Below the pieces are notes generated by a model, which worked only from the letters and a program-made list of their open reading frames with translations, ran no database searches and had not been told where the DNA came from. The position numbers and the translations under genes are program-made. This document shows positions 1 through 57,942 of a stretch of DNA of 57,942 nt, one piece after another. Every line of letters begins with the position of its first letter. The first letter of the stretch is position 1. Source of the DNA: Geothrix limicola (GTDB lineage: Bacteria > Acidobacteriota > Holophagae > Holophagales > Holophagaceae); the NCBI RefSeq assembly GCF_030268085.1, contig NZ_BSDE01000003.1, positions 687,610 to 745,551 on the forward strand, read 5' to 3'.

Positions 1-1823
1 GCGCTGACGAGGCCCGTGAGACCCTCGGCTTCGATGGTGGCGGCGAGGGCGGCGGTTTCCGCTTCCGTGAGCTTGGATCCGCGGAAGGGCCCGTTGAGCA
101 GATCCGCCGAGGCCACGGATTCAAAGCCCGCGTTGGTCATGATGGCCACGGACTTGGGGCATCCGCTCGGATAGGCGCCCAGCCAGGCCAGGGCCGCGTC
201 GAAGGCCTCCATGCGCTCGGCGAGCAGCACGCCCGCGCGGCGCAGCACGGCGGCCTGCAGCGCGTGATCGCCCGCGAGGGCGCCCGTGTGGCTGCTGGCG
301 GCGGCCATGCCCTCCTGGCTGCGCCCGCCCTTGTAGAGGAGCACGCGGCGGCCCGAGGCGCGCAACGTCTTGGCGGCTTCGGCGGTGGCTTCGAGATCGC
401 CGGGCGTAAAGCCCTCGAGGTAGGCGCCCACCACCTTCACGGCGGGGTCGGACGCGAAGCCCTTGAAGAAGTCCGAGCAGCGCAGGTCCATCTGGTTGCC
501 GATGGCGACGGCGGCCCGCAGGCCCAGCTCGGCGCGGCGGCTGAGGCGCGTGATGAGGAAGGCGCCGCTTTGGCTGGCGAGGGCCAGGTGTCCGGGCTTG
601 GCGGTGAGGGGCAGCTTCACCTCGGGGATGAAGAGCGAGTTGAGGGCCTGGTCAGGGCTGAACAGGCCGAGGCCATTGGGGCCCACGACGGCGGGGGTCC
701 ACTTGCCGGCGCGGCGGTGTTCGTTCAGGCAGGCCACGAGCCGCTTGCCGAGGCCCTCGGTGTCTGCGCCATCACCCAGTCCGCCGGCCACGAGGTAGAC
801 GACGGTGGCACCGCCGCCCTGGCGGCAGAGCTGCTCGACGACTTCCAGCGTCTGGGGCGCGGGCAGCGAAAGGATGAGCTGATCCGCGGGTGCGGTCGCG
901 AGTTCGGCGACGGAGGCGAGGCAGGGCAGACCGAGGAATTCCGTGGATCCGGGCTTGATGAGGCGCAGCGCGCTTTCGGGCAGCTTCGATTTCCGCACGT
1001 TCTCGAGGATGATGCGGCCCACGGTGCCTTCGCGGCTGGAGACGCCCGCGATGACGAGGCTCCGCGGGTTGAGCAGGGCCTGGTACCAGGCGGGATCCGG
1101 CGAGGCGACGGTCGCCGTTGTCTCGGTCTCCAGCGTGCCGACGCCGTCCAGGGCCGTGGGGCGTCCCTCGCTGTCGAGCACGATGGGATTGAGTTCGAGC
1201 AGGGTGACGCCTTCGCGCTGAAGCCCCTCCACCGCGCGCCAGAGGCCCTGCAGGAAGCTCAGCAGCTTGGCTTCGTCGGTGAGCGCTTCGGTGCCGCGCT
1301 GGTGGCCGAGCCAGGTGCGGCCCAGCCAGTGGGCGCGCAGATCCGCGAGGGCCTGCTCGGGCGTGGCGAGGGCGATGGGCCAGATCATCGGCGGGGCCAT
1401 GGCGGCCCAGGCATCGGCCTGAAGGCCGCCAATGCCGCAGACGACGAGCCAGCCCGCATCGGGATCCCGCTTGAGCGACACGAGCGCCTCGGTGGGCAGG
1501 CCGGAGAGCCTCTTGAAGGCGACCTTTTCGCAGACGAGGCCGCCGATCCAGGGATGCTCGGGCACGCGCTGGCGCATGGCGGCGGCTTCGGCCTTCAGTG
1601 CCTCGGCGTCGAAGCTGCCGAAGTGGACGGCGCCCTTGTCGGACTTGTGCCAGAGCTCGTCGGCGATGCCCTTGAGCACGATGGGCTCGCCCGGCTCGAA
1701 GGGCAGCGGGCCGGATGTGCGTAATTCGCCATCAATGAAGGCGTGCCGCGGCACCCGCAGGCCCGCGGCGGCGAGCAGGCCATAGGCCCGCCCCTCGTGG
1801 AGGAATCCCGTGGCCGTGTGCAT
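1..1823 (-). CDS. ADP-forming acyl-CoA synthetase, fused beta-alpha (3' end beyond window)
   Basis: Acyl-CoA synthetase (NDP-forming) family enzyme, expected to convert an acyl-CoA plus ADP and phosphate to the free acid, CoA and ATP in the cytoplasm. About 607 residues are visible; the C-terminus is cut by the left edge. The N-terminal ~230 residues are ATP-grasp (FEPGEPIVLKG, LLELNPIVLD), followed by a CoA-binding Rossmann domain (PRSLVIAGVSSREGTVG) and a succinyl-CoA-ligase-like part (GHLALASQSGAF) ending with the SHTGAL motif that carries the phospho-histidine in this family. The order is therefore beta then alpha. The ATG lies one base beyond the iorB stop, so it is the third gene of an iorA-iorB operon, which suggests arylacetyl-CoA or branched acyl-CoA as substrate. 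Substrate is inferred from context only. Confidence 0.88.
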   Translation of the reverse strand, partial: MHTATGFLHEGRAYGLLAAAGLRVPRHAFIDGELRTSGPLPFEPGEPIVLKGIADELWHKSDKGAVHFGSFDAEALKAEAAAMRQRVPEHPWIGGLVCEKVAFKRLSGLPTEALVSLKRDPDAGWLVVCGIGGLQADAWAAMAPPMIWPIALATPEQALADLRAHWLGRTWLGHQRGTEALTDEAKLLSFLQGLWRAVEGLQREGVTLLELNPIVLDSEGRPTALDGVGTLETETTATVASPDPAWYQALLNPRSLVIAGVSSREGTVGRIILENVRKSKLPESALRLIKPGSTEFLGLPCLASVAELATAPADQLILSLPAPQTLEVVEQLCRQGGGATVVYLVAGGLGDGADTEGLGKRLVACLNEHRRAGKWTPAVVGPNGLGLFSPDQALNSLFIPEVKLPLTAKPGHLALASQSGAFLITRLSRRAELGLRAAVAIGNQMDLRCSDFFKGFASDPAVKVVGAYLEGFTPGDLEATAEAAKTLRASGRRVLLYKGGRSQEGMAAASSHTGALAGDHALQAAVLRRAGVLLAERMEAFDAALAWLGAYPSGCPKSVAIMTNAGFESVASADLLNGPFRGSKLTEAETAALAATIEAEGLTGLVS

Positions 1824-1824
1824 C

Positions 1825-2424
1825 TTAGGCTCCCACCGTTTCCTGGATGAGGCCGCGCCCGGCCTGGAAGGCTTCGAGGTTCTTCTCGGTGACGCGGGCA
1901 CCCTTGGCTTCGAAGCGCTGGGTGATCACGTCCTGCCACACCTCGGGAGAGACCGGCAGGAACCTGGACGCCATGCCCAGCAGGGCCATGCCGCCGGCCT
2001 GCTTGTGGCTCAGGCGGCGGGCGAGATCCTCGGTGTCGAGGAGGTGGGCCCCGCGCACGGCCTTGAGGGCCGCGTAGACGTCATCGATGGGCGGATAGCC
2101 TTCCATGTTGATCTGGGGTTCCTCGGAGACGACGAGGTGGCCGTTCATGCGCAGCATGGACACGTAGCGCAGGGCTTCGAGCGGTTCGAGGGCGATGAGC
2201 AGGTCCGCGGAACCCTCGTCGATGATCGGCGAGGTCAGCGGGCCTTCGGAGAAGCAGACCTGGGCATGGACGCTGCCGCCCCGCTGGCTCATGCCGTGGA
2301 TCTCGGACTGCAGCGCGTGCAGGCCGCTGCGGCGCAGGGCTTCGAGGACGATCTGAGCGAGGGAGAGGACCCCCTGGCCTCCCACGCCGGAGAGGACGAT
2401 GCCGTGGATGCGGGGAGCGCTCAT
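1825..2424 (-). CDS. iorB: Indolepyruvate ferredoxin oxidoreductase, beta subunit
   Basis: Gamma-type subunit of the 2-oxoacid:ferredoxin oxidoreductase superfamily, 199 residues, the usual size for IorB. The N-terminal GVGGQGVLSLAQI and the HGMSQRGGSVHAQV segments are hallmarks of the family. With IorA it oxidatively decarboxylates aryl-pyruvates made by transamination of aromatic amino acids, giving aryl-acetyl-CoA and reduced ferredoxin. The start codon overlaps the iorA stop by four bases, and the acyl-CoA synthetase follows after one base, so the three are translationally coupled. Soluble, cytoplasmic. Confidence 0.92.
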   Translation of the reverse strand: MSAPRIHGIVLSGVGGQGVLSLAQIVLEALRRSGLHALQSEIHGMSQRGGSVHAQVCFSEGPLTSPIIDEGSADLLIALEPLEALRYVSMLRMNGHLVVSEEPQINMEGYPPIDDVYAALKAVRGAHLLDTEDLARRLSHKQAGGMALLGMASRFLPVSPEVWQDVITQRFEAKGARVTEKNLEAFQAGRGLIQETVGA

Positions 2425-4082
2425 GGGCGGGCCTCCGTGCTGGCGCAGACCTGCTCCGCGCAGGCCTTGAGTTCACGATCGTGGTCCTTCAGCACACCCC
2501 GGCGCATGGACTGGATGCACTCGCGCCGGAAGATGACGACGGAGGGGCCGGGGTGCTGGAGGGCGGATTCCATGGCCTTCACGTTGGCGTCGTGCAGCCT
2601 GGGCAGGGGGGTGAGGACCTGGAGCTGGGCTTCGGGAATGCCCATGCCGAGGGCCATGCGCTCCACCTGGTCGAGGGCCTGGCTGGGCTGCTGGCCTGTC
2701 ATGCCCACCACGCGGTTGTCGAGGATGATGATGGTGACGTTCACATCCGAGTCGGCGGCCGTCAGCAGGGCCGGCAGGCCGCTGTGGCCGAAGGTGGAAT
2801 CGCCGATGACGGCGACGGAGGGCGTCTGGCCCGCCAGGGCCGCGCCCACGGCCATGCTGATGCTGGCGCCCATTTCGACGACGGCATGGATGGCGCCCAT
2901 GGGTTCCTGGGCGGCGAGGGTGTAGCAGCCGATGTCACCGAAGACGCGGGTCTCGGGCACGCCCAGGTTGGCGAGGGCTTCCTGCATGGCTTCGTAGGCG
3001 TCCACGTGGCCGCAGCCGTCACAGAAGCGCGGGGCTCGGGGGGGCAGATCCAGGGTGATGGATTCCTTGGCCTCGGCTACGAGCAGGGCCAGGGCATTCT
3101 TGAGTTGGCGGGGCGTGAGCTCGCCCGTGCGGGGCACGGTGCCGTCCAATCGTCCGCGCACCTTGGCTGAACCGCGCAGGCCCAGGCGCTCCTCCAACAC
3201 CGGATAGTCCTCTTCGAAGACGAAGACCTCGTCCACCTGGGCGAGGAAGGCCGCCTCAAGCTGAGGGTCCACCGGGTAGGCGGCCACTTCAAGGCGGGGC
3301 AAGGCCGCCAGGGCCGGGTATTCCAGGAGCAGCTGATCAAAGTAGGCGCGGCCCATGCCCGAGACGGCCACGCCCTGGCGGCTGCCGCCCGCCACCAGAC
3401 GGTTCATGGGGGCGAGCCGCTCGATGAGGCGGGGCTGCTTGGCCAGCAGATCCACATAGCGCCGCCGGGCATTGGATGGGATCAGCACCCAGTCCTGGAT
3501 GGTGTCCTTCGGAGCCAGACCCAAGCCCGTCGGAGGCAGGATCGCACGGCGCCGGAGGGCAGCCCGGCAATGGGCCAGGCGGGTGACGAGGCGCACCATC
3601 ACGGGGATCTGCAGGGCTTCGGACAGTTCGAAGGCCTGCCAGGTGAAGTCGTAGCACTCCTGCACGGTGCTGGGTTCGAGGCAGGGCAGCCAGGCGAATT
3701 CAGCCAGACGGCGGCTGTCCTGCTCGTTCTGGCTGCTGTGCATGCCCGGATCGTCAGCCACCAGCAGCACCAGGCCACCGCGCACGCCCGTGAGGGCGGA
3801 GTTGGCGTAGGCATCCATGGCCACGTTCAGGCCCACATGCTTCATGGTCACGAGGGTGCGATGCCCGGCGTAGCTCACGCCCAGGGCCAGGTCGTAGGCC
3901 ACCTTCTCATTGGCGGCCCAGCGGGCCACGCGGCCTTCGGGCGCCTCTTGGATCATGGCTTCGACGAACTCGAACCCTTCCGTGGAGGGGGTGCCGGGAT
4001 AGCCGAAAGCGCCCTTGATGCCGGCATCGAAGGCCGCACACCCCACCGCTTCCACCCCCAGGGCCAGGGTGTTCTGAGTCAT
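2421..4082 (-). CDS. iorA: Indolepyruvate ferredoxin oxidoreductase, alpha subunit (no ferredoxin domain)
   Basis: Catalytic thiamine-diphosphate subunit of the indolepyruvate oxidoreductase, 553 residues. The N-terminal pyrimidine-binding domain (YPGTPSTEGFEF; MKHVGLNVAMDAY) and the C-terminal TPP domain (CDGCGHVDAYEAM; GDSTFGHSG...LDNRVVGMTG) are intact. The protein stops soon after FRRECIQSMRRG; the C-terminal module with two 4Fe-4S clusters found in most archaeal and many bacterial IorA proteins is absent, so electrons must leave by another route or through fewer clusters. I chose the ATG at 4082 because GGAGG lies six bases upstream; a TTG twelve bases earlier has no ribosome binding site. 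First gene of the iorA-iorB-synthetase operon, divergent from the cytochrome cluster. Confidence 0.9.
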   Translation of the reverse strand: MTQNTLALGVEAVGCAAFDAGIKGAFGYPGTPSTEGFEFVEAMIQEAPEGRVARWAANEKVAYDLALGVSYAGHRTLVTMKHVGLNVAMDAYANSALTGVRGGLVLLVADDPGMHSSQNEQDSRRLAEFAWLPCLEPSTVQECYDFTWQAFELSEALQIPVMVRLVTRLAHCRAALRRRAILPPTGLGLAPKDTIQDWVLIPSNARRRYVDLLAKQPRLIERLAPMNRLVAGGSRQGVAVSGMGRAYFDQLLLEYPALAALPRLEVAAYPVDPQLEAAFLAQVDEVFVFEEDYPVLEERLGLRGSAKVRGRLDGTVPRTGELTPRQLKNALALLVAEAKESITLDLPPRAPRFCDGCGHVDAYEAMQEALANLGVPETRVFGDIGCYTLAAQEPMGAIHAVVEMGASISMAVGAALAGQTPSVAVIGDSTFGHSGLPALLTAADSDVNVTIIILDNRVVGMTGQQPSQALDQVERMALGMGIPEAQLQVLTPLPRLHDANVKAMESALQHPGPSVVIFRRECIQSMRRGVLKDHDRELKACAEQVCASTEARP

Positions 4083-4579
4083 GTCAACCTCCAATCATAT
4101 TGCAATTGCCAAGCCGGAAGTATGGTGGTCCCGCCCCGTGTCTGGGATCACACGGAAGCCCTGTGGCAGTGGGTGTGCGCGACGTCACAGGCCTTCCGAG
4201 GATTCGGAAAAACCCCGCGGTGCCTTCGGGCAATAGGGCCAGTGCCCCAAGTCACAACTTTGTCGCGAGGCAAGGTTCACCGGGGGAGTGAATTCCGGGT
4301 TCGAGTCTTATCTGGGGCCCCAATGTGTTGTGTAAATATATATTTTAATTGTAGTTAAAAAAATTACTCAATTGTCACAACGGCTTCCTTGGATCCCGTT
4401 TTCTCCCCACAGGGCCCTGTGACAATTTGCATTCACTCTCTTGAGGTCAATTAATTTCGGCACTAGTGTTCTTCCTGACCTGTGCATCAGCTACCAGCTC
4501 AAGTCTTCTCTCCCGTTCCCCGCACCACTCGTCTTCTTGAACGGCCACACGAACAGCGAATTGCAAGATGAGGCGAACC
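4083..4579. promoter_or_regulatory. Divergent control region between iorA and the cytochrome cluster
   Basis: About 500 bases without a convincing gene separate the iorA start from the beta-barrel gene. The segment 4332-4375 is almost entirely A+T in an otherwise GC-rich window. Immediately after it come two copies of a palindromic word in inverted orientation (see 4370-4427). The rest, 4095-4330, is ordinary GC-rich sequence in which I see no motif. It probably holds the promoters of both transcription units, but no individual -35/-10 pair can be assigned with confidence. Confidence 0.5.
4370..4427. repeat. Inverted repeat AATTGTCACA...TGTGACAATT
   Basis: Two exact ten-base arms, AATTGTCACA at 4370-4379 and its reverse complement TGTGACAATT at 4418-4427, are separated by 38 bases. 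The left arm is itself inside TTGTCACAA, a palindrome around a central C; the right one reads CTGTGACAA. This is what paired operator half-sites for a dimeric regulator look like, with CRP/FNR-type proteins as the obvious candidates because of the TGTGA word. A hairpin is also possible but the loop is long. Confidence 0.5.
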
Positions 4580-5932
4580 ATGAAACGACACACCTATGTG
4601 GCCCTGCTAGCCACCCTGATGTCAGCCAGCGCCTGGGGCCAGGAGGTCAGCCTGTATGGGACGACCATGGCCCAGATGTGGAAGCAGGATGCGGCGGGGA
4701 CGGAGAAGGCGACCTACACTCCGGCGACGCAGTACTTGGGCATCGACGCGACGAAGCTGGGTTCGGACAACCTGTCGCTGCACCTGTTCGGGTGGGGCCG
4801 GACGGATCTGAGCGATCAGAGCAACTTCGACGGAAAGACGGCCGGGTACCTGAACTACGGGTACCTGCAGTACCGTTTCGACCAGGCGAATGCCGAGATC
4901 AAGGCCGGTCGGTTCACGGCGAACCAGAGCACGGGCTTCGAACAGATCGATGGCGTGAGCGCGCGGACGGACCTGGTGAACGGGTTCACGGTGTCGGCCT
5001 TCGGTGGCAAGCCCGTCCTCTATAAGGTGGTGGATCCCCGGAACCAGCACGACTACGACTTCCAGCACGACTTCATCTTCGGAGCGCGGCTGGGTTGGCG
5101 GATGGCGCAGGTGGGCGAGATCGGCCTGTCCTACCTGCAGGATGGAACGAAGGCGGCGCAGGATCTGACGTTCCCCTCGTCGACGGACTACACGCGCAAG
5201 CGGCTGGGCCTGGACCTGGTGGTGACGCCGGCGAAGGCGTTCAGCCTGCAGGGGCGGAGCGTCTACGACGTGAGCAACCAGCGGACGAACGCGGCCGAGC
5301 AGGATTACACGGCGACGGTGAAGCTGGGCGACCAGGTGACGATGTCGGGGAACTACGCGGAGCGGAACTTCCGCTTCTACTTCGCGGGGACGAACCTGCC
5401 CTCGTTGTTCCGGCAGGATGACGGCGACCTGTTCAAGGGCTTTGGCGGCAACCTGACGTGGAACACGACGGCCTCGTTCCAGGTGGTGGCGGACTACCGG
5501 CACACGCACCGCGAGACGTTCGGCGACGTGAACCGGGCGGGCGGCGAGATGCGCTGGAACTTCAACGAGCGTGCCGTGCTGCTGGGTGTGAGCGGGCACT
5601 GGGCGAACGCGGTGGACACGAAGTTCGTGGATCCCGCTGCGCCGTCGAGGAGCCTGAGCCACAAGGAGGCGCGGGCTTGGGTGATGCTGAACAAGGGCAA
5701 GTTCACGGCGAGCCTGGATGGGATCCTGCAGCGTTACGAGAGCGGGAATCCTTATCTGGCGGGGCTGCGGAACGTGTTCGAGACGGTGGCGTCGGTGGGT
5801 TACCAGGCGACGACGAACGTGAAGGTGTCCGGCGACGTGAGCTTCGGCAGCACGCCCGTGGCCAAGCATGAAACGCGGGCATTGCTGCGGGCCGAGTATC
5901 GCTTTGGCTTCGCTAAGAAGGGGGGCAAGTAA
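4580..5932 (+). CDS. Outer-membrane beta-barrel of a putative porin-cytochrome conduit
   Basis: Exported protein of 450 residues with a Sec signal peptide (MKRHTYVALLATLMSASAWG) followed by alternating polar/hydrophobic strands rich in aromatic residues throughout (VSLYGTTMAQMW, YLNYGYLQYRF, GEIGLSYLQDG) and a final YRFGFAKKGGK, typical of outer-membrane barrels. Its stop codon overlaps the start of a pentaheme cytochrome, and two further multiheme lipoproteins follow, the layout of Geobacter Ext-type and other porin-cytochrome conduits. It is much shorter than MtrB (about 700 residues), so it is not a simple MtrB homologue. The ATG at 4580 has GAGG seven bases upstream; an in-frame ATG at 4568 lacks one. 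The conduit role is inferred from context. Confidence 0.8.
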   Translation: MKRHTYVALLATLMSASAWGQEVSLYGTTMAQMWKQDAAGTEKATYTPATQYLGIDATKLGSDNLSLHLFGWGRTDLSDQSNFDGKTAGYLNYGYLQYRFDQANAEIKAGRFTANQSTGFEQIDGVSARTDLVNGFTVSAFGGKPVLYKVVDPRNQHDYDFQHDFIFGARLGWRMAQVGEIGLSYLQDGTKAAQDLTFPSSTDYTRKRLGLDLVVTPAKAFSLQGRSVYDVSNQRTNAAEQDYTATVKLGDQVTMSGNYAERNFRFYFAGTNLPSLFRQDDGDLFKGFGGNLTWNTTASFQVVADYRHTHRETFGDVNRAGGEMRWNFNERAVLLGVSGHWANAVDTKFVDPAAPSRSLSHKEARAWVMLNKGKFTASLDGILQRYESGNPYLAGLRNVFETVASVGYQATTNVKVSGDVSFGSTPVAKHETRALLRAEYRFGFAKKGGK

Positions 5933-6405
5933 TGGTCCGGAAGTCCGTTCTGCAGATTCTAGGAGTGGTGCTGGGCCTTGGGATGCTGATGGCCTGCGGT
6001 CTGGTATCGCCCGAGGCGAGCTTCGCGGCGACGCACCCTGAGGGGCTCGGCGCAGGGAAGCCCGTGTGCTCGGAATGCCACAGCACGGACGTGGCGAAGG
6101 GTGCGCTGAAGCCCTACGCGACGTTCGATCACACGCCGACCTTCGTGAAGGACCACAAATTCCAGGCGAACCAGGACCGGAACACGTGTGCGGCGTGCCA
6201 CGCGCCGTCGTTCTGCGTGGACTGCCACGGCGGGAAGGTTCCGATGAAGCCGGCGACGCGGCTGAGCGACAGCCCGGACCGCATGGCGCCGCACCGGGGA
6301 GACTTCCTGACGCTGCACAAGATCGAAGGGAAGCTGGATCCGTCGAGCTGCTACAGCTGCCATGGCCGGGCGAACAACGACAAGTGCCGGGCTTGTCACC
6401 GGTAG
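5932..6405 (+). CDS. Exported pentaheme c-type cytochrome
   Basis: 157-residue secreted cytochrome with five CXXCH heme-binding motifs: CSECH (around residue 46), CAACH, CVDCH, CYSCH and CRACH close to the C-terminus. The leader is hydrophobic; cleavage could be after ASFA, or the Cys in LMAC could be lipidated, although Met at -2 is not a good lipobox. The ATG overlaps the TAA of the barrel gene (TAATG), so the two are translationally coupled. In Geobacter-type conduits a small multiheme cytochrome on the periplasmic side passes electrons into the barrel; that role is the likely one here but is inferred. Extra His residues between motifs could serve as distal ligands. Confidence 0.87.
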   Translation: MVRKSVLQILGVVLGLGMLMACGLVSPEASFAATHPEGLGAGKPVCSECHSTDVAKGALKPYATFDHTPTFVKDHKFQANQDRNTCAACHAPSFCVDCHGGKVPMKPATRLSDSPDRMAPHRGDFLTLHKIEGKLDPSSCYSCHGRANNDKCRACHR

Positions 6406-6434
6406 TCATCCGCTGAATGTCGAAGGGGAACACC

Positions 6435-7082
6435 ATGAGCAAAGTCAAATGGATGGCGGGTAGCTGCTTGGCGATGGCCCTGGCGGTCCTGGCGCTGGGC
6501 TGTTCGGGAAGCGCGGCCGGGAAGGCCACTCCGTTCAGCGAGGCGACGGGGCATCATCCGTCGAACTGGATCCAGGTGCACTACGCGGGTTATGCGGCGA
6601 CGCCGGACCAGTGCCGGAGCTGCCATGGATCGACGTCGGATCCGGCGCAGGCGGGCGGCATCGCGAAGGTGAGCTGCTTCTCGTGCCACCCGAAGGGCGT
6701 GGACCATCCGTCGAACTGGGCGGACCCGCTGCAGCACGGCCGGATGGGGGCGCAGTTGGCGCCGAACCCGACGGATGCGTTCGCGATGGCGGGATTCGCG
6801 CGGTGCGCGAAGTGCCACGGATCGACCTTCGACAATGGCCCGGCGATTTCGTGCAAGAGCTGCCACACGAAGGCACCGCACCCGGACAAGCCCTGGCTGA
6901 GCACGACGCTGCTGAAATCGAACCACGTGGAAACGGACAGCGCGAACGCACCCGAGTGCGCGAAATGTCACAACGCCGGAGCGAACTCGAGCATGAAGCC
7001 GCTCGCAACTCCCCCGGCTGGAACAGCTCCGGGCTGCTTCAACAACACCCTCTGTCACGGGACGAGCATTCCGAAGCCCTGA
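6435..7082 (+). CDS. Multiheme cytochrome lipoprotein, five CXXCH plus one CX5CH
   Basis: 215-residue lipoprotein with signal sequence ending in the lipobox LALGC. Five canonical heme sites are visible: CRSCH, CFSCH, CAKCH, CKSCH, CAKCH. A sixth candidate, CFNNTLCH close to the C-terminus, has five residues between the cysteines. Two PSN W-containing repeats (HHPSNWIQV, DHPSNWADP) suggest an internal duplication. I take the ATG at 6435 because AAGGGGA sits seven bases upstream; the frame is open from 6417. Third gene of the conduit cluster, probably anchored in the outer membrane and contacting the barrel. Lipid anchoring and surface exposure are inferred. Confidence 0.86.
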   Translation: MSKVKWMAGSCLAMALAVLALGCSGSAAGKATPFSEATGHHPSNWIQVHYAGYAATPDQCRSCHGSTSDPAQAGGIAKVSCFSCHPKGVDHPSNWADPLQHGRMGAQLAPNPTDAFAMAGFARCAKCHGSTFDNGPAISCKSCHTKAPHPDKPWLSTTLLKSNHVETDSANAPECAKCHNAGANSSMKPLATPPAGTAPGCFNNTLCHGTSIPKP

Positions 7083-7198
7083 GACAGACGCATTCCAGGC
7101 ACCGAGTTCAAAGGAGGTGCGACATCCGGTTCAACGCAACACGCAGTTTCTTTCACCCCGCCCATCAACGCTTCACCACCTAATAGGGAGAATGGAAT

Positions 7199-10024
7199 AT
7201 GAAGCACCGTCCTTTGAAACAGCTCTGCGGGCTTCTAGCCACCGCAGCGATCGCGCTCGTGCTGATCGGGTGTAACGGGAAGGCCGGTCAGAACGGCACG
7301 AACGGCACGAACGGCACCAACGGCACGAACGGAACGAACGGCACCAACGGTGTCGACGGCAAGAGCCCGGTGGTCACCATCAACGCCGCGGCGCTGAGCC
7401 CCGACGAGTGGAGCAACACGACGTTCAAGGGTTCGATCCAGAGCGTGGCTGTCTCCGCCACGTCCGGTCAGCCGGTCGTGAAGTTCACGGTCACCGATGC
7501 CTACGGCACGCCTGTCTCGGGCTTCGGCGCGATGACCAGCAAGGCCTCCACGGCCCTGGCCGCCAGCTACCCCAACTTCGGCTTCACGATCGCCAAGCTG
7601 GTGCCTGGCACCAACGGCAGCCCCGCCTACTGGGTGAACTACGTCGTCACGACGATGCCGAACACCACGACGGCAGCGGCCCCTGGCAAGCCCACCACCG
7701 ACAACACGGGCACCCTGGTCGACAACCTCGACGGCACGTACACCTACACGTTCTACCGGGACATCACGAAGGCCCAGGCCTTCCTCGATGGCTACACGTA
7801 CGATGCGACGAAGAACCAGGTCCGCACCGACCTCGGCGACGTGACCTTCGACGGTACGCTGACGCACCGCCTGTCCATCCAGATCTACGGCAACGCCCGC
7901 GGCACCAGCACCAACACCCCCGATGGCTCCAACCTCGGTGTGCCCGCGGCGCCTGTTAAGACGCCCGCGAACCTCTATTACGACTTCATCCCTGCCACGG
8001 GCAAGGCCGTGGCCTCCACGGACCTGCAGCGCAACATCGTCGACATGGACGCCTGCAACCGCTGCCACACCAAGTTCACGACCTTCCACGGCGGCAGCCG
8101 CATCGACACCCAGCTCTGCACGATCTGCCACACGGATCAGCGCAAGTATGGCAATGCCGAATCGGTCGTGACCGCGACGACGGTGGCGCCTCCCGCGTCT
8201 CCCGTCGGCACCACCGCCACCTACAAGATCAACGGCCTGGCCACCGGCAACTTCGTCGCGTTCATCCACCGGATGCACATGGGTGAAGGGCTGACCAAGA
8301 CCGGCTACAACTACGCCAACATTCTGTTCAACGAAGTCACCTATCCCCAGGATCAGCGCAACTGCGTCATGTGCCACGACGGCACGGCCACCTCTCCCTA
8401 TGTCACCACCCAGGGCGACAACTGGAAGAACGTGCCGAGCCGGCTGGCCTGCGGCGCCTGCCATGACCAGGTGAACTTCGCCGATGGCACCAACCACGGC
8501 ACCCTCGCCAACGGTGGCCCCCAGCTCGACGACAAGCACTGCGTCGACTGCCACACTCCCGCCAACATCGACACCGTCCACACTCCGGCCGTCGGCCCCG
8601 ACGTGGCTGGCTACGTCCCCAACAGCCACACCAACGGTTCCACCGTTGCGGCCTACAGCAGCAGCATCCCCGCCGGCGCGCACCGCGTGACCTGGGATCT
8701 CAAGAGCTTCGCGCTCGACACCACGGGCCATCCCGTGTTCAAGTTCCGCTTCCTGGAAGACGGCGTCGCCAAGGACTTCCTGACGCCCGCCAGCACCACG
8801 GACAACGTGTTCTGGACCGGCTACATCGGCGGCCCCAGCTTCTACGTCGCCATGGGCACGACCCAGGACGGCATCAGCACGCCTGCGGATTGGAACACCA
8901 CCGCCAGCGTGACCTTCGTCAGTGTCTGGAACGGCTCCGGTAGCGCCAAGGCCACCCTGTCCGCCAAGGGCACCGATGGCTACTACACCCTGACGATGGT
9001 TGGCACGGTCATCCCGACCAGCGCCACCATGGTGACGGGCGGCATCGGCTACTCCTATGGGTACGGCGCTTCCCAGCCCCTGACCCAGACCGCGGTCCCC
9101 GGGTACCCCTACAACACCACCACGACCATCGGTGGCGTGAGCGTTCCGGCGCCCAACGTGTCCAAGATTATGAGCAATGCCACGCCGATCCCCACCGGCT
9201 TCCCCGGCACGGTTTCGGCCGACGGCAAGACCTGGACCGGCCCGGCCAACACCACTCGCCGCGCCATCGTCAGCAATGCCAAGTGCAATGACTGCCACGC
9301 GGTGCTCGGTGTCTTTACCGACAAGGTCTACCATGCCGGCGAACGCAACGATGCCCCGACCTGCACCTTCTGCCACAACGTCAACAAGATCAACAGTGGC
9401 TGGGGTGTGAACATCAAGGATGCCGTCCACGCCATCCACGGCGCCGACAAGCGGACCCAGAAGTACTCCTGGGAAGCCACCGCGGGCGACAAGTACTGGA
9501 ACGTGACCTACCCCGCGATGCTGAACAACTGCGAGGCCTGCCACGTCCCCGGTTCCTATGACTTCAGCAACAGCACCAACGCTGCGGCCATCCCGAACCT
9601 GCTCTGGACCGGCGTTGCCGCGGGCAACATGACCACGGCCACGGCCTACTCCATCGTCACCGGCAATGAAGTGGTTGCTTCGACGGACAAGGTCATCTCG
9701 CCCTGGATCAACCCCGCGCTCACGACCAACCCCGCCGTGCTGCCCCTGGGCACCGCCTACGGCGCGAACTACTCCTACAGCCTGGCCACGGCCACGGCCA
9801 CCCAGGCCGCCGCTGGCACCCTCGTGACTTCCCCGATCACGAGCGCCTGCTCGGCTTGCCATGACACGCCTGCTGCCATCGCGCACTTCCGTGGCAACGG
9901 CGGTTCGTTCTACGCTGCCCGCACGGCCGCCGGCGTTCTGCCTGCGAACGTCGAACAGTGCATGATCTGCCACGGCAACGGCAAGACGGCCGACATTCGC
10001 GCCGTCCACATGAGCTGGAAGTAA
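7199..10024 (+). CDS. Decaheme OmcA/MtrC-family outer-membrane cytochrome
   Basis: 941-residue lipoprotein (lipobox LVLIGC) with exactly ten CXXCH motifs between about residues 286 and 921: CNRCH, CTICH, CVMCH, CGACH, CVDCH, CNDCH, CTFCH, CEACH, CSACH, CMICH. The first pair is spaced by FTTFHGGSR, the signature of the OmcA/MtrC decaheme family, whose members sit on the cell surface and reduce metal oxides, shuttles or electrodes. The lipid anchor is followed by a Gly-X-Y tract of repeated N-G-T units, collagen-like, perhaps a flexible stalk. Residues ~55-280 and ~480-660 lack hemes and resemble the beta-barrel domains of the family. Preceded by a 116-base gap with a GGGAG ribosome site, and followed by a strong terminator. 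Confidence 0.94.
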   Translation: MKHRPLKQLCGLLATAAIALVLIGCNGKAGQNGTNGTNGTNGTNGTNGTNGVDGKSPVVTINAAALSPDEWSNTTFKGSIQSVAVSATSGQPVVKFTVTDAYGTPVSGFGAMTSKASTALAASYPNFGFTIAKLVPGTNGSPAYWVNYVVTTMPNTTTAAAPGKPTTDNTGTLVDNLDGTYTYTFYRDITKAQAFLDGYTYDATKNQVRTDLGDVTFDGTLTHRLSIQIYGNARGTSTNTPDGSNLGVPAAPVKTPANLYYDFIPATGKAVASTDLQRNIVDMDACNRCHTKFTTFHGGSRIDTQLCTICHTDQRKYGNAESVVTATTVAPPASPVGTTATYKINGLATGNFVAFIHRMHMGEGLTKTGYNYANILFNEVTYPQDQRNCVMCHDGTATSPYVTTQGDNWKNVPSRLACGACHDQVNFADGTNHGTLANGGPQLDDKHCVDCHTPANIDTVHTPAVGPDVAGYVPNSHTNGSTVAAYSSSIPAGAHRVTWDLKSFALDTTGHPVFKFRFLEDGVAKDFLTPASTTDNVFWTGYIGGPSFYVAMGTTQDGISTPADWNTTASVTFVSVWNGSGSAKATLSAKGTDGYYTLTMVGTVIPTSATMVTGGIGYSYGYGASQPLTQTAVPGYPYNTTTTIGGVSVPAPNVSKIMSNATPIPTGFPGTVSADGKTWTGPANTTRRAIVSNAKCNDCHAVLGVFTDKVYHAGERNDAPTCTFCHNVNKINSGWGVNIKDAVHAIHGADKRTQKYSWEATAGDKYWNVTYPAMLNNCEACHVPGSYDFSNSTNAAAIPNLLWTGVAAGNMTTATAYSIVTGNEVVASTDKVISPWINPALTTNPAVLPLGTAYGANYSYSLATATATQAAAGTLVTSPITSACSACHDTPAAIAHFRGNGGSFYAARTAAGVLPANVEQCMICHGNGKTADIRAVHMSWK

Positions 10025-10056
10025 GGGCCTGACCTTCGGGTCACCCACGCACGTCG

Positions 10057-10092
10057 AAAGGACCCGGGAGCTTCGGCTGCCGGGTCCTTTTG
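10057..10092 (+). terminator. Rho-independent terminator of the cytochrome cluster
   Basis: Perfect 11-base stem AAAGGACCCGG / CCGGGTCCTTT with a 12-base loop, followed by T and G residues. It lies 33 bases after the decaheme stop and separates the cluster from the helix-hairpin-helix gene. Confidence 0.85.
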
Positions 10093-10162
10093 TTGGAGGC
10101 TCCCGCAATTGACACTGCGGCGCCGAAGGAACGAGAATGAAGCCATTGTGTAGGGGTAATTC

Positions 10163-10537
10163 GTGAATAAAAAAATAGTTAGATTGATTTCAACACTTGC
10201 GATTGTGTTCGGATGCACGGCCTGGGGCCTGGCCCAGGAAGATGAGACACCGAAGCCGAAAAAGGCCCCTACCACTGCCGAGCAGGCGGCCCGGGCCAAA
10301 GCCCGTGAGAAGCTGCGGCAGGCGAAGGCGAAGGCTGATGCCGAAGCCAAGGCCAAGGCGGTGGATATCAACCACGCCACCAAGGCCGAGCTGGTGAAGG
10401 TCCCGGGCATCACGGAAACCTACGCCGACGCGATCATCGCCAAGCGCCCCTACAGGTCGAAGGCGGACCTCGTGACCAAGAACGCGATTCCCAAGGGCCT
10501 CTATCAAAGCGTTCGCAAACTGGTCGCCGCGAAATAG
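10163..10537 (+). CDS. Exported helix-hairpin-helix (ComEA-like) protein
   Basis: 124 residues starting at a GTG with TAGGGG six bases upstream. A signal peptide (MNKKIVRLISTLAIVFGCTAWGLAQ) is followed by a charged Ala/Lys/Glu-rich linker (residues ~30-65) and a helix-hairpin-helix domain, DINHATKAELVKVPGI...AIIAKRPYRSKADLV. ComEA-type proteins with this fold bind DNA in the periplasm during uptake; small solo versions are common and their job is often unknown. No competence genes are adjacent. It has its own promoter space after the cluster terminator and is followed by another terminator, so it is probably monocistronic. Confidence 0.8.
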   Translation: MNKKIVRLISTLAIVFGCTAWGLAQEDETPKPKKAPTTAEQAARAKAREKLRQAKAKADAEAKAKAVDINHATKAELVKVPGITETYADAIIAKRPYRSKADLVTKNAIPKGLYQSVRKLVAAK

Positions 10538-10562
10538 GCTTTTCATCCCTCCCGGTTGGCCC

Positions 10563-10591
10563 AAAGCCCCCATGCCGGGGGCTTTGTTTTT
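10563..10591 (+). terminator. Rho-independent terminator
   Basis: Nine-base stem AAAGCCCCC / GGGGGCTTT, five-base loop, then GTTTTT. It lies 25 bases past the stop of the helix-hairpin-helix gene. Confidence 0.9.
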
Positions 10592-10612
10592 AGCCCGTTG
10601 CACAACCACAAC

Positions 10613-10626
10613 GTGATCAAAATCAC
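10613..10626. promoter_or_regulatory. CRP/FNR-like palindrome upstream of the first Rrf2 gene
   Basis: GTGAT-CAAA-ATCAC is a perfect palindrome with a four-base centre, the spacing of FNR-type sites (TTGAT-N4-ATCAA). A TTGCACA word lies just upstream. It sits about 80 bases before the start codon of the plus-strand Rrf2 gene. The binding protein is not known. Confidence 0.45.
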
Positions 10627-10706
10627 AAGGATGGTTGACCAAATAGAATACCGGAGCATCTTCATTGATAAGCCTTGTTTTGGCTTGATCTTTCATGGAG
10701 GTTTGG

Positions 10707-11210
10707 ATGCTCCCCCTGTCCCAGACTACGGGTTACGCGGTGCGGGCATTGCGCTGCCTCCAGGAACCAGGGGGGCATCCGGTCCTGGTCGAGGAGGTGG
10801 CGGAGTACACCGGCATTCCTCGCTCGTACCTATCGAAGTTGATCCACAAGCTGGCCAAGAAAGGCCTGGTGGTCGCCCGACGCGGTCACCACGGCGGCGT
10901 GGTGCTGGCCAGGCCTTCTTCGGAGATCACCCTGGAGGATCTGTCTGAGGCCATTGATGGCGTGGCCTGGCGGAAGCGTTGCCTCATGGGGCTGCTCGGT
11001 TGTTCGGGGGAGACGCCCTGTGTTCTCCACGAGTTCTGGCACCAGACCTTGGAGCAGATCCTGGCGCGGCTACGTTCGGTGACCCTGGCGGACCTGGCCC
11101 AGAATCCCGACCCGGGTGTGGAGCGTTTCCGGGCGAACCACGGCCTCCTGAACCAACGGATACAAAGTGCGGTGTCTGCGCCGGAATACACTGCCGCCGG
11201 GGGCCATTAG
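10707..11210 (+). CDS. Rrf2-family Fe-S transcriptional regulator (copy 1)
   Basis: 167-residue winged-helix regulator of the Rrf2 family (IscR, NsrR, RirA relatives). The N-terminal MLPLSQTTGYAVRALRCL and GIPRSYLSKLIHKLAKKGLV helix-turn-helix segment are diagnostic. Three cysteines follow in the order C-x6-C-x5-C (CLMGLLGCSGETPC), the cluster-ligating loop, so it probably senses iron-sulfur status, oxygen or nitric oxide. The start is placed at 10707 because GGAGG lies seven bases upstream and the paralogue begins with the same MLPLSQ; an in-frame ATG at 10695 overlaps that ribosome site. It faces a paralogue at 11281-11814. Targets are unknown; the cytochrome and PFOR/Nfn genes on either side are candidates. 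Confidence 0.88.
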   Translation: MLPLSQTTGYAVRALRCLQEPGGHPVLVEEVAEYTGIPRSYLSKLIHKLAKKGLVVARRGHHGGVVLARPSSEITLEDLSEAIDGVAWRKRCLMGLLGCSGETPCVLHEFWHQTLEQILARLRSVTLADLAQNPDPGVERFRANHGLLNQRIQSAVSAPEYTAAGGH

Positions 11211-11233
11211 GAAGAAGGGATCCCACGGAACGA

Positions 11234-11260
11234 ACGAGGCCGCCCCGGGGGCGGCCTCGT
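11234..11260. terminator. Shared hairpin between the convergent Rrf2 genes
   Basis: A 13-base near-perfect palindrome, ACGAGGCCGCCCC paired with GGGGCGGCCTCGT, lies midway between the two stop codons. There is no T tract, so it may act as a bidirectional barrier rather than a classical terminator. Confidence 0.6.
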
Positions 11261-11280
11261 GGCGCAGAAAGGGGCCTAGA

Positions 11281-11814
11281 TCAGGCCTTCTTGGCGGGGG
11301 TGCGTTTGGGGGCCGCGGGTTTCTTCGCGGCGGGTTTAGCGGCCTTCTTGACGCGGGGCTTGGCCTTCTTCTCGGGGAGAGCGTCGGCCAGGCGCCAGGT
11401 GCGGCTGTTCTGCTCGAAGGTGCGGATCTCCTCCAGGGAGATGTCCTTCAGGCAGCGGTAGATGTGATCGCGCTCGGCCTTCCAGAAGGTGTGCGAGGGG
11501 CAGGCGCGCTCGTCGGAGCAGTCCTTGAAGCCGAGGAGGCACTGGTTTCGCCACTCGGAGCCGTCCACGGCTTCGGCGATGAGGTCGAGCGTGATCTCCT
11601 TGGCCGCCAGGGCCAGCACCACGCCGCCCTTGTTGCCGCGCTTCGCCATGACCAGGCCCACCTTGGCAAGCTTGTGGATCATCTTGGACAGGTAGGGGCG
11701 GGGGAAGCCCGTGCGGGCCGCCACATCCACCACCAGCGTAGGCTTGCCGCCTGGGTCTTCGAGGCAGCTCATGGCAAGGACCGCATAACCGGAGGACTGG
11801 GACAGAGGAAGCAT
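11281..11814 (-). CDS. Rrf2-family Fe-S transcriptional regulator (copy 2, basic tail)
   Basis: 177 residues, clearly paralogous to the gene at 10707 (MLPLSQSSGYAVLAMSCL; GFPRPYLSKMIHKLAKVGLV) and with the same cysteine spacing C-x6-C-x5-C in CLLGFKDCSDERAC. Unlike copy 1 it ends in a roughly 30-residue Lys/Ala/Pro-rich tail (KKAKPRVKKAAKPAAKK...), resembling histone-H1-like tails, which could add nonspecific DNA affinity. Start at the ATG with AGGTGACC upstream; the frame is open to a TTG twelve bases earlier. An inverted repeat lies 60-85 bases upstream. Probably an Fe-S redox or NO sensor; regulon not known. Confidence 0.87.
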   Translation of the reverse strand: MLPLSQSSGYAVLAMSCLEDPGGKPTLVVDVAARTGFPRPYLSKMIHKLAKVGLVMAKRGNKGGVVLALAAKEITLDLIAEAVDGSEWRNQCLLGFKDCSDERACPSHTFWKAERDHIYRCLKDISLEEIRTFEQNSRTWRLADALPEKKAKPRVKKAAKPAAKKPAAPKRTPAKKA

Positions 11815-11876
11815 GGTCACCTGCAAGGGAAGGATGGTTGAGATGATTGCTATGAATAATAGACGATCTTCAGGTC

Positions 11877-11899
11877 AATCACATCCAAAGACTGTGATT
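11877..11899. promoter_or_regulatory. Palindrome upstream of the second Rrf2 gene
   Basis: AATCACA-N9-TGTGATT, exact seven-base arms, followed by TTTGCACAA. The words GTGAT and TTGCACA also occur upstream of the other Rrf2 gene and of the Nfn fusion. It may be an operator for a CRP/FNR-type protein; autoregulation by the Rrf2 protein is an alternative. Confidence 0.42.
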
Positions 11900-11912
11900 C
11901 TTTGCACAATGC

Positions 11913-11942
11913 GCGAGACCCCCGATACTCCGGGGGTCTCGC
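11913..11942 (-). terminator. Terminator-like hairpin after the DHOD/PFOR operon
   Basis: Twelve-base stem GCGAGACCCCCG / CGGGGGTCTCGC with a six-base loop, 17 bases beyond the stop of the DHOD-like gene. No clear T run follows on the minus strand. Confidence 0.6.
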
Positions 11943-11958
11943 TGGGAAAAGCCGGGAT

Positions 11959-12951
11959 TCAGGGCTTCCAGCCGTTGAGGATTCGCATGTAGTTGGCGCG
12001 GGTGAAGGCCTGGGGATTGGGGCACTTCAGCAGGCTCATGCTGCCCCGGGCCTGGGCGAGGGACTCGTATTCGTGCTCTTCGAGCCATTCGGTGAGGGTG
12101 GCCAGGGTCTGGGCCAGGCGGTCGGGCCCGTGGATCAGCAGGGCGGAAACCATTTGAACCGCGTCCGCGCCGGCCATGACGGCCTTGAGGGCGCCGATGC
12201 CGTCATGCACGCCGCCGGTGACGGCGAGGCTGCCCTTGATGTGGCCGTGGAGCAGGGCCAGCCAGCGCAGGCGGAGCAGCAGGTCGGCGGGGCCTGACAA
12301 CTGCAGACTGGGTTCGGCCAGCAGGTCCTCGACGTTGATGTCGGGCTGGAAGAAGCGGTTGAAGAGCACGAGGCCGTCGGCTCCGGCGGCTTCCAGTTCC
12401 ACGGCGAAGTGCGCCAGCGCCGAGAAGAAGGGCGACAGCTTCACTGCGACAGGGATCTTCACTTCGGATTTCACAGCCCTGACGATGTCGAGGGTCCGCT
12501 TTTCCACGTCCGAGGCCGTTTCCTTTGGATCCGTGGGGAGGTAGTAGACGTTCAGCTCCAGCGCATCGGCGCCGGCCTCTTCCATCAGCTTGCCGTGGTG
12601 CAGCCAGCCCGCGGGCGTGGTGCCGTTGAGCGAGGCGATGACGGGCACCGCGACGGCGGCCTTGATGCGGCGGATCTGCTCGAGGTAGGTCTCGGGGCCC
12701 AGGCGGAACTCGTCGGGCTGGGGGAAGTAGGACAGGGCCTCGGCGCTGGTGCTGGCGCTGAGCTGCATGTCCATGATGGTGCCCTGCTCTTCGCGGGTGA
12801 TCTGTTCCTCGAAGAGCGAGTGCATCACGATGGCCGAGGCGCCGGCATCTTCCAGGCGCTTGACCATGCCCAGGTCATCGACCATGGGCGAGGCGCCCGC
12901 CATCAGGGGGTGCTTGAGCTTGAGGCCGAGGTAGGTGGTCGCGAGTTTCAT
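11959..12951 (-). CDS. Dihydroorotate dehydrogenase-like protein
   Basis: 330 residues, a TIM-barrel flavoprotein of the class I DHOD superfamily: TTYLGLKLKHPLMAGASP at the N-terminus, IASLNGTTPAGW, DALELNVYYLPTD, IPVAVKLSPFF, and GGVHDGIGALKAVMAGADAVQ for phosphate binding. It is annotated in many anaerobes as dihydroorotate dehydrogenase-like but there are no pyrimidine genes here; it sits 16 bases after the PFOR stop codon, in one operon with it. A role in ferredoxin- or pyruvate-linked redox chemistry is therefore more likely than UMP synthesis, but its substrate is unknown. Confidence 0.85.
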   Translation of the reverse strand: MKLATTYLGLKLKHPLMAGASPMVDDLGMVKRLEDAGASAIVMHSLFEEQITREEQGTIMDMQLSASTSAEALSYFPQPDEFRLGPETYLEQIRRIKAAVAVPVIASLNGTTPAGWLHHGKLMEEAGADALELNVYYLPTDPKETASDVEKRTLDIVRAVKSEVKIPVAVKLSPFFSALAHFAVELEAAGADGLVLFNRFFQPDINVEDLLAEPSLQLSGPADLLLRLRWLALLHGHIKGSLAVTGGVHDGIGALKAVMAGADAVQMVSALLIHGPDRLAQTLATLTEWLEEHEYESLAQARGSMSLLKCPNPQAFTRANYMRILNGWKP

Positions 12952-12967
12952 GGATTCACCTTCCCCT

Positions 12968-15900
12968 TCACTTGGCTGTGACGGACAGCTTGGCGAGCTG
13001 TTCGTAGACGGAGTAGCGGTTGGTGGTGTCGAGCTGGGCCTGGTCCATGAGCTTCTTGAAGTTCTCGGGATTCTGCTGCTCGATCATGCGGTAGCGGGTC
13101 TCGTTACGCACGTACTGGAGCATGGGGATCTTCGGTGCGCCGGAATCCATCTGCAGGGGCGCCTCGCCCTTTTCCAGACGGCGGGGGTCGAAGCGGAACA
13201 ACGGCCAGTGACCGGCATCCACCGCCAGCTTCTGCTGTTCGCAACCCTTGGCCAGATCGTAGCCGTGGGCGATGCAGTGGCTGTAGGCCAGGATGAGGCT
13301 GGGTCCGTTGTAGGACTCGGCTTCCTGGAAGGCCTTCACGGTCTGCGCGTCGCGGAAGCCGAAGGCGACCTTGGCGACATAGATGCCACCGTAGGCCATG
13401 GCGATCATGGCCATGTCCTTCTTGGGCATGGCCTTGCCGGCCATGGCGAACTTGGCGCCGGCGCCCATGGGCGTGGACTTGGAGGCCTGGCCGCCGGTGT
13501 TGGAGTAGACCTCGGTATCGAGCACGAGCACGTTCACGTTGCGGCCGGAGGCGAGCACGTGGTCGAGGCCGCCGTAGCCGATGTCGTAGGCCCAGCCGTC
13601 GCCGCCGACGATCCAGACGCTCTTATCGACGAGGTAGTCGGCCAGATCGAAGAGCATCTTGGCCTCGGGTTCGGCCATGCCGGAAAGCTTCTGCTTGAGG
13701 ACGTCCACTCGCTCGCGCTGGGCCTTGATGCCCGCTTCGGTGGTCTGGTCGGCGGTGGCGAGGCCGGCGACGAGTTCGTCACCCAGCTTCGAGCCGAGGC
13801 GGTGCATCAGCTCCAGGCCGAACTCCTGGTGCTTGTCCACCGAGAGGCGCAGGCCCAGGCCGAATTCCGCGTTGTCCTCGAAGAGGCTGTTGGCCCAGGC
13901 GGGGCCGCGGCCGTCCTTGTTGACGGTGTAGGGCGTGGTGGGCAGGTTGCCGCCGTAGATGCTGGAGCAGCCCGTGGCGTTGGCGATGAGGGTGCGGTCG
14001 CCGAAGAGCTGGGTGAGCAGCTTGATGTAAGGCGTTTCGCCGCAGCCCGAGCAGGCGCCGCTGTATTCGAAGAGGGGCTCGAGGAACTGCGTGCCCTTCA
14101 CGTCCAGCTTGACCGTGGTGCGGTCGACCTCAGGCAGATCGAGGAAGAACTTGTAGTTGGCGGCTTCGGGCTCGCGCAGGGGCGCCTGGGCGACCATGTC
14201 GATGGCCTTGTGCTTGGGGTTGCTCTTGTCCTTGGCGGGGCAGACTTCCACGCAAAGGGTGCAGCCCGTGCAATCCTCGGGGGCCACCTGGATGGTGTAT
14301 TTCTGGCCCTTGTACTCGGGTCCCTTGTAGTCGATGGACTTGAAGGTCCCGGGCGCGCCGGCCAGAGCCGAAGGCTCATAGACCTTGGCGCGGATGGCGG
14401 CGTGGGGGCAGACCATCGCGCACTTGTTGCACTGGATGCAGATGGAGCTGTCCCACTCGGGGATTTCCAGCGCGATGTTGCGCTTCTCCCACTTGGTGGT
14501 GCCCACGGGCCAGGTGCCGTCGATGGGGAAGGCGCTGACGGGCAGCAGATCGCCCTTGCCCTCCATCATCACGGCCGTGACGCGCTGGACGAAGTCCGGC
14601 GCCTCGGCGGCCACCGCGGGCGGACGCACGCGGGAGGAGCTGACGCTCGTCGGGACCTTCACTTCATGGAGGTGGGCGAGGGTTTCATCCACGGCGACGA
14701 AATTCTTCTGGACGATGGCATCGCCCTTCTTGCCGTAGGTCTTCTTGATGGCCTTCTTGATCTGGGCGATGGCCTCCTCGCGGGGCAGCACGCCGCTGAT
14801 GGCGAAGAAGCAGGTCTGCATGATCGTGTTGATGCGCACGCCCATGCCGGTGTTCTTGGCCACTTCGTAGGCGTCGATCACGTAGAACTTGAGCTGCTTC
14901 TCGACGATGGCTTCCTGCACTTCCTTCGGCAGCGTGTCCCAGACGGTGTCCTTGTCGTGGGGCGTGTTGAGGAGGAAGGTGGCGCCCTTCACGGCGGTCT
15001 CGAGCATCTCGTACTTGTCGAGGAAGCTCGTCTGGTGGCAGGCGATGAAGTTGGCCTTGGTCACCAGGTAGGCGCTCTTGATGGGGCGGGGGCCGAAGCG
15101 CAGATGGCTGATGGTGATGGCGCCGGACTTCTTGGAGTCGTAAACGAAATAGCCCTGGCCGTAGTTCGGGGTTTCTTCGGCGATGATCTTGATGGAGTTC
15201 TTGTTGGCGCCCACCGTGCCGTCGGCGCCGAGGCCGTAGAACAGCGCGCGGGTCACATCGGCGGGCTCCACGTCGAAGCTCGCGTCGTAGGTCAGCGAGC
15301 TGTGGCTGATGTCGTCCACGATGCCGATGGTGAAGTGGTTCTTCGGCGTGTCCTTGGCCAGGTTCTGGTAGATGGCCTGGACCATGGCCGGTGTGAATTC
15401 CTTGGAGGAGAGGCCGTAGCGGCCGCCCACGACGATGGGATCGAGCTTGGTGTGGCCGTCCTCACGGCCTTCGCGCAGGGCGGCGATGACGTCGAGGTGC
15501 ATGGGATCGGCGGGGGATCCCGGCTCCTTGCAGCGGTCCATGACGGCGATCTTCTTCACCGTGGCGGGCAGGGCGCGGACGAACTCCTCGATGGCGAAGG
15601 GCCTGAAGAGGCGCACCTTCAGGACGCCGACCTTCTCGCCCTGCTTCATGGCCCACTCGACGTACTCGTGGGTGACGTCGCAGCCCGAGCCCATGATGAC
15701 AACGACGCGCTCGGCCTCGGGGTGGCCGTAGTAGTCGTAGAGGCGGTAGTTGCGGCCCGTCAGGGCGCCGAAGCGATCCATTTCCTGCTGCACGATGGCC
15801 GGGAAGGCCTTGTAGTAGGGCGTGCAGGCTTCGCGGGCCTGGAAGAAGGTGTCGGGGTTCTGGGCGGTCCCGCGGATCACCGGGTGATCGGGCGTGAGGG

Positions 15901-16522
15901 CCATCTTGCGGAACTTGGCCACCAGCTCGTCGGGCACCATGTGGGCCAGGTCCTCGTCATTGAGGATCTCGATCTTGGCGACCTCGTGGCTGGTGCGGAA
16001 GCCGTCGAAGAAGTGCAGGATGGGCACGCGGCTGCGCAGGGTGGCGGCGTGGCAGATGGCCGCGAAATCGTGGGCCTGCTGAACACTTTCCGAAGAAAGC
16101 ATGGCGAAGCCGGTCATGCGGCAGGACATCACGTCCGAGTGGTCGCCGAAGATGCTGAGGGCGTGGGCAGCCAGGGTGCGGGCGGTGACGTGCATGCAGA
16201 AGGGCGTCAGCTCGCCGGCGATCTTGTACATGTTCGGGATCATCAGGAGCAGGCCCTGGGACGCCGTGAAGGTCGTCGTGAGGCTGCCGGCCTGGAGCGC
16301 GCCGTGCACGGCGCCCGCGGCGCCGCCCTCGGACTGCATCTCGATCACGGATGGGATGGTCTTCCAGATGTTGGTCTTGCCCTGGGAGCTCCATTCGTCA
16401 GCCCATTCGCCCATGTTCGAAGAAGGGGTGATGGGGTAGATGGCGATGACCTCGCTGAGGCGATGGGCGACCGAGGCGGTGGCCTCGTTTCCATCCAAGG
16501 TCTTCATCACACGTTGGCTCAT
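12968..16522 (-). CDS. nifJ: Pyruvate:ferredoxin (flavodoxin) oxidoreductase
   Basis: Homodimeric-type PFOR, 1184 residues, the full length of the family. Pyruvate + CoA + oxidised ferredoxin give acetyl-CoA, CO2 and reduced ferredoxin (reversible), in the cytoplasm. Visible in order: pyrimidine-binding domain (YPITPSSNMGEWADEW), gamma domain (GLGADGTVGANKNS), two 4Fe-4S sites at ~690-770 (CIQCNKCAMVCP; CTGCTLCVEVCP), the proximal-cluster motif CSGCGETPY near 820, and the TPP domain (GGDGWAYDIGYGG, NTGGQASKSTPMG). GGAGGAGT lies nine bases upstream of the ATG. It lies between the Nfn fusion (upstream, 116 bases) and the DHOD-like gene (downstream, 16 bases), linking pyruvate oxidation to ferredoxin re-oxidation. 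Confidence 0.97.
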   Translation of the reverse strand: MSQRVMKTLDGNEATASVAHRLSEVIAIYPITPSSNMGEWADEWSSQGKTNIWKTIPSVIEMQSEGGAAGAVHGALQAGSLTTTFTASQGLLLMIPNMYKIAGELTPFCMHVTARTLAAHALSIFGDHSDVMSCRMTGFAMLSSESVQQAHDFAAICHAATLRSRVPILHFFDGFRTSHEVAKIEILNDEDLAHMVPDELVAKFRKMALTPDHPVIRGTAQNPDTFFQAREACTPYYKAFPAIVQQEMDRFGALTGRNYRLYDYYGHPEAERVVVIMGSGCDVTHEYVEWAMKQGEKVGVLKVRLFRPFAIEEFVRALPATVKKIAVMDRCKEPGSPADPMHLDVIAALREGREDGHTKLDPIVVGGRYGLSSKEFTPAMVQAIYQNLAKDTPKNHFTIGIVDDISHSSLTYDASFDVEPADVTRALFYGLGADGTVGANKNSIKIIAEETPNYGQGYFVYDSKKSGAITISHLRFGPRPIKSAYLVTKANFIACHQTSFLDKYEMLETAVKGATFLLNTPHDKDTVWDTLPKEVQEAIVEKQLKFYVIDAYEVAKNTGMGVRINTIMQTCFFAISGVLPREEAIAQIKKAIKKTYGKKGDAIVQKNFVAVDETLAHLHEVKVPTSVSSSRVRPPAVAAEAPDFVQRVTAVMMEGKGDLLPVSAFPIDGTWPVGTTKWEKRNIALEIPEWDSSICIQCNKCAMVCPHAAIRAKVYEPSALAGAPGTFKSIDYKGPEYKGQKYTIQVAPEDCTGCTLCVEVCPAKDKSNPKHKAIDMVAQAPLREPEAANYKFFLDLPEVDRTTVKLDVKGTQFLEPLFEYSGACSGCGETPYIKLLTQLFGDRTLIANATGCSSIYGGNLPTTPYTVNKDGRGPAWANSLFEDNAEFGLGLRLSVDKHQEFGLELMHRLGSKLGDELVAGLATADQTTEAGIKAQRERVDVLKQKLSGMAEPEAKMLFDLADYLVDKSVWIVGGDGWAYDIGYGGLDHVLASGRNVNVLVLDTEVYSNTGGQASKSTPMGAGAKFAMAGKAMPKKDMAMIAMAYGGIYVAKVAFGFRDAQTVKAFQEAESYNGPSLILAYSHCIAHGYDLAKGCEQQKLAVDAGHWPLFRFDPRRLEKGEAPLQMDSGAPKIPMLQYVRNETRYRMIEQQNPENFKKLMDQAQLDTTNRYSVYEQLAKLSVTAK

Positions 16523-16638
16523 GGTTACTCCTCCCGGGGGCCTTTGGCGGTTTCAGGCAGTGGGAATCAGGACAAAAACCGCACCTGTAGAATCATACAA
16601 GATAGATCGGTCATATTCATCACAAAGGGGGTCAGTGG

Positions 16639-19413
16639 TCAGACCACCGCCGGATCCCCTTGGAGCCGCTGGTGGATCGCCGCCGCGGCGCGGCGGCCCT
16701 GACCCATGGCCAGGATGACGGTGGCGCCGCCGGTGATGACGTCGCCGCCGGCGAAGACGCCGGGCAGGGAGGTCTCACCGGTTTCGTTGTCGACGACGAC
16801 GACACCGCCCTTCAGGGTCTTCAGGCCCTTGTCGGTCATGGCGATGAGGGGATTCACGTCGAAGCCCAGCGCCACCACGAGGGTTTCACAGGGGATCATG
16901 ATCCGCTCGTCCGTCATCTTGGGGCTGCGGCGGCCATCGGGTCCGGGCTCGCCCAGCTCCATGACGGCGCATTCGGCGTGAGTCATCCAGCCCTTGTCGT
17001 TGCCGTGCAGCTGCACGGGCGTCGTGAGGAATTTGAATTCCACGCCCTCTTCCATGGCGTGCTCCAGCTCCTCCTTGCGGGCTGTGGATTCCTTGATGGT
17101 GCGGCGGTAGACCACCGTGACCTTCTCGGCGCCCATGCGGCGGGCCGCGCGGGAGGCGTCCATGGCCGTGTTGCCCGCGCCGACGATGATGACGTTCTTG
17201 CCGACCGTCACGGGTGTCGTGTGGGTGGGGAAGAGGTCGGCACGCATGAGGTTGATGCGGGTGAGGAATTCATTGGCCGTGTAGACGCCCTTGTACTCCT
17301 CGCCGGGGATGCCCATCATCTTGGGCAGGCCCGCGCCGGTGCCCATGAAGATGGCGTCGTTCTCCTTCCGGAGATCCTCCAGCGTCATGCTGCGGCCCAC
17401 CAGGGTGTTCATGACGAACTTCACGCCCAGGCGGCGCAGGGTGTCCACTTCCTGATCGACGATCTTGTTGGGCAGGCGGAATTCGGGGATGCCGTAGAGC
17501 ATCACGCCGCCCGGCTTGTGGAAGGCGTCGTAGACCGTGACCTGATGACCCTTCTTGATGAGTTCGCCGGCCACCGTGAGCCCCGCGGGGCCCGCGCCGA
17601 CGACGGCCACCTTCTTGCCGGTGGGCGCTTCGACCGGGGGCAGCTCCTGGGAGCCCAGCATGGAGTCGCTGGCGTAGCGCTCCAGGCGGCCGATGGAGAC
17701 GGGCTCACCCTTGATGCCCACCACGCACTTGATCTCGCACTGCTTTTCCTGCGGGCAGACGCGGCCGCAGACCGAGCCCAGGCTGGAGCTTTCCTTGATG
17801 ACGCGCGCGGCGGCCTGGGGATCATCGTTGACGATCTGCTGGAGGAAGGCCGGGATGTTGATGCTCACCGGGCAGCCTTCGATGCAGGCGGGGTGCTTGC
17901 ACATGATGCAGCGGGCCGCCTCGAGCTTGGCCTGCTCGGGCGACAGGCCCAGGCTCACCTCGTCGAAGTTGCACACGCGCAGTTCGGGCGGCTGACAGGC
18001 CATGTCCTGGCGGGGGATCTTCATCTTCTGGCTGGGCTTGATGGCGCCCAGGTCGAGGTTCTTCCAGTCCAGCTCGGTGACGGCCTCGTTGAGGTACTTC
18101 GAGTAGTCCACCGGGCCCGTGGCGGCCACGCGGCCGATCTTGCACTGGTCGGGCTCGCAGATGTCCTTCTCCTCCTGCTTGTACCAGTCGGACCGCATGC
18201 GGAGCATGTTGAAGTCCACCTGGTGGCCGTCGAAGTCGGGGCCGTCGAAGCAGGCGAACTTGGTCTGCCCGCCCACGCTGACGCGGCAGCCGCCGCACAT
18301 GCCGGTGCCGTCCACCATGAGCGCGTTGAGGCTCACGAGCGTGAAGATTCCGTGGGGCTTCGTCAGATCGGAGACGGCCCGCATCATGGGCAGCGGACCC
18401 ACGGCCACCACTTGGGCGATGGGCTCGCGGGCGATGATGTCCTTGAGCGCATCGGTCACGAGGCCCTTGCGGCCCAGGGTGCCGTCGTCGGTGGTGACGA
18501 TGAGCTCGGCCGAGGCCGCGCCCAGTTCGTCCGCCAGCAGCACGCGCTCCTTGGAGCGGCCGCCGAGGATGGTGATGACGCGGCGCCCTTCGGCGTGGAG
18601 GGCTTCGGCCGCGGGCAGGATCGCGGCGCTGCCGTAGCCGCCGGCCATCAGCACGATGGTGCCTTCCTCCACCAGCTCGGTCGGCGTGCCCATGGGCCCG
18701 GCCACGGCGTAGAGGCGGTCACCCGCGCTGAGCTTGCCCATGGCCTGGGTGGTGGCGCCGACCTCCTGCATGATGAAGTGGATGTAGCCCTTCTTGGCAT
18801 CGCCTCCCGCCAGCGTGAGGGGGATGCGCTCGCTCTCGGGGAAGGGCGCCACCATGAAGAACTGGCCGGGCTTGCGGCCCCGCGCCACCTGGGGCGCCTG
18901 CACGATGAAGGACCAGGTCTCGGGGGCGATGAGCTTCTTCTCGAGGATGAGGTAGCCCTCCTGGGTCTCGTCCTCGGACCAGTAGAGCGACTTGCCCTTG
19001 AGCAGGGGCAGCATGAGCTTTTCCTCAGCCTCGATGTGATCGCGGATGAGATCCACCAAGCGCTGGCCCAGCAGGGTGAGCGAACGCGGGGCGCGCACCT
19101 GGCCTTCGCTGATCTCGGAAAGCAGCTGGAGGGTGAGCTCCCACATCTGCCGGTGGTCGTCGTAGAGGCGCTGGTGCAGGGATTCGGCGCCGATCTCCTC
19201 CAGCAGGGGGAAGAGCTCCCGCTCCTCGGCCTCGTTGTGGGCGCGCAGCACCTCGTAGATCCACTTGGCCCCGCCGTCGACCTCAGCCCAGTTCCCGGCG
19301 CCCAGGGCCTCGGCCATGCGGGTCAGGCGGGCCTGGGCTTCCTCGTGGGTGGCGTGCCAGTTGGGAGCGGGCAGGTTGCCGGAGCTGATCAGCTGAGTGG
19401 CCGAATCGGACAT
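16639..19413 (-). CDS. Hemerythrin-NfnS-NfnL fusion: putative bifurcating transhydrogenase
   Basis: A 924-residue single polypeptide with three parts. Residues ~18-145 form a hemerythrin (HHE) domain with WHATHEE, HNEAEERELFP, DDHRQMW and DHIEAEEKLMLP, the His/Glu pattern that binds a di-iron site. Residues ~150-420 match the small Nfn subunit: an FNR-like FAD/NAD domain (IPLTLAG; AGGYGSAAILP) ending in the 2Fe-2S loop GTGMCGGCRVSV...FACFDGPDFD. Residues ~440-924 match the large Nfn subunit/glutamate-synthase-beta family: CIMCKHPACIEGCPV, CGRVCPQEKQCEIKC, and two dinucleotide folds (VAVVGAGPAGLT; VIIVGAGNTAMDASRA). NfnSL couples NADH and reduced ferredoxin to two NADP+. It is next to PFOR, which supplies ferredoxin. 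The hemerythrin part could sense or scavenge oxygen or NO; its function is inferred. Confidence 0.9.
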   Translation of the reverse strand: MSDSATQLISSGNLPAPNWHATHEEAQARLTRMAEALGAGNWAEVDGGAKWIYEVLRAHNEAEERELFPLLEEIGAESLHQRLYDDHRQMWELTLQLLSEISEGQVRAPRSLTLLGQRLVDLIRDHIEAEEKLMLPLLKGKSLYWSEDETQEGYLILEKKLIAPETWSFIVQAPQVARGRKPGQFFMVAPFPESERIPLTLAGGDAKKGYIHFIMQEVGATTQAMGKLSAGDRLYAVAGPMGTPTELVEEGTIVLMAGGYGSAAILPAAEALHAEGRRVITILGGRSKERVLLADELGAASAELIVTTDDGTLGRKGLVTDALKDIIAREPIAQVVAVGPLPMMRAVSDLTKPHGIFTLVSLNALMVDGTGMCGGCRVSVGGQTKFACFDGPDFDGHQVDFNMLRMRSDWYKQEEKDICEPDQCKIGRVAATGPVDYSKYLNEAVTELDWKNLDLGAIKPSQKMKIPRQDMACQPPELRVCNFDEVSLGLSPEQAKLEAARCIMCKHPACIEGCPVSINIPAFLQQIVNDDPQAAARVIKESSSLGSVCGRVCPQEKQCEIKCVVGIKGEPVSIGRLERYASDSMLGSQELPPVEAPTGKKVAVVGAGPAGLTVAGELIKKGHQVTVYDAFHKPGGVMLYGIPEFRLPNKIVDQEVDTLRRLGVKFVMNTLVGRSMTLEDLRKENDAIFMGTGAGLPKMMGIPGEEYKGVYTANEFLTRINLMRADLFPTHTTPVTVGKNVIIVGAGNTAMDASRAARRMGAEKVTVVYRRTIKESTARKEELEHAMEEGVEFKFLTTPVQLHGNDKGWMTHAECAVMELGEPGPDGRRSPKMTDERIMIPCETLVVALGFDVNPLIAMTDKGLKTLKGGVVVVDNETGETSLPGVFAGGDVITGGATVILAMGQGRRAAAAIHQRLQGDPAVV

Positions 19414-19488
19414 GAATGCCTCCAGATCCGTTCAGCATGAGATGTTCAGGCCCCTAATTCTGTGTCTAAAAACCTAAATGGGGACACT

Positions 19489-19504
19489 TGTGATCCATTG
19501 CACA
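19489..19504. promoter_or_regulatory. CRP-like site upstream of the Nfn fusion
   Basis: TGTGA-TCCATT-GCACA differs by one base from the CRP-type palindrome TGTGA-N6-TCACA and lies 76 bases upstream of the Nfn start. The surrounding 19430-19570 segment is AT-rich compared with the genes and must contain the promoter of the operon. The bound regulator is not known. Confidence 0.42.
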
Positions 19505-19571
19505 GGAGGCTGTTATCGCAAGGACTTAGGTTGCAATATGAATATTCCAACATGCTTATTTATTTTTGAAT

Positions 19572-22166
<2,595 letters not shown>

Positions 22167-22278
22167 CAGGGGCTCGTGATTCGCTTCATGTTAGCGATCT
22201 TTGCAAAGTGGTGATGAAAGCGGGGAGATGCCCTGCTTCCGCCCCTGCGGTAGGGTGAAGGACGCCGGAGGCCCTGCT

Positions 22279-22725
22279 TTGGAACTGCTCGAAGAATTCC
22301 TGCCCTACGCCCAGGGTTGTCTGAGACACCCCTCGGAGCGGGCACGGCTCGCCGCCATCCTCACCCAGTGGGCGTCGAAATGGCGGGGCAAGCACCGGCT
22401 GTTCGACTATTCCCGGAGCCACCACGGAGCCTTCCTGCACTTCAACCAGCTCATGGAAGGGAAGTGGGTCCAGGCCTTCACCTTCGTCGCCACCAAACGC
22501 GAAGGCGTCTGCCTGCGGGGCCCCGAACCGGACCGCGGCCGCAAGGCCCACAAGTTCCGCCACAACCCGCTGGATGCGGCCCCACTGGACGCCCTGTTCG
22601 AAGCCTGGTCCCAGCACCCCGAGGCCCGGCCCGCCGGGCACGCGGTGGAGTTCTTCCTGGAGGAGACGCCCGACGACGTATGGGCGGCCTGCCTGGAGGA
22701 AGCGCTCCGGCACCTGGGCGCCTGA
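22279..22725 (+). CDS. Conserved-looking hypothetical protein, 149 aa
   Basis: Soluble protein with no signal peptide or membrane segment and no family I recognise. It is rich in Trp, His and charged residues (ILTQWASKWRGKHRLFDYSRSHH; HAVEFFLEETPDDVWAACLEEAL). I place the start at a TTG at 22279, six bases after GGAGG; the frame is also open upstream to 22201 and an ATG at 22228 has a poorly placed ribosome site. Divergent from the CHASE kinase. Codon use matches the neighbours, so it is likely a real gene, but the product could be up to 25 residues longer. Confidence 0.6.
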   Translation: MELLEEFLPYAQGCLRHPSERARLAAILTQWASKWRGKHRLFDYSRSHHGAFLHFNQLMEGKWVQAFTFVATKREGVCLRGPEPDRGRKAHKFRHNPLDAAPLDALFEAWSQHPEARPAGHAVEFFLEETPDDVWAACLEEALRHLGA

Positions 22726-22738
22726 ACAGAAAAAATGA

Positions 22739-22836
22739 AACCGCTAATAACGCGAATGAACGCGAATAGAGAAGAAATGGGCGGCCAGCCGCGACATGGG
22801 CAGCGATCTGGCCTTCATTTGCGTGAATTCGCGGTT
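22739..22836. repeat. Eroded palindromic intergenic repeat
   Basis: The left arm contains AACCGC followed by GCGAATGAACGCGAAT (22739-22767) and the right arm ATTTGCGTGAATTCGCGGTT (22817-22836), which pair as an imperfect inverted repeat. GCGAAT is also repeated directly. It looks like a degenerate copy of a dispersed intergenic palindrome. A smaller hairpin, TGCCTG/CAGGCA at 22873-22890, follows and may end transcription of the upstream gene. Confidence 0.45.
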
Positions 22837-22906
22837 CGCTTTGCCTTCCTTGGGTCAAACGTTCCTTGCGGATGCCTGCCATTTCAGGCAAGGTGTCAGG
22901 ACTGAC

Positions 22907-22975
22907 ATGCTGACCTCCCGCCGCTTTTTCGCCTTTAGCTTTCGCACCTCAGGTGCGAGGGTAGGCGGCGTCTAG
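22907..22975 (+). CDS. Phenylalanine attenuator leader peptide (pheL-like), 22 aa
   Basis: A 22-codon ORF, ATG to TAG, encodes MLTSRRFFAFSFRTSGARVG plus GV; four of six consecutive codons in the middle (residues 7-12) are Phe. AGGA lies five bases before the ATG. A hairpin CGCACC-TCA-GGTGCG overlaps its second half, and a rho-independent terminator follows 24 bases after its stop and 18 bases before pheA. This is the architecture of ribosome-mediated attenuation, where stalling at Phe codons when charged tRNA-Phe is scarce lets an antiterminator form. GGGTAGGCG at 22959-22967 can pair with CGCC-CCC of the terminator arm and is the candidate antiterminator. Confidence 0.82.
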   Translation: MLTSRRFFAFSFRTSGARVGGV

Positions 22976-22998
22976 AACCAGAACCGCTTCAGCCATCG

Positions 22999-23027
22999 CC
23001 CCCGAGACCTCACGGCTCGGGGGTTTT
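22999..23027 (+). terminator. Attenuator terminator upstream of pheA
   Basis: Eight-base stem CCCCCGAG / CTCGGGGG with a nine-base loop and TTTT, ending 17 bases before the pheA start codon. Its position between a Phe-rich leader peptide and pheA makes it a regulatory rather than an end-of-operon terminator. Confidence 0.82.
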
Positions 23028-23044
23028 CGCATGCAGGAGAACCC

Positions 23045-24151
23045 ATGACCCATTTCGATCCCAAGGCCCTCGCGGACCTCCGCCGCAGCATCGACGCTGT
23101 GGACGACCAGGTGCTGGCCCTGCTCAACCGGCGGGCGGGCCTCGCCGCGGAAGTGGGCCGGTTGAAATCGGAGGTCGCGCCCGAGGCGCTCTTCCACGCG
23201 CCCAAGCGCGAACGCGAGGTGCTCAACCGGCTGGAAGCCGAAAACCCGGGGCCCTTCCCCGGCGCGGCGGTGCGCACGATCTTCCAGGAGATCATGAGCG
23301 CCTGTCTGAGTCTGGAAAAGCCACTGCGCGTGGCCTTCCTCGGGCCCGAAGGCACCTTCACGCACCTGGCGGCCCGGCACCAGTTCGGGGGATCGAGCCA
23401 GGCCCTGCCCCAGGGCACCATCCAGGCCGTGTTCCAGGCCGTGGAACGGGCCCACGCGGACTACGGCGTGGTGCCCGTGGAGAACGCCACGGAGGGCGCC
23501 GTGGACACGACGCTGGATGCCTTCCTCGACAGCCCCCTGCGCATCTGCGCGGAGATCCTGCTGCCCGTGGACCAGGCACTGCTGCTGCGCCCTGAACTTG
23601 AACTGGGCAGCGTGCGGCGGGTCTATTCCCATCCCCAGGCCCTGGGCCAGTGCCGCCGCTGGCTGGAGGCCCACCTGCCTCAGGCGGACCGCATCGAAGC
23701 GCCCTCCACCTCGGAGGCTGCGCGGCTGGCACGGGAGGATGCCGAGGGCGCCGCCGTGGCCTCGGAACTGGCCGCCGAACTCTTCGGCCTGCGGGTCGCG
23801 GAGACGCGCATCCAGGATCTGGCCGCCAATGCCACCCGCTTCGTCGTGCTCGGTCCCAAGGCCGCCGAGCCGACGGGCCGCGACCGCACCACCCTGCTGG
23901 CCATGGCCCAGGACGGCCCCGGCGCCCTGCTGCGGCTGCTCGAACCCCTGGCCCGCCGCGGCCTGAACCTGAGCCGCATCCAGAGCCGGCCCACGCGGAG
24001 AAAACTGTGGGAGTACGCCTTCTTCCTCGACGTGGAGGGCCATGCGGAGGACCCACTCATGCACGAAGCCCTCGTCGAACTCCAAAGTGCCTGTGCCTCC
24101 CTCAAGGTGCTGGGCAGCTACCCGCAGGCCGTCATGGAAGGTGCGCGATGA
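23045..24151 (+). CDS. pheA: Bifunctional chorismate mutase / prephenate dehydratase
   Basis: 368 residues, three domains: AroQ chorismate mutase (~1-90; LRRSIDAVDDQVLALLNRRAGLA), prephenate dehydratase (~95-275; RVAFLGPEGTFTHLAA, PVENATEGAV, and the catalytic NATRF near 265) and a C-terminal ACT domain (~285-365; LLRLLEPLARRGLNLSRIQSRP) that normally binds phenylalanine for feedback inhibition. Converts chorismate to prephenate and then phenylpyruvate. The usual ESRP regulatory motif reads QSRP. GCAGGAGA precedes the ATG, and the gene is controlled by the leader at 22907. Its stop overlaps the start of a DAHP synthase, so the first and last committed steps to Phe are co-transcribed. Confidence 0.95.
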   Translation: MTHFDPKALADLRRSIDAVDDQVLALLNRRAGLAAEVGRLKSEVAPEALFHAPKREREVLNRLEAENPGPFPGAAVRTIFQEIMSACLSLEKPLRVAFLGPEGTFTHLAARHQFGGSSQALPQGTIQAVFQAVERAHADYGVVPVENATEGAVDTTLDAFLDSPLRICAEILLPVDQALLLRPELELGSVRRVYSHPQALGQCRRWLEAHLPQADRIEAPSTSEAARLAREDAEGAAVASELAAELFGLRVAETRIQDLAANATRFVVLGPKAAEPTGRDRTTLLAMAQDGPGALLRLLEPLARRGLNLSRIQSRPTRRKLWEYAFFLDVEGHAEDPLMHEALVELQSACASLKVLGSYPQAVMEGAR

Positions 24152-25476
24152 AGACGACGATACAGACCTGGACTCCGGATGCCTGGCGCAGCCTGCCCGC
24201 CGCCCAGCAGCCCGTCTATCGCGATGATGCGGCCGTCGAGGCCGTGCTGGCCGAACTGCGCGAACTCCCGCCCCTGGTCGTGCCCGAGGAGGTCGATCAC
24301 CTGCACGCGCTGCTGGCCGAGGCCGCCGAAGGCAGGCGGTTCCTGCTCCAGGGCGGCGACTGTGCCGAGGCCTTCGCGGATTGCCGCGGGTCCATCATCC
24401 AGAACAAGCTGCGCGTGCTCCTCCAGATGTCGGTGCTCATCACCCACGGCGGCCGCACCGGCGTCATCCACCTCGGCCGCATCGCAGGGCAGTATGCCAA
24501 GCCCCGCAGCGGTGACACGGAGCGCATTGACGGGAAGGAGGTGCCGGTCTACCGCGGCGACATCATCAATGGTCTGGACCCCAGCCAGCGCGAACCCGAT
24601 CCCCGGCGCCTGCTGGAGGCCTACCACCGGGCCGCAGCCACCCTGAACCACCTGCGGGCCCTCGTGGACGGCGGCTTCGCGGACCTGCACCACCCCGAGC
24701 ACTGGGACCTCTCCTGGAGCCGGGAGGATGCGGGCCACTACCTTGAAACCCTCGATCAGGTGCGGAACTCCCTGGCCTTCGTGCAGCGTCTGGGAGGTCT
24801 TCCCGAGCACCTCCGCACCGGAGAACTCTTCACCAGTCACGAGGCGCTGCACCTGCCCTTCGAGACGGCCATGACCCGCTTCGTGCCGGAGAGCGGCCGC
24901 CACTACAACCTGGGGGCCCACTTCCTGTGGATCGGCGAGCGCACCCGACAGCTCGAAGGGGCCCATCTCGAATACATCCGGGGTCTCGCCAATCCCATCG
25001 GGCTGAAGGTGGGGGCCTCCATGACGCCCGAGAGCCTGCGGAAGGTGCTGGCCAAGCTGGATCCCGGGCGGCGCCCGGGCCGCCTCACCCTCATCACGCG
25101 CTTCGGCGCGGGCCGGGCCGAGGCCGCGCTGCCGGGCCTGATCGAAGCCGCCAGGTCCGAGGGGCATCCCGTGCTCTGGAGCTGCGACCCCATGCACGGC
25201 AACGGCCGGACGGCCGCCGGGGGGCTCAAAACCCGGGCCTTCGGCGACATTCTCCAGGAGTTGCAGGAGGTGGCCGCCCTGCACCGAGCCTGCGGGTCTC
25301 GCATGGGCGCGGTGCACTTCGAACTGACGGGCGAACCCGTCACCGAATGCACGGGCGGGGTGGAGGGCCTGGACGAGGCCGGACTCCAGCGGGCCTACCG
25401 CAGCGGCTGCGATCCCCGCCTGAACCGCAGTCAGAGCCTCGAAATGGCCTTTCTCATCGCCCAGATGATCCGGTAG
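24148..25476 (+). CDS. Class II 3-deoxy-7-phosphoheptulonate synthase
   Basis: 442 residues, plant/mycobacterial-type (AroA II) DAHP synthase, condensing phosphoenolpyruvate with erythrose 4-phosphate, the first step of the shikimate pathway. Recognisable are LLQGGDCAEAF (metal-binding Cys), GRIAGQYAKPRS, GLANPIGLKVGASM, LITRFGAGR, CDPMHGN and HFELTGEPVTECTGG. The ATG overlaps the pheA TGA (ATGA); the reading frame is open far upstream inside pheA but that extension is not coding. Being under the Phe leader, it is presumably the phenylalanine-responsive isoenzyme. No terminator is obvious in the 200 bases that follow. Confidence 0.94.
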   Translation: MKTTIQTWTPDAWRSLPAAQQPVYRDDAAVEAVLAELRELPPLVVPEEVDHLHALLAEAAEGRRFLLQGGDCAEAFADCRGSIIQNKLRVLLQMSVLITHGGRTGVIHLGRIAGQYAKPRSGDTERIDGKEVPVYRGDIINGLDPSQREPDPRRLLEAYHRAAATLNHLRALVDGGFADLHHPEHWDLSWSREDAGHYLETLDQVRNSLAFVQRLGGLPEHLRTGELFTSHEALHLPFETAMTRFVPESGRHYNLGAHFLWIGERTRQLEGAHLEYIRGLANPIGLKVGASMTPESLRKVLAKLDPGRRPGRLTLITRFGAGRAEAALPGLIEAARSEGHPVLWSCDPMHGNGRTAAGGLKTRAFGDILQELQEVAALHRACGSRMGAVHFELTGEPVTECTGGVEGLDEAGLQRAYRSGCDPRLNRSQSLEMAFLIAQMIR

Positions 25477-25677
25477 GACTTTTGCATCCACCCGAGCACA
25501 GAGACGGTCCGTTGACAGGGGCCGGGGATGTGTTTTGAAGGAGGTGGGTCTGGTACGATGGCTCCCCACCCTCGATTTCAGACCGGAAGAAAGCCCGAAT
25601 TCTTTCGCTTTTCTTTTTACCAGTTGGCTTTACCTACTGTAACGTTATCAACGATGTTCATTTCCCAGGGGTTGTAT

Positions 25678-28600
25678 ATGAGTCAGGGAAAGCGCGGGAT
25701 TCTTGGTCTCGTCCTAGCGGCGGCTTTCTTGGGAATCATGGGCTGCGGCGGCGGCGGGAAATCCACCGGCGGTGGAACCCTGCCCCAGACCAGCGTGCCG
25801 CCCACGGTGACCTTCGACAGCTGGGCCCCCGCCGACACCTCCCTGGTGCAGTTCAAGACCTATACGTTCAGCGCCAGTGGCAATGATCCGAACATCGGCG
25901 GCGCCGTCACGGAATTCCAGTGGGATTTCGGCGACGGTACCAAGGTCACCACCCCCGCGGTGCTGGCCGGCGGCAAGGCCAGCGCGACCTACACCTATGC
26001 CTACACGACGGGCGCATCCGCCACCCTGAGCGTCGTGGCCAAGAACAGCGCGGGCCTGCTTTCCACGGCCGCCACCCATGCGTTCACCATCACGGCCGCG
26101 CCCTCGCCGCTCACCGTGGCCTTCACGACGCCCGCTTCGGCCATCACCATCAATCCGGCCCTGGGATCGAGCTATGCCCTCACCTACCAGGTCCACGTGA
26201 CGAACACGGGGACCGGGACCGTCAGCGCCTCCGGCATCGTCCTGGATCCGGGTGACGCCCTGGCCACCGTGGCCACTGCCACCGACATGGGCGGCGGGGA
26301 CTGGAGCGTCGTTGCCACCTATCCAGCCGACACCACCCTGACGTCCCGGACCGCCACGCCCAAGGTGAAGGTCGTCGATTCCAACGGCGTCAGCAGCGTC
26401 CAGGTCACGGGCCCCGTGGTCACGATCAAGACCGTGTCCCTCGTCAACAATCCGCCCGCCATCACCATGGTGGCCACGCCCCAGATTCCCGCCGGGGCCA
26501 ACTCCACCTGGCAGAACGTCGCCATCGCTTTCGCAGCCACGGCCGTCGATCCCGACGGGGACACGCTCACCTATACCTGGACCTTCGGGGACGCCGGCAA
26601 GGGCGACGTGAGCGCCACCCAGGCGAGCGCTGCGCTGAACCAGTCCCACACCTTCGCCGCGGCCGGTGTCTACCCCGTGACCTTCACGGCCAATGACGGC
26701 CGGACCGGTGGCCTCAAGTCCATCACACTCAACCTGAACATCCTGGCCAACGCCGCGCCTGCCGTGACCATCGTGCAGACGCCCGCGGGCACACCCTATG
26801 CGAATGTGCCCCTCACCTTCACCGCCTCGGTGACCGATGCCGACGGTGACACCCCGACCATCAGCTGGGATTTCGGCGATACCACCGTGGCGACGGGCAA
26901 CCCTGTCATCCACAGCTTCCTGGCCTCGGGCCCCACCGTCGTCAAGGCCACGGCCGACGACGGGAAGGGCGGCGTGACCGTCCAGACTCTCAGCCTGAAC
27001 GTGCTGGCCAACCGCGCGCCCGTGTCCGCGGTGTCCACGCCGACGGCCACGCTGTACCAGAACAAGGCCTACACGTTTACCGCCGCCGCCACCGACCCCG
27101 ATGCCGGCGACACCATCGCGCAGTACCAGTGGGATTTCGGCGATGGCACGGGCGTCCAGAATTCCGCCACGACCACCATCAACCACACCTACGCCGCCAC
27201 CTTCACGGGCAACGCCCAGGTGAAGGTGCGGGCCGTCGACAATCACGGCAGCACCGGCGACTACAGCCAGGTGGTCGCCTTCCCCGTGGTGACGACGCCC
27301 CTGCCGGTGGTGACCTTCGTGAGCCCTGGGGCCACGACTCTGAACGTGGATCTGAGTGCCTCGGTCCTTCAGGACTTCGGCTTGACCGTCACGAATCCCC
27401 GGGCCGGAAGCCCCGGGGTGGTTGACCCCCTTCCTGTCGCCAACATCACGTTTACCCCGAACGATCCCGGTGCCATCGTGACCAACAAGGTCAGCAACGG
27501 GGGCGGCAGCTACACCTTCACAGTCCAGTATCCGGGTGCTGCTGCGACGGGCACGCGCACGGCCGCGCCATCTGCTTATGCGGTGGACACGGTGGGCATC
27601 CAGGGCCTGCCCACCACGGGGCCTGTGATGACGATCAAGACGATGGGCGCCAACCATGCCCCCCAGATCGTTGTGACAGTTCCTGTTACGCCGACTTCTT
27701 CAGCCTGGAGTTCAAAGCCGGTGCCAGTGGCTTTCACCCTCACTGATCAGGACGGTGATCCGGTGAGCTATAGCGTGGACTGGGGCGATGGTTCTGCTCC
27801 GACCACTGGAGCCACCACCACGGATACCAAGGTTGGTGCGAACATCTCGATCCAGCACGTCTTCACGGATGCTTGGGTTTCCGGGCATCCCTCCGCCACC
27901 GTCATCGTCTCGGCCAACGATGGCCGTTCCTCCAACGGCACTCTGACGGGTGTGGCCACTCCGGTGACACTGACCTTCAATCTGGCTTTCAATACCCTTC
28001 CAACGTCGACCATTACCTCCCCGCAATCCAGCGGGACCCTGCCGGCTCCCGGAAGCATCAAGGGCGTCACCATTCCCGCAGGGGCCAAAGATCCCGATGT
28101 CGTCGTGCTTCCTCTGGGTGGCAAGCTCATCTTTGACGGGACCTACACCCTTCCAGCCAGTGGAGAGCAGGTCACGGTGTCCTGGTCCTTCCCGGGAGGT
28201 TCTCCGAGTAGTTCCAGTCAGCAGCATCCGGGCCAAGTCAGTTTCCCTGGTACCCCGGGTGTCATCACGGCGAACTTGGTGACCTTCACGGTAACCGACC
28301 CCTATGGACGCACCTCTGGGGTGCTTGATTCCGGGACCGCCACGGGTGGGAGCACCACAACCCTGATTGATACCACCAAGGCTTGGACTGCCAATCAGTG
28401 GGTTGGCTCCTATGTGAGGATCGTTTCAGGTGCGGGTGCCGGACAGCTTCGTGCGATTACCGCGAACACGGGTACCACGATCACTTGGGTTGCGGTGGGC
28501 ACACCGGCTGACGTAGCACCGGATAGCACGTCAATCTACCGAATCGAACTGAATCCGAAGACCAATATGAAGTGGGTACTGGTGGATGGCACCCAGACTC

Positions 28601-30759
28601 AGAATTTCGTCCTGAGTTTCCTGTACCGCACACGTTCGGATACGCAATTGGCGGACACCTATGACTACGTCAGGAGCCTTGCCAATGGGATGGGACAGCC
28701 GGTCCAGATTTTCCAGGATGGTCTGAGCAACTCCTATCCCGTCACCGATGCCACCAAGGCCACGGTGTCGATTCCCGTTCGTTCCAACCTTCCCTTCTGG
28801 GTCAGCATTCCTAAATTCGGGAATGATTTCGGGTACATCTTCCGGATCCCCAATCAGCCCGGAGTCGACACGACGCTCGGGAACGCCACTCCAGATCCTT
28901 CGAAGGGCACCTTGTTCGGGTTCGCCAATGCAACGCCACCCTATAATCCCACCCTCCAGGTGGTGACGGCTGCCGGCTTCGCAACGGAGACTGCACCTTC
29001 GGATCAACGTCGAATCCAGGGAAGCATTGATCTCTTCAACAACCTTACTTGTGATCTCCTCTATCAGCCCAACTTGCGGTGGCTGGACCGACTCTCGGTG
29101 CCGCTGACCGATCCACTAGGGGCGAACGATCAATTTGTTGAACGGTCCAACAACATTGGTGCTTTCTCCGGCCTGAAGGGTTACCAAAGCTTTGGCGAGT
29201 GGTGGATCAGCCTGAAGGCTGGCGAAACCATGGATTTCAATTCAGACAAGTATTACCGCGACACCACCAGCACTACTGATGCCGACCGGCGCAAGGCTGC
29301 GACTGGGTCACTTCAGACGATCAACACCCCCAGTGACATGGGTTTCATCATCGACAGTTCAAAATACAATACGGACAACCAGAGTACGGAGCACTTCAGT
29401 GTCACCGGGATTCAGGCTTATCGCGCGCCTGCCAGCACTTCCGATCCATATGATTTCGACAGCCTGATTAACCGACTGCCGAATAGCCGCCTGTCGGACA
29501 CAAATCCGACGGCGCTGGACCTAACCGCCACAACTTTCATGCAGGGCATTCTGACGAACGCTCCTGGGACCCTGGCCTTGCAGGGCGGCTTGAGTTCGAT
29601 CGCAGTTCCTTATAATTCCAATGATGTTAATAGGAAGCCCTATAATCCGAATGTTTATAATCCATTCTTGCATCGCGCCTCGTTCGGTTATGCAGAGTAC
29701 CTCTGGTCCAAGGCCTTTGCGCGGCCTCTGGTAATGAATCGCACCAGCGCCAGTTCTTTTGATACAGATAACGCCCTGCTGAATACAACTACTCCACTCG
29801 GCAGAATCACGGTTCCGTGCTCCAGCCCCGCGGTCGACACCGACATCTTGCTTCCCAAGTTCTTCTACAGCGCACCTGCTGGAGCTTGGCCGAAGCTGAA
29901 CTCGATCTTCCCCGACAACAGTTCCTTCGACCTGAATGTGACTGAGAGTGGAACCTTTGATTTCACGGCTTCGCCGATCGCCATTAATGGAGGCACACCC
30001 TTGACCACGGGGGTTGGCCGATTCTTCTGGACGGCCTTTAACCCGAATTACAATGCGGCACCCGGGGCGCTCATTTCTCGCACATGGCAGGCCGGGGGAG
30101 TCCATCATTTCCCGACCAGCTTCTCGGGTTCCTCCACTGATCCTGTCTCGGCCTGGGGATTCCTGCCCCCCCAGGACACCATGGTGGACAAGCGTGGAAG
30201 GAACGGCGACGGGAGCCTGAACGGCCAGACTCTCGGCGGTTACCGGATCCAATGGTTCAATCCGACCACTGATTCGAGTTCCGAGGTGATTGCACCAGAT
30301 TTCTGGGTGGTCGAACTGACTGCCAACAACAACACCTCTCATTTCTTGCTGCCGGGAGGTTATCCGGTTGGAACGGGGAACCAGAGTGTGACGGACCCGA
30401 TTCTTACCGATGCCCGCAGGTTCCTGCCCTCTCAGAACACCCCTGCTGCTGGCGCAAAGTCCGATGGAACTGACACTGTCGCCCCAGGCTACTGCTGGTT
30501 CGACGTGCCACCGGAGCTTCGCCCTCAGGCTGGGAGCAGCGCCACCGTGACCATCTATGCGCTGCGTTCGGTGTTGAAGAATCAGACTGGGTATCGCCCG
30601 GTCAACCGCCCTGAGTGGATTGAAGCCATCAAGACTGCCACGGCACCCATCAGTCTCAAGCCGGGCGGTATTGATGTTAGCCAAGGCCACAAAGTTCCCT
30701 TCAACTACCCCTGGGATATCGTTGTCGTCAACGGGCCCGCGACCCCCGTGGCCCCTTGA
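25678..30759 (+). CDS. Very large PKD-repeat lipoprotein of unknown function
   Basis: 1693-residue lipoprotein: MSQGKRGILGLVLAAAF then lipobox IMGC and a Gly-rich linker. The N-terminal half has at least five PKD/Ig-like repeats with WDFGDG-type signatures (FQWDFGDGTKV, YTWTFGDAGKG, ISWDFGDTTVA, YQWDFGDGTGV, VDWGDGSAP), separated by linkers of the LTFTASVTDADGDTP kind. From about residue 960 the sequence changes to a Ser/Thr/Asn-rich region without recognisable domains, ending near FNYPWDIVVVNG. PKD repeats commonly mediate surface adhesion or substrate binding. AGGGG lies seven bases before the ATG; the frame is open from 25528. The 3' half (from about 27,650) uses more AT-rich codons than the 5' half. 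Followed by a terminator. Confidence 0.85.
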   Translation: MSQGKRGILGLVLAAAFLGIMGCGGGGKSTGGGTLPQTSVPPTVTFDSWAPADTSLVQFKTYTFSASGNDPNIGGAVTEFQWDFGDGTKVTTPAVLAGGKASATYTYAYTTGASATLSVVAKNSAGLLSTAATHAFTITAAPSPLTVAFTTPASAITINPALGSSYALTYQVHVTNTGTGTVSASGIVLDPGDALATVATATDMGGGDWSVVATYPADTTLTSRTATPKVKVVDSNGVSSVQVTGPVVTIKTVSLVNNPPAITMVATPQIPAGANSTWQNVAIAFAATAVDPDGDTLTYTWTFGDAGKGDVSATQASAALNQSHTFAAAGVYPVTFTANDGRTGGLKSITLNLNILANAAPAVTIVQTPAGTPYANVPLTFTASVTDADGDTPTISWDFGDTTVATGNPVIHSFLASGPTVVKATADDGKGGVTVQTLSLNVLANRAPVSAVSTPTATLYQNKAYTFTAAATDPDAGDTIAQYQWDFGDGTGVQNSATTTINHTYAATFTGNAQVKVRAVDNHGSTGDYSQVVAFPVVTTPLPVVTFVSPGATTLNVDLSASVLQDFGLTVTNPRAGSPGVVDPLPVANITFTPNDPGAIVTNKVSNGGGSYTFTVQYPGAAATGTRTAAPSAYAVDTVGIQGLPTTGPVMTIKTMGANHAPQIVVTVPVTPTSSAWSSKPVPVAFTLTDQDGDPVSYSVDWGDGSAPTTGATTTDTKVGANISIQHVFTDAWVSGHPSATVIVSANDGRSSNGTLTGVATPVTLTFNLAFNTLPTSTITSPQSSGTLPAPGSIKGVTIPAGAKDPDVVVLPLGGKLIFDGTYTLPASGEQVTVSWSFPGGSPSSSSQQHPGQVSFPGTPGVITANLVTFTVTDPYGRTSGVLDSGTATGGSTTTLIDTTKAWTANQWVGSYVRIVSGAGAGQLRAITANTGTTITWVAVGTPADVAPDSTSIYRIELNPKTNMKWVLVDGTQTQNFVLSFLYRTRSDTQLADTYDYVRSLANGMGQPVQIFQDGLSNSYPVTDATKATVSIPVRSNLPFWVSIPKFGNDFGYIFRIPNQPGVDTTLGNATPDPSKGTLFGFANATPPYNPTLQVVTAAGFATETAPSDQRRIQGSIDLFNNLTCDLLYQPNLRWLDRLSVPLTDPLGANDQFVERSNNIGAFSGLKGYQSFGEWWISLKAGETMDFNSDKYYRDTTSTTDADRRKAATGSLQTINTPSDMGFIIDSSKYNTDNQSTEHFSVTGIQAYRAPASTSDPYDFDSLINRLPNSRLSDTNPTALDLTATTFMQGILTNAPGTLALQGGLSSIAVPYNSNDVNRKPYNPNVYNPFLHRASFGYAEYLWSKAFARPLVMNRTSASSFDTDNALLNTTTPLGRITVPCSSPAVDTDILLPKFFYSAPAGAWPKLNSIFPDNSSFDLNVTESGTFDFTASPIAINGGTPLTTGVGRFFWTAFNPNYNAAPGALISRTWQAGGVHHFPTSFSGSSTDPVSAWGFLPPQDTMVDKRGRNGDGSLNGQTLGGYRIQWFNPTTDSSSEVIAPDFWVVELTANNNTSHFLLPGGYPVGTGNQSVTDPILTDARRFLPSQNTPAAGAKSDGTDTVAPGYCWFDVPPELRPQAGSSATVTIYALRSVLKNQTGYRPVNRPEWIEAIKTATAPISLKPGGIDVSQGHKVPFNYPWDIVVVNGPATPVAP

Positions 30760-30772
30760 TCTGATCTTCATG

Positions 30773-30811
30773 CGGGCACCCCGGATTCCGGTCCAGGGTG
30801 CCCGATTTTTT
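30773..30811 (+). terminator. Rho-independent terminator of the PKD gene
   Basis: Nine-base stem CGGGCACCC / GGGTGCCCG, 14-base loop, then a run of six T. It lies 14 bases past the stop codon. Confidence 0.9.
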
Positions 30812-30834
30812 CATCCGAGTCCGAAGGAGGACCT

Positions 30835-31518
30835 GTGAAACCCCTCAGCATCCTGGCTGCGATTCTCGCCACGGGCGCGCTGTGCGCCCAGGACAAGCCC
30901 GACGATATGACCGCGCGGATCGTGATCTTTGGTGAGGCCGTCCAGACCTCGGGCGTCCTGCTGGGCCAGGGCGTCAAGGACCAGGCGAACTTCCAGACGG
31001 GTCCCGGTCTTCGGCTCATGGGCCGCACCTCGGATGAATCGCGCTGGTACTGGGAGCTGGCCGCCCGCTTCCAGAGTTCGGCTCACATGGTGACCAACCG
31101 CGACATCAGCTCGACACCGCCCCCCAACGTCCTCGACGTCACCAAGGTCAAGGTCTACTACAGCTACTGGAGCGTGGGCGCGGGCTACCTGTTCCCGCTG
31201 GGGTCCGCAGTGGATTTTGGCCTCCACCTGGAAGGCCGCGGCGAGACCATCAACCCGAAGGGAACCTACTCCACCACCAACGGCGGCACGGGCGACATCG
31301 ACGCGCACGCGGTCTATTTCCGCCCCTGGGTGCGGGCCAGCCTGGACCTCAAGATCAAGACGGGCTCGGTGGTGACGATCCTCGGCGGGGAGGCCGGCGT
31401 GGCCGCCATCAAGACCAGCCAGCGCGCCATCCTGCCCATGTCCCAGATCGACGATCAGACCCTGCGCTCCATGGCGCCCACCTGGTCCGGCGCCGTCTAC
31501 GCGGGCATCCAGTTCTAG
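30835..31518 (+). CDS. Small outer-membrane beta-barrel protein
   Basis: 227 residues from a GTG start with AAGGAGG four bases upstream. Short signal peptide (MKPLSILAAILATGALCAQ) then amphipathic strands (YWELAARFQSSAH, VKVYYSYWSVGAGYLF, VDFGLHLEGRGE, VYFRPWVRASLDLKI) and a C-terminal aromatic residue (GAVYAGIQF), typical of 8-10-strand barrels of the outer-membrane-protein beta-barrel type. No family assignment. It follows the PKD lipoprotein terminator, so it has its own promoter or relies on read-through. Confidence 0.75.
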   Translation: MKPLSILAAILATGALCAQDKPDDMTARIVIFGEAVQTSGVLLGQGVKDQANFQTGPGLRLMGRTSDESRWYWELAARFQSSAHMVTNRDISSTPPPNVLDVTKVKVYYSYWSVGAGYLFPLGSAVDFGLHLEGRGETINPKGTYSTTNGGTGDIDAHAVYFRPWVRASLDLKIKTGSVVTILGGEAGVAAIKTSQRAILPMSQIDDQTLRSMAPTWSGAVYAGIQF

Positions 31519-31532
31519 GCCCGATGAGCATC

Positions 31533-31579
31533 TGAAGGGGCCGGGGAAGCGGGCAGGACGCCCCTCCTCGGCCCTTTCA
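31533..31579 (+). terminator. Possible terminator hairpin
   Basis: GAAGGGGCCGGGG and CCTCGGCCCTTTC can form a stem with one or two mismatches around a smaller GGGC/GCCC hairpin, followed by a weak T run. Supports the end of the barrel gene but is imperfect. Confidence 0.4.
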
Positions 31580-31611
31580 TCTTGAAGCGGATCGCTTCCA
31601 GGAAAGGCGTC

Positions 31612-31890
31612 ATGCGTCGGCGGGATGTCTTCTTTCTCTGCCTGATCGGCGGGACCCTGCTCGCGGGGCTGGCCTGGGCCCTGTCCACGCAGGTGCGCTG
31701 GGTGCAGGAATCCAAGGCGCCACGGCCTCAGCCGCCGGCCAAGGCGGAGGAGGCCGAGACGCCTCCGCCTCCCCAGGGCGGAACGGGCGTGGTGGGCGAG
31801 GTCAGTGAGGACACGCGGGCGGCCATGGCCAGGGACCTGGCCCGTCGCAAGGCCCGCTCCGCGGATCCGAAGCCGGTCCCGCGCAAATGA
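31612..31890 (+). CDS. Small single-pass membrane protein, function unknown
   Basis: 92 residues with an N-terminal transmembrane helix (RRRDVFFLCLIGGTLLAGLAWAL) and a Pro/Glu/Ala-rich tail ending in a charged RKARSADPKPVPRK. AAAGG lies five bases upstream of the ATG; the frame is open from a TTG at 31582. The predicted topology is N-in with a short periplasmic tail. I recognise no family. It converges with the isoaspartyl peptidase gene, ending eight bases before it. Confidence 0.55.
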   Translation: MRRRDVFFLCLIGGTLLAGLAWALSTQVRWVQESKAPRPQPPAKAEEAETPPPPQGGTGVVGEVSEDTRAAMARDLARRKARSADPKPVPRK

Positions 31891-31897
31891 AGGTCCG

Positions 31898-32884
31898 CTA
31901 CTGGGCGAGACTCCAGGCCATCTGGTTCCGGTAATCCTTCACGAAGGCCTTCTTCTCGGCGGAGTAGTTGCAGCCGCCCCCGGTGCTCTCGGGTCCGATG
32001 GCGACGAGGCCGAGGTCGATGCGCTCGGGGAAGGCGGCTAGGGCGCGATCCACGGCCTCCTGGGCGGGAAGGCCCTTCTCCAGCAGGTCGTACGTGGTCT
32101 TGGCGACCAGGTGCTTGACGATGTCCTCGCCGTTGCCCGTGCAGGCCACGGAGCCCTTGGGTCCAGCAAAGATGCCCGCGCCGTACATGGGCACGTCGCC
32201 CACGCGTCCGTAGAAGGTGATGGTGGTGCCGCCGGTGCTGATGGCCGCGGCGAAGCGTCCCTTCGCATCCCGCGCGACGCACCCGACGGTGTCCGGCGAT
32301 CCCAGGGCCTCCTTCAGGGGCGTGGGGAAGTTCCAGGCCTTCTTCCAGTCGTAGCGCTTCCAGGCGTCGAGCTGGCGCGGATCCGTGCCCTTGAGGATGG
32401 TCTGTACTCGGGCGAAGCGGGCCTTGTTCTCGGCGCAGGTGGGATCGTAGTCGGGAAAGCCCATGGCCCGCGCAAAGCGTGTGGCGCCTTCGCCGACGAT
32501 GAGGAGGTGGGGCGTGTCCATGACCTTGCGCGCCACCAGCACGGGGTTCTTCACCCGCTCGATGGCCGCGACGGCCCCGAAGGCGCCGGTCTCACCATCC
32601 ATGCAGGCCGCATCCATCTGGATGGTTTTGCCATCCAGGCGGATGTTGGCGCCGGTGCCCGCGTTGAAGCGGGGATCATCCTCCAGGACCACCACGCCCG
32701 CCAGGGCGGCCTCGAGGGCGCTGCGCCCGGCCTTGAGCTCGAGGAGGGCCTTGGCGGCGGCGCGATCCGTCCCGTCCATGCGCACGCGCGGGCTGCCGGC
32801 GCCCCCATGGACGACAGCAGCAGGCGGCGCGGCCGCGAGGGCGGCCGTGAAGGCCACGGACAGGAGGGACGCGAGCAGGCGCAT
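31898..32884 (-). CDS. Exported isoaspartyl peptidase / L-asparaginase (Ntn hydrolase)
   Basis: 328 residues, the length of the plant-type asparaginase/IaaA family plus a leader. MRLLASLLSVAFTAALAAAP is a signal peptide, followed by the family start VVHGGAG. The nucleophilic Thr, exposed by autoproteolysis, is in SPDTVGCVARD (around residue 198); ISTGGT and GAGIFAG complete the active site. Hydrolyses beta-aspartyl dipeptides or asparagine, here in the periplasm. The frame continues upstream through moaA without stops, but the ATG just before the signal peptide is the sensible start. It lies 13 bases downstream of moaA, probably co-transcribed, without an obvious functional link. Confidence 0.9.
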   Translation of the reverse strand: MRLLASLLSVAFTAALAAAPPAAVVHGGAGSPRVRMDGTDRAAAKALLELKAGRSALEAALAGVVVLEDDPRFNAGTGANIRLDGKTIQMDAACMDGETGAFGAVAAIERVKNPVLVARKVMDTPHLLIVGEGATRFARAMGFPDYDPTCAENKARFARVQTILKGTDPRQLDAWKRYDWKKAWNFPTPLKEALGSPDTVGCVARDAKGRFAAAISTGGTTITFYGRVGDVPMYGAGIFAGPKGSVACTGNGEDIVKHLVAKTTYDLLEKGLPAQEAVDRALAAFPERIDLGLVAIGPESTGGGCNYSAEKKAFVKDYRNQMAWSLAQ

Positions 32885-32897
32885 GGGTGCCTCGATT

Positions 32898-33902
32898 TCA
32901 GCCGCCGATGTGGGACATCTCGATGCGGGGCAGGCCGGGCGTATCGGCGCGCCGCAGTTCGGAATACCGGTCGCCGCGGCGCGACCAGTGGCTGGCCAGC
33001 AGCGAATGAATGTCGGCATCACTGTGGCCGCTGCGGAGGAAGCCCTTGAGGTCGAGCCCTTCGCTTGCGAACAGGCAGGTGTAGAGGTGGCCGTCCGCCG
33101 AGAGGCGGGCGCGGTCGCAGCCGCGGCAGAAGGGGGCGGTGACGGAAGCGATGAGGCCGATCTCGCCCTTCCCGTCGAGGTAGCGCCAGCCCTTCGCCAC
33201 GCCACCCTGGGCCTCGGGAAGCGGCTCCAGTGGCCATTTCGCGTGCAGGACGCCGTGGATCTCCACGGCGGGTACGACGGCTTCCATGCGCCAGCCGTTG
33301 GTGGCGCCCACGTCCATGAACTCGATGAAGCGCAGGGTGTGGCCCTGCTCGCGGGCGAAGGCGGCGAGGTCGAGGACCTCGTCGTCATTGACCCCGCGCT
33401 GCAGGACGCAGTTGAGCTTGAGGGGGCCGAAGCCCGCGGCGCGGGCCGCGGCGATGCCCTCCAATACGCGCGCGAGCGGCAGATCCGTATCGCTGAGGGC
33501 GCGGAAGCGCTCGGGGCGCAGGGTGTCGAGACTAACGGTGAGGCGGTTCAGGCCCGCCTCGCGCAGGAGGGGCGCCAGATCCGGCAGCAGCACGCCGTTG
33601 CTGGTGAGGGCGAGGTCCTCCAGGCCGGGCACCGCGGCGATCATCCGGACGAGGGCCGGCAGCTCCCGCCGCAGGAGCGGTTCGCCCCCGGTGAGGCGGA
33701 TCTTGGAGACACCCAGACCCCTGAAGATCCGCACCAGCCGGGTGATCTCCTCGAAGCTGAGCAGGGCCTCCCGCGGCAGGAAGGGATAGTCGGGCCCGAA
33801 CACATCCTTGGGCATGCAGTAGCTGCAGCGGAAATTGCATCGGTCGGTGACCGAAATGCGCAGCGCCTTGAGGGGGCGGCCCAGGGTGTCGAGAGGCTCC
33901 AT
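32898..33902 (-). CDS. moaA: GTP 3',8-cyclase, molybdenum cofactor biosynthesis
   Basis: 334-residue radical SAM enzyme catalysing, with MoaC, the conversion of GTP to cyclic pyranopterin monophosphate. The N-terminal cluster motif is C22-x3-C26-x2-C29 (TDRCNFRCSYC), the SAM-binding GGEPLLR is present, and the C-terminal cluster uses PFCRGCDRAR...LYTC. The chain ends with the double Gly (SHIGG) required in family members. No other moa genes are in the window. It is divergent from the gene at 33962 with 59 bases between; no Moco riboswitch is visible there. Confidence 0.95.
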   Translation of the reverse strand: MEPLDTLGRPLKALRISVTDRCNFRCSYCMPKDVFGPDYPFLPREALLSFEEITRLVRIFRGLGVSKIRLTGGEPLLRRELPALVRMIAAVPGLEDLALTSNGVLLPDLAPLLREAGLNRLTVSLDTLRPERFRALSDTDLPLARVLEGIAAARAAGFGPLKLNCVLQRGVNDDEVLDLAAFAREQGHTLRFIEFMDVGATNGWRMEAVVPAVEIHGVLHAKWPLEPLPEAQGGVAKGWRYLDGKGEIGLIASVTAPFCRGCDRARLSADGHLYTCLFASEGLDLKGFLRSGHSDADIHSLLASHWSRRGDRYSELRRADTPGLPRIEMSHIGG

Positions 33903-33961
33903 ACCTCAAGCATAATTTCGTTTCCTCGGTCACAATGGATTGTTTGGGTGGATCTGCAGAT

Positions 33962-35203
33962 ATGGGCTTTTTCGATCGATTCCGTTCCCGCGCCGACGTG
34001 GCGCCCCTGCCGAGCCTGGAGGCCCTGCTGGAGGCCCGCGGGCTGTCCGCCGACCTCCCGGGCCTGGCGGCGCTGATCCCCGGTTTCGAGGCCCACCGCA
34101 AGGCCGAGGAGCGGGAAGCCTGGGCCGACGCGGTGGCTGAGCTCTGCGGAAAGGGCCTACCCCTCCCCGAGCCCTGGATCGACGCGCAGGATCACGTGCG
34201 GCCCGAACTGGTGCCCGCCTGGGTGGCCGAACGCGAGGATCGCTGGAGCCGCGGCTTCATTGACGGCCTGAGCCAGCGTATCCGCGTGCAGGACACGGTA
34301 ATGCCCGCGGCCTGGCCGAAGCTTTGGGATCAGAGCGCCGACGATGTGCTGGAGGTGGCCCTGGATCACCTTCGCCATCGCAGCGAAGGCAGCTTCGAAC
34401 GCCTGCCCTCCGGTGCCTACCGCAGCCCTTGGCGCGATGGGTTCGATGCGGCGCGCCTGCTGTTGCCTGAGGTGTGGTCCGGACTCTTCAAGGACCAGCA
34501 CCCCTTCCTCGCCATTCCTTCGGCGGACACGCTGCTGGCGGTGCCCCAGATCCTCCTGCCCAAGCTCATGGACGAAGTGGGTCGCAGCCTCCAGTCCGGT
34601 GCGAAACCCCTTCAACTGGCCGTCATCGAGCGCGTCGGCGACCAGTTGATGACCGCACGGCTCCAGGAACCCCATCCCATGTCCTCGCCCCAGCGCGAAC
34701 TGAAGCACATGGACCTCATCGAAGCCCTGCGCCACCAGGAGGAGGATCTCGACCCCGCCCTGGGCCGGCCCGCCATCGTCAGCATGGTGAAGACCGGGCA
34801 GGGCAAGCCGCTCACCATGGCCCTCTGGTCCGAAGGGGCCCCGGTGCTGCTGCCGGAGACGGACCTCATCGCCTTCTCGGCCCGGAACGGCGAACCGCTG
34901 GGCATCTTCGCGCGCCAGACCCTGCCGCGCATCCACGAGATCAAGGGCGAGCCCGTGGCCATCTGGGGCCCGCGCCGCGTGCGCTACGAGGGCTTCCCCA
35001 ACGCTGAACAGCTGTCGCGCCTCGAGCGCTTCGCCACCGCCGAACAGATGCGGAGCCTCCAGGCCCCCGCCGCCGCCCGGCCTGCCGCTCCGCCCCGGGC
35101 CCAGGCCCCAGCGCCTTCGGTCAGCCCCCTGGCGACCCAGCCCACCCCCAACCTGCCGCGCCACCTCCAGGGGGCGGGACTGGGCGTGCAGGACAAGGAC
35201 TAG
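33962..35203 (+). CDS. Hypothetical protein, 413 aa
   Basis: Soluble, no signal peptide. N-terminal MGFFDRFRSRADV, a central region with FLAIPSADTLLAVPQILLPKL and MDEVGRSLQSG, and a Pro/Ala-rich C-terminal tail (residues ~370-413). The central part has the look of proteins that report or store small ligands but I do not recognise a family. Codon usage matches the surrounding genes and the frame is fully open, so it is surely coding. The ATG at 33962 follows a poor ribosome site; an in-frame ATG at 33935 is the alternative. Convergent with the oxygenase gene, stops only seven bases apart. Confidence 0.65.
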   Translation: MGFFDRFRSRADVAPLPSLEALLEARGLSADLPGLAALIPGFEAHRKAEEREAWADAVAELCGKGLPLPEPWIDAQDHVRPELVPAWVAEREDRWSRGFIDGLSQRIRVQDTVMPAAWPKLWDQSADDVLEVALDHLRHRSEGSFERLPSGAYRSPWRDGFDAARLLLPEVWSGLFKDQHPFLAIPSADTLLAVPQILLPKLMDEVGRSLQSGAKPLQLAVIERVGDQLMTARLQEPHPMSSPQRELKHMDLIEALRHQEEDLDPALGRPAIVSMVKTGQGKPLTMALWSEGAPVLLPETDLIAFSARNGEPLGIFARQTLPRIHEIKGEPVAIWGPRRVRYEGFPNAEQLSRLERFATAEQMRSLQAPAAARPAAPPRAQAPAPSVSPLATQPTPNLPRHLQGAGLGVQDKD

Positions 35204-35209
35204 GTCCGT

Positions 35210-36166
35210 TCAGATAAGCCCGATCTCCCGCAGGCGCTGCATGAGGAAGGCGTGGGCGGTGATGGGCTCGAAGCGCTTGGCCTCGCCCGCTTCAAGCAGG
35301 GCCTCGGGGCAGTCCAGCACGACTTCGGGGCGCGGATGGCAGAAGAAGGGCATGGAGTAGCGCACGGCCTCGGCGCTGTCGGGATTGATCACGCGGTGCG
35401 TGGTGCTGGGGATCTTCAGGTTCAGGTGGCGGCTCAGCATGTCGCCGGCATCGGCCACGATCTCGCCGGCCAGGCCGTCCACGGCGCGCCAGACGCCGTC
35501 GCGGTCCAGCAGCTGCAGCCCGGAGTCCGTGGCGGCGGGCAGGAGGGTGATGAGGTTGATGTCCTCGTGGGCGGAGCTGCGCACGCCGCCCTCGAGGTAG
35601 CGGTCCTTCAGGGCCGGATAGTGGATGAGCCGCAGGATGGAGTTGCCGTCCAGGATCATGTCGGCGAGGCTGCGCTCGGGAAGGCTCAGGTAGAGGGCGA
35701 GGGCCTCCAGTAGGGTGCCCGCGCAGTCTTCCAGGGCGTGGTAGAGGGCGAGGGTGTGGGCCTTGAAGCTTGGCACCTCGGCCTCGGGCCAGAGGTTGTC
35801 GCCGTAGGCTGCATGGAGGGGGTGGCCAGCAGGCAGCTCCTGGCCCACGTGCCAGAATTCCTTGAGGTCGCCCACGGGGTTGTCCTTGGCGTGTTCGCTG
35901 CCGAAGCTGGTGAAGCCGCGGGCGCCTCCGCCCCCGGGCACCTGGTAGCGGCGCTTGGTTTCCTCGGGCAGGGCGAAGAAGGCCCGGGCGGCCTCGTAGG
36001 CCCCGTCCACGTCGGTCTGCTGGACCCGGTGCCCGGCCACCTTCACGAAGCCCGTGTGGCGGAAGCTGTCGCCGAGCACCCGGATGAAGTCGGCGCGCTC
36101 CCGGGCGCTGCCTTCGCGGAACTGGGACAGGTGGACGGTTTCGACCTGGAAGGCGGGGCTGGCCAT
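35210..36166 (-). CDS. Isopenicillin N synthase-like 2OG-Fe(II) oxygenase
   Basis: 318 residues of the isopenicillin N synthase-like non-heme iron family. The DIOX_N part (FIRVLGDSFRHTGFVKVAGH) is followed by the iron ligands H-x-D in SAHEDINLITLL, the distal His in STTHRVINP, and R-x-S (VRYSMPFF) for 2-oxoglutarate. Such enzymes hydroxylate or desaturate small molecules using O2; the substrate cannot be predicted, and no biosynthetic genes surround it. GAGG precedes the ATG at 36166 by five bases. An oxygen-dependent enzyme in an apparently anaerobic lifestyle suggests contact with low oxygen. Downstream of recA but separated by its terminator. Confidence 0.87.
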   Translation of the reverse strand: MASPAFQVETVHLSQFREGSARERADFIRVLGDSFRHTGFVKVAGHRVQQTDVDGAYEAARAFFALPEETKRRYQVPGGGGARGFTSFGSEHAKDNPVGDLKEFWHVGQELPAGHPLHAAYGDNLWPEAEVPSFKAHTLALYHALEDCAGTLLEALALYLSLPERSLADMILDGNSILRLIHYPALKDRYLEGGVRSSAHEDINLITLLPAATDSGLQLLDRDGVWRAVDGLAGEIVADAGDMLSRHLNLKIPSTTHRVINPDSAEAVRYSMPFFCHPRPEVVLDCPEALLEAGEAKRFEPITAHAFLMQRLREIGLI

Positions 36167-36224
36167 GGGGACCTCGGAGGATCGGCCATGATAGCTGACG
36201 CGACAGGAACCGCCGGCCCCCGTC

Positions 36225-36261
36225 AAAAAAAACGGCGGCGACCCGTGAGGATCACCGCCGT
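36225..36261 (-). terminator. Rho-independent terminator of recA
   Basis: Read on the minus strand, ACGGCGGTG and CGCCGCCGT pair around an 11-12-base loop and are followed by eight T. It lies 40 bases beyond the recA stop. Confidence 0.9.
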
Positions 36262-36299
36262 CTGCCGACCCCTTCCAAAGGTCCTGCAGCTGATGGGTT

Positions 36300-37358
<1,059 letters not shown>

Positions 37359-37458
37359 GGGTCCTCCAGATGCGTGCTTTCCAGGATGGGGCAAAAAGCG
37401 AAAAAAACAAGAAATCTTTTTTTAGGATTCTGGCCGGGCCGGCCGAAGAAGAGGGAGC

Positions 37459-39882
<2,424 letters not shown>

Positions 39883-39883
39883 A

Positions 39884-41068
39884 ATGAGCAAATCCACCGC
39901 CCTCCTCGAAGATGTCACGGCCATCCGCATGGCCCTCCAGCGCCTCTGCCTCGCCGGAACCAAGCTGGAAGTGGCCTACAAGGCCCAGCGGGCCGCCTTC
40001 CCGATCCTGACGGAGGATGGCGAGCGCATGGCCTTCCGCATGCCCTTCGACGACATCGGTGCCTGGGGCCTGAAGCCGGGCGAAAACCTGGCCATCAAGC
40101 TCAAGGACCGCGGGCTCGAGTACGAGTGCGTCGTGTCACACACGGGGCAGGAGGTTCTGGAAGGCGTGGAGACCTGCCTGGCCACCATCCCCCGCGTGAT
40201 GCGCCGCTCGGACCTGCACCGCCTGGCGGATTTCATCCCCGACCGCCCGCCCAGCCAGGCCCACGCGGCCACCTTCACCAACACGCGCAACGCCCTGCTC
40301 GACGGCACGGTGCAGAGCTTCGGCGAGGAGGGCCTCGAACTGGTGCTGCGCAACACCAAGCAGGACATCCGCGAACTCCTGCGCATGGGCGAGGAATCGC
40401 TGCTGGACGTGCCGCTGGAAGGTGACCTGCGCCTGCGGGCACCGACCACGGTGGCCTACTTCGGCGAGAACCTGGTGGGTCTGCGCTTCACCAAGCAGGC
40501 CGACGCCAAGATGCTGGATCAGTACCGCACCTGGATCCAGGATCAGCAGGTACTCCAGGCCCAGCAGGACAAGGACGAGTTCTCGCCCCGCGGCTTCCAG
40601 GAGGCCACGGCCCGCATCAACCGCGCCGCGGCCCTGCCCACCATCAAGATCATCGTGGACCGCGATCCCATGATCCTGCTGCTCACGGAGAAAGAAGAAT
40701 TCGCCCGCCGCCTGGGCGAGGCCCTCAGCCGGAAGTTCGGGCTGGCCATGCTCGATCACATCAAGGGCCCCGTGAAGACACAGCTCAAGGGCATCGAAAA
40801 GGAAGGCGCAGAGTGGGGCCGCACCCGCATGGTCGTCATCCACAACCAGCTGCGGCTGGCCAGCCCCCTCGAACTCTGCCGCCAGCTCGTGGCGCAGGAG
40901 GATTGCCCCGTGCCCGTGATCCTCGCGGGCACCGAAGAAGACGAGGCCAAGAAGCGCCACCACGCCGTGGCCGCGGGCGCCGTGGACTACGTGACCGTGG
41001 AGCCCTTCCGCATCCTCGCCATCCTGCGCCGCCTGGACGATACGCTGAGCCTGTTCGAGGGCGCCTAA
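39884..41068 (+). CDS. Degenerate PilZ-like plus pseudo-receiver protein
   Basis: 394 residues, soluble. Residues ~1-225 resemble YcgR/PilZ proteins in outline (RRSDLHRLADFIPDR; GTVQSFGEEGLELVL; VGLRFTKQADAK) but the c-di-GMP-binding R-x3-R and D/N-x-S-x2-G motifs are not intact. Residues ~255-390 fold like a receiver (IKIIVDRDPMILLLTE...GRTRMVVIHNQLRLAS...PVILAGTEEDEAKKRHHAVAAGAVDYVTVEP), with the phospho-accepting Asp replaced (VVIHNQ) and the final Lys missing. GGAGGGG lies in the end of the kinase gene, which it follows by one base. Likely a partner of the kinase, acting by protein contact rather than phosphorylation. Assignment is tentative. Confidence 0.62.
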   Translation: MSKSTALLEDVTAIRMALQRLCLAGTKLEVAYKAQRAAFPILTEDGERMAFRMPFDDIGAWGLKPGENLAIKLKDRGLEYECVVSHTGQEVLEGVETCLATIPRVMRRSDLHRLADFIPDRPPSQAHAATFTNTRNALLDGTVQSFGEEGLELVLRNTKQDIRELLRMGEESLLDVPLEGDLRLRAPTTVAYFGENLVGLRFTKQADAKMLDQYRTWIQDQQVLQAQQDKDEFSPRGFQEATARINRAAALPTIKIIVDRDPMILLLTEKEEFARRLGEALSRKFGLAMLDHIKGPVKTQLKGIEKEGAEWGRTRMVVIHNQLRLASPLELCRQLVAQEDCPVPVILAGTEEDEAKKRHHAVAAGAVDYVTVEPFRILAILRRLDDTLSLFEGA

Positions 41069-41099
41069 AGGTTCCTTCCGGTTTGTGATCCGAAGGATT

Positions 41100-41215
41100 C
41101 ACCACGGAGGCACGGAAAGCACGGAGGAGGACACGGAGAAGAACCTGGTGCTTCCCATGTTCTTCTCAGCGCTTTTCTCTGTGCTTTTCTCAGTGCCCTC
41201 CGTGCCTCCGTGGTG
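41100..41215. repeat. Long palindromic intergenic repeat
   Basis: The arms CACCACGGAGGCACGGA (41100-41116) and TCCGTGCCTCCGTGGTG (41199-41215) are exact reverse complements, 17 bases, and pairing extends imperfectly inward over CACGGA/TCTGTG-rich sequence. Direct repeats of CACGGA occur in the left arm. This is the type of dispersed palindrome found in several bacterial phyla between genes; it fills the gap between two convergent genes and may also act as a transcription barrier. Confidence 0.7.
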
Positions 41216-41239
41216 GATCTTTTCGAACCCGAGTTGGAA

Positions 41240-42364
41240 TCAGTTCAGCGGCACGTTCCGACCCCGCCAGTGGTTGAGGCCCCGCAGCCGGTCGCTGAAG
41301 GCCCACAGGGTTCCGACGGCGAAGACGACGGCGTTCAGCGGCCACAGGGCCCACCAGAGATCCATGGGGCGCCGCGTCAGGCGCTGCTGCACGTCGCCGA
41401 TGATGGCCGGCACCAGCAGCCAGAGCAGGAGGGCGAGGATGGGATATCCCGCGAAGGGCATCCAGAGCGGCGCCAGTCCGACGATCAGGATGACGGGAAT
41501 CGTGAACGGCAGCAGGTACCAGGCGGGCAGGGCCGCCGTGTTCTTGCGCATGGCCCGCACCAGCTCGCCCAGGCCGTGGTACATGCGCAGGTGCAGGTCG
41601 GGCCCGCCCCGCGCCACGCGGTTGACGAAACCCGCAGTCTTCGCGCGGCGGGCCAGCATCATGTCGTCGATGGCCTCCAGGGGCGCGGCGGCGTGGCCGC
41701 CCACGGCGTCGTAAGCCGCACGGCGGATGAGCGTGAAGGCGCCCACGCCGCAGAAGGCAGGATGCCGGGGATTGGGCACCTGGTGGGGCGGCACGAGCAT
41801 GAGGAAGGCCGAGGCCGCGACGGGCAGGATCAGGCGCTCGGCCGGGCCTTCCACATCCACGGCGGGGATCAGGGCGAGCACGTCCGTGGGCTGCGCCGCT
41901 GCGAAGGCGAGGGCGCGGCGCAGCAGATCGGGTGCGGCCTGCACGTCGCCATCCGCGAAGAGCAGCCAGTCGGCAGATGTCGCTTCGGGCTGCCTGGCAG
42001 CAAGGTCCAGGGCATGGTTCTTCCCCAGCCAGCCCGGCGGCAGGTGGTCGTTGCGCAGCACGCGCAGACGCGCCGGGTGTGCGGCCTCCCGTGCACGGAG
42101 GATCTCGGTGCTGCCGTCCGTCGAGCCATCGTCCACGACGAGGATCTTCAACTCCGGATGGTCCTGGGCCAGCCAGGAGTCCAGCGCCGCGGGCAGCTCG
42201 CGCGCCTCGTCGCGCACGGGGATGCACAGGCACACGGAGGGTGGATCGGACAGGACGGGGTCCGAGTCCAGGTGGGGGAGCCGGGCCTCGTGGCGGCGCA
42301 GCACGGCCAGCCCCGCCAGGATCAAGCCGGAGGAAATCCAGGCGACGCCATCGACGGGATTCAT
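41240..42364 (-). CDS. Membrane-anchored family 2 glycosyltransferase
   Basis: 374 residues. An N-terminal helix (VAWISSGLILAGLAVL) precedes a GT-A domain with CIPVRDEARELPAAL, LVVDDGSTDGS and the metal-binding FADGD, followed by IDDMMLARRAK. Three or four C-terminal helices (AWYLLPFTIPVILIVGL, GYPILALLLWLLVPAI, LNAVVFAVGTLWAF) anchor it in the membrane. The layout is like hopanoid- and carotenoid-associated transferases (HpnB, CrtQ). Acceptor unknown. Its ATG overlaps the ClC gene stop by four bases, so it is the second gene of an operon with the channel. Confidence 0.85.
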   Translation of the reverse strand: MNPVDGVAWISSGLILAGLAVLRRHEARLPHLDSDPVLSDPPSVCLCIPVRDEARELPAALDSWLAQDHPELKILVVDDGSTDGSTEILRAREAAHPARLRVLRNDHLPPGWLGKNHALDLAARQPEATSADWLLFADGDVQAAPDLLRRALAFAAAQPTDVLALIPAVDVEGPAERLILPVAASAFLMLVPPHQVPNPRHPAFCGVGAFTLIRRAAYDAVGGHAAAPLEAIDDMMLARRAKTAGFVNRVARGGPDLHLRMYHGLGELVRAMRKNTAALPAWYLLPFTIPVILIVGLAPLWMPFAGYPILALLLWLLVPAIIGDVQQRLTRRPMDLWWALWPLNAVVFAVGTLWAFSDRLRGLNHWRGRNVPLN

Positions 42365-43653
42365 TCGTTCCGTGTGCCTTCGAATGCGGCCACCGTGGCG
42401 ACGAGGGCGGGCACCACCAGGGCCGCCTGGCCCGTGGTCTCGGCCAGGAACACCACCGGCGTCAGCAGCGTACGGTGCACGGCACCCGCGAAGGCGCTGG
42501 CGCCGACCATGGCGAAGAGCCCCGGTTGGCCGAGTCCGGCCCAGGCATCGAAGGCCGCGCCGAGGCAGGCGCCGATGGTCACGGAGGGCAGCCAGGTGCC
42601 GCCCACGCCACCCCCGGCGAAGGTGAGGGCCGTGGCGGTGAGCTTGAGTGCGAAGAAGGCCAGGGCCGCCGAGGGAAGGACACCGCCGTGAAGCACGTGG
42701 GTGACCAGGTCCAGGCCGCCGCCCTGGGTGACGGGCAGGCCCGGCCACAACCAGGCGCCCGGCAGGGCCAGGATCACCAGGCCCAGACCGGCGACGAGCC
42801 CGCGCAGGGGCAGCGGAAGCGGACGCAGGTGGTGCCGACTGAAACGGAGCAGGCGGCGGAACAGCGAGGCGCCCACGGCACAGGCCAGCCCGAGGGGCAG
42901 CGCCCAGAAGATCTCGCGCATCCGCAGGGTGTAGGGGCTAACAACGCCCAGCAGCGGAGCGGTGCCGCGCAGGGCGATGAAGGCCAGGTAGCCGGTGGCG
43001 GAGGCCACGAGGGCGGGCGCGACCTGGGTGGCATTCAGATGGCCGTCGTGTTCAGTCGCCAGCAGGGCGCCCGAAAGGGGGGCACGGAAGACGGCCGCCA
43101 GGGCCGCGGCGGAACCCGACATCACGACGACGCCGGGCTGCGCCATCACCCGTCGCAATCGCGGCACCCGCCGGGCCATCCAGCGGAGCATGGCGTGGAA
43201 CTGGGCGCCGAGGGCGGCTCCCAGCCACTTGGCGGGGCCCTCGATGCCGGCGCTTCCGCCGAAGCCGATGGTCAGGGCGCAGGCCATGGTCTTGCCCAGG
43301 CTCGGCCAGAAGCCGAAGGCCCCCAGGGGATCGGTCTGGCTTTCGGCCAGATCCTTCACGAGGGACACTTCGCCGATGCGCGTGGCCTTGAGCCAGGCGC
43401 CCGTCAGCACGAGGCCGAGCAGGGGCGAGACGGTGAGGACGACCAGGGCCCAGCCGTGGCCGCTGATGAGGTGCCTCAGGTGATCGAGGCCCGAGAGGGC
43501 CCAGGCCACCACCAATCCGATGAAGGCACCCAGGGGCAGCACCGCCAGGGCCAGGCGGCGGGCCTGGGCGATCATCCGCAGGCTCCTCAGCCGCGAGGGG
43601 AGGGCCAGGGGGTGCGCGGCGGAACCACCTTGGGGCTTGCTCGCTTCTGACAT
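42361..43653 (-). CDS. ClC-family chloride channel or transporter
   Basis: 430 residues, about ten hydrophobic segments, no CBS domains. Signature segments are GFGGSAGIEGPAKWLGAALG (selectivity filter region), FRAPLSGALLATE, and GGGVGGTWLPSVTIGACLG. The external gating Glu that distinguishes exchangers is expected in the GIEGP segment and is present. Moves chloride or another anion such as fluoride across the inner membrane, exchanger or channel undecided. Start at the ATG of MSEASKPQ; the frame is open much further upstream but overlaps a divergent gene there. Followed with a four-base overlap by the glycosyltransferase. Confidence 0.87.
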   Translation of the reverse strand: MSEASKPQGGSAAHPLALPSRLRSLRMIAQARRLALAVLPLGAFIGLVVAWALSGLDHLRHLISGHGWALVVLTVSPLLGLVLTGAWLKATRIGEVSLVKDLAESQTDPLGAFGFWPSLGKTMACALTIGFGGSAGIEGPAKWLGAALGAQFHAMLRWMARRVPRLRRVMAQPGVVVMSGSAAALAAVFRAPLSGALLATEHDGHLNATQVAPALVASATGYLAFIALRGTAPLLGVVSPYTLRMREIFWALPLGLACAVGASLFRRLLRFSRHHLRPLPLPLRGLVAGLGLVILALPGAWLWPGLPVTQGGGLDLVTHVLHGGVLPSAALAFFALKLTATALTFAGGGVGGTWLPSVTIGACLGAAFDAWAGLGQPGLFAMVGASAFAGAVHRTLLTPVVFLAETTGQAALVVPALVATVAAFEGTRNE

Positions 43654-43767
43654 GCCCTCAGTGTGCGCGTGCGTCGGAGAAGCTGTCCAGGCGGAGCGGT
43701 GGTACGAGCGGGGCCCGGGCCGTGCCGGTGCTTTAATGGAGGCCATCCATATGAGCCCGGGGTTCCG

Positions 43768-45003
43768 ATGCCTTTCGCGTTCCTGATGCACGATCCCCTG
43801 GCGGGCACGCTGATGCTGTTGGCCGTGCTGTGGCTTTCGGCCAAGGTGGGCGGCGAGCTGGCCGTGCGCCTGAAGCTGCCGGCGGTCACGGGGGAACTGG
43901 CCGTGGGCCTCGCTCTCACGGCGCTGCACCGGGCCTGGCCGCTGTTTCCCGACGTGGCCGCTTCGCCTGCGACGGAACTGCTGGGCGGCCTCGGCGTCGT
44001 GGTGCTGATGTTTGCCGTCGGCCTCGAATCCACCGTGCCGCAGATGCTCAAGGTGGGCGTCGCCTCGCTTCGCGTGGCCCTCATCGGCGTGGTGGCGCCC
44101 ATGCTGGCGGGGCTCGCGGGGGCCTGGATTCTGCTGCCCAAGGGATCTCCCCTTGTGCTCGACCTCTTCATCGGCGCCTGCCTCTGCGCCACCAGCATCG
44201 GCATCTCCGCCCAGGTGCTGCGCGAAAAGGGTGCCTCCGATTCCCTGGCGGGCCGCATCATCGTCGGTGCGGCGGTGGTGGATGACGTGCTGGGCCTGCT
44301 CGTGCTCGTGGCTGTCTCGGGCATGGTGGGCGCGGCTGCTGGCGGCGCGCTGGGGCCGCAGCTGGTGAAGACCATGGGGCTGGCCCTGGGCTTCCTCGCC
44401 GCCGCGCTCACGCTGGGCCGTCTGGCCACCCCGCGCCTCTTCCAGTTGGCCACGCGCTTCCGCGGGGAGCAGGTGCTGCTGCCGCTCGGTCTCGGTTTCG
44501 CCTTCCTGCTGGCCTGGCTGGGCAACCTCGCGGGCCTGGCCTCCATCGTGGGTGCCTACGCGGCGGGCCTCATCCTCGAACCCGCCCACATCGTCGATCT
44601 CGAGCACCGCGAGCGCCACACGCTGGAAGAACTCATCCATCCGCTGGTCACGGTGCTATCGCCACTCTTCTTCGTGCTCATGGGCGCCAAGGTGGATCCC
44701 GGCGCCCTCTTCAAGCCCGCGACCCTGGGCTTCGCGCTGCTGCTGGCCCTGTTGGGCGTCATCGGCAAGTACGTCGCGGGCTACGGCGCCGGCAGGGGCA
44801 TCCGCGCCGCCGTGGTGGGCTGGGGGATGGTGCCCCGCGGCGAGGTGGGCCTCATCTTCGTGGCCGCGGGCGCGCAGCTTCACCTGGACGGCGTGCCCCT
44901 GCTCAGCCCCGACGTGCAGGCCGGCATCATCGGTGCCCTGCTGCTCACCACCGTGGCCGGGCCCGTGGGGTTGGGCTGGGTGCTGCGGAAGGAAAAGCGG
45001 TGA
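43768..45003 (+). CDS. CPA2-type cation/proton antiporter
   Basis: 411 residues, eleven to twelve hydrophobic segments, Na+/H+ or K+/H+ exchanger family. GGELAVRLKLPAVTGELAVG, MFAVGLESTVPQM, CATSIGISAQVL, VVDDVLGLLVLVA (the paired Asp of the ion site) and VPRGEVGLIF are characteristic. No C-terminal TrkA domain. CGGGG is upstream of the ATG at 43768. Divergent from the ClC gene by 114 bases and convergent with the cobalamin ATPase gene. Confidence 0.88.
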   Translation: MPFAFLMHDPLAGTLMLLAVLWLSAKVGGELAVRLKLPAVTGELAVGLALTALHRAWPLFPDVAASPATELLGGLGVVVLMFAVGLESTVPQMLKVGVASLRVALIGVVAPMLAGLAGAWILLPKGSPLVLDLFIGACLCATSIGISAQVLREKGASDSLAGRIIVGAAVVDDVLGLLVLVAVSGMVGAAAGGALGPQLVKTMGLALGFLAAALTLGRLATPRLFQLATRFRGEQVLLPLGLGFAFLLAWLGNLAGLASIVGAYAAGLILEPAHIVDLEHRERHTLEELIHPLVTVLSPLFFVLMGAKVDPGALFKPATLGFALLLALLGVIGKYVAGYGAGRGIRAAVVGWGMVPRGEVGLIFVAAGAQLHLDGVPLLSPDVQAGIIGALLLTTVAGPVGLGWVLRKEKR

Positions 45004-45016
45004 AGGCGAAGATGCT

Positions 45017-45739
45017 TCAGGGCTCAGGCAGTTCGGGCACGAGGCTTTCGACGAAGGTGGCCTTCACGCGGAAGACCTCACCGATGAGTTCGGCGGTGAG
45101 CACTTCGTGGGGTTTCCCGTTGCCCACCAGGCGGCCGCGGTCCAGCACCAGCACGCGATCGAAGCGGTAGGCGGCGCGCAGGTCGTGGAGGCTCACCAGG
45201 ACGGTGCTGCCACCATCCACGAGGCGGCGGGCGAGGCGCATCACCTCCAGCGCGTGGCGCACGTCCAGCTGGGCCACGGGCTCGTCCCAGAGCTGGATGG
45301 GCGCCTGGGTGGCCAGGGCCCGGGCCAGGCCGACGCGGTGGCGCTCGCCGCCGGAAAGGCGCGTCACGGGTCGGTCCGCGAGGTCCAGAAGGTCCAGTTC
45401 CGCCAGCGCCGCTTCGACGCCATCGAGGTCATCCCCCCAGGCGTAGCGGCCCTGGGCCACGACTTCGTGGACGGGGAAGGCGAATTCAAAGTGGGCCTCC
45501 TGGCCCACCCAGGCCAGGCGCCTTCCGCGTTCGGCCATGGCGATGCGCGACAGTAATTGTCCATTCCAATGCACGTGACCTTCGGCGGGAAGGAGGCCCG
45601 CCAGGGCCTGGATCAGGGTGGACTTGCCCGCGCCGTTGGGGCCCACCAGGGCGACGAGTTCACCGGGTGTGAGATCCAGCGATACGGCCTCCAGGCGGCC
45701 GGACACTGCGAGAGCTGAAGCGGAAAGCGCTGAGCTCAT
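45017..45739 (-). CDS. btuD: Cobalamin ABC transporter, ATP-binding protein
   Basis: 240 residues with Walker A GPNGAGKS, signature LSGGERHRVGLARAL, Walker B IQLWDEPVAQLD and the switch His (LVSLHDL). The overall pattern is the BtuD/FecE/FepC family. It powers uptake across the inner membrane. The ATG overlaps the permease stop (ATGA). It is the last gene of an operon led by a cobalamin riboswitch, which gives the substrate; the sequence alone would not separate it from siderophore ATPases. Confidence 0.9.
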   Translation of the reverse strand: MSSALSASALAVSGRLEAVSLDLTPGELVALVGPNGAGKSTLIQALAGLLPAEGHVHWNGQLLSRIAMAERGRRLAWVGQEAHFEFAFPVHEVVAQGRYAWGDDLDGVEAALAELDLLDLADRPVTRLSGGERHRVGLARALATQAPIQLWDEPVAQLDVRHALEVMRLARRLVDGGSTVLVSLHDLRAAYRFDRVLVLDRGRLVGNGKPHEVLTAELIGEVFRVKATFVESLVPELPEP

Positions 45740-46722
45740 CGCGGCCTCCGCAGCAGCCAGAGGAAGAAGGGGCCGCCGATGAGGGCCGTGACGACGCCGA
45801 GGCGCAGGCCCAGCGGGAAGGTCCGCGTGACGAGATCGCAGGCCAGCAGAAAGGCGGCGCCGCCGATCATGGAGTAGGGCAGCAGGCGCCGGTGGTCGGG
45901 CCCGAAGGCGAGGCGCAACACGTGAGGCACGATCAGCCCCACGAAGCCGACGACGCCCGCCACGGCGGTGGCGAGGGCCGTGAGGATGGTGGATAGGGCG
46001 ATGAGTTTCCAGCGCAGGCGGCGCACATCCACGCCCAGGCTCTGGGCGCTCTGCTCGCCCAGGCTCAGCAGGTCCATGGGACGTCCCAGGGGCAGCAGCA
46101 GCAGGCAGCCGACGAGGATGGCGGGGACGCCCATCCACACGTGTTCCCAGCTGCGGCTTTCCAGCCCCCCCATGAGCCAGAACAGGATCTGCGCGTTCAC
46201 CTCGAAGTGGCCGATGGTGGTGGTAAGCAGGAAGCTGGTGCCCGCGCCCAGCAGCGCGTTGAGCGCCACGCCCGAGAGCAGCAGGCGCTCCGTGCCCGCA
46301 CCACGCTGGGCGAGCATCAGCACGGCGCCCGTGGCCGCGAAGGCGCCGAGCACCGAGGCCAGGGGCAGGGCCCACAGCGTGTGGGCGGCCAAGCCGAGGA
46401 AGGGGCCCGCCGCCAGCACGGCCACGGCGCCCAGGGCGCCGCCGCTGCTGACGCCCAGTAGGCCGGGGCTGGCCAGCGGATTGCGGAAGAAGGCCTGCAT
46501 CACGACGCCGCTGGATCCCAGCGCCGCGCCCACGGCCAGGCCAACCAGGGCGCGGGGCAGGCGGAAGTCGCGGACCACCGTGCGGGCGAGTTCGTCACTG
46601 CCCCCCGTGAGCGCGCCGATCACCTGCCCGAAGCTGAGCCGCAGTTCGCCGAAGGCCAGCGAGGCGAGGAAGGCCAGCACCAGCAGCGCCAGCAGGAGGG
46701 GAAGGGCGAAGCGGGATTTCAT
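45736..46722 (-). CDS. btuC: Cobalamin ABC transporter, permease
   Basis: 328 residues, FecCD/BtuC family, about ten transmembrane segments: N-terminal FALPLLLALLVLAFLASLAFG, RLPRALVGLAVGAALGSSGVVMQAFFRNPLASP (hallmark), and C-terminal GVVGFVGLIVPHVLRLAFGPDHRRLLP with the coupling helix. The order receptor, small ORF, binding protein, permease, ATPase under a B12 riboswitch makes cobalamin the substrate. Stop overlaps btuD. Confidence 0.92.
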   Translation of the reverse strand: MKSRFALPLLLALLVLAFLASLAFGELRLSFGQVIGALTGGSDELARTVVRDFRLPRALVGLAVGAALGSSGVVMQAFFRNPLASPGLLGVSSGGALGAVAVLAAGPFLGLAAHTLWALPLASVLGAFAATGAVLMLAQRGAGTERLLLSGVALNALLGAGTSFLLTTTIGHFEVNAQILFWLMGGLESRSWEHVWMGVPAILVGCLLLLPLGRPMDLLSLGEQSAQSLGVDVRRLRWKLIALSTILTALATAVAGVVGFVGLIVPHVLRLAFGPDHRRLLPYSMIGGAAFLLACDLVTRTFPLGLRLGVVTALIGGPFFLWLLRRPR

Positions 46723-46753
46723 CGCGGACCGCCCCGGAAGTGAGCCAGGGCCT

Positions 46754-47614
46754 TCATTTGAAGCGTTCGGGATGGAGGGCCTTCGCCAGGGCTTCGTAGG
46801 CCTCGATGCGGTGGTGAGAGACGCTCGACATGAGGGGCCCGGGCAGCGTCACGATGCGGCCGGCCTTGAAGGCGGGAAGGACGCGGTAGTGGGGGATCTC
46901 GCCGAGGCGGCTGCGCAGGCCCTCATCGCCCGAAGCCACGAGCACCTCAGCGTTCCAGACGAGTAGCTTTTCCGAAGGCGTCGGCGCGTGGCCCTTGAGA
47001 CCGGCCTCGGCGGCGACATTGACGGCGCCCGCGTGCTCGCAGAGGTCCTGGAAGGTGGTGCCCGAGCCGGCGGTGATGGGGTAGACGCCCACGCTGAGCA
47101 CGCGCACGGGCTTTACCCCCTTCAGTCGGGTCGCCAGGGCCTCCACGCGGGTGCGGCAATGGGTGATGAGGGCCTCGGCGCGGGCCTCCTGGCCGAGCTC
47201 ACGGCCGAGGATCCGCAGGCTGGCATAGACATCCTCGAGCGTGTCGAAGCGGTCCAGCACCACCAGGCGCACGCCGGTGCGTTTGAGCAGGGCCAGGGTC
47301 TCGGGCCGGGTGAAGCTGGCGGCCAGCACCAGGTCGGGGCGGAAGCGCAGGATGCTTTCGGCATCGCTGTCCCGGAGGGCGGGGAAGCGCTTGGCATCCT
47401 CGGCCACCGGGCTGTAGCGGCCATCGTGGCTGATGTGGCTGAGGGCGGCGATCTGGCCCGGATCGGCCAGGGCCAGCAGCAGCTCGTCCGTGCCCACGGC
47501 CTGGCTCACCACCCGCTGGGGCCGCGCCGCCGTCGGAGTCTGAGGCCGCGCTGCGGCCAGGGGCAGCGCGAGCAGCAGCAAGCAGGTGATCAGGCGGAAC
47601 AGGCGAGCGCTCAT
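46754..47614 (-). CDS. btuF: Cobalamin-binding periplasmic protein
   Basis: 286 residues: signal peptide MSARLFRLITCLLLLALPLAAA, then a class III helical-backbone solute-binding protein (RVVSQAVGTDELLLALADPGQIAAL; FRPDLVLAASFTRPETLALLKRTGV; IVTLPGPLMSSVSHHRIEAYEAL). Delivers corrinoid to BtuCD. Its start codon overlaps the stop of a 36-codon small ORF by four bases. Thirty-one bases separate it from the permease gene. Confidence 0.88.
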   Translation of the reverse strand: MSARLFRLITCLLLLALPLAAARPQTPTAARPQRVVSQAVGTDELLLALADPGQIAALSHISHDGRYSPVAEDAKRFPALRDSDAESILRFRPDLVLAASFTRPETLALLKRTGVRLVVLDRFDTLEDVYASLRILGRELGQEARAEALITHCRTRVEALATRLKGVKPVRVLSVGVYPITAGSGTTFQDLCEHAGAVNVAAEAGLKGHAPTPSEKLLVWNAEVLVASGDEGLRSRLGEIPHYRVLPAFKAGRIVTLPGPLMSSVSHHRIEAYEALAKALHPERFK

Positions 47615-47721
47615 CGGGCGCTCCGGGCGGCAAGCCGCTCAGTGCTCTGCTCGAAGATCTGCCGGGCGGTCTGCTCGACGCTGCCTCGTGCCTCGGCTGC
47701 TTCCCGGAGCTGCACCTTCAT
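47611..47721 (-). CDS. 36-aa small protein inside the cobalamin operon
   Basis: A 36-codon ORF, MKVQLREAAEARGSVEQTAR followed by QIFEQSTERLAARSAR, fills the gap between the receptor and binding-protein genes. GGAGG lies seven bases upstream of its ATG, the ATG begins one base after the receptor stop, and its TGA overlaps the btuF ATG. The product is a charged, predicted amphipathic helix without a signal peptide. Such exact packing and ribosome site argue for translation. It could be a regulatory leader that couples btuF translation to the receptor, or a functional microprotein. I know no family for it. Confidence 0.6.
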   Translation of the reverse strand: MKVQLREAAEARGSVEQTARQIFEQSTERLAARSAR

Positions 47722-47722
47722 G

Positions 47723-49774
47723 TCACCACCTCCAGGTCGCGGCCAGGGACCAGCGCGGTTCCGGCGCGGGGAAGCCGTAGACCAGCGCGGCGTCGCCCTT
47801 CTGATCGTAGCGGCCGTCGAGCCAATCCTGAACGCTCAGCTTGGGCTGCAGCAGGTTGTCGCCGCGGAGGGCGAGGCTGAGGTGCTTCACGGGTTCGATG
47901 GAGAAGCCGAGGTGAAGGGTCTGGTACGGGTGGCCCGTGGAGATCACGTCGTAGGTCGTGTCGTTCAGGTCGTAGCGCGGACCGACGCGGTCGAAGCGCA
48001 AGTCGGCGCGCCAGCTCTTCGACTGCAGGAAGGCCGACACGGCGCCGGTGAAGAAGGGGTGGCGCACGATGGCCGTGTTCTGCTGGCCGTAGCGCTGACC
48101 CTCGACGTTATGGTCCAGGTCGCGGGTCTCCTGGCTGCGCAGGATCAGGTCCCAGCCGTAGGCCAGATCGGATCCGCCGCGCCAGCCCAGGGCGCCTTCC
48201 AGGCTTTGCGCGCGGATGGAGCCCTGGTTCGCGTAGTGCGAGGTGAACAGCGGCGGGAAGGCGAAGCTGGTGTCGTAGACGTAGGCCAGCAGGTCGTCGA
48301 TGCGCGTGCGTTGGGCTTCGAGGCGGTATTCCCAGTGGCCCGCGAAGAGGCCCGTGGCGCCCACCTGTAGGGTGCGGCTGCGCTCGGGGGCGATGGGATA
48401 GGCCTGCGCGTCCTGGGCCTCGGCCTGGGCGTTCAGGGCGAATTCCGTCGTATTGGGCATGCGGAAGCCCTGGCCGGCGCTGGCGTACAGGCGCAGTTCG
48501 GGGGCCAGTACCCAGTTGAGGCCCGAGCGCCAGGTGCCCGCCTCGGCGCTGCCGGCGCGGCTGCGCAGTCCCGAATCGAGGCGCGTCAGATCGCGGTGGC
48601 CCGCGTCCCGGCGAAGGCCCGCCACCCAGTCGAGGCCGTCGAAAAGGGTCCAGCGGCTTTCCAGGGCGCCCGCCAGATCACGTCCCTCGCCGCGGTAACG
48701 CACCGGAGAGAAGGTGGAGGGGTCGTAGTAGTTCTCGGCGTGGCTCGTGTCCTCGCGGCCTTCGAGGCGGCCCGAGAGGCGGAAGGCGCTGGTGGGCGTC
48801 CAGTGCAGGGTGAGCTGGTCTTCCACGCGGCGGAAGTCGCGGTCGGTCTGCTGGCGGAGGGAGCCGTCGGGGTCGCCCGTGTGGCCTGACAGGGCCTGCA
48901 GGGTGTCTTCCAGCACCAGCCCGGGCGCGAGGGGCCAGCGCAGGCTGGCGCCCCAGCTTTCCTGACGCGCGCGGGTCTCACGGCCGGGCTGGTAGTCGCG
49001 CCCGGAGCCGGGCCAGGACAGCGTGGTGAAGGGCACGGAGGCCGTCTGCCCGCTGTTGCGGTAGAAGCCCGCGAGATCCGCGTCGCCGAGCTTGGCGCCC
49101 AGGCGGAGGAAGCCTCCGGCCTGATGGAAGGCGTCGCCGGGGAAGCCGTTGTTCTGCTGGGTGGCCTCGCCGCCTGCGGCGATCCAACCCTTGGCGTCGG
49201 AGAGCTGCACCTGGGCGGTCGTGCCGCGCAGCCCGTCGGTGCCCACCTTCAGGCCCGCCTGCCCGTGGAAGCCCTCGGCGCCGCGGCCCAGGCTGGTGAG
49301 AGAGATGGCGCCGCCGATGGCGTCGCTGCCGTAGAGCACGGAGGAAGGCCCCAGCACCAGTTCCACGCGGGCGATGCCCACGAGGCTGAGGGCGCCGAGA
49401 TCCGGGCTGAGGGCCGTGGGATCGTTCAGGCGCAGGCCATCGAGCAGCACGACGACGTTGCGGCTGAGGGTGCCATTCAGGAAGGCCGAGGCCGTGGCGC
49501 CGGAAGTGCCCGTGCTCATGACGGCACCGGGCTGGAGCACTTCCAGCAGCTCGGCCAGGGTGCGGCTGCCGAGGCGGGCCAGTTCGTCGGCTTCGACGAC
49601 GCGCACGGGGGAAGGCGTGCGCGTGACCTCCACGGGCTGCGCCTCGGCGCTGACGGTGACGGTGGCCTCGCCGGGTTTGCGATCCGCCTCGGCGGCGTTG
49701 GACCGGGCGGCCAAGGCCGCAGGGGACACGACGGACAGGGCCGCCAGGGTGAAGAGAATGCGGGAATGACCCAT
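47723..49774 (-). CDS. btuB: TonB-dependent cobalamin receptor
   Basis: 683 residues with signal peptide (MGHSRILFTLAALSVVSPAALA), a plug domain (ATVTVSAEAQPVEVTRTPSPVRVV; GTSGATASAFLNGTLSRNVVVLLDGLRLND; VELVLGPSSVLYGSDAIGGAISL) and a 22-strand barrel ending EPRWSLAATWRW with the terminal aromatic. The domain layout is BtuB-like. Expression is under a cobalamin riboswitch and the ABC transporter genes follow, so cobalamin or another corrinoid is the cargo. Three in-frame ATG codons are near the ribosome site GGAGG; I take the third (49774), the others being too close to it or upstream of it. Confidence 0.9.
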   Translation of the reverse strand: MGHSRILFTLAALSVVSPAALAARSNAAEADRKPGEATVTVSAEAQPVEVTRTPSPVRVVEADELARLGSRTLAELLEVLQPGAVMSTGTSGATASAFLNGTLSRNVVVLLDGLRLNDPTALSPDLGALSLVGIARVELVLGPSSVLYGSDAIGGAISLTSLGRGAEGFHGQAGLKVGTDGLRGTTAQVQLSDAKGWIAAGGEATQQNNGFPGDAFHQAGGFLRLGAKLGDADLAGFYRNSGQTASVPFTTLSWPGSGRDYQPGRETRARQESWGASLRWPLAPGLVLEDTLQALSGHTGDPDGSLRQQTDRDFRRVEDQLTLHWTPTSAFRLSGRLEGREDTSHAENYYDPSTFSPVRYRGEGRDLAGALESRWTLFDGLDWVAGLRRDAGHRDLTRLDSGLRSRAGSAEAGTWRSGLNWVLAPELRLYASAGQGFRMPNTTEFALNAQAEAQDAQAYPIAPERSRTLQVGATGLFAGHWEYRLEAQRTRIDDLLAYVYDTSFAFPPLFTSHYANQGSIRAQSLEGALGWRGGSDLAYGWDLILRSQETRDLDHNVEGQRYGQQNTAIVRHPFFTGAVSAFLQSKSWRADLRFDRVGPRYDLNDTTYDVISTGHPYQTLHLGFSIEPVKHLSLALRGDNLLQPKLSVQDWLDGRYDQKGDAALVYGFPAPEPRWSLAATWRW

Positions 49775-49855
49775 CATGCCTCCGCGCATGAGGTCGCGGC
49801 GGCGGAGGCAGATCCCGAGGGACCATGGCCCGGCCCGTGCCCGCGACGGGGGGTG

Positions 49856-50030
49856 GAATGCTGGACCGGTCTCCGGACTCGCACGCGACAGGGGTCTTGC
49901 GGCTCCCCCCGAACCTTCCCGGGACGATCCCAGTGGTCGGGCTTGAGGTCTCGCGCCTTGATCCAACAAAGGGGGGCGCGGTGCTTACCGTTGCGGGGCA
50001 GTGCAGGAATTCCACCTGCTTCCCGAACAT
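49856..50030 (-). ncRNA. Cobalamin (adenosylcobalamin-type) riboswitch
   Basis: On the minus strand the core elements appear in order: GGGAAGCAGGTGGAATTCC, CTGCCCCGCAACGGTAA (50000-49985), the B12 box GACCACTGGG (49938-49929) and GAGTCCGGAGACCGGTCC (49881-49864). This is the conserved B12-riboswitch pattern, about 80 bases upstream of the TonB receptor start. Ligand binding would shut off expression of the uptake operon when cobalamin is sufficient. The gap from 49775 to 49855 holds the expression platform; no terminator was identified there, so control is probably translational. Confidence 0.95.
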
Positions 50031-50098
50031 CCAACATCGAATTGTCAGAATCCTCAGAGAACCACGGTTTCGCCAGGCGACGCAAGTAGAATGGGGGG

Positions 50099-50974
50099 AT
50101 GAACGCACCCATCGGCATCATCGGCGGCAGTGGTTTGTATCGGATGGAAGGGCTGGCCCTCGACCGGGCCGTGGCGGTGCAGACGCCCTTCGGCGAACCC
50201 TCGGGCCCGGTGCATCTCGGCGCCTTGGATGGCATCCCTGTGGCCTTTCTGGCGCGGCATGGCGAGGGGCACCGCTTCACGCCCAGCGAGGTGAACTACC
50301 GCGCCAACATCTGGGCGCTGAAATCCCTCGGCGTCGAGCGCCTGATCTCGGTCTCGGCCGTGGGCAGCCTGCAGGCGCGACACAGGCCCGGCGAGCTGCG
50401 CCTCGTGAGCCAGTTCATCGACAAGACGCGGCACCGCAAGGACACCTTTTTCGGCGGGGGACTCGTGGCCCACGTGAGCTTCGCCGAACCCACCTGCACC
50501 CACCTGAGCGGCGCACTGCTGGCCACGGGCAGGGCCCTGTCCCTGCCCGTGGAGGGCGACGCGCTCTACGTGTGCATGGAGGGTCCGGCCTTCTCCACCC
50601 GCGCCGAAAGCCGCCTGCACCAGAGCTGGGGGGCGGATCTCATCGGCATGACCCAGGTGACCGAGGCCCGCCTCGCCCGCGAGGCCGAGCTCTGCTACGC
50701 CTGCATCGCCCTGGTGACGGACTACGATGCCTGGCGCGAAGAGGAGGAGGGCGTGGATGCGACTTCGGTGCTGGAGGTCATGCACGCCAACGTGGACAAG
50801 GCCCAGGCCCTGCTCCGCCAGGTAGTGCCGCAGTTATCGGGCGCCCCGCGCGCCTGCGCCTGCGGCGAGGCGCTGAAGGCGGCGCTGTTCACGGCGCCGG
50901 AGACGGTGCCCGCCGAGGCCCGGAAGCGGCTCGACCTGCTCGTCTCGAAGTATGGATATGGCATGGTGGACTGA
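50099..50974 (+). CDS. mtnP: S-methyl-5'-thioadenosine phosphorylase
   Basis: 291 residues of the purine nucleoside phosphorylase superfamily (MtnP/MTAP branch): IGIIGGSGLY, FLARHGEGHRFTPSEVNYRANIWAL, the SAVGSL and MEGPAFSTRAES motifs, GMTQVTEARLAREAELCYA and TDYDAW. Splits methylthioadenosine from polyamine synthesis into adenine and methylthioribose 1-phosphate. No other methionine-salvage gene is nearby. GGGGG lies just upstream of the ATG; its stop overlaps the next start (ATG at 50974). It is divergent from the cobalamin operon. Confidence 0.93.
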   Translation: MNAPIGIIGGSGLYRMEGLALDRAVAVQTPFGEPSGPVHLGALDGIPVAFLARHGEGHRFTPSEVNYRANIWALKSLGVERLISVSAVGSLQARHRPGELRLVSQFIDKTRHRKDTFFGGGLVAHVSFAEPTCTHLSGALLATGRALSLPVEGDALYVCMEGPAFSTRAESRLHQSWGADLIGMTQVTEARLAREAELCYACIALVTDYDAWREEEEGVDATSVLEVMHANVDKAQALLRQVVPQLSGAPRACACGEALKAALFTAPETVPAEARKRLDLLVSKYGYGMVD

Positions 50975-51474
50975 TGGCCAAGCCCCAGGGCCCCGCCCAG
51001 CCCAGCCCCAAGCTGCAGGCGCTGCTGAAGGATTTCCAGCAGATCGCCAGCATGTCGGGCTACCTCAACCACTCCTTCGATCCGCCGCAGCTGCGCCTCT
51101 TCTTCACGCTCTACGGCCGCGTGATGGTGGCTTCCCCCGAGCAGGGCCTCGCCCTCATGCCCCAACTGCAGGCCTGGTGCGAGGCGCTCGCCACGCGCCT
51201 GCGCGAAGGCAGCTCCGCCACCATCATGGCGCCGCAGATCCAGGTGAGCGCGCCCCAGACCATGCCCGACGGTCGCGACTACCTGGTGGCCACGATCACC
51301 TTCAATACCAAGGTCACCGAGACCTCGTACCTCCGCATCCGCACCGCCATCCTCGCCGCCTACCAGGACGCCGTGAAGATGCGCGAAGTGGGCTTCAGTG
51401 AGGAGGATGCGTCCAGTGCCAGCGCGTCAGAATCTCCGCTTCCTGAAGAAGGCCCGACCTCTCCCCAAGGCTAG
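50974..51474 (+). CDS. Hypothetical protein coupled to mtnP
   Basis: 166 residues, no signal or membrane segment. Starts MAKPQGPAQPSPKLQALLKDF, with a Ser/Glu/Pro-rich C-terminal tail after FSEEDASS. The middle (LRLFFTLYGRVMVASPEQG; RDYLVATITFNTKVTETSYLRI) is moderately hydrophobic but globular. The ATG shares its A with the mtnP stop, so translation is coupled. Long open frame upstream of this ATG is inside mtnP and not coding. No family recognised. Confidence 0.65.
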   Translation: MAKPQGPAQPSPKLQALLKDFQQIASMSGYLNHSFDPPQLRLFFTLYGRVMVASPEQGLALMPQLQAWCEALATRLREGSSATIMAPQIQVSAPQTMPDGRDYLVATITFNTKVTETSYLRIRTAILAAYQDAVKMREVGFSEEDASSASASESPLPEEGPTSPQG

Positions 51475-51495
51475 GGTTCGCTTCGGGGAAAAGGA

Positions 51496-52068
51496 TCAGC
51501 GGCTGTTTTCTGGATCGCTCGGCTTGGTTCTCCTGCCGCCCTTCCCGTGTCTGAGCGCGGCGTTGAGGGTGTGTTCCCATTCCTTCATGTCCGCTTCGAA
51601 GTGCGCGGCGTCGTGGTGGGCGACGAAGGCGTTGCCCTGCGCGCTGAGGCCCGTCCAGCTGTAGCGGATGCGGGCCAGGGTGCGGTCCGGACCTTCGGCC
51701 TCGAGGGTGATGTGGATGGTGGTGACGTCCCGTCCAGGCGTGAAGTGCGCGTACGTGACCCGCGCCGGGGCTCCGGCCGATGGAACCGAGAATTCGGTGC
51801 AGACCCACCAGGTGCTGGGATGCGCTGGGCCCGCCGTGAGGAACACGGTGCCTTCGCCTTCGGGGCCGGCCTGGGGATGGAGCACGGTGGGGTCCCAGTC
51901 TTCGGCCCAGGCGCGTTCGCCCGTGGGCGTGAGGAAGGGCATGACGTCCACGGGGCTGGCCTCCAGGTGCTGCGTGTAGCTCAGGGAACGGTGCTGGGCC
52001 TGGAAGGCGGGTCTGGCCTCCGGTGCGTGGAGGGCGGGGGGTGCCGATGGAGGGATGGCGATGGGCAT
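51496..52068 (-). CDS. SRPBCC (START-like) domain protein
   Basis: 190 residues; the fold resembles SRPBCC/AHSA1-type ligand-binding proteins: SVDVMPFLTPTGERAWAEDWDP-like N-terminal half (LSYTQHLEASPVDVM), GTVFLTAGPAHPSTWWVCTEF, VTYAHFTPGRDVTTIHITLEAEG, and C-terminal helix FEADMKEWEHTLNAALRHG. Function unknown; members bind hydrophobic ligands or act in transport. It lies 66 bases downstream of a MarR regulator on the same strand, likely in one transcription unit. Confidence 0.7.
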   Translation of the reverse strand: MPIAIPPSAPPALHAPEARPAFQAQHRSLSYTQHLEASPVDVMPFLTPTGERAWAEDWDPTVLHPQAGPEGEGTVFLTAGPAHPSTWWVCTEFSVPSAGAPARVTYAHFTPGRDVTTIHITLEAEGPDRTLARIRYSWTGLSAQGNAFVAHHDAAHFEADMKEWEHTLNAALRHGKGGRRTKPSDPENSR

Positions 52069-52134
52069 AGCTTCTCCGAGCCTCGGATGAGGCGATTCGT
52101 GGGGTGGTATGGGGTGGTTGGGGAGGCTCTAAGG

Positions 52135-52566
52135 TCAGTCGCCGCCGCCGGCCCGTTCGGCGGCGTGCTCCAGGGCTTCGAGGCAGCGCGCCGTGGCGGC
52201 GAGGGCATGGGGGGAGAGTTCCTCGGCGAGGGCCTGGCCTAGCGCCCCCATGGCCTCCTTCACCCGGGCGGCCTGTTTGAGGCCCTTCGGTGTGAGGCGC
52301 AGCAGCGTGGAGCGCCGGTCCTCGGGATGCGGCTCGCGGTTGAGCCAGCCCTTGGTTTCCAGGCGGTCGAGCACGCCGGTGAGGGTGGAGCGCTTGTGGG
52401 CGAAGGCGCGGTGGACGGCGCCGATGGGGCTGGGCCCCGCCTGCGAGAGGAAGGCGAGGATGTGCGCTTCGGCCTGGCTCACGCCCAGGGCGGGTTTCCA
52501 GGCCGCGAGGAAGAGGCCCACCCGATGGGTGGCGCGGTGGAGTTGGAGGATGAGGTCAATGGACAT
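52135..52566 (-). CDS. MarR-family transcriptional regulator
   Basis: 143 residues: MSIDLILQLHRATHRVGLFL, GVSQAEAHILAFL, the wing-helix segment HRAFAHKRSTLTGVLDRLETKGWLNREPHPEDRRSTLLRLTPKGLK and a C-terminal dimerisation helix. MarR proteins bind small aromatic ligands and repress their own operon. A palindrome nine bases upstream of the start codon is a plausible operator. Probably controls the SRPBCC gene that follows. Confidence 0.88.
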   Translation of the reverse strand: MSIDLILQLHRATHRVGLFLAAWKPALGVSQAEAHILAFLSQAGPSPIGAVHRAFAHKRSTLTGVLDRLETKGWLNREPHPEDRRSTLLRLTPKGLKQAARVKEAMGALGQALAEELSPHALAATARCLEALEHAAERAGGGD

Positions 52567-52574
52567 GATTCACT

Positions 52575-52589
52575 TTCGAAAAGTACGAA
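52575..52589. promoter_or_regulatory. Possible MarR operator
   Basis: TTCG-AAAAGTA-CGAA is a short inverted repeat directly upstream of the marR start, in an AT-rich stretch. MarR proteins usually bind 15-20-base palindromes in their own promoter. The arms are only four bases, so this could be chance. Confidence 0.3.
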
Positions 52590-52716
52590 TCCGAACTAAA
52601 TATCTGCCATCACTGAAACCCTGTCAATGCCCTGGACCCATTCGTGTCACGGGGCCCATGGCAGGCCCCGGTGGGCGCCCCGGTATGCTGGAGTGACTCC
52701 ACCGAGGAACCGAAGC

Positions 52717-53553
52717 ATGAACCTGATCCATAGATGCATCACGGGCACGGCCCTCGCTTTGACGTTGACGCCGACGTTGACGGCCGCCAGCGGGGTCGAA
52801 TCCGGCAAGCTTCCCTTCAAGCCCCTCCCGGTGCCAGGTGGCGTGGCCGTCGTGGCCCTTCCGGCCCAGGCGACGGCGCCCAAGGTGAGCTACCACGGGC
52901 AGCCCGTGCTGGTGCGGAAGGGGCCTTCGGGCTGGCAGGCGGTGGTGGGTCTCAAGCTGAGCGCGAAGCCGGGCGAGGACGCCCTCGACGTGGACGGCCA
53001 CGCCGTGTCCTTCACCATCAAGCCCAAGCAGTACCCCGAGCAGCGTGTGCAGCTGAAGAACCAGCGCCAGGTGACGCCCAACGCCGAGGACGAGGCGCGC
53101 ATCGAGAAGGAGCAGCTCCTCATCGGCCCCGCCTGGAAGGCCTGGCCCGAAGGATTCGCGCCGTCCCTGCACTTTGGCCGCCCCACGCCGGGGGCTCTGA
53201 CGGCTTCTTTCGGCATGCGCCGGATCTTCAACGGAGAGCCGCGTTCGCCTCACGCGGGCCTGGACATCCGCGCACCCCAGGGCCAGGCCGTGCGCGCTCC
53301 CGCCGAAGGCGTGGTGGTGCTGACGGGGGATTTCTTCTACAGCGGCAACGCCGTCTTCATCGCCCATGGCGAAGGCGTGGTGAGCCTGCTCTGCCACCTG
53401 TCGAAGATCACGGTGAAGCAGGGCCAGAAGGTGAAGGTCGGCGACCTGGTGGGCGAGGTGGGCGCCACAGGCCGGGCCTCCGGGCCCCACCTGCACTGGT
53501 CCCTCAGCCTCAACGACGCGCGCGTGGATCCGCGGATCTTTCTTCACCTTTGA
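52717..53553 (+). CDS. Exported M23-family (LytM) metallopeptidase
   Basis: 278 residues. Signal peptide (MNLIHRCITGTALALTLTPTLTA), an unassigned middle part and a C-terminal M23 domain (~175-275): first zinc ligands H-x3-D in SPHAGLDIRAP, then GVVVLTGDFFYSGNAVFI, and H-x-H in GPHLHWSLS. Such enzymes cut cross-links in peptidoglycan, or lack activity and activate amidases; here the ligand residues are complete. Divergent from marR by 150 bases and followed by a perfect palindrome. Confidence 0.92.
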   Translation: MNLIHRCITGTALALTLTPTLTAASGVESGKLPFKPLPVPGGVAVVALPAQATAPKVSYHGQPVLVRKGPSGWQAVVGLKLSAKPGEDALDVDGHAVSFTIKPKQYPEQRVQLKNQRQVTPNAEDEARIEKEQLLIGPAWKAWPEGFAPSLHFGRPTPGALTASFGMRRIFNGEPRSPHAGLDIRAPQGQAVRAPAEGVVVLTGDFFYSGNAVFIAHGEGVVSLLCHLSKITVKQGQKVKVGDLVGEVGATGRASGPHLHWSLSLNDARVDPRIFLHL

Positions 53554-53560
53554 TGTAACG

Positions 53561-53590
53561 ACCCATCAGCCCCGGCCGGGGCTGATGGGT
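53561..53590. terminator. Bidirectional terminator-like palindrome
   Basis: A 30-base perfect palindrome ACCCATCAGCCCCGG / CCGGGGCTGATGGGT eight bases after the M23 stop, 20 bases from the convergent beta-propeller gene stop. No T tract, but its position between convergent genes fits termination of both. Confidence 0.75.
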
Positions 53591-53610
53591 GCAGGTAGGA
53601 GGCTTTCGTT

Positions 53611-54684
53611 CTACTCGTTTTGACTCCCGCGCTGGGGTTTGCACATATCCACCTTGATCAGGCTTGGCACGCCGTTCATGGTCGAGAAAAAGTTGGTGAG
53701 GTACACGGTGGCCTTTTCACCCTGCGTCTTTCCGAAGACCGGGGTGGTTGGGTACCCCAGGTCGCTGTCGAGCACGACTTCGGTTTTGCCATCGTCCATG
53801 ATCCTGACGAGCTGACCTCCGTAACAGCAGGCCACGTACAAGTCCCCGTAAGGTCCAAGGGTGATGCCATCGGGGCCATTCAAGCCAGAGGCGAAGACGC
53901 TGGGGTTGCCGGGGGCACCGTCTTGGTTCACGGGTACCTTGATGATGGTCCCGGCATCGGTGTTGGCCACGAAGAAGGCCCGGTCCTTGTAGACGATTCC
54001 GTTGGCGCCGAAGACACCGCTCGGGGGTGGCACCAAGAGTGCATCCGCTAGCCATAAAGATGCAAGATTTTGATTTTTAACGACCTTCCAGATCGCCCCG
54101 TTGATGCTTTCGGTGACGTATAGATCACCAAAGGGGTCGAAGGCCAGACCATTGGGGGCGACGATCTCATCCGGATTCATGGGAACGGCTAACTGAATGG
54201 TTCCGTCTGGGTGGACCTTGTAGATGCCGTGGCGCGCGGGTTCCATGAAATTCAACATCGCGATCCAGAGGTCGCCGGTTCGTGAGAATTCCATCCCCAA
54301 GGCACCGGCATATGCAGCGTCAGGGTTGTACATGTCATAGAGGTGAGCGAAGCGACTGATTTCGCCCCCTGGCGTGATGCGGTAGACATCAAACGTGACC
54401 TGATCAGAGGTGTAAACATCCCCATTGGGAGCCACGGCGACTCCTTCGCACCATCCACCAGCCACATCTAGTACTGTTTGAACGGCTCCGGGTTGGCATT
54501 CCCACCTGGTCGCCAAGAATATGGGGGATTTCGCCCTGGCATTTGGGAGTGCCTTCTGGAGCTTGATGAGGTTGTGTCTCGCCCCACCGATTGTGGCGGG
54601 AGAGGGTGACTGGGCGTTCAGTTGCCCAATCAACAGGTATGGCGCAATCGCCATCAGAGCCAGAACGGAACGCAAACCTTTCAT
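53611..54684 (-). CDS. Exported SMP-30-like beta-propeller protein
   Basis: 357 residues with a signal peptide (MKGLRSVLALMAIAPYLLIGQLNA). Repeats of the type WCEGVAVAPNGDVYTSD, APNGLAFDPFGDLYVTE, GPDGITLGPYGDLYVACC are blades of a six-bladed propeller of the SMP-30/gluconolactonase/NHL group. Function unknown; family members hydrolyse lactones or bind ligands. GGAGGCACCGA precedes the ATG. Divergent from a membrane-anchored winged-helix regulator, which may control it. GC content is lower than in the genes to the left. Confidence 0.8.
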   Translation of the reverse strand: MKGLRSVLALMAIAPYLLIGQLNAQSPSPATIGGARHNLIKLQKALPNARAKSPIFLATRWECQPGAVQTVLDVAGGWCEGVAVAPNGDVYTSDQVTFDVYRITPGGEISRFAHLYDMYNPDAAYAGALGMEFSRTGDLWIAMLNFMEPARHGIYKVHPDGTIQLAVPMNPDEIVAPNGLAFDPFGDLYVTESINGAIWKVVKNQNLASLWLADALLVPPPSGVFGANGIVYKDRAFFVANTDAGTIIKVPVNQDGAPGNPSVFASGLNGPDGITLGPYGDLYVACCYGGQLVRIMDDGKTEVVLDSDLGYPTTPVFGKTQGEKATVYLTNFFSTMNGVPSLIKVDMCKPQRGSQNE

Positions 54685-54860
54685 TCGGTGCCTCCTTGTC
54701 AGTGAAATGAGGGGCGGGTTTATTGAACGGGTGGAATGTGGCGCGGCCGTGCAATCCTGGCCATCGGACAGGGGCTGGACAGTTCCTGGACAAGGGCTGA
54801 ACTCCCGAGTGCTGGGCTGATGAGCATGTTTGTTGTTTTTTTGATGTCGAGGTCTATGAT

Positions 54861-56942
54861 GTGGCCACCCTGCGTGACGACGTGTATTCCTCTCCGAAAG
54901 CAGTTCCCAGACGATTCCGCTTCGAAGAATTTGAAGTGGACACGGAAACCGGGGAACTCCGTCTGAGTGGGGTGCGCATCCCGCTGCAGGATGTACCTTT
55001 CAGGTTTCTCACCGCGCTCCTCGAACGACCAGGTGAACTCGTCAACCGCGAGCAGCTTCGAACACGGATTTGGCCCATCGACGTAAACCTGGACTTCGAG
55101 AGTGCTCTGGACACGGCCGCTCGCAAGACTCGTCATGCGCTTGGAGATTCGGCGAAGACGCCCAGGTTGATCGAAACCCTGCCCGGGAGAGGCTATCGAT
55201 TCATGGCAGAGGTGAGCGAGGGCATGAACGGGGGCGTTCCCCCCGGGGTTCAGGCCGCATCTATCCAGCCGGATCGCGTCGTGTGGCTGAAAAATGGTAA
55301 GACCTATCCTTCAGCAAATCGATCCCAGCCTCGTTCATGGAGGCTTCCTCTAGGGATGGCTTTCGCTTTGATGCTTGTACTGACGTTTATGGGGATTCTG
55401 CTGTGGACATCCCGGCATCGTGGGCCAGAGACCGTCATCGCAAAACCCCATCCCAATGTGTTGGTTCTGCCGACCAGGGTGATAGGCCCTCCCGAAACGG
55501 CCTACCTCACGGATGCTGTACCGACGACCCTCTCGACATTACTGGCCGATGTGGAAGGCCTGGACACGAAGCTACCGCCGACTCGTCTCGAAATGGAGGC
55601 CGTCAATGGAGATCTACGAGAGGTCGCCGAACTCTACCAAGTTCGACATTTGATCACTTCGACAGTGACGGCTCGTGGTGGCAGGCTGGCGTTTGACTTT
55701 AAGCTATCGGATGCAGCGACAAGAAAGGTCATTTGGGCGCGCCAAACGGAAGGGGCCAAGAGCGAATACTGCGCCATGATTCGGATGGCTGCGAATTCAA
55801 TCAGAGAGATCCTCAAGCCAGAGAGTGTCCTGCCTGCCACGAACCAGGCCCTTGGTTCGGAACTGGAATTGACGTTGGCGGAAGGGAAGCACTTTTGCCG
55901 ACGCTACTGGCACTTGGGATTGAAACACGACTTCGACCTTGCACTAGCCGCCCTTCGACGAGCGGAAGGATTGGACGCTTCAAGGCCGGAGATCCACGCC
56001 TGGATGGCCATTCTCTTCAATGATCATTATTGGAAAACCCGAGCTCCGGGCTCTCTCAAATCAGCTAAGAGCTCCGTCGTCAGGGCCCTTGAGCTCGATC
56101 CGCACTGTGGACAGGCCTGGATGGTTCGAAGCTGGATGGAGACGAACCTCACCGTCAATGTCCCGGAGAAAGCCCTGGAATATGCCGTCAAGGCTGCCTG
56201 TTTCAATCCGCGTGATCCCAGGATTCAGCAGGGGCTGGGAACGGTCGCAGCGGGTTCGAACGGGATCTTTATTGCGACCGGAAGACGTTCCATGGAATTG
56301 GATCCTCTCGACGTAGGGGGCTATTCTTGGGCAGCACTGGGGCTGATCTGGAACGACCGAGCACAGGAAGGGCTTCCCATTGCCGAACGGGCCCTTCGCT
56401 TAGAGCCGAACAGCACCTTCAATCGGTTCCTGACCTTCTTTGCCCTATTTCGGCTCAATCGAATGGAAGAGGCACAACGGATTCTGGCTTCTGACCCAAG
56501 GGCGGAGGAATCTGGTTTTGGTGCTGATGTGATGCTTGCCATGTCGAAGGGGGATCTCGTTGGAGCTAGGAATTTGGCAAACAAGACCCTCACCAAGTGG
56601 CGGAAGCCATCTGTGGCTGGATCTATGGATTGGGCCAACCGCGCCCTCTTCTACTGCCCACTCTTGGTCCGTCTGGGGTTGAAAGAAGATGCCCTGTGGC
56701 TGCTTCAGAGAAGCCTCGAGGCGCGCAACCCGCCTCCCTTCGATTGGCTGCTGATCGATCCTGACTTGCAACAGCTTAAAATCGATCCCCGGTTCAAGAA
56801 GGTCCTTTCGGGGGCTCGAGATTTCGCGAGGGTCTGTGTCAGGCATCTGGATCAAGCACGAATCCAGAGCGAGTTGCCTTCCTATCTGGTAGGTCCCTTG
56901 GCTGAGCTGCAGACGCTCGTCAATCGACCGCTTTCTCCGTGA
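54861..56942 (+). CDS. CadC/ToxR-like membrane-anchored winged-helix regulator
   Basis: 693 residues. N-terminal OmpR/CadC-type winged helix (~15-115; FRFEEFEVDTETGELRLSGVR, LLERPGELVNREQLRTRIWP, LIETLPGRGYRFMAEV), a single transmembrane helix (~160-180; LPLGMAFALMLVLTFMGILLW) and a long C-terminal part (~180-693) with TPR-like helices (ALELDPHCGQAWMVRSWME, ERALRLEPNSTFNRFL). The geometry is that of CadC, whose periplasmic domain senses the signal and whose cytoplasmic part binds DNA. Start is GTG at 54861 with GAGG eight bases upstream. Divergent from the propeller gene, its likely target. Moderate GC compared with neighbours suggests recent acquisition. Confidence 0.82.
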   Translation: MATLRDDVYSSPKAVPRRFRFEEFEVDTETGELRLSGVRIPLQDVPFRFLTALLERPGELVNREQLRTRIWPIDVNLDFESALDTAARKTRHALGDSAKTPRLIETLPGRGYRFMAEVSEGMNGGVPPGVQAASIQPDRVVWLKNGKTYPSANRSQPRSWRLPLGMAFALMLVLTFMGILLWTSRHRGPETVIAKPHPNVLVLPTRVIGPPETAYLTDAVPTTLSTLLADVEGLDTKLPPTRLEMEAVNGDLREVAELYQVRHLITSTVTARGGRLAFDFKLSDAATRKVIWARQTEGAKSEYCAMIRMAANSIREILKPESVLPATNQALGSELELTLAEGKHFCRRYWHLGLKHDFDLALAALRRAEGLDASRPEIHAWMAILFNDHYWKTRAPGSLKSAKSSVVRALELDPHCGQAWMVRSWMETNLTVNVPEKALEYAVKAACFNPRDPRIQQGLGTVAAGSNGIFIATGRRSMELDPLDVGGYSWAALGLIWNDRAQEGLPIAERALRLEPNSTFNRFLTFFALFRLNRMEEAQRILASDPRAEESGFGADVMLAMSKGDLVGARNLANKTLTKWRKPSVAGSMDWANRALFYCPLLVRLGLKEDALWLLQRSLEARNPPPFDWLLIDPDLQQLKIDPRFKKVLSGARDFARVCVRHLDQARIQSELPSYLVGPLAELQTLVNRPLSP

Positions 56943-57025
56943 AGGGCCGAGATCCCTAACGTAGGCGCTCAGGCGTTCCTGGTCCTGGCGAAAGCGGGAG
57001 TCGAAGACCACAGCCCGTCTACGGC

Positions 57026-57812
57026 TCAAAGTGGGTCCCCACATTCCTGGATCTGCCTAGGCGTCAGGGCCTCGGGGGCGGACCGGTCGTAACCTTGCGT
57101 CTGCACGAGGATCACGCCGAGGATGGCGAGGGCCCCGCCTGCCACGGTGAGCAGGGCGGGCAGCTCGCCCAGCCACACCCAGGCGATGAAGCTGGCGAGG
57201 ACGGGCGAGAGGTACAGGAAACTCGATAGCAGCGAGGCCGGCATGCGGGAGAGGGCCAGGTTCCACAGCACGTAGGCGATGGCCGCCGGGAAGACGCCGA
57301 GATAAAGGACGGCGAAGGTGGCAGGCGGCGCGGCTACGGCGAAGCGGCGCATCAGGCTGGGCAGGAAGACGAGCATGGGCAGGGTGCCCGCCCAGATGGA
57401 GTAGCAGGTGAACTGGAGGGCCGTGTAGCGGCGAAGGCTCTGCTTCGACAGGATGGCGTAGACGGCTGCCACGGCGGCGGCGAGGAGGATGAGCAGGGCG
57501 CCCGGCGTGAAGCGCAGGCCGCCGCCGCTGCTGAGGGCGATCAGCGAAACACCGGCGAAGGCGAGGAAGATGCCACCCCATCCGAGGCGGGTCAGCCGCT
57601 CGTGGAGGAAGAGCGCCGACAGCAGGGCGGTGAAGACCGGGCCGGCGGAGATGAGCATGGAGGCGGCGCCCGCGTTGACCGTCACCTCGCCGAAATTGAG
57701 GGCCACGTGGTAGACGCTGATGCCGAGGAATCCGGCGAGGCCGATGCGGGAGAGATCGGCGCGGTCCGGCAGGCCCATGCGCGTGGCCAGTGCGAAGAGG
57801 GCGAGCACTAGC
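57026..57812 (-). pseudogene. EamA (DMT) transporter gene interrupted by an IS element
   Basis: Visible product is about 260 residues: NFGEVTVNAGAASMLISAGPVFTALLSALFLHERL, then two EamA halves with roughly eight helices (GALLILLAAAVAAVYAILSK; AVLYLGVFPAAIAYVLWNLAL; SSFLYLSPVLASFIAWVWLGE). The first 40-50 residues expected for this 290-300-residue family (first helix and start of the second) are missing at exactly the point where an IS481-type sequence begins. A GTG at 57808 could restart translation, but the membrane topology would be broken. Probable inactive drug/metabolite transporter. The missing 5' part lies beyond the window. Confidence 0.78.
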
Positions 57813-57942
57813 TGTCGTTGCCAACGAGGTTGTTCAGCCTTGTGACTGGGGGCTGACCGCCTAAGGCCGAATGAGGCCTATGGTGATTGTAGAAGTGGAG
57901 CCAGGCGCTGAGTGCTTGGTTTCGTTCATTTGAACTCTGCCA
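57808..57942 (-). CDS. IS481-family transposase, C-terminal end (partial)
   Basis: 44 residues are visible before the right edge: SNERNQALSAWLHFYNHHRP followed by HSALGGQPPVTRLNNLVGND and S. The YNHHRPHSALGG stretch is the end of the integrase-core (rve) domain of IS481/IS3-type transposases. The element's own sequence ends in GACA, and the stop codon TAG is completed by bases of the target site (GCTAGT on this strand). The rest of the gene lies outside the window. Confidence 0.85.
   Translation of the reverse strand, partial: WQSSNERNQALSAWLHFYNHHRPHSALGGQPPVTRLNNLVGNDS
57813..57942 (-). mobile_element. Right end of an IS481-family insertion sequence
   Basis: The end starts with TGTCGTTGCCAACGAGG at 57813, i.e. 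with TGT as usual for the family. Directly flanking it is ACTAGC (57807-57812), matching NCTAGN, the known preferred and duplicated target of Bordetella IS481. The insertion interrupts an EamA transporter gene. Only one end is in the window, so the target duplication cannot be verified. Confidence 0.82.

Follow-up and report, generated by a model that had tools for sequence, protein, structure and literature searches.

Geothrix is a mineral-respiring genus of soil and sediment, outside the Proteobacteria, that carries out extracellular electron transfer. Among described systems, the porin-cytochrome complex is made up of three elements, an outer-membrane barrel, a redox lipoprotein and a periplasmic multiheme cytochrome (PMC6148476). 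In ExtEFG of Geobacter sulfurreducens (GSU2726-GSU2724) and its relatives, a barrel, a pentaheme lipoprotein and a third multiheme protein are encoded in that order, and in the extE clusters of some Desulfuromonadales extE is preceded by a further gene, for a decaheme lipoprotein (PMC6148476, Fig. 9 footnote c). Deletion of extEFG together with omcBC brings Fe(III) oxide reduction below 25% (PMC6148476). When extEFG alone is deleted, growth on Fe(III) citrate is 62.5% of wild type, and values for Fe(III) oxide (87.5 ± 14.9%), Mn(IV) oxide (99.6%) and electrode growth (104.8%) change little (PMC6148476), so the role of this nearest relative is only partial. An ExtB/E-family porin occurs in Holophaga S7, and homologues of extEFG and mtrF are expressed by a Holophaga MAG (PMC7399161; PMC11748539). 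Both Ext-type conduits in Holophaga and the placing of decahemes next to extE in relatives of Geobacter have been published before; in the two Holophaga reports we found no description of the Geothrix four-gene order, its one-module third protein or their family-wide spread. In the open-licence PubMed Central literature we found no description of the four-gene cluster or of a pentaheme as a barrel plug, and no assignment of the Geothrix outer-membrane route to a defined operon.

The window analysed here is a stretch of 57,942 nucleotides from Geothrix limicola, and inspection of its open reading frames places four genes on the plus strand at 4568-10024. They lie in a row with the first two overlapping, just as an earlier note on this DNA had claimed:

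4568..5932, + strand: outer-membrane beta-barrel of the ExtE type (454 aa; start possibly at 4580 instead)
5932..6405, + strand: pentaheme lipoprotein, ExtF-type (157 aa, 5 CXXCH)
6417..7082, + strand: hexaheme lipoprotein, one-module relative of ExtG (221 aa, 5 CXXCH + 1 CX5CH)
7199..10024, + strand: decaheme surface lipoprotein of the OmcA/MtrC family (941 aa; 10 CXXCH, grouped five and five)

From their sequences, these genes probably specify an Ext-type (ExtBC/ExtEF) electron conduit across the outer membrane, whose outer end would be the OmcA/MtrC-type surface decaheme, a reading to which we assign a rough probability of 0.82. The pentaheme, third protein and decaheme contain 5, 5 and 10 CXXCH motifs against shuffled-residue means of 0.04, 0.05 and 0.01. 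Of the elements of a porin-cytochrome complex (PMC6148476), the outer-membrane barrel and the redox lipoprotein are present. A lipobox-like cysteine was seen by eye in all three cytochromes, so the cluster probably encodes no soluble periplasmic partner, a point against the conduit reading. The barrel frame opens at 4568; the second in-frame ATG, at 4580, is preceded by an AGG-rich stretch and is at least as likely to be the start. The barrel stop and the pentaheme start share a single base (TAATG). Behind the third gene come the decaheme, an HHH protein and an Rrf2 regulator. The plus strand ahead of the barrel showed no sigma-70-like site, a pair of upstream 8-mers was rejected as a conserved operator because it is not conserved, and plasmid records gave no match.

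Kinship with the Ext conduits

The first three proteins are all homologous to those of one Geobacterales locus, L159, which supports the earlier note's comparison with Geobacter Ext conduits. The barrel is 34% identical over 425 aa to the L159 barrel (E 3e-73), and the pentaheme is 56% identical over 134 aa to the ExtF-type protein of L159. The third protein of L159 has 13 CXXCH and 4 CXnCH motifs, and its N-terminal portion matches the Geothrix third protein at 47.5% identity over 221 aa. In L159 these genes are followed by YedY-like (PF00174) and HoxE-like (PF01257) genes, and because such neighbours are the published context of extEFG (PMC6148476) we recognise the locus as extEFG-type; the Ext assignment rests on this context-identified relative and not on GSU2726-GSU2724 themselves. 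A PpcA search of 141 genomes from the order of G. sulfurreducens gave a best identity of 86%, and the type strain is therefore probably outside that set.

The heme spacing of the Geothrix pentaheme, 40-9-45-12, differs little from the 39-9-45-12 of L097, which holds the same gene as L159; however, ExtG has 12 heme sites (PMC6148476) and the Geothrix third protein has 6. The YedY/Hox genes behind ExtEFG are lacking behind the Geothrix genes, which have the OmcA/MtrC decaheme downstream, and where ExtABCD has the dodecaheme ExtA upstream of its barrel, the Geothrix barrel has a pair of divergent 2-oxoacid oxidoreductase genes (POR/TPP domains). Pentahemes from ExtABCD contexts form a separate clade in the pentaheme tree (100/100). 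The combination of Ext-type barrel, pentaheme and decaheme lipoprotein is shared with the Desulfuromonadales extE clusters, but the decaheme lies upstream there and downstream in Geothrix. Such an upstream OmcA/MtrC-like decaheme was seen in 3 of the 21 loci examined (L123, L124, L128), whose pentahemes fall in a branch with shorter spacing (33-9-45-12) and share 39-42% identity with that of Geothrix.

The barrel, the pentaheme and their pairing

The barrel has no match in NCBIfam and none better than E 0.39 in Pfam. Its structure was modelled with moderate confidence (pLDDT 66.7, pTM 0.60) as 22 strands, and among the 50 structure matches listed the closest folds by Z are the barrels of TonB-dependent transporters without their plug, a resemblance of fold only, at 10-12% identity:

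PirA: Z 19.1, rmsd 4.3, 347 aligned
Fiu: Z 18.6, rmsd 4.8, 353 aligned
Cir: Z 18.2, rmsd 4.7, 374 aligned
BtuB: Z 18.1, rmsd 4.8, 359 aligned
FhuA: Z 16.3, rmsd 5.0, 361 aligned

Ushers and OprD-type porins also reach Z 16-17, and when the Foldseek matches are ordered by E-value, the barrels MOMP and AlgE come first. MtrB-type barrels are absent from the 50 matches listed, which is no evidence against kinship. While the TonB-dependent transporters have a plug domain, none was found in the Geothrix barrel (at E ≤ 1 it matches no plug family of Pfam or NCBIfam), and its alignment to the transporter chains begins past what we take to be the limits of their plug. The earlier note would be refuted by a prediction that the barrel cannot host a cytochrome; the model, a plug-less, TonB-transporter-like barrel of 22 strands, gives no such prediction. 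Its lumen side is more conserved than its lipid-facing side (1.48 vs 1.90 bits, 89 sequences, p 1.4e-4). The 17.7 kDa pentaheme could fit the barrel, an argument of size only since the AlphaFold2 model of the pentaheme was poor (pLDDT 43.4, pTM 0.19).

In the pentaheme, the five motif histidines and five further histidines are invariant in 71 of 71 distinct sequences, as would be expected for electron transfer only, and the position of the lipobox Cys22, judged by eye, is kept in the 71 sequences listed. Its length is conserved, as is its heme spacing except for the first interval. The pentaheme counts for lipobox, histidines, tree and pairing leave out short alignments and duplicates; the histidine count also leaves out sequences below 35% identity or with X, and the tree and the pairing count those with X or lacking exactly five CXXCH.

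A barrel gene lies directly 5' of the pentaheme gene in all 87 of the distinct cases that leave enough sequence for one (17 matches with <700 bases upstream were set aside), across two phyla and three cluster types. When loci were retrieved by the pentaheme query alone, the barrel was 5' in 48 of 49, the exception being L072, where the two genes are joined across ambiguous bases. The single 628-aa frame seen there and in L020 was rejected as a natural barrel-pentaheme fusion, as the join has X over ambiguous bases and is thus a scaffold gap. Long frames in L116, L125, L147 and L152 were likewise rejected as fusions; in this GC-rich DNA they either run across a barrel frame that stands on its own or lengthen the pentaheme frame upstream. 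Together, these patterns suggest that the barrel-pentaheme pair is a constant core of Ext conduits around which other cytochromes may be exchanged. More tentatively, and at a little short of even odds, all Ext conduits of the family may share a 22-strand barrel of TonB-transporter proportions, plugged by a separately encoded pentaheme lipoprotein of ~136 residues that would form a shorter wire than MtrA with its ten hemes; in the Holophagaceae this plan would then be stripped down to one hexaheme module, with an OmcA/MtrC terminal swapped in.

Covariation was also analyzed. Over 82 pairs, lumen-facing columns are 1.6-1.8 times over-represented among coupled barrel-pentaheme pairs. Over 68 triples, 39 of 59 coupled barrel columns are lumen-facing against an entropy-matched null of 32.1 ± 3.6, with 33 of 59 for a control protein; at the level of pairs, the pentaheme gives 120 of 152 (null 86.5 ± 6.0) and the control protein 110 of 152 (null 85.5 ± 6.0). 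The signal is weak and the control protein rises as well, and we rejected it as proof of barrel-pentaheme contact.

The third cytochrome and the decaheme

In the third protein, the histidines of the six motifs and exactly six more are the same in all 29 distinct sequences compared (≥45% identity over 180 aa), and for this reason the sixth heme site, CX5CH, is probably real; the corresponding count for the decaheme took in sequences at least 35% identical over 700 aa. Across clusters, the number of CXXCH motifs in the third protein runs from 2 to 25. Of the six pentaheme-retrieved loci without a call for a third cytochrome gene, L067 is cut off by a contig edge and L110 and L146 escaped the overlap rule (compare L131 and L007), which leaves three.

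The identity of the fourth protein as an OmcA/MtrC-type surface decaheme is secure: it scores 457.6 bits against TIGR03507 (cut-off 209.3), and it is the only match to this family in the genome at E ≤ 0.001. It carries MtrC/MtrF domains II/IV (PF22113, 170.3 bits), its CXXCH motifs fall at 286-448 and 696-921 in two pentaheme domains, and its PDB relatives are MtrF and MtrC. PF22112, the OmcA-like N-terminal family, gave no match here or in the controls and is hence uninformative. A surface decaheme of this family is common to Geothrix and Shewanella MtrCAB, but the two differ in the rest of the conduit. The MtrB/PioB family (TIGR03509) has no match in the Geothrix limicola genome; a search of 60 genomes gave matches in 2, of which one (G010) belongs to the genus. 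The MtrA/DmsE family (TIGR03508) gives two weak matches in the genome (best E 2.9e-4), far below the 192.2-bit cut-off, in keeping with the earlier view that there is no MtrA-like periplasmic decaheme. Furthermore, the MtrCAB barrel has 26 strands, whereas that of Geothrix is modelled with 22.

Proposed electron route and distribution

In the route that we propose, electrons leaving the quinol pool would reach the barrel-bound pentaheme by way of periplasmic cytochromes, and the pentaheme would act as both plug and wire and carry them across the membrane through the barrel. Outside they would meet the hexaheme, perhaps a junction, and the decaheme, the putative terminal reductase, whose acceptors would be Fe(III)/Mn(IV) minerals, humics, an electrode or a partner cell. 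The flow of electrons would thus be outward. As one four-gene cluster is found Holophagaceae-wide, with no MtrAB in the Geothrix limicola genome, the Geothrix outer-membrane route can be tested by a single deletion.

The same four genes could be wired differently, with the hexaheme spanning the barrel and the pentaheme as a small outer or inner cap. ExtF is predicted to be an outer lipoprotein and ExtG a periplasmic cytochrome (PMC6148476), a prediction under which the third protein, not the pentaheme, would be the wire, and a third cytochrome gene is also present in 43 of 49 pentaheme-retrieved loci. However, it is the pentaheme gene, not the third gene, that adjoins or overlaps the barrel gene, and the wide range of heme numbers in the third protein stands against the near-constant length and spacing of the pentaheme; we regard this arrangement as rather unlikely. 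Heme wires are reversible in principle, and the conduit could instead run inward, taking up electrons from Fe(II), a cathode or a partner cell, or run in both directions. Holophaga and Geothrix may indeed draw electrons from ferrous iron and hand them to cable bacteria (PMC11748539), but the nearest genetics, that of extEFG, is of metal reduction (PMC6148476), and we give inward or two-way flow a small chance. A slighter chance still goes to the absence of any conduit, with an ordinary porin beside unrelated lipoprotein cytochromes or an apparatus for cytochrome secretion. The lack of a curated family match for the barrel would fit this, and a secretion role for porin-cytochrome complexes has been raised, in a source that calls it speculative (PMC12307469); the unbroken pairing of barrel and pentaheme across phyla and cluster types argues for the conduit.

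Within the genus, the barrel is found in 32 of 37 genomes, that of Geothrix limicola included, a spread beyond chance; two of the 32, G031 and G034, have only a fragment of it. In G001 and G019, which have no barrel, the contig stops 277 and 10 bases from the start of the decaheme, so the absence may reflect a cut assembly. A decaheme lies ≤5 kb downstream of the barrel in 25 of the 32 genomes; five others end at a contig edge and two are without a decaheme. The four-gene order was also seen in five further Holophagaceae genera, and the pentaheme was found in 24 of 297 Acidobacteriota, all 24 of them Holophagaceae.

The probable conduit cluster and its cytochromes

The four-gene cluster is real and conserved and probably encodes a functional electron conduit; its sequences assign it to the Ext plan, as a variant that ends in a putative OmcA/MtrC-family terminal cytochrome. 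The four genes, all on the plus strand, lie in a row with the first two overlapping, just as the earlier note had described, and the intergenic distances are -1 (barrel/pentaheme), 11 (pentaheme/hexaheme) and 116 bases (hexaheme/decaheme). The genome (4.23 Mb, 20 contigs) places an HHH protein and an Rrf2 regulator on the downstream flank.

Genes of the cluster and its surroundings
1825-4094, minus strand: 2-oxoacid:ferredoxin oxidoreductase pair, upstream flank, divergent from the cluster
4568-5932, plus strand: barrel
5932-6405, plus strand: pentaheme
6417-7082, plus strand: hexaheme
7199-10024, plus strand: decaheme
10163-10537: small, exported-looking HHH (ComEA-like) protein, between the decaheme and the strongest terminator-like site
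10695-11210, plus strand: Rrf2-family regulator
11281-11826, minus strand: Rrf2-family regulator

CXXCH motifs number five in the pentaheme, five in the hexaheme and ten in the decaheme, while shuffled sequences yield far below one. Ten pentaheme histidines, five in motifs and five elsewhere, are conserved in every one of the 71 distinct sequences, matching the expectation for five bis-histidine hemes. Six motif histidines of the hexaheme (CX5CH included) and six others are invariant in 29/29, which supports a predicted complement of six hemes. The OmcA/MtrC-type assignment made earlier for the decaheme is borne out by matches to TIGR03507 and PF22113 and by the ten CXXCH motifs, which fall into two groups of five (residues 286-448 and 696-921). 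Outside the motifs, nine histidines of the decaheme are conserved without exception wherever the site is covered (28 or 29 sequences), and a tenth, H223, is conserved in 27 of 29. By eye, the pentaheme lipobox cysteine is kept in the 71 distinct sequences listed, and lipobox-type signal sequences start the hexaheme and decaheme. Residues 25-52 of the decaheme (7271-7354) form a GTN-repeat, collagen-like tether behind the lipid anchor; at the matching position, a Geobacterales relative (L123) carries a GDKGDRGEPGK stretch.

The strongest terminator-like site 3' of the cluster (10562-10586) lies beyond the HHH gene, and weaker sites within the cluster and after its genes are about as numerous as expected from shuffling. 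On the 5' side of the barrel, TTGTCACA at 4372-4379 and its reverse complement at 4418-4425 stand 46 bases apart, and the window has no further copy. A single TTGTCAC is found in 5 of the 30 other distinct upstream regions listed (one merely 25 bases long), and the pair in none of the 30. Farther along, 16639-19413 (minus strand) encodes a protein of 924 aa in which an N-terminal hemerythrin domain is combined with a dihydroorotate-dehydrogenase-B Fe-S domain and a Fer4_20/Pyr_redox_2 part.

Relation to the Mtr and Ext conduits

The cluster differs from the MtrCAB conduit of Shewanella in that MtrB has no match in the window's genome and just two weak matches to the MtrA/DmsE family occur there, neither over cut-off; the lack of an MtrA-like decaheme, claimed in the earlier note, holds to this extent. 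MtrB was matched in 2 of the 60 genomes searched (G010, G057). The cluster decaheme is the genome's sole TIGR03507 match. Two NapC/NirT-type and seven cytochrome-c7-type matches, none linked to the cluster, are possible electron donors. In another family of the class (G038 contig 56, G040 contig 23, G048 contig 279), an OmcA/MtrC decaheme adjoins an MtrA/DmsE-family decaheme scoring 172-184 bits, slightly below the cut-off of 192.2; a search for MtrB in these three genomes did not detect it.

Geobacterales pentahemes sit in three kinds of cluster. The first (L159) comprises, in this order, a barrel, a pentaheme, a third protein with 13 CXXCH and 4 CXnCH, and PF00174 (YedY-like) and PF01257 (HoxE-like) proteins, the gene context described for extEFG in PMC6148476. 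In the second (L158, L160, L162, L163, L164), a protein with 11 CXXCH and 1 CXnCH immediately precedes the barrel, an arrangement like that of extABCD; both identifications rest on gene context rather than on G. sulfurreducens proteins. The third has a pentaheme with shorter heme spacing; in 3 of the 21 loci examined (L123, L124, L128), the barrel is preceded by an OmcA/MtrC-like decaheme, in agreement with PMC6148476 (Fig. 9, footnote c).

The likeness to Geobacter Ext conduits proposed earlier is upheld, as three window proteins are related to L159, their closest counterpart: the barrels are 34% identical over 425 aa, the pentahemes 56% over 134 aa and the third proteins 47.5% over 221 aa. 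Comparing L159 with L158, L160 and L162, we found ExtE- and ExtB-context pentahemes to be homologous (42% over 159 aa), as are the barrels of L159 and L160 (31% over 425 aa, E 1.5e-43), whereas PMC6148476 describes Ext components as without homology to one another. In a pentaheme tree of 94 distinct sequences, built on few columns and with bootstrap not settled, 44 sequences, one of them from a near MAG (G061) and the others from Holophagaceae, form one clade (100/100), which two Geobacterales genomes (G072, G073) adjoin (91/96, not starred). The five sequences of ExtABCD context fall into a clade of their own (100/100). Transfer between phyla, in one direction or the other, is likely.

The dodecaheme third protein and the YedY/Hox context of ExtEFG proper are both missing from the cluster, and we therefore do not file it as ExtEFG; it very likely works like ExtEFG. 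Passages of PMC6148476 report that loss of extEFG alone leaves growth on Fe(III) citrate at 62.5% of wild type and hardly affects oxides and electrodes, and that its loss together with omcBC brings Fe(III) oxide reduction below 25%. For a Holophaga genome, PMC7399161 describes a cluster with a porin of the ExtB/E family and regards it as the first from Acidobacteria that is likely to be a porin-cytochrome complex; a passage of PMC11748539 describes expression, in cable-bacteria sediment, of extEFG and mtrF homologues by a Holophaga MAG and of mtrF by a Geothrix MAG. With Ext-type conduits reported in Holophaga and extEFG in Geobacter, the kind of system is known; added here are a defined four-gene locus, its family-wide spread, a one-module third protein and the hypothesis of the pentaheme as plug.

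A proposed barrel-pentaheme core

Wherever 700 or more bases precede a distinct pentaheme, a barrel homologue ends immediately in front of it (87/87); 17 matches with less sequence were excluded from this count. Because many loci had been fetched through the barrel, we recounted those fetched by the pentaheme query alone, and the barrel lies upstream in 48 of 49. The remaining locus, L072, does contain the barrel, run together with the pentaheme over ambiguous bases. The third protein varies from 2 to 25 CXXCH between clusters, and the pentaheme is nearly constant in length and, save for the first interval (32-41 residues), in heme spacing; on these grounds we assign the pentaheme rather than the third protein to the core.

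The barrel model, built from 14 sequences (pLDDT 66.7, pTM 0.60), has 22 strands. TonB-dependent transporter barrels make up most of its top matches in a second structural comparison: PirA (Z 19.1, rmsd 4.3, 347 aligned), Fiu (18.6, 4.8, 353), Cir (18.2, 4.7, 374) and BtuB (18.1, 4.8, 359), whose aligned ranges begin past what we take to be the plug. Foldseek ranks MOMP and AlgE first by E-value, yet their TM-scores by query length (0.35-0.40) are below that of the first BtuB match (0.53), and ushers and OprD-type porins also match at Z 16-17, so the count of 22 is the model's and no proof. The mature pentaheme (136 residues, 14.6 kDa plus 3.1 kDa of heme) is comparable in size to the plug of a TonB transporter. 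The computed barrel radius is 19.3-20.0 Å at 22 strands and 22.8-23.5 Å at 26, the number given for MtrB in a passage of PMC12133095.

Strand alternation in the barrel gives a hydrophobicity contrast of 1.93, against a mean of 1.19 and a maximum of 1.87 in 1,000 shuffles. With facing assigned from this alternation, the lumen side is more conserved (1.48 bits) than the lipid side (1.90) or the loops (2.21), and several inward glycines are invariant or nearly so. Of the 59 barrel columns coupled with the pentaheme, 39 face the lumen (null 32.1 ± 3.6; control protein 33/59), no more than a weak hint. Structure prediction of the pentaheme gave no usable model. Whether the barrel could hold a cytochrome was a check the earlier note had proposed; given the 22-strand model, its radius, the pentaheme's size and the lumen conservation, such hosting would be possible and plausible.

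Spread of the cluster

The genome resembles Geothrix: among the nearest named loci of the pentaheme, 13 of 14 come from Holophagaceae, Geothrix or Acidobacteria MAGs. Within the genus, the barrel was detected in 32 of 37 genomes, its own included (32 of all 60 searched), twice as a fragment only (G031, G034). By hand count, a TIGR03507 decaheme follows within 5 kb in 25 of these 32; the contig ends before any decaheme in five (G024, G031, G032, G034, G035), and none lies within that distance in G022 and G023, the latter having a diverged 10-CXXCH protein upstream of the barrel instead. A search across Acidobacteriota with a 14-row pentaheme profile (E <= 1e-12) matched 24 of 297 genomes, every one Holophagaceae (19 in the genus, 5 in other genera), and the order barrel, pentaheme, hexaheme, decaheme is kept in all five further genera, with contig ends cutting the barrel and decaheme in one (L150). 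The order of Geomesophilobacter has pentaheme matches in 116 of 141 genomes at E <= 1e-5 and, by hand count, 92 at E <= 1e-30; the weaker matches may represent cytochromes of another kind.

Two genomes of the genus (G009 and G449; loci L152 and L153) hold a second, diverged barrel-pentaheme cluster whose third protein has 25 CXXCH, with no decaheme within the 16 kb seen. Behind the barrel cluster of G008 (contig 5, 64390-76517) stand four tandem OmcA/MtrC-family decahemes; elsewhere in the genus there are two in G012 and three each in G006 and G015.
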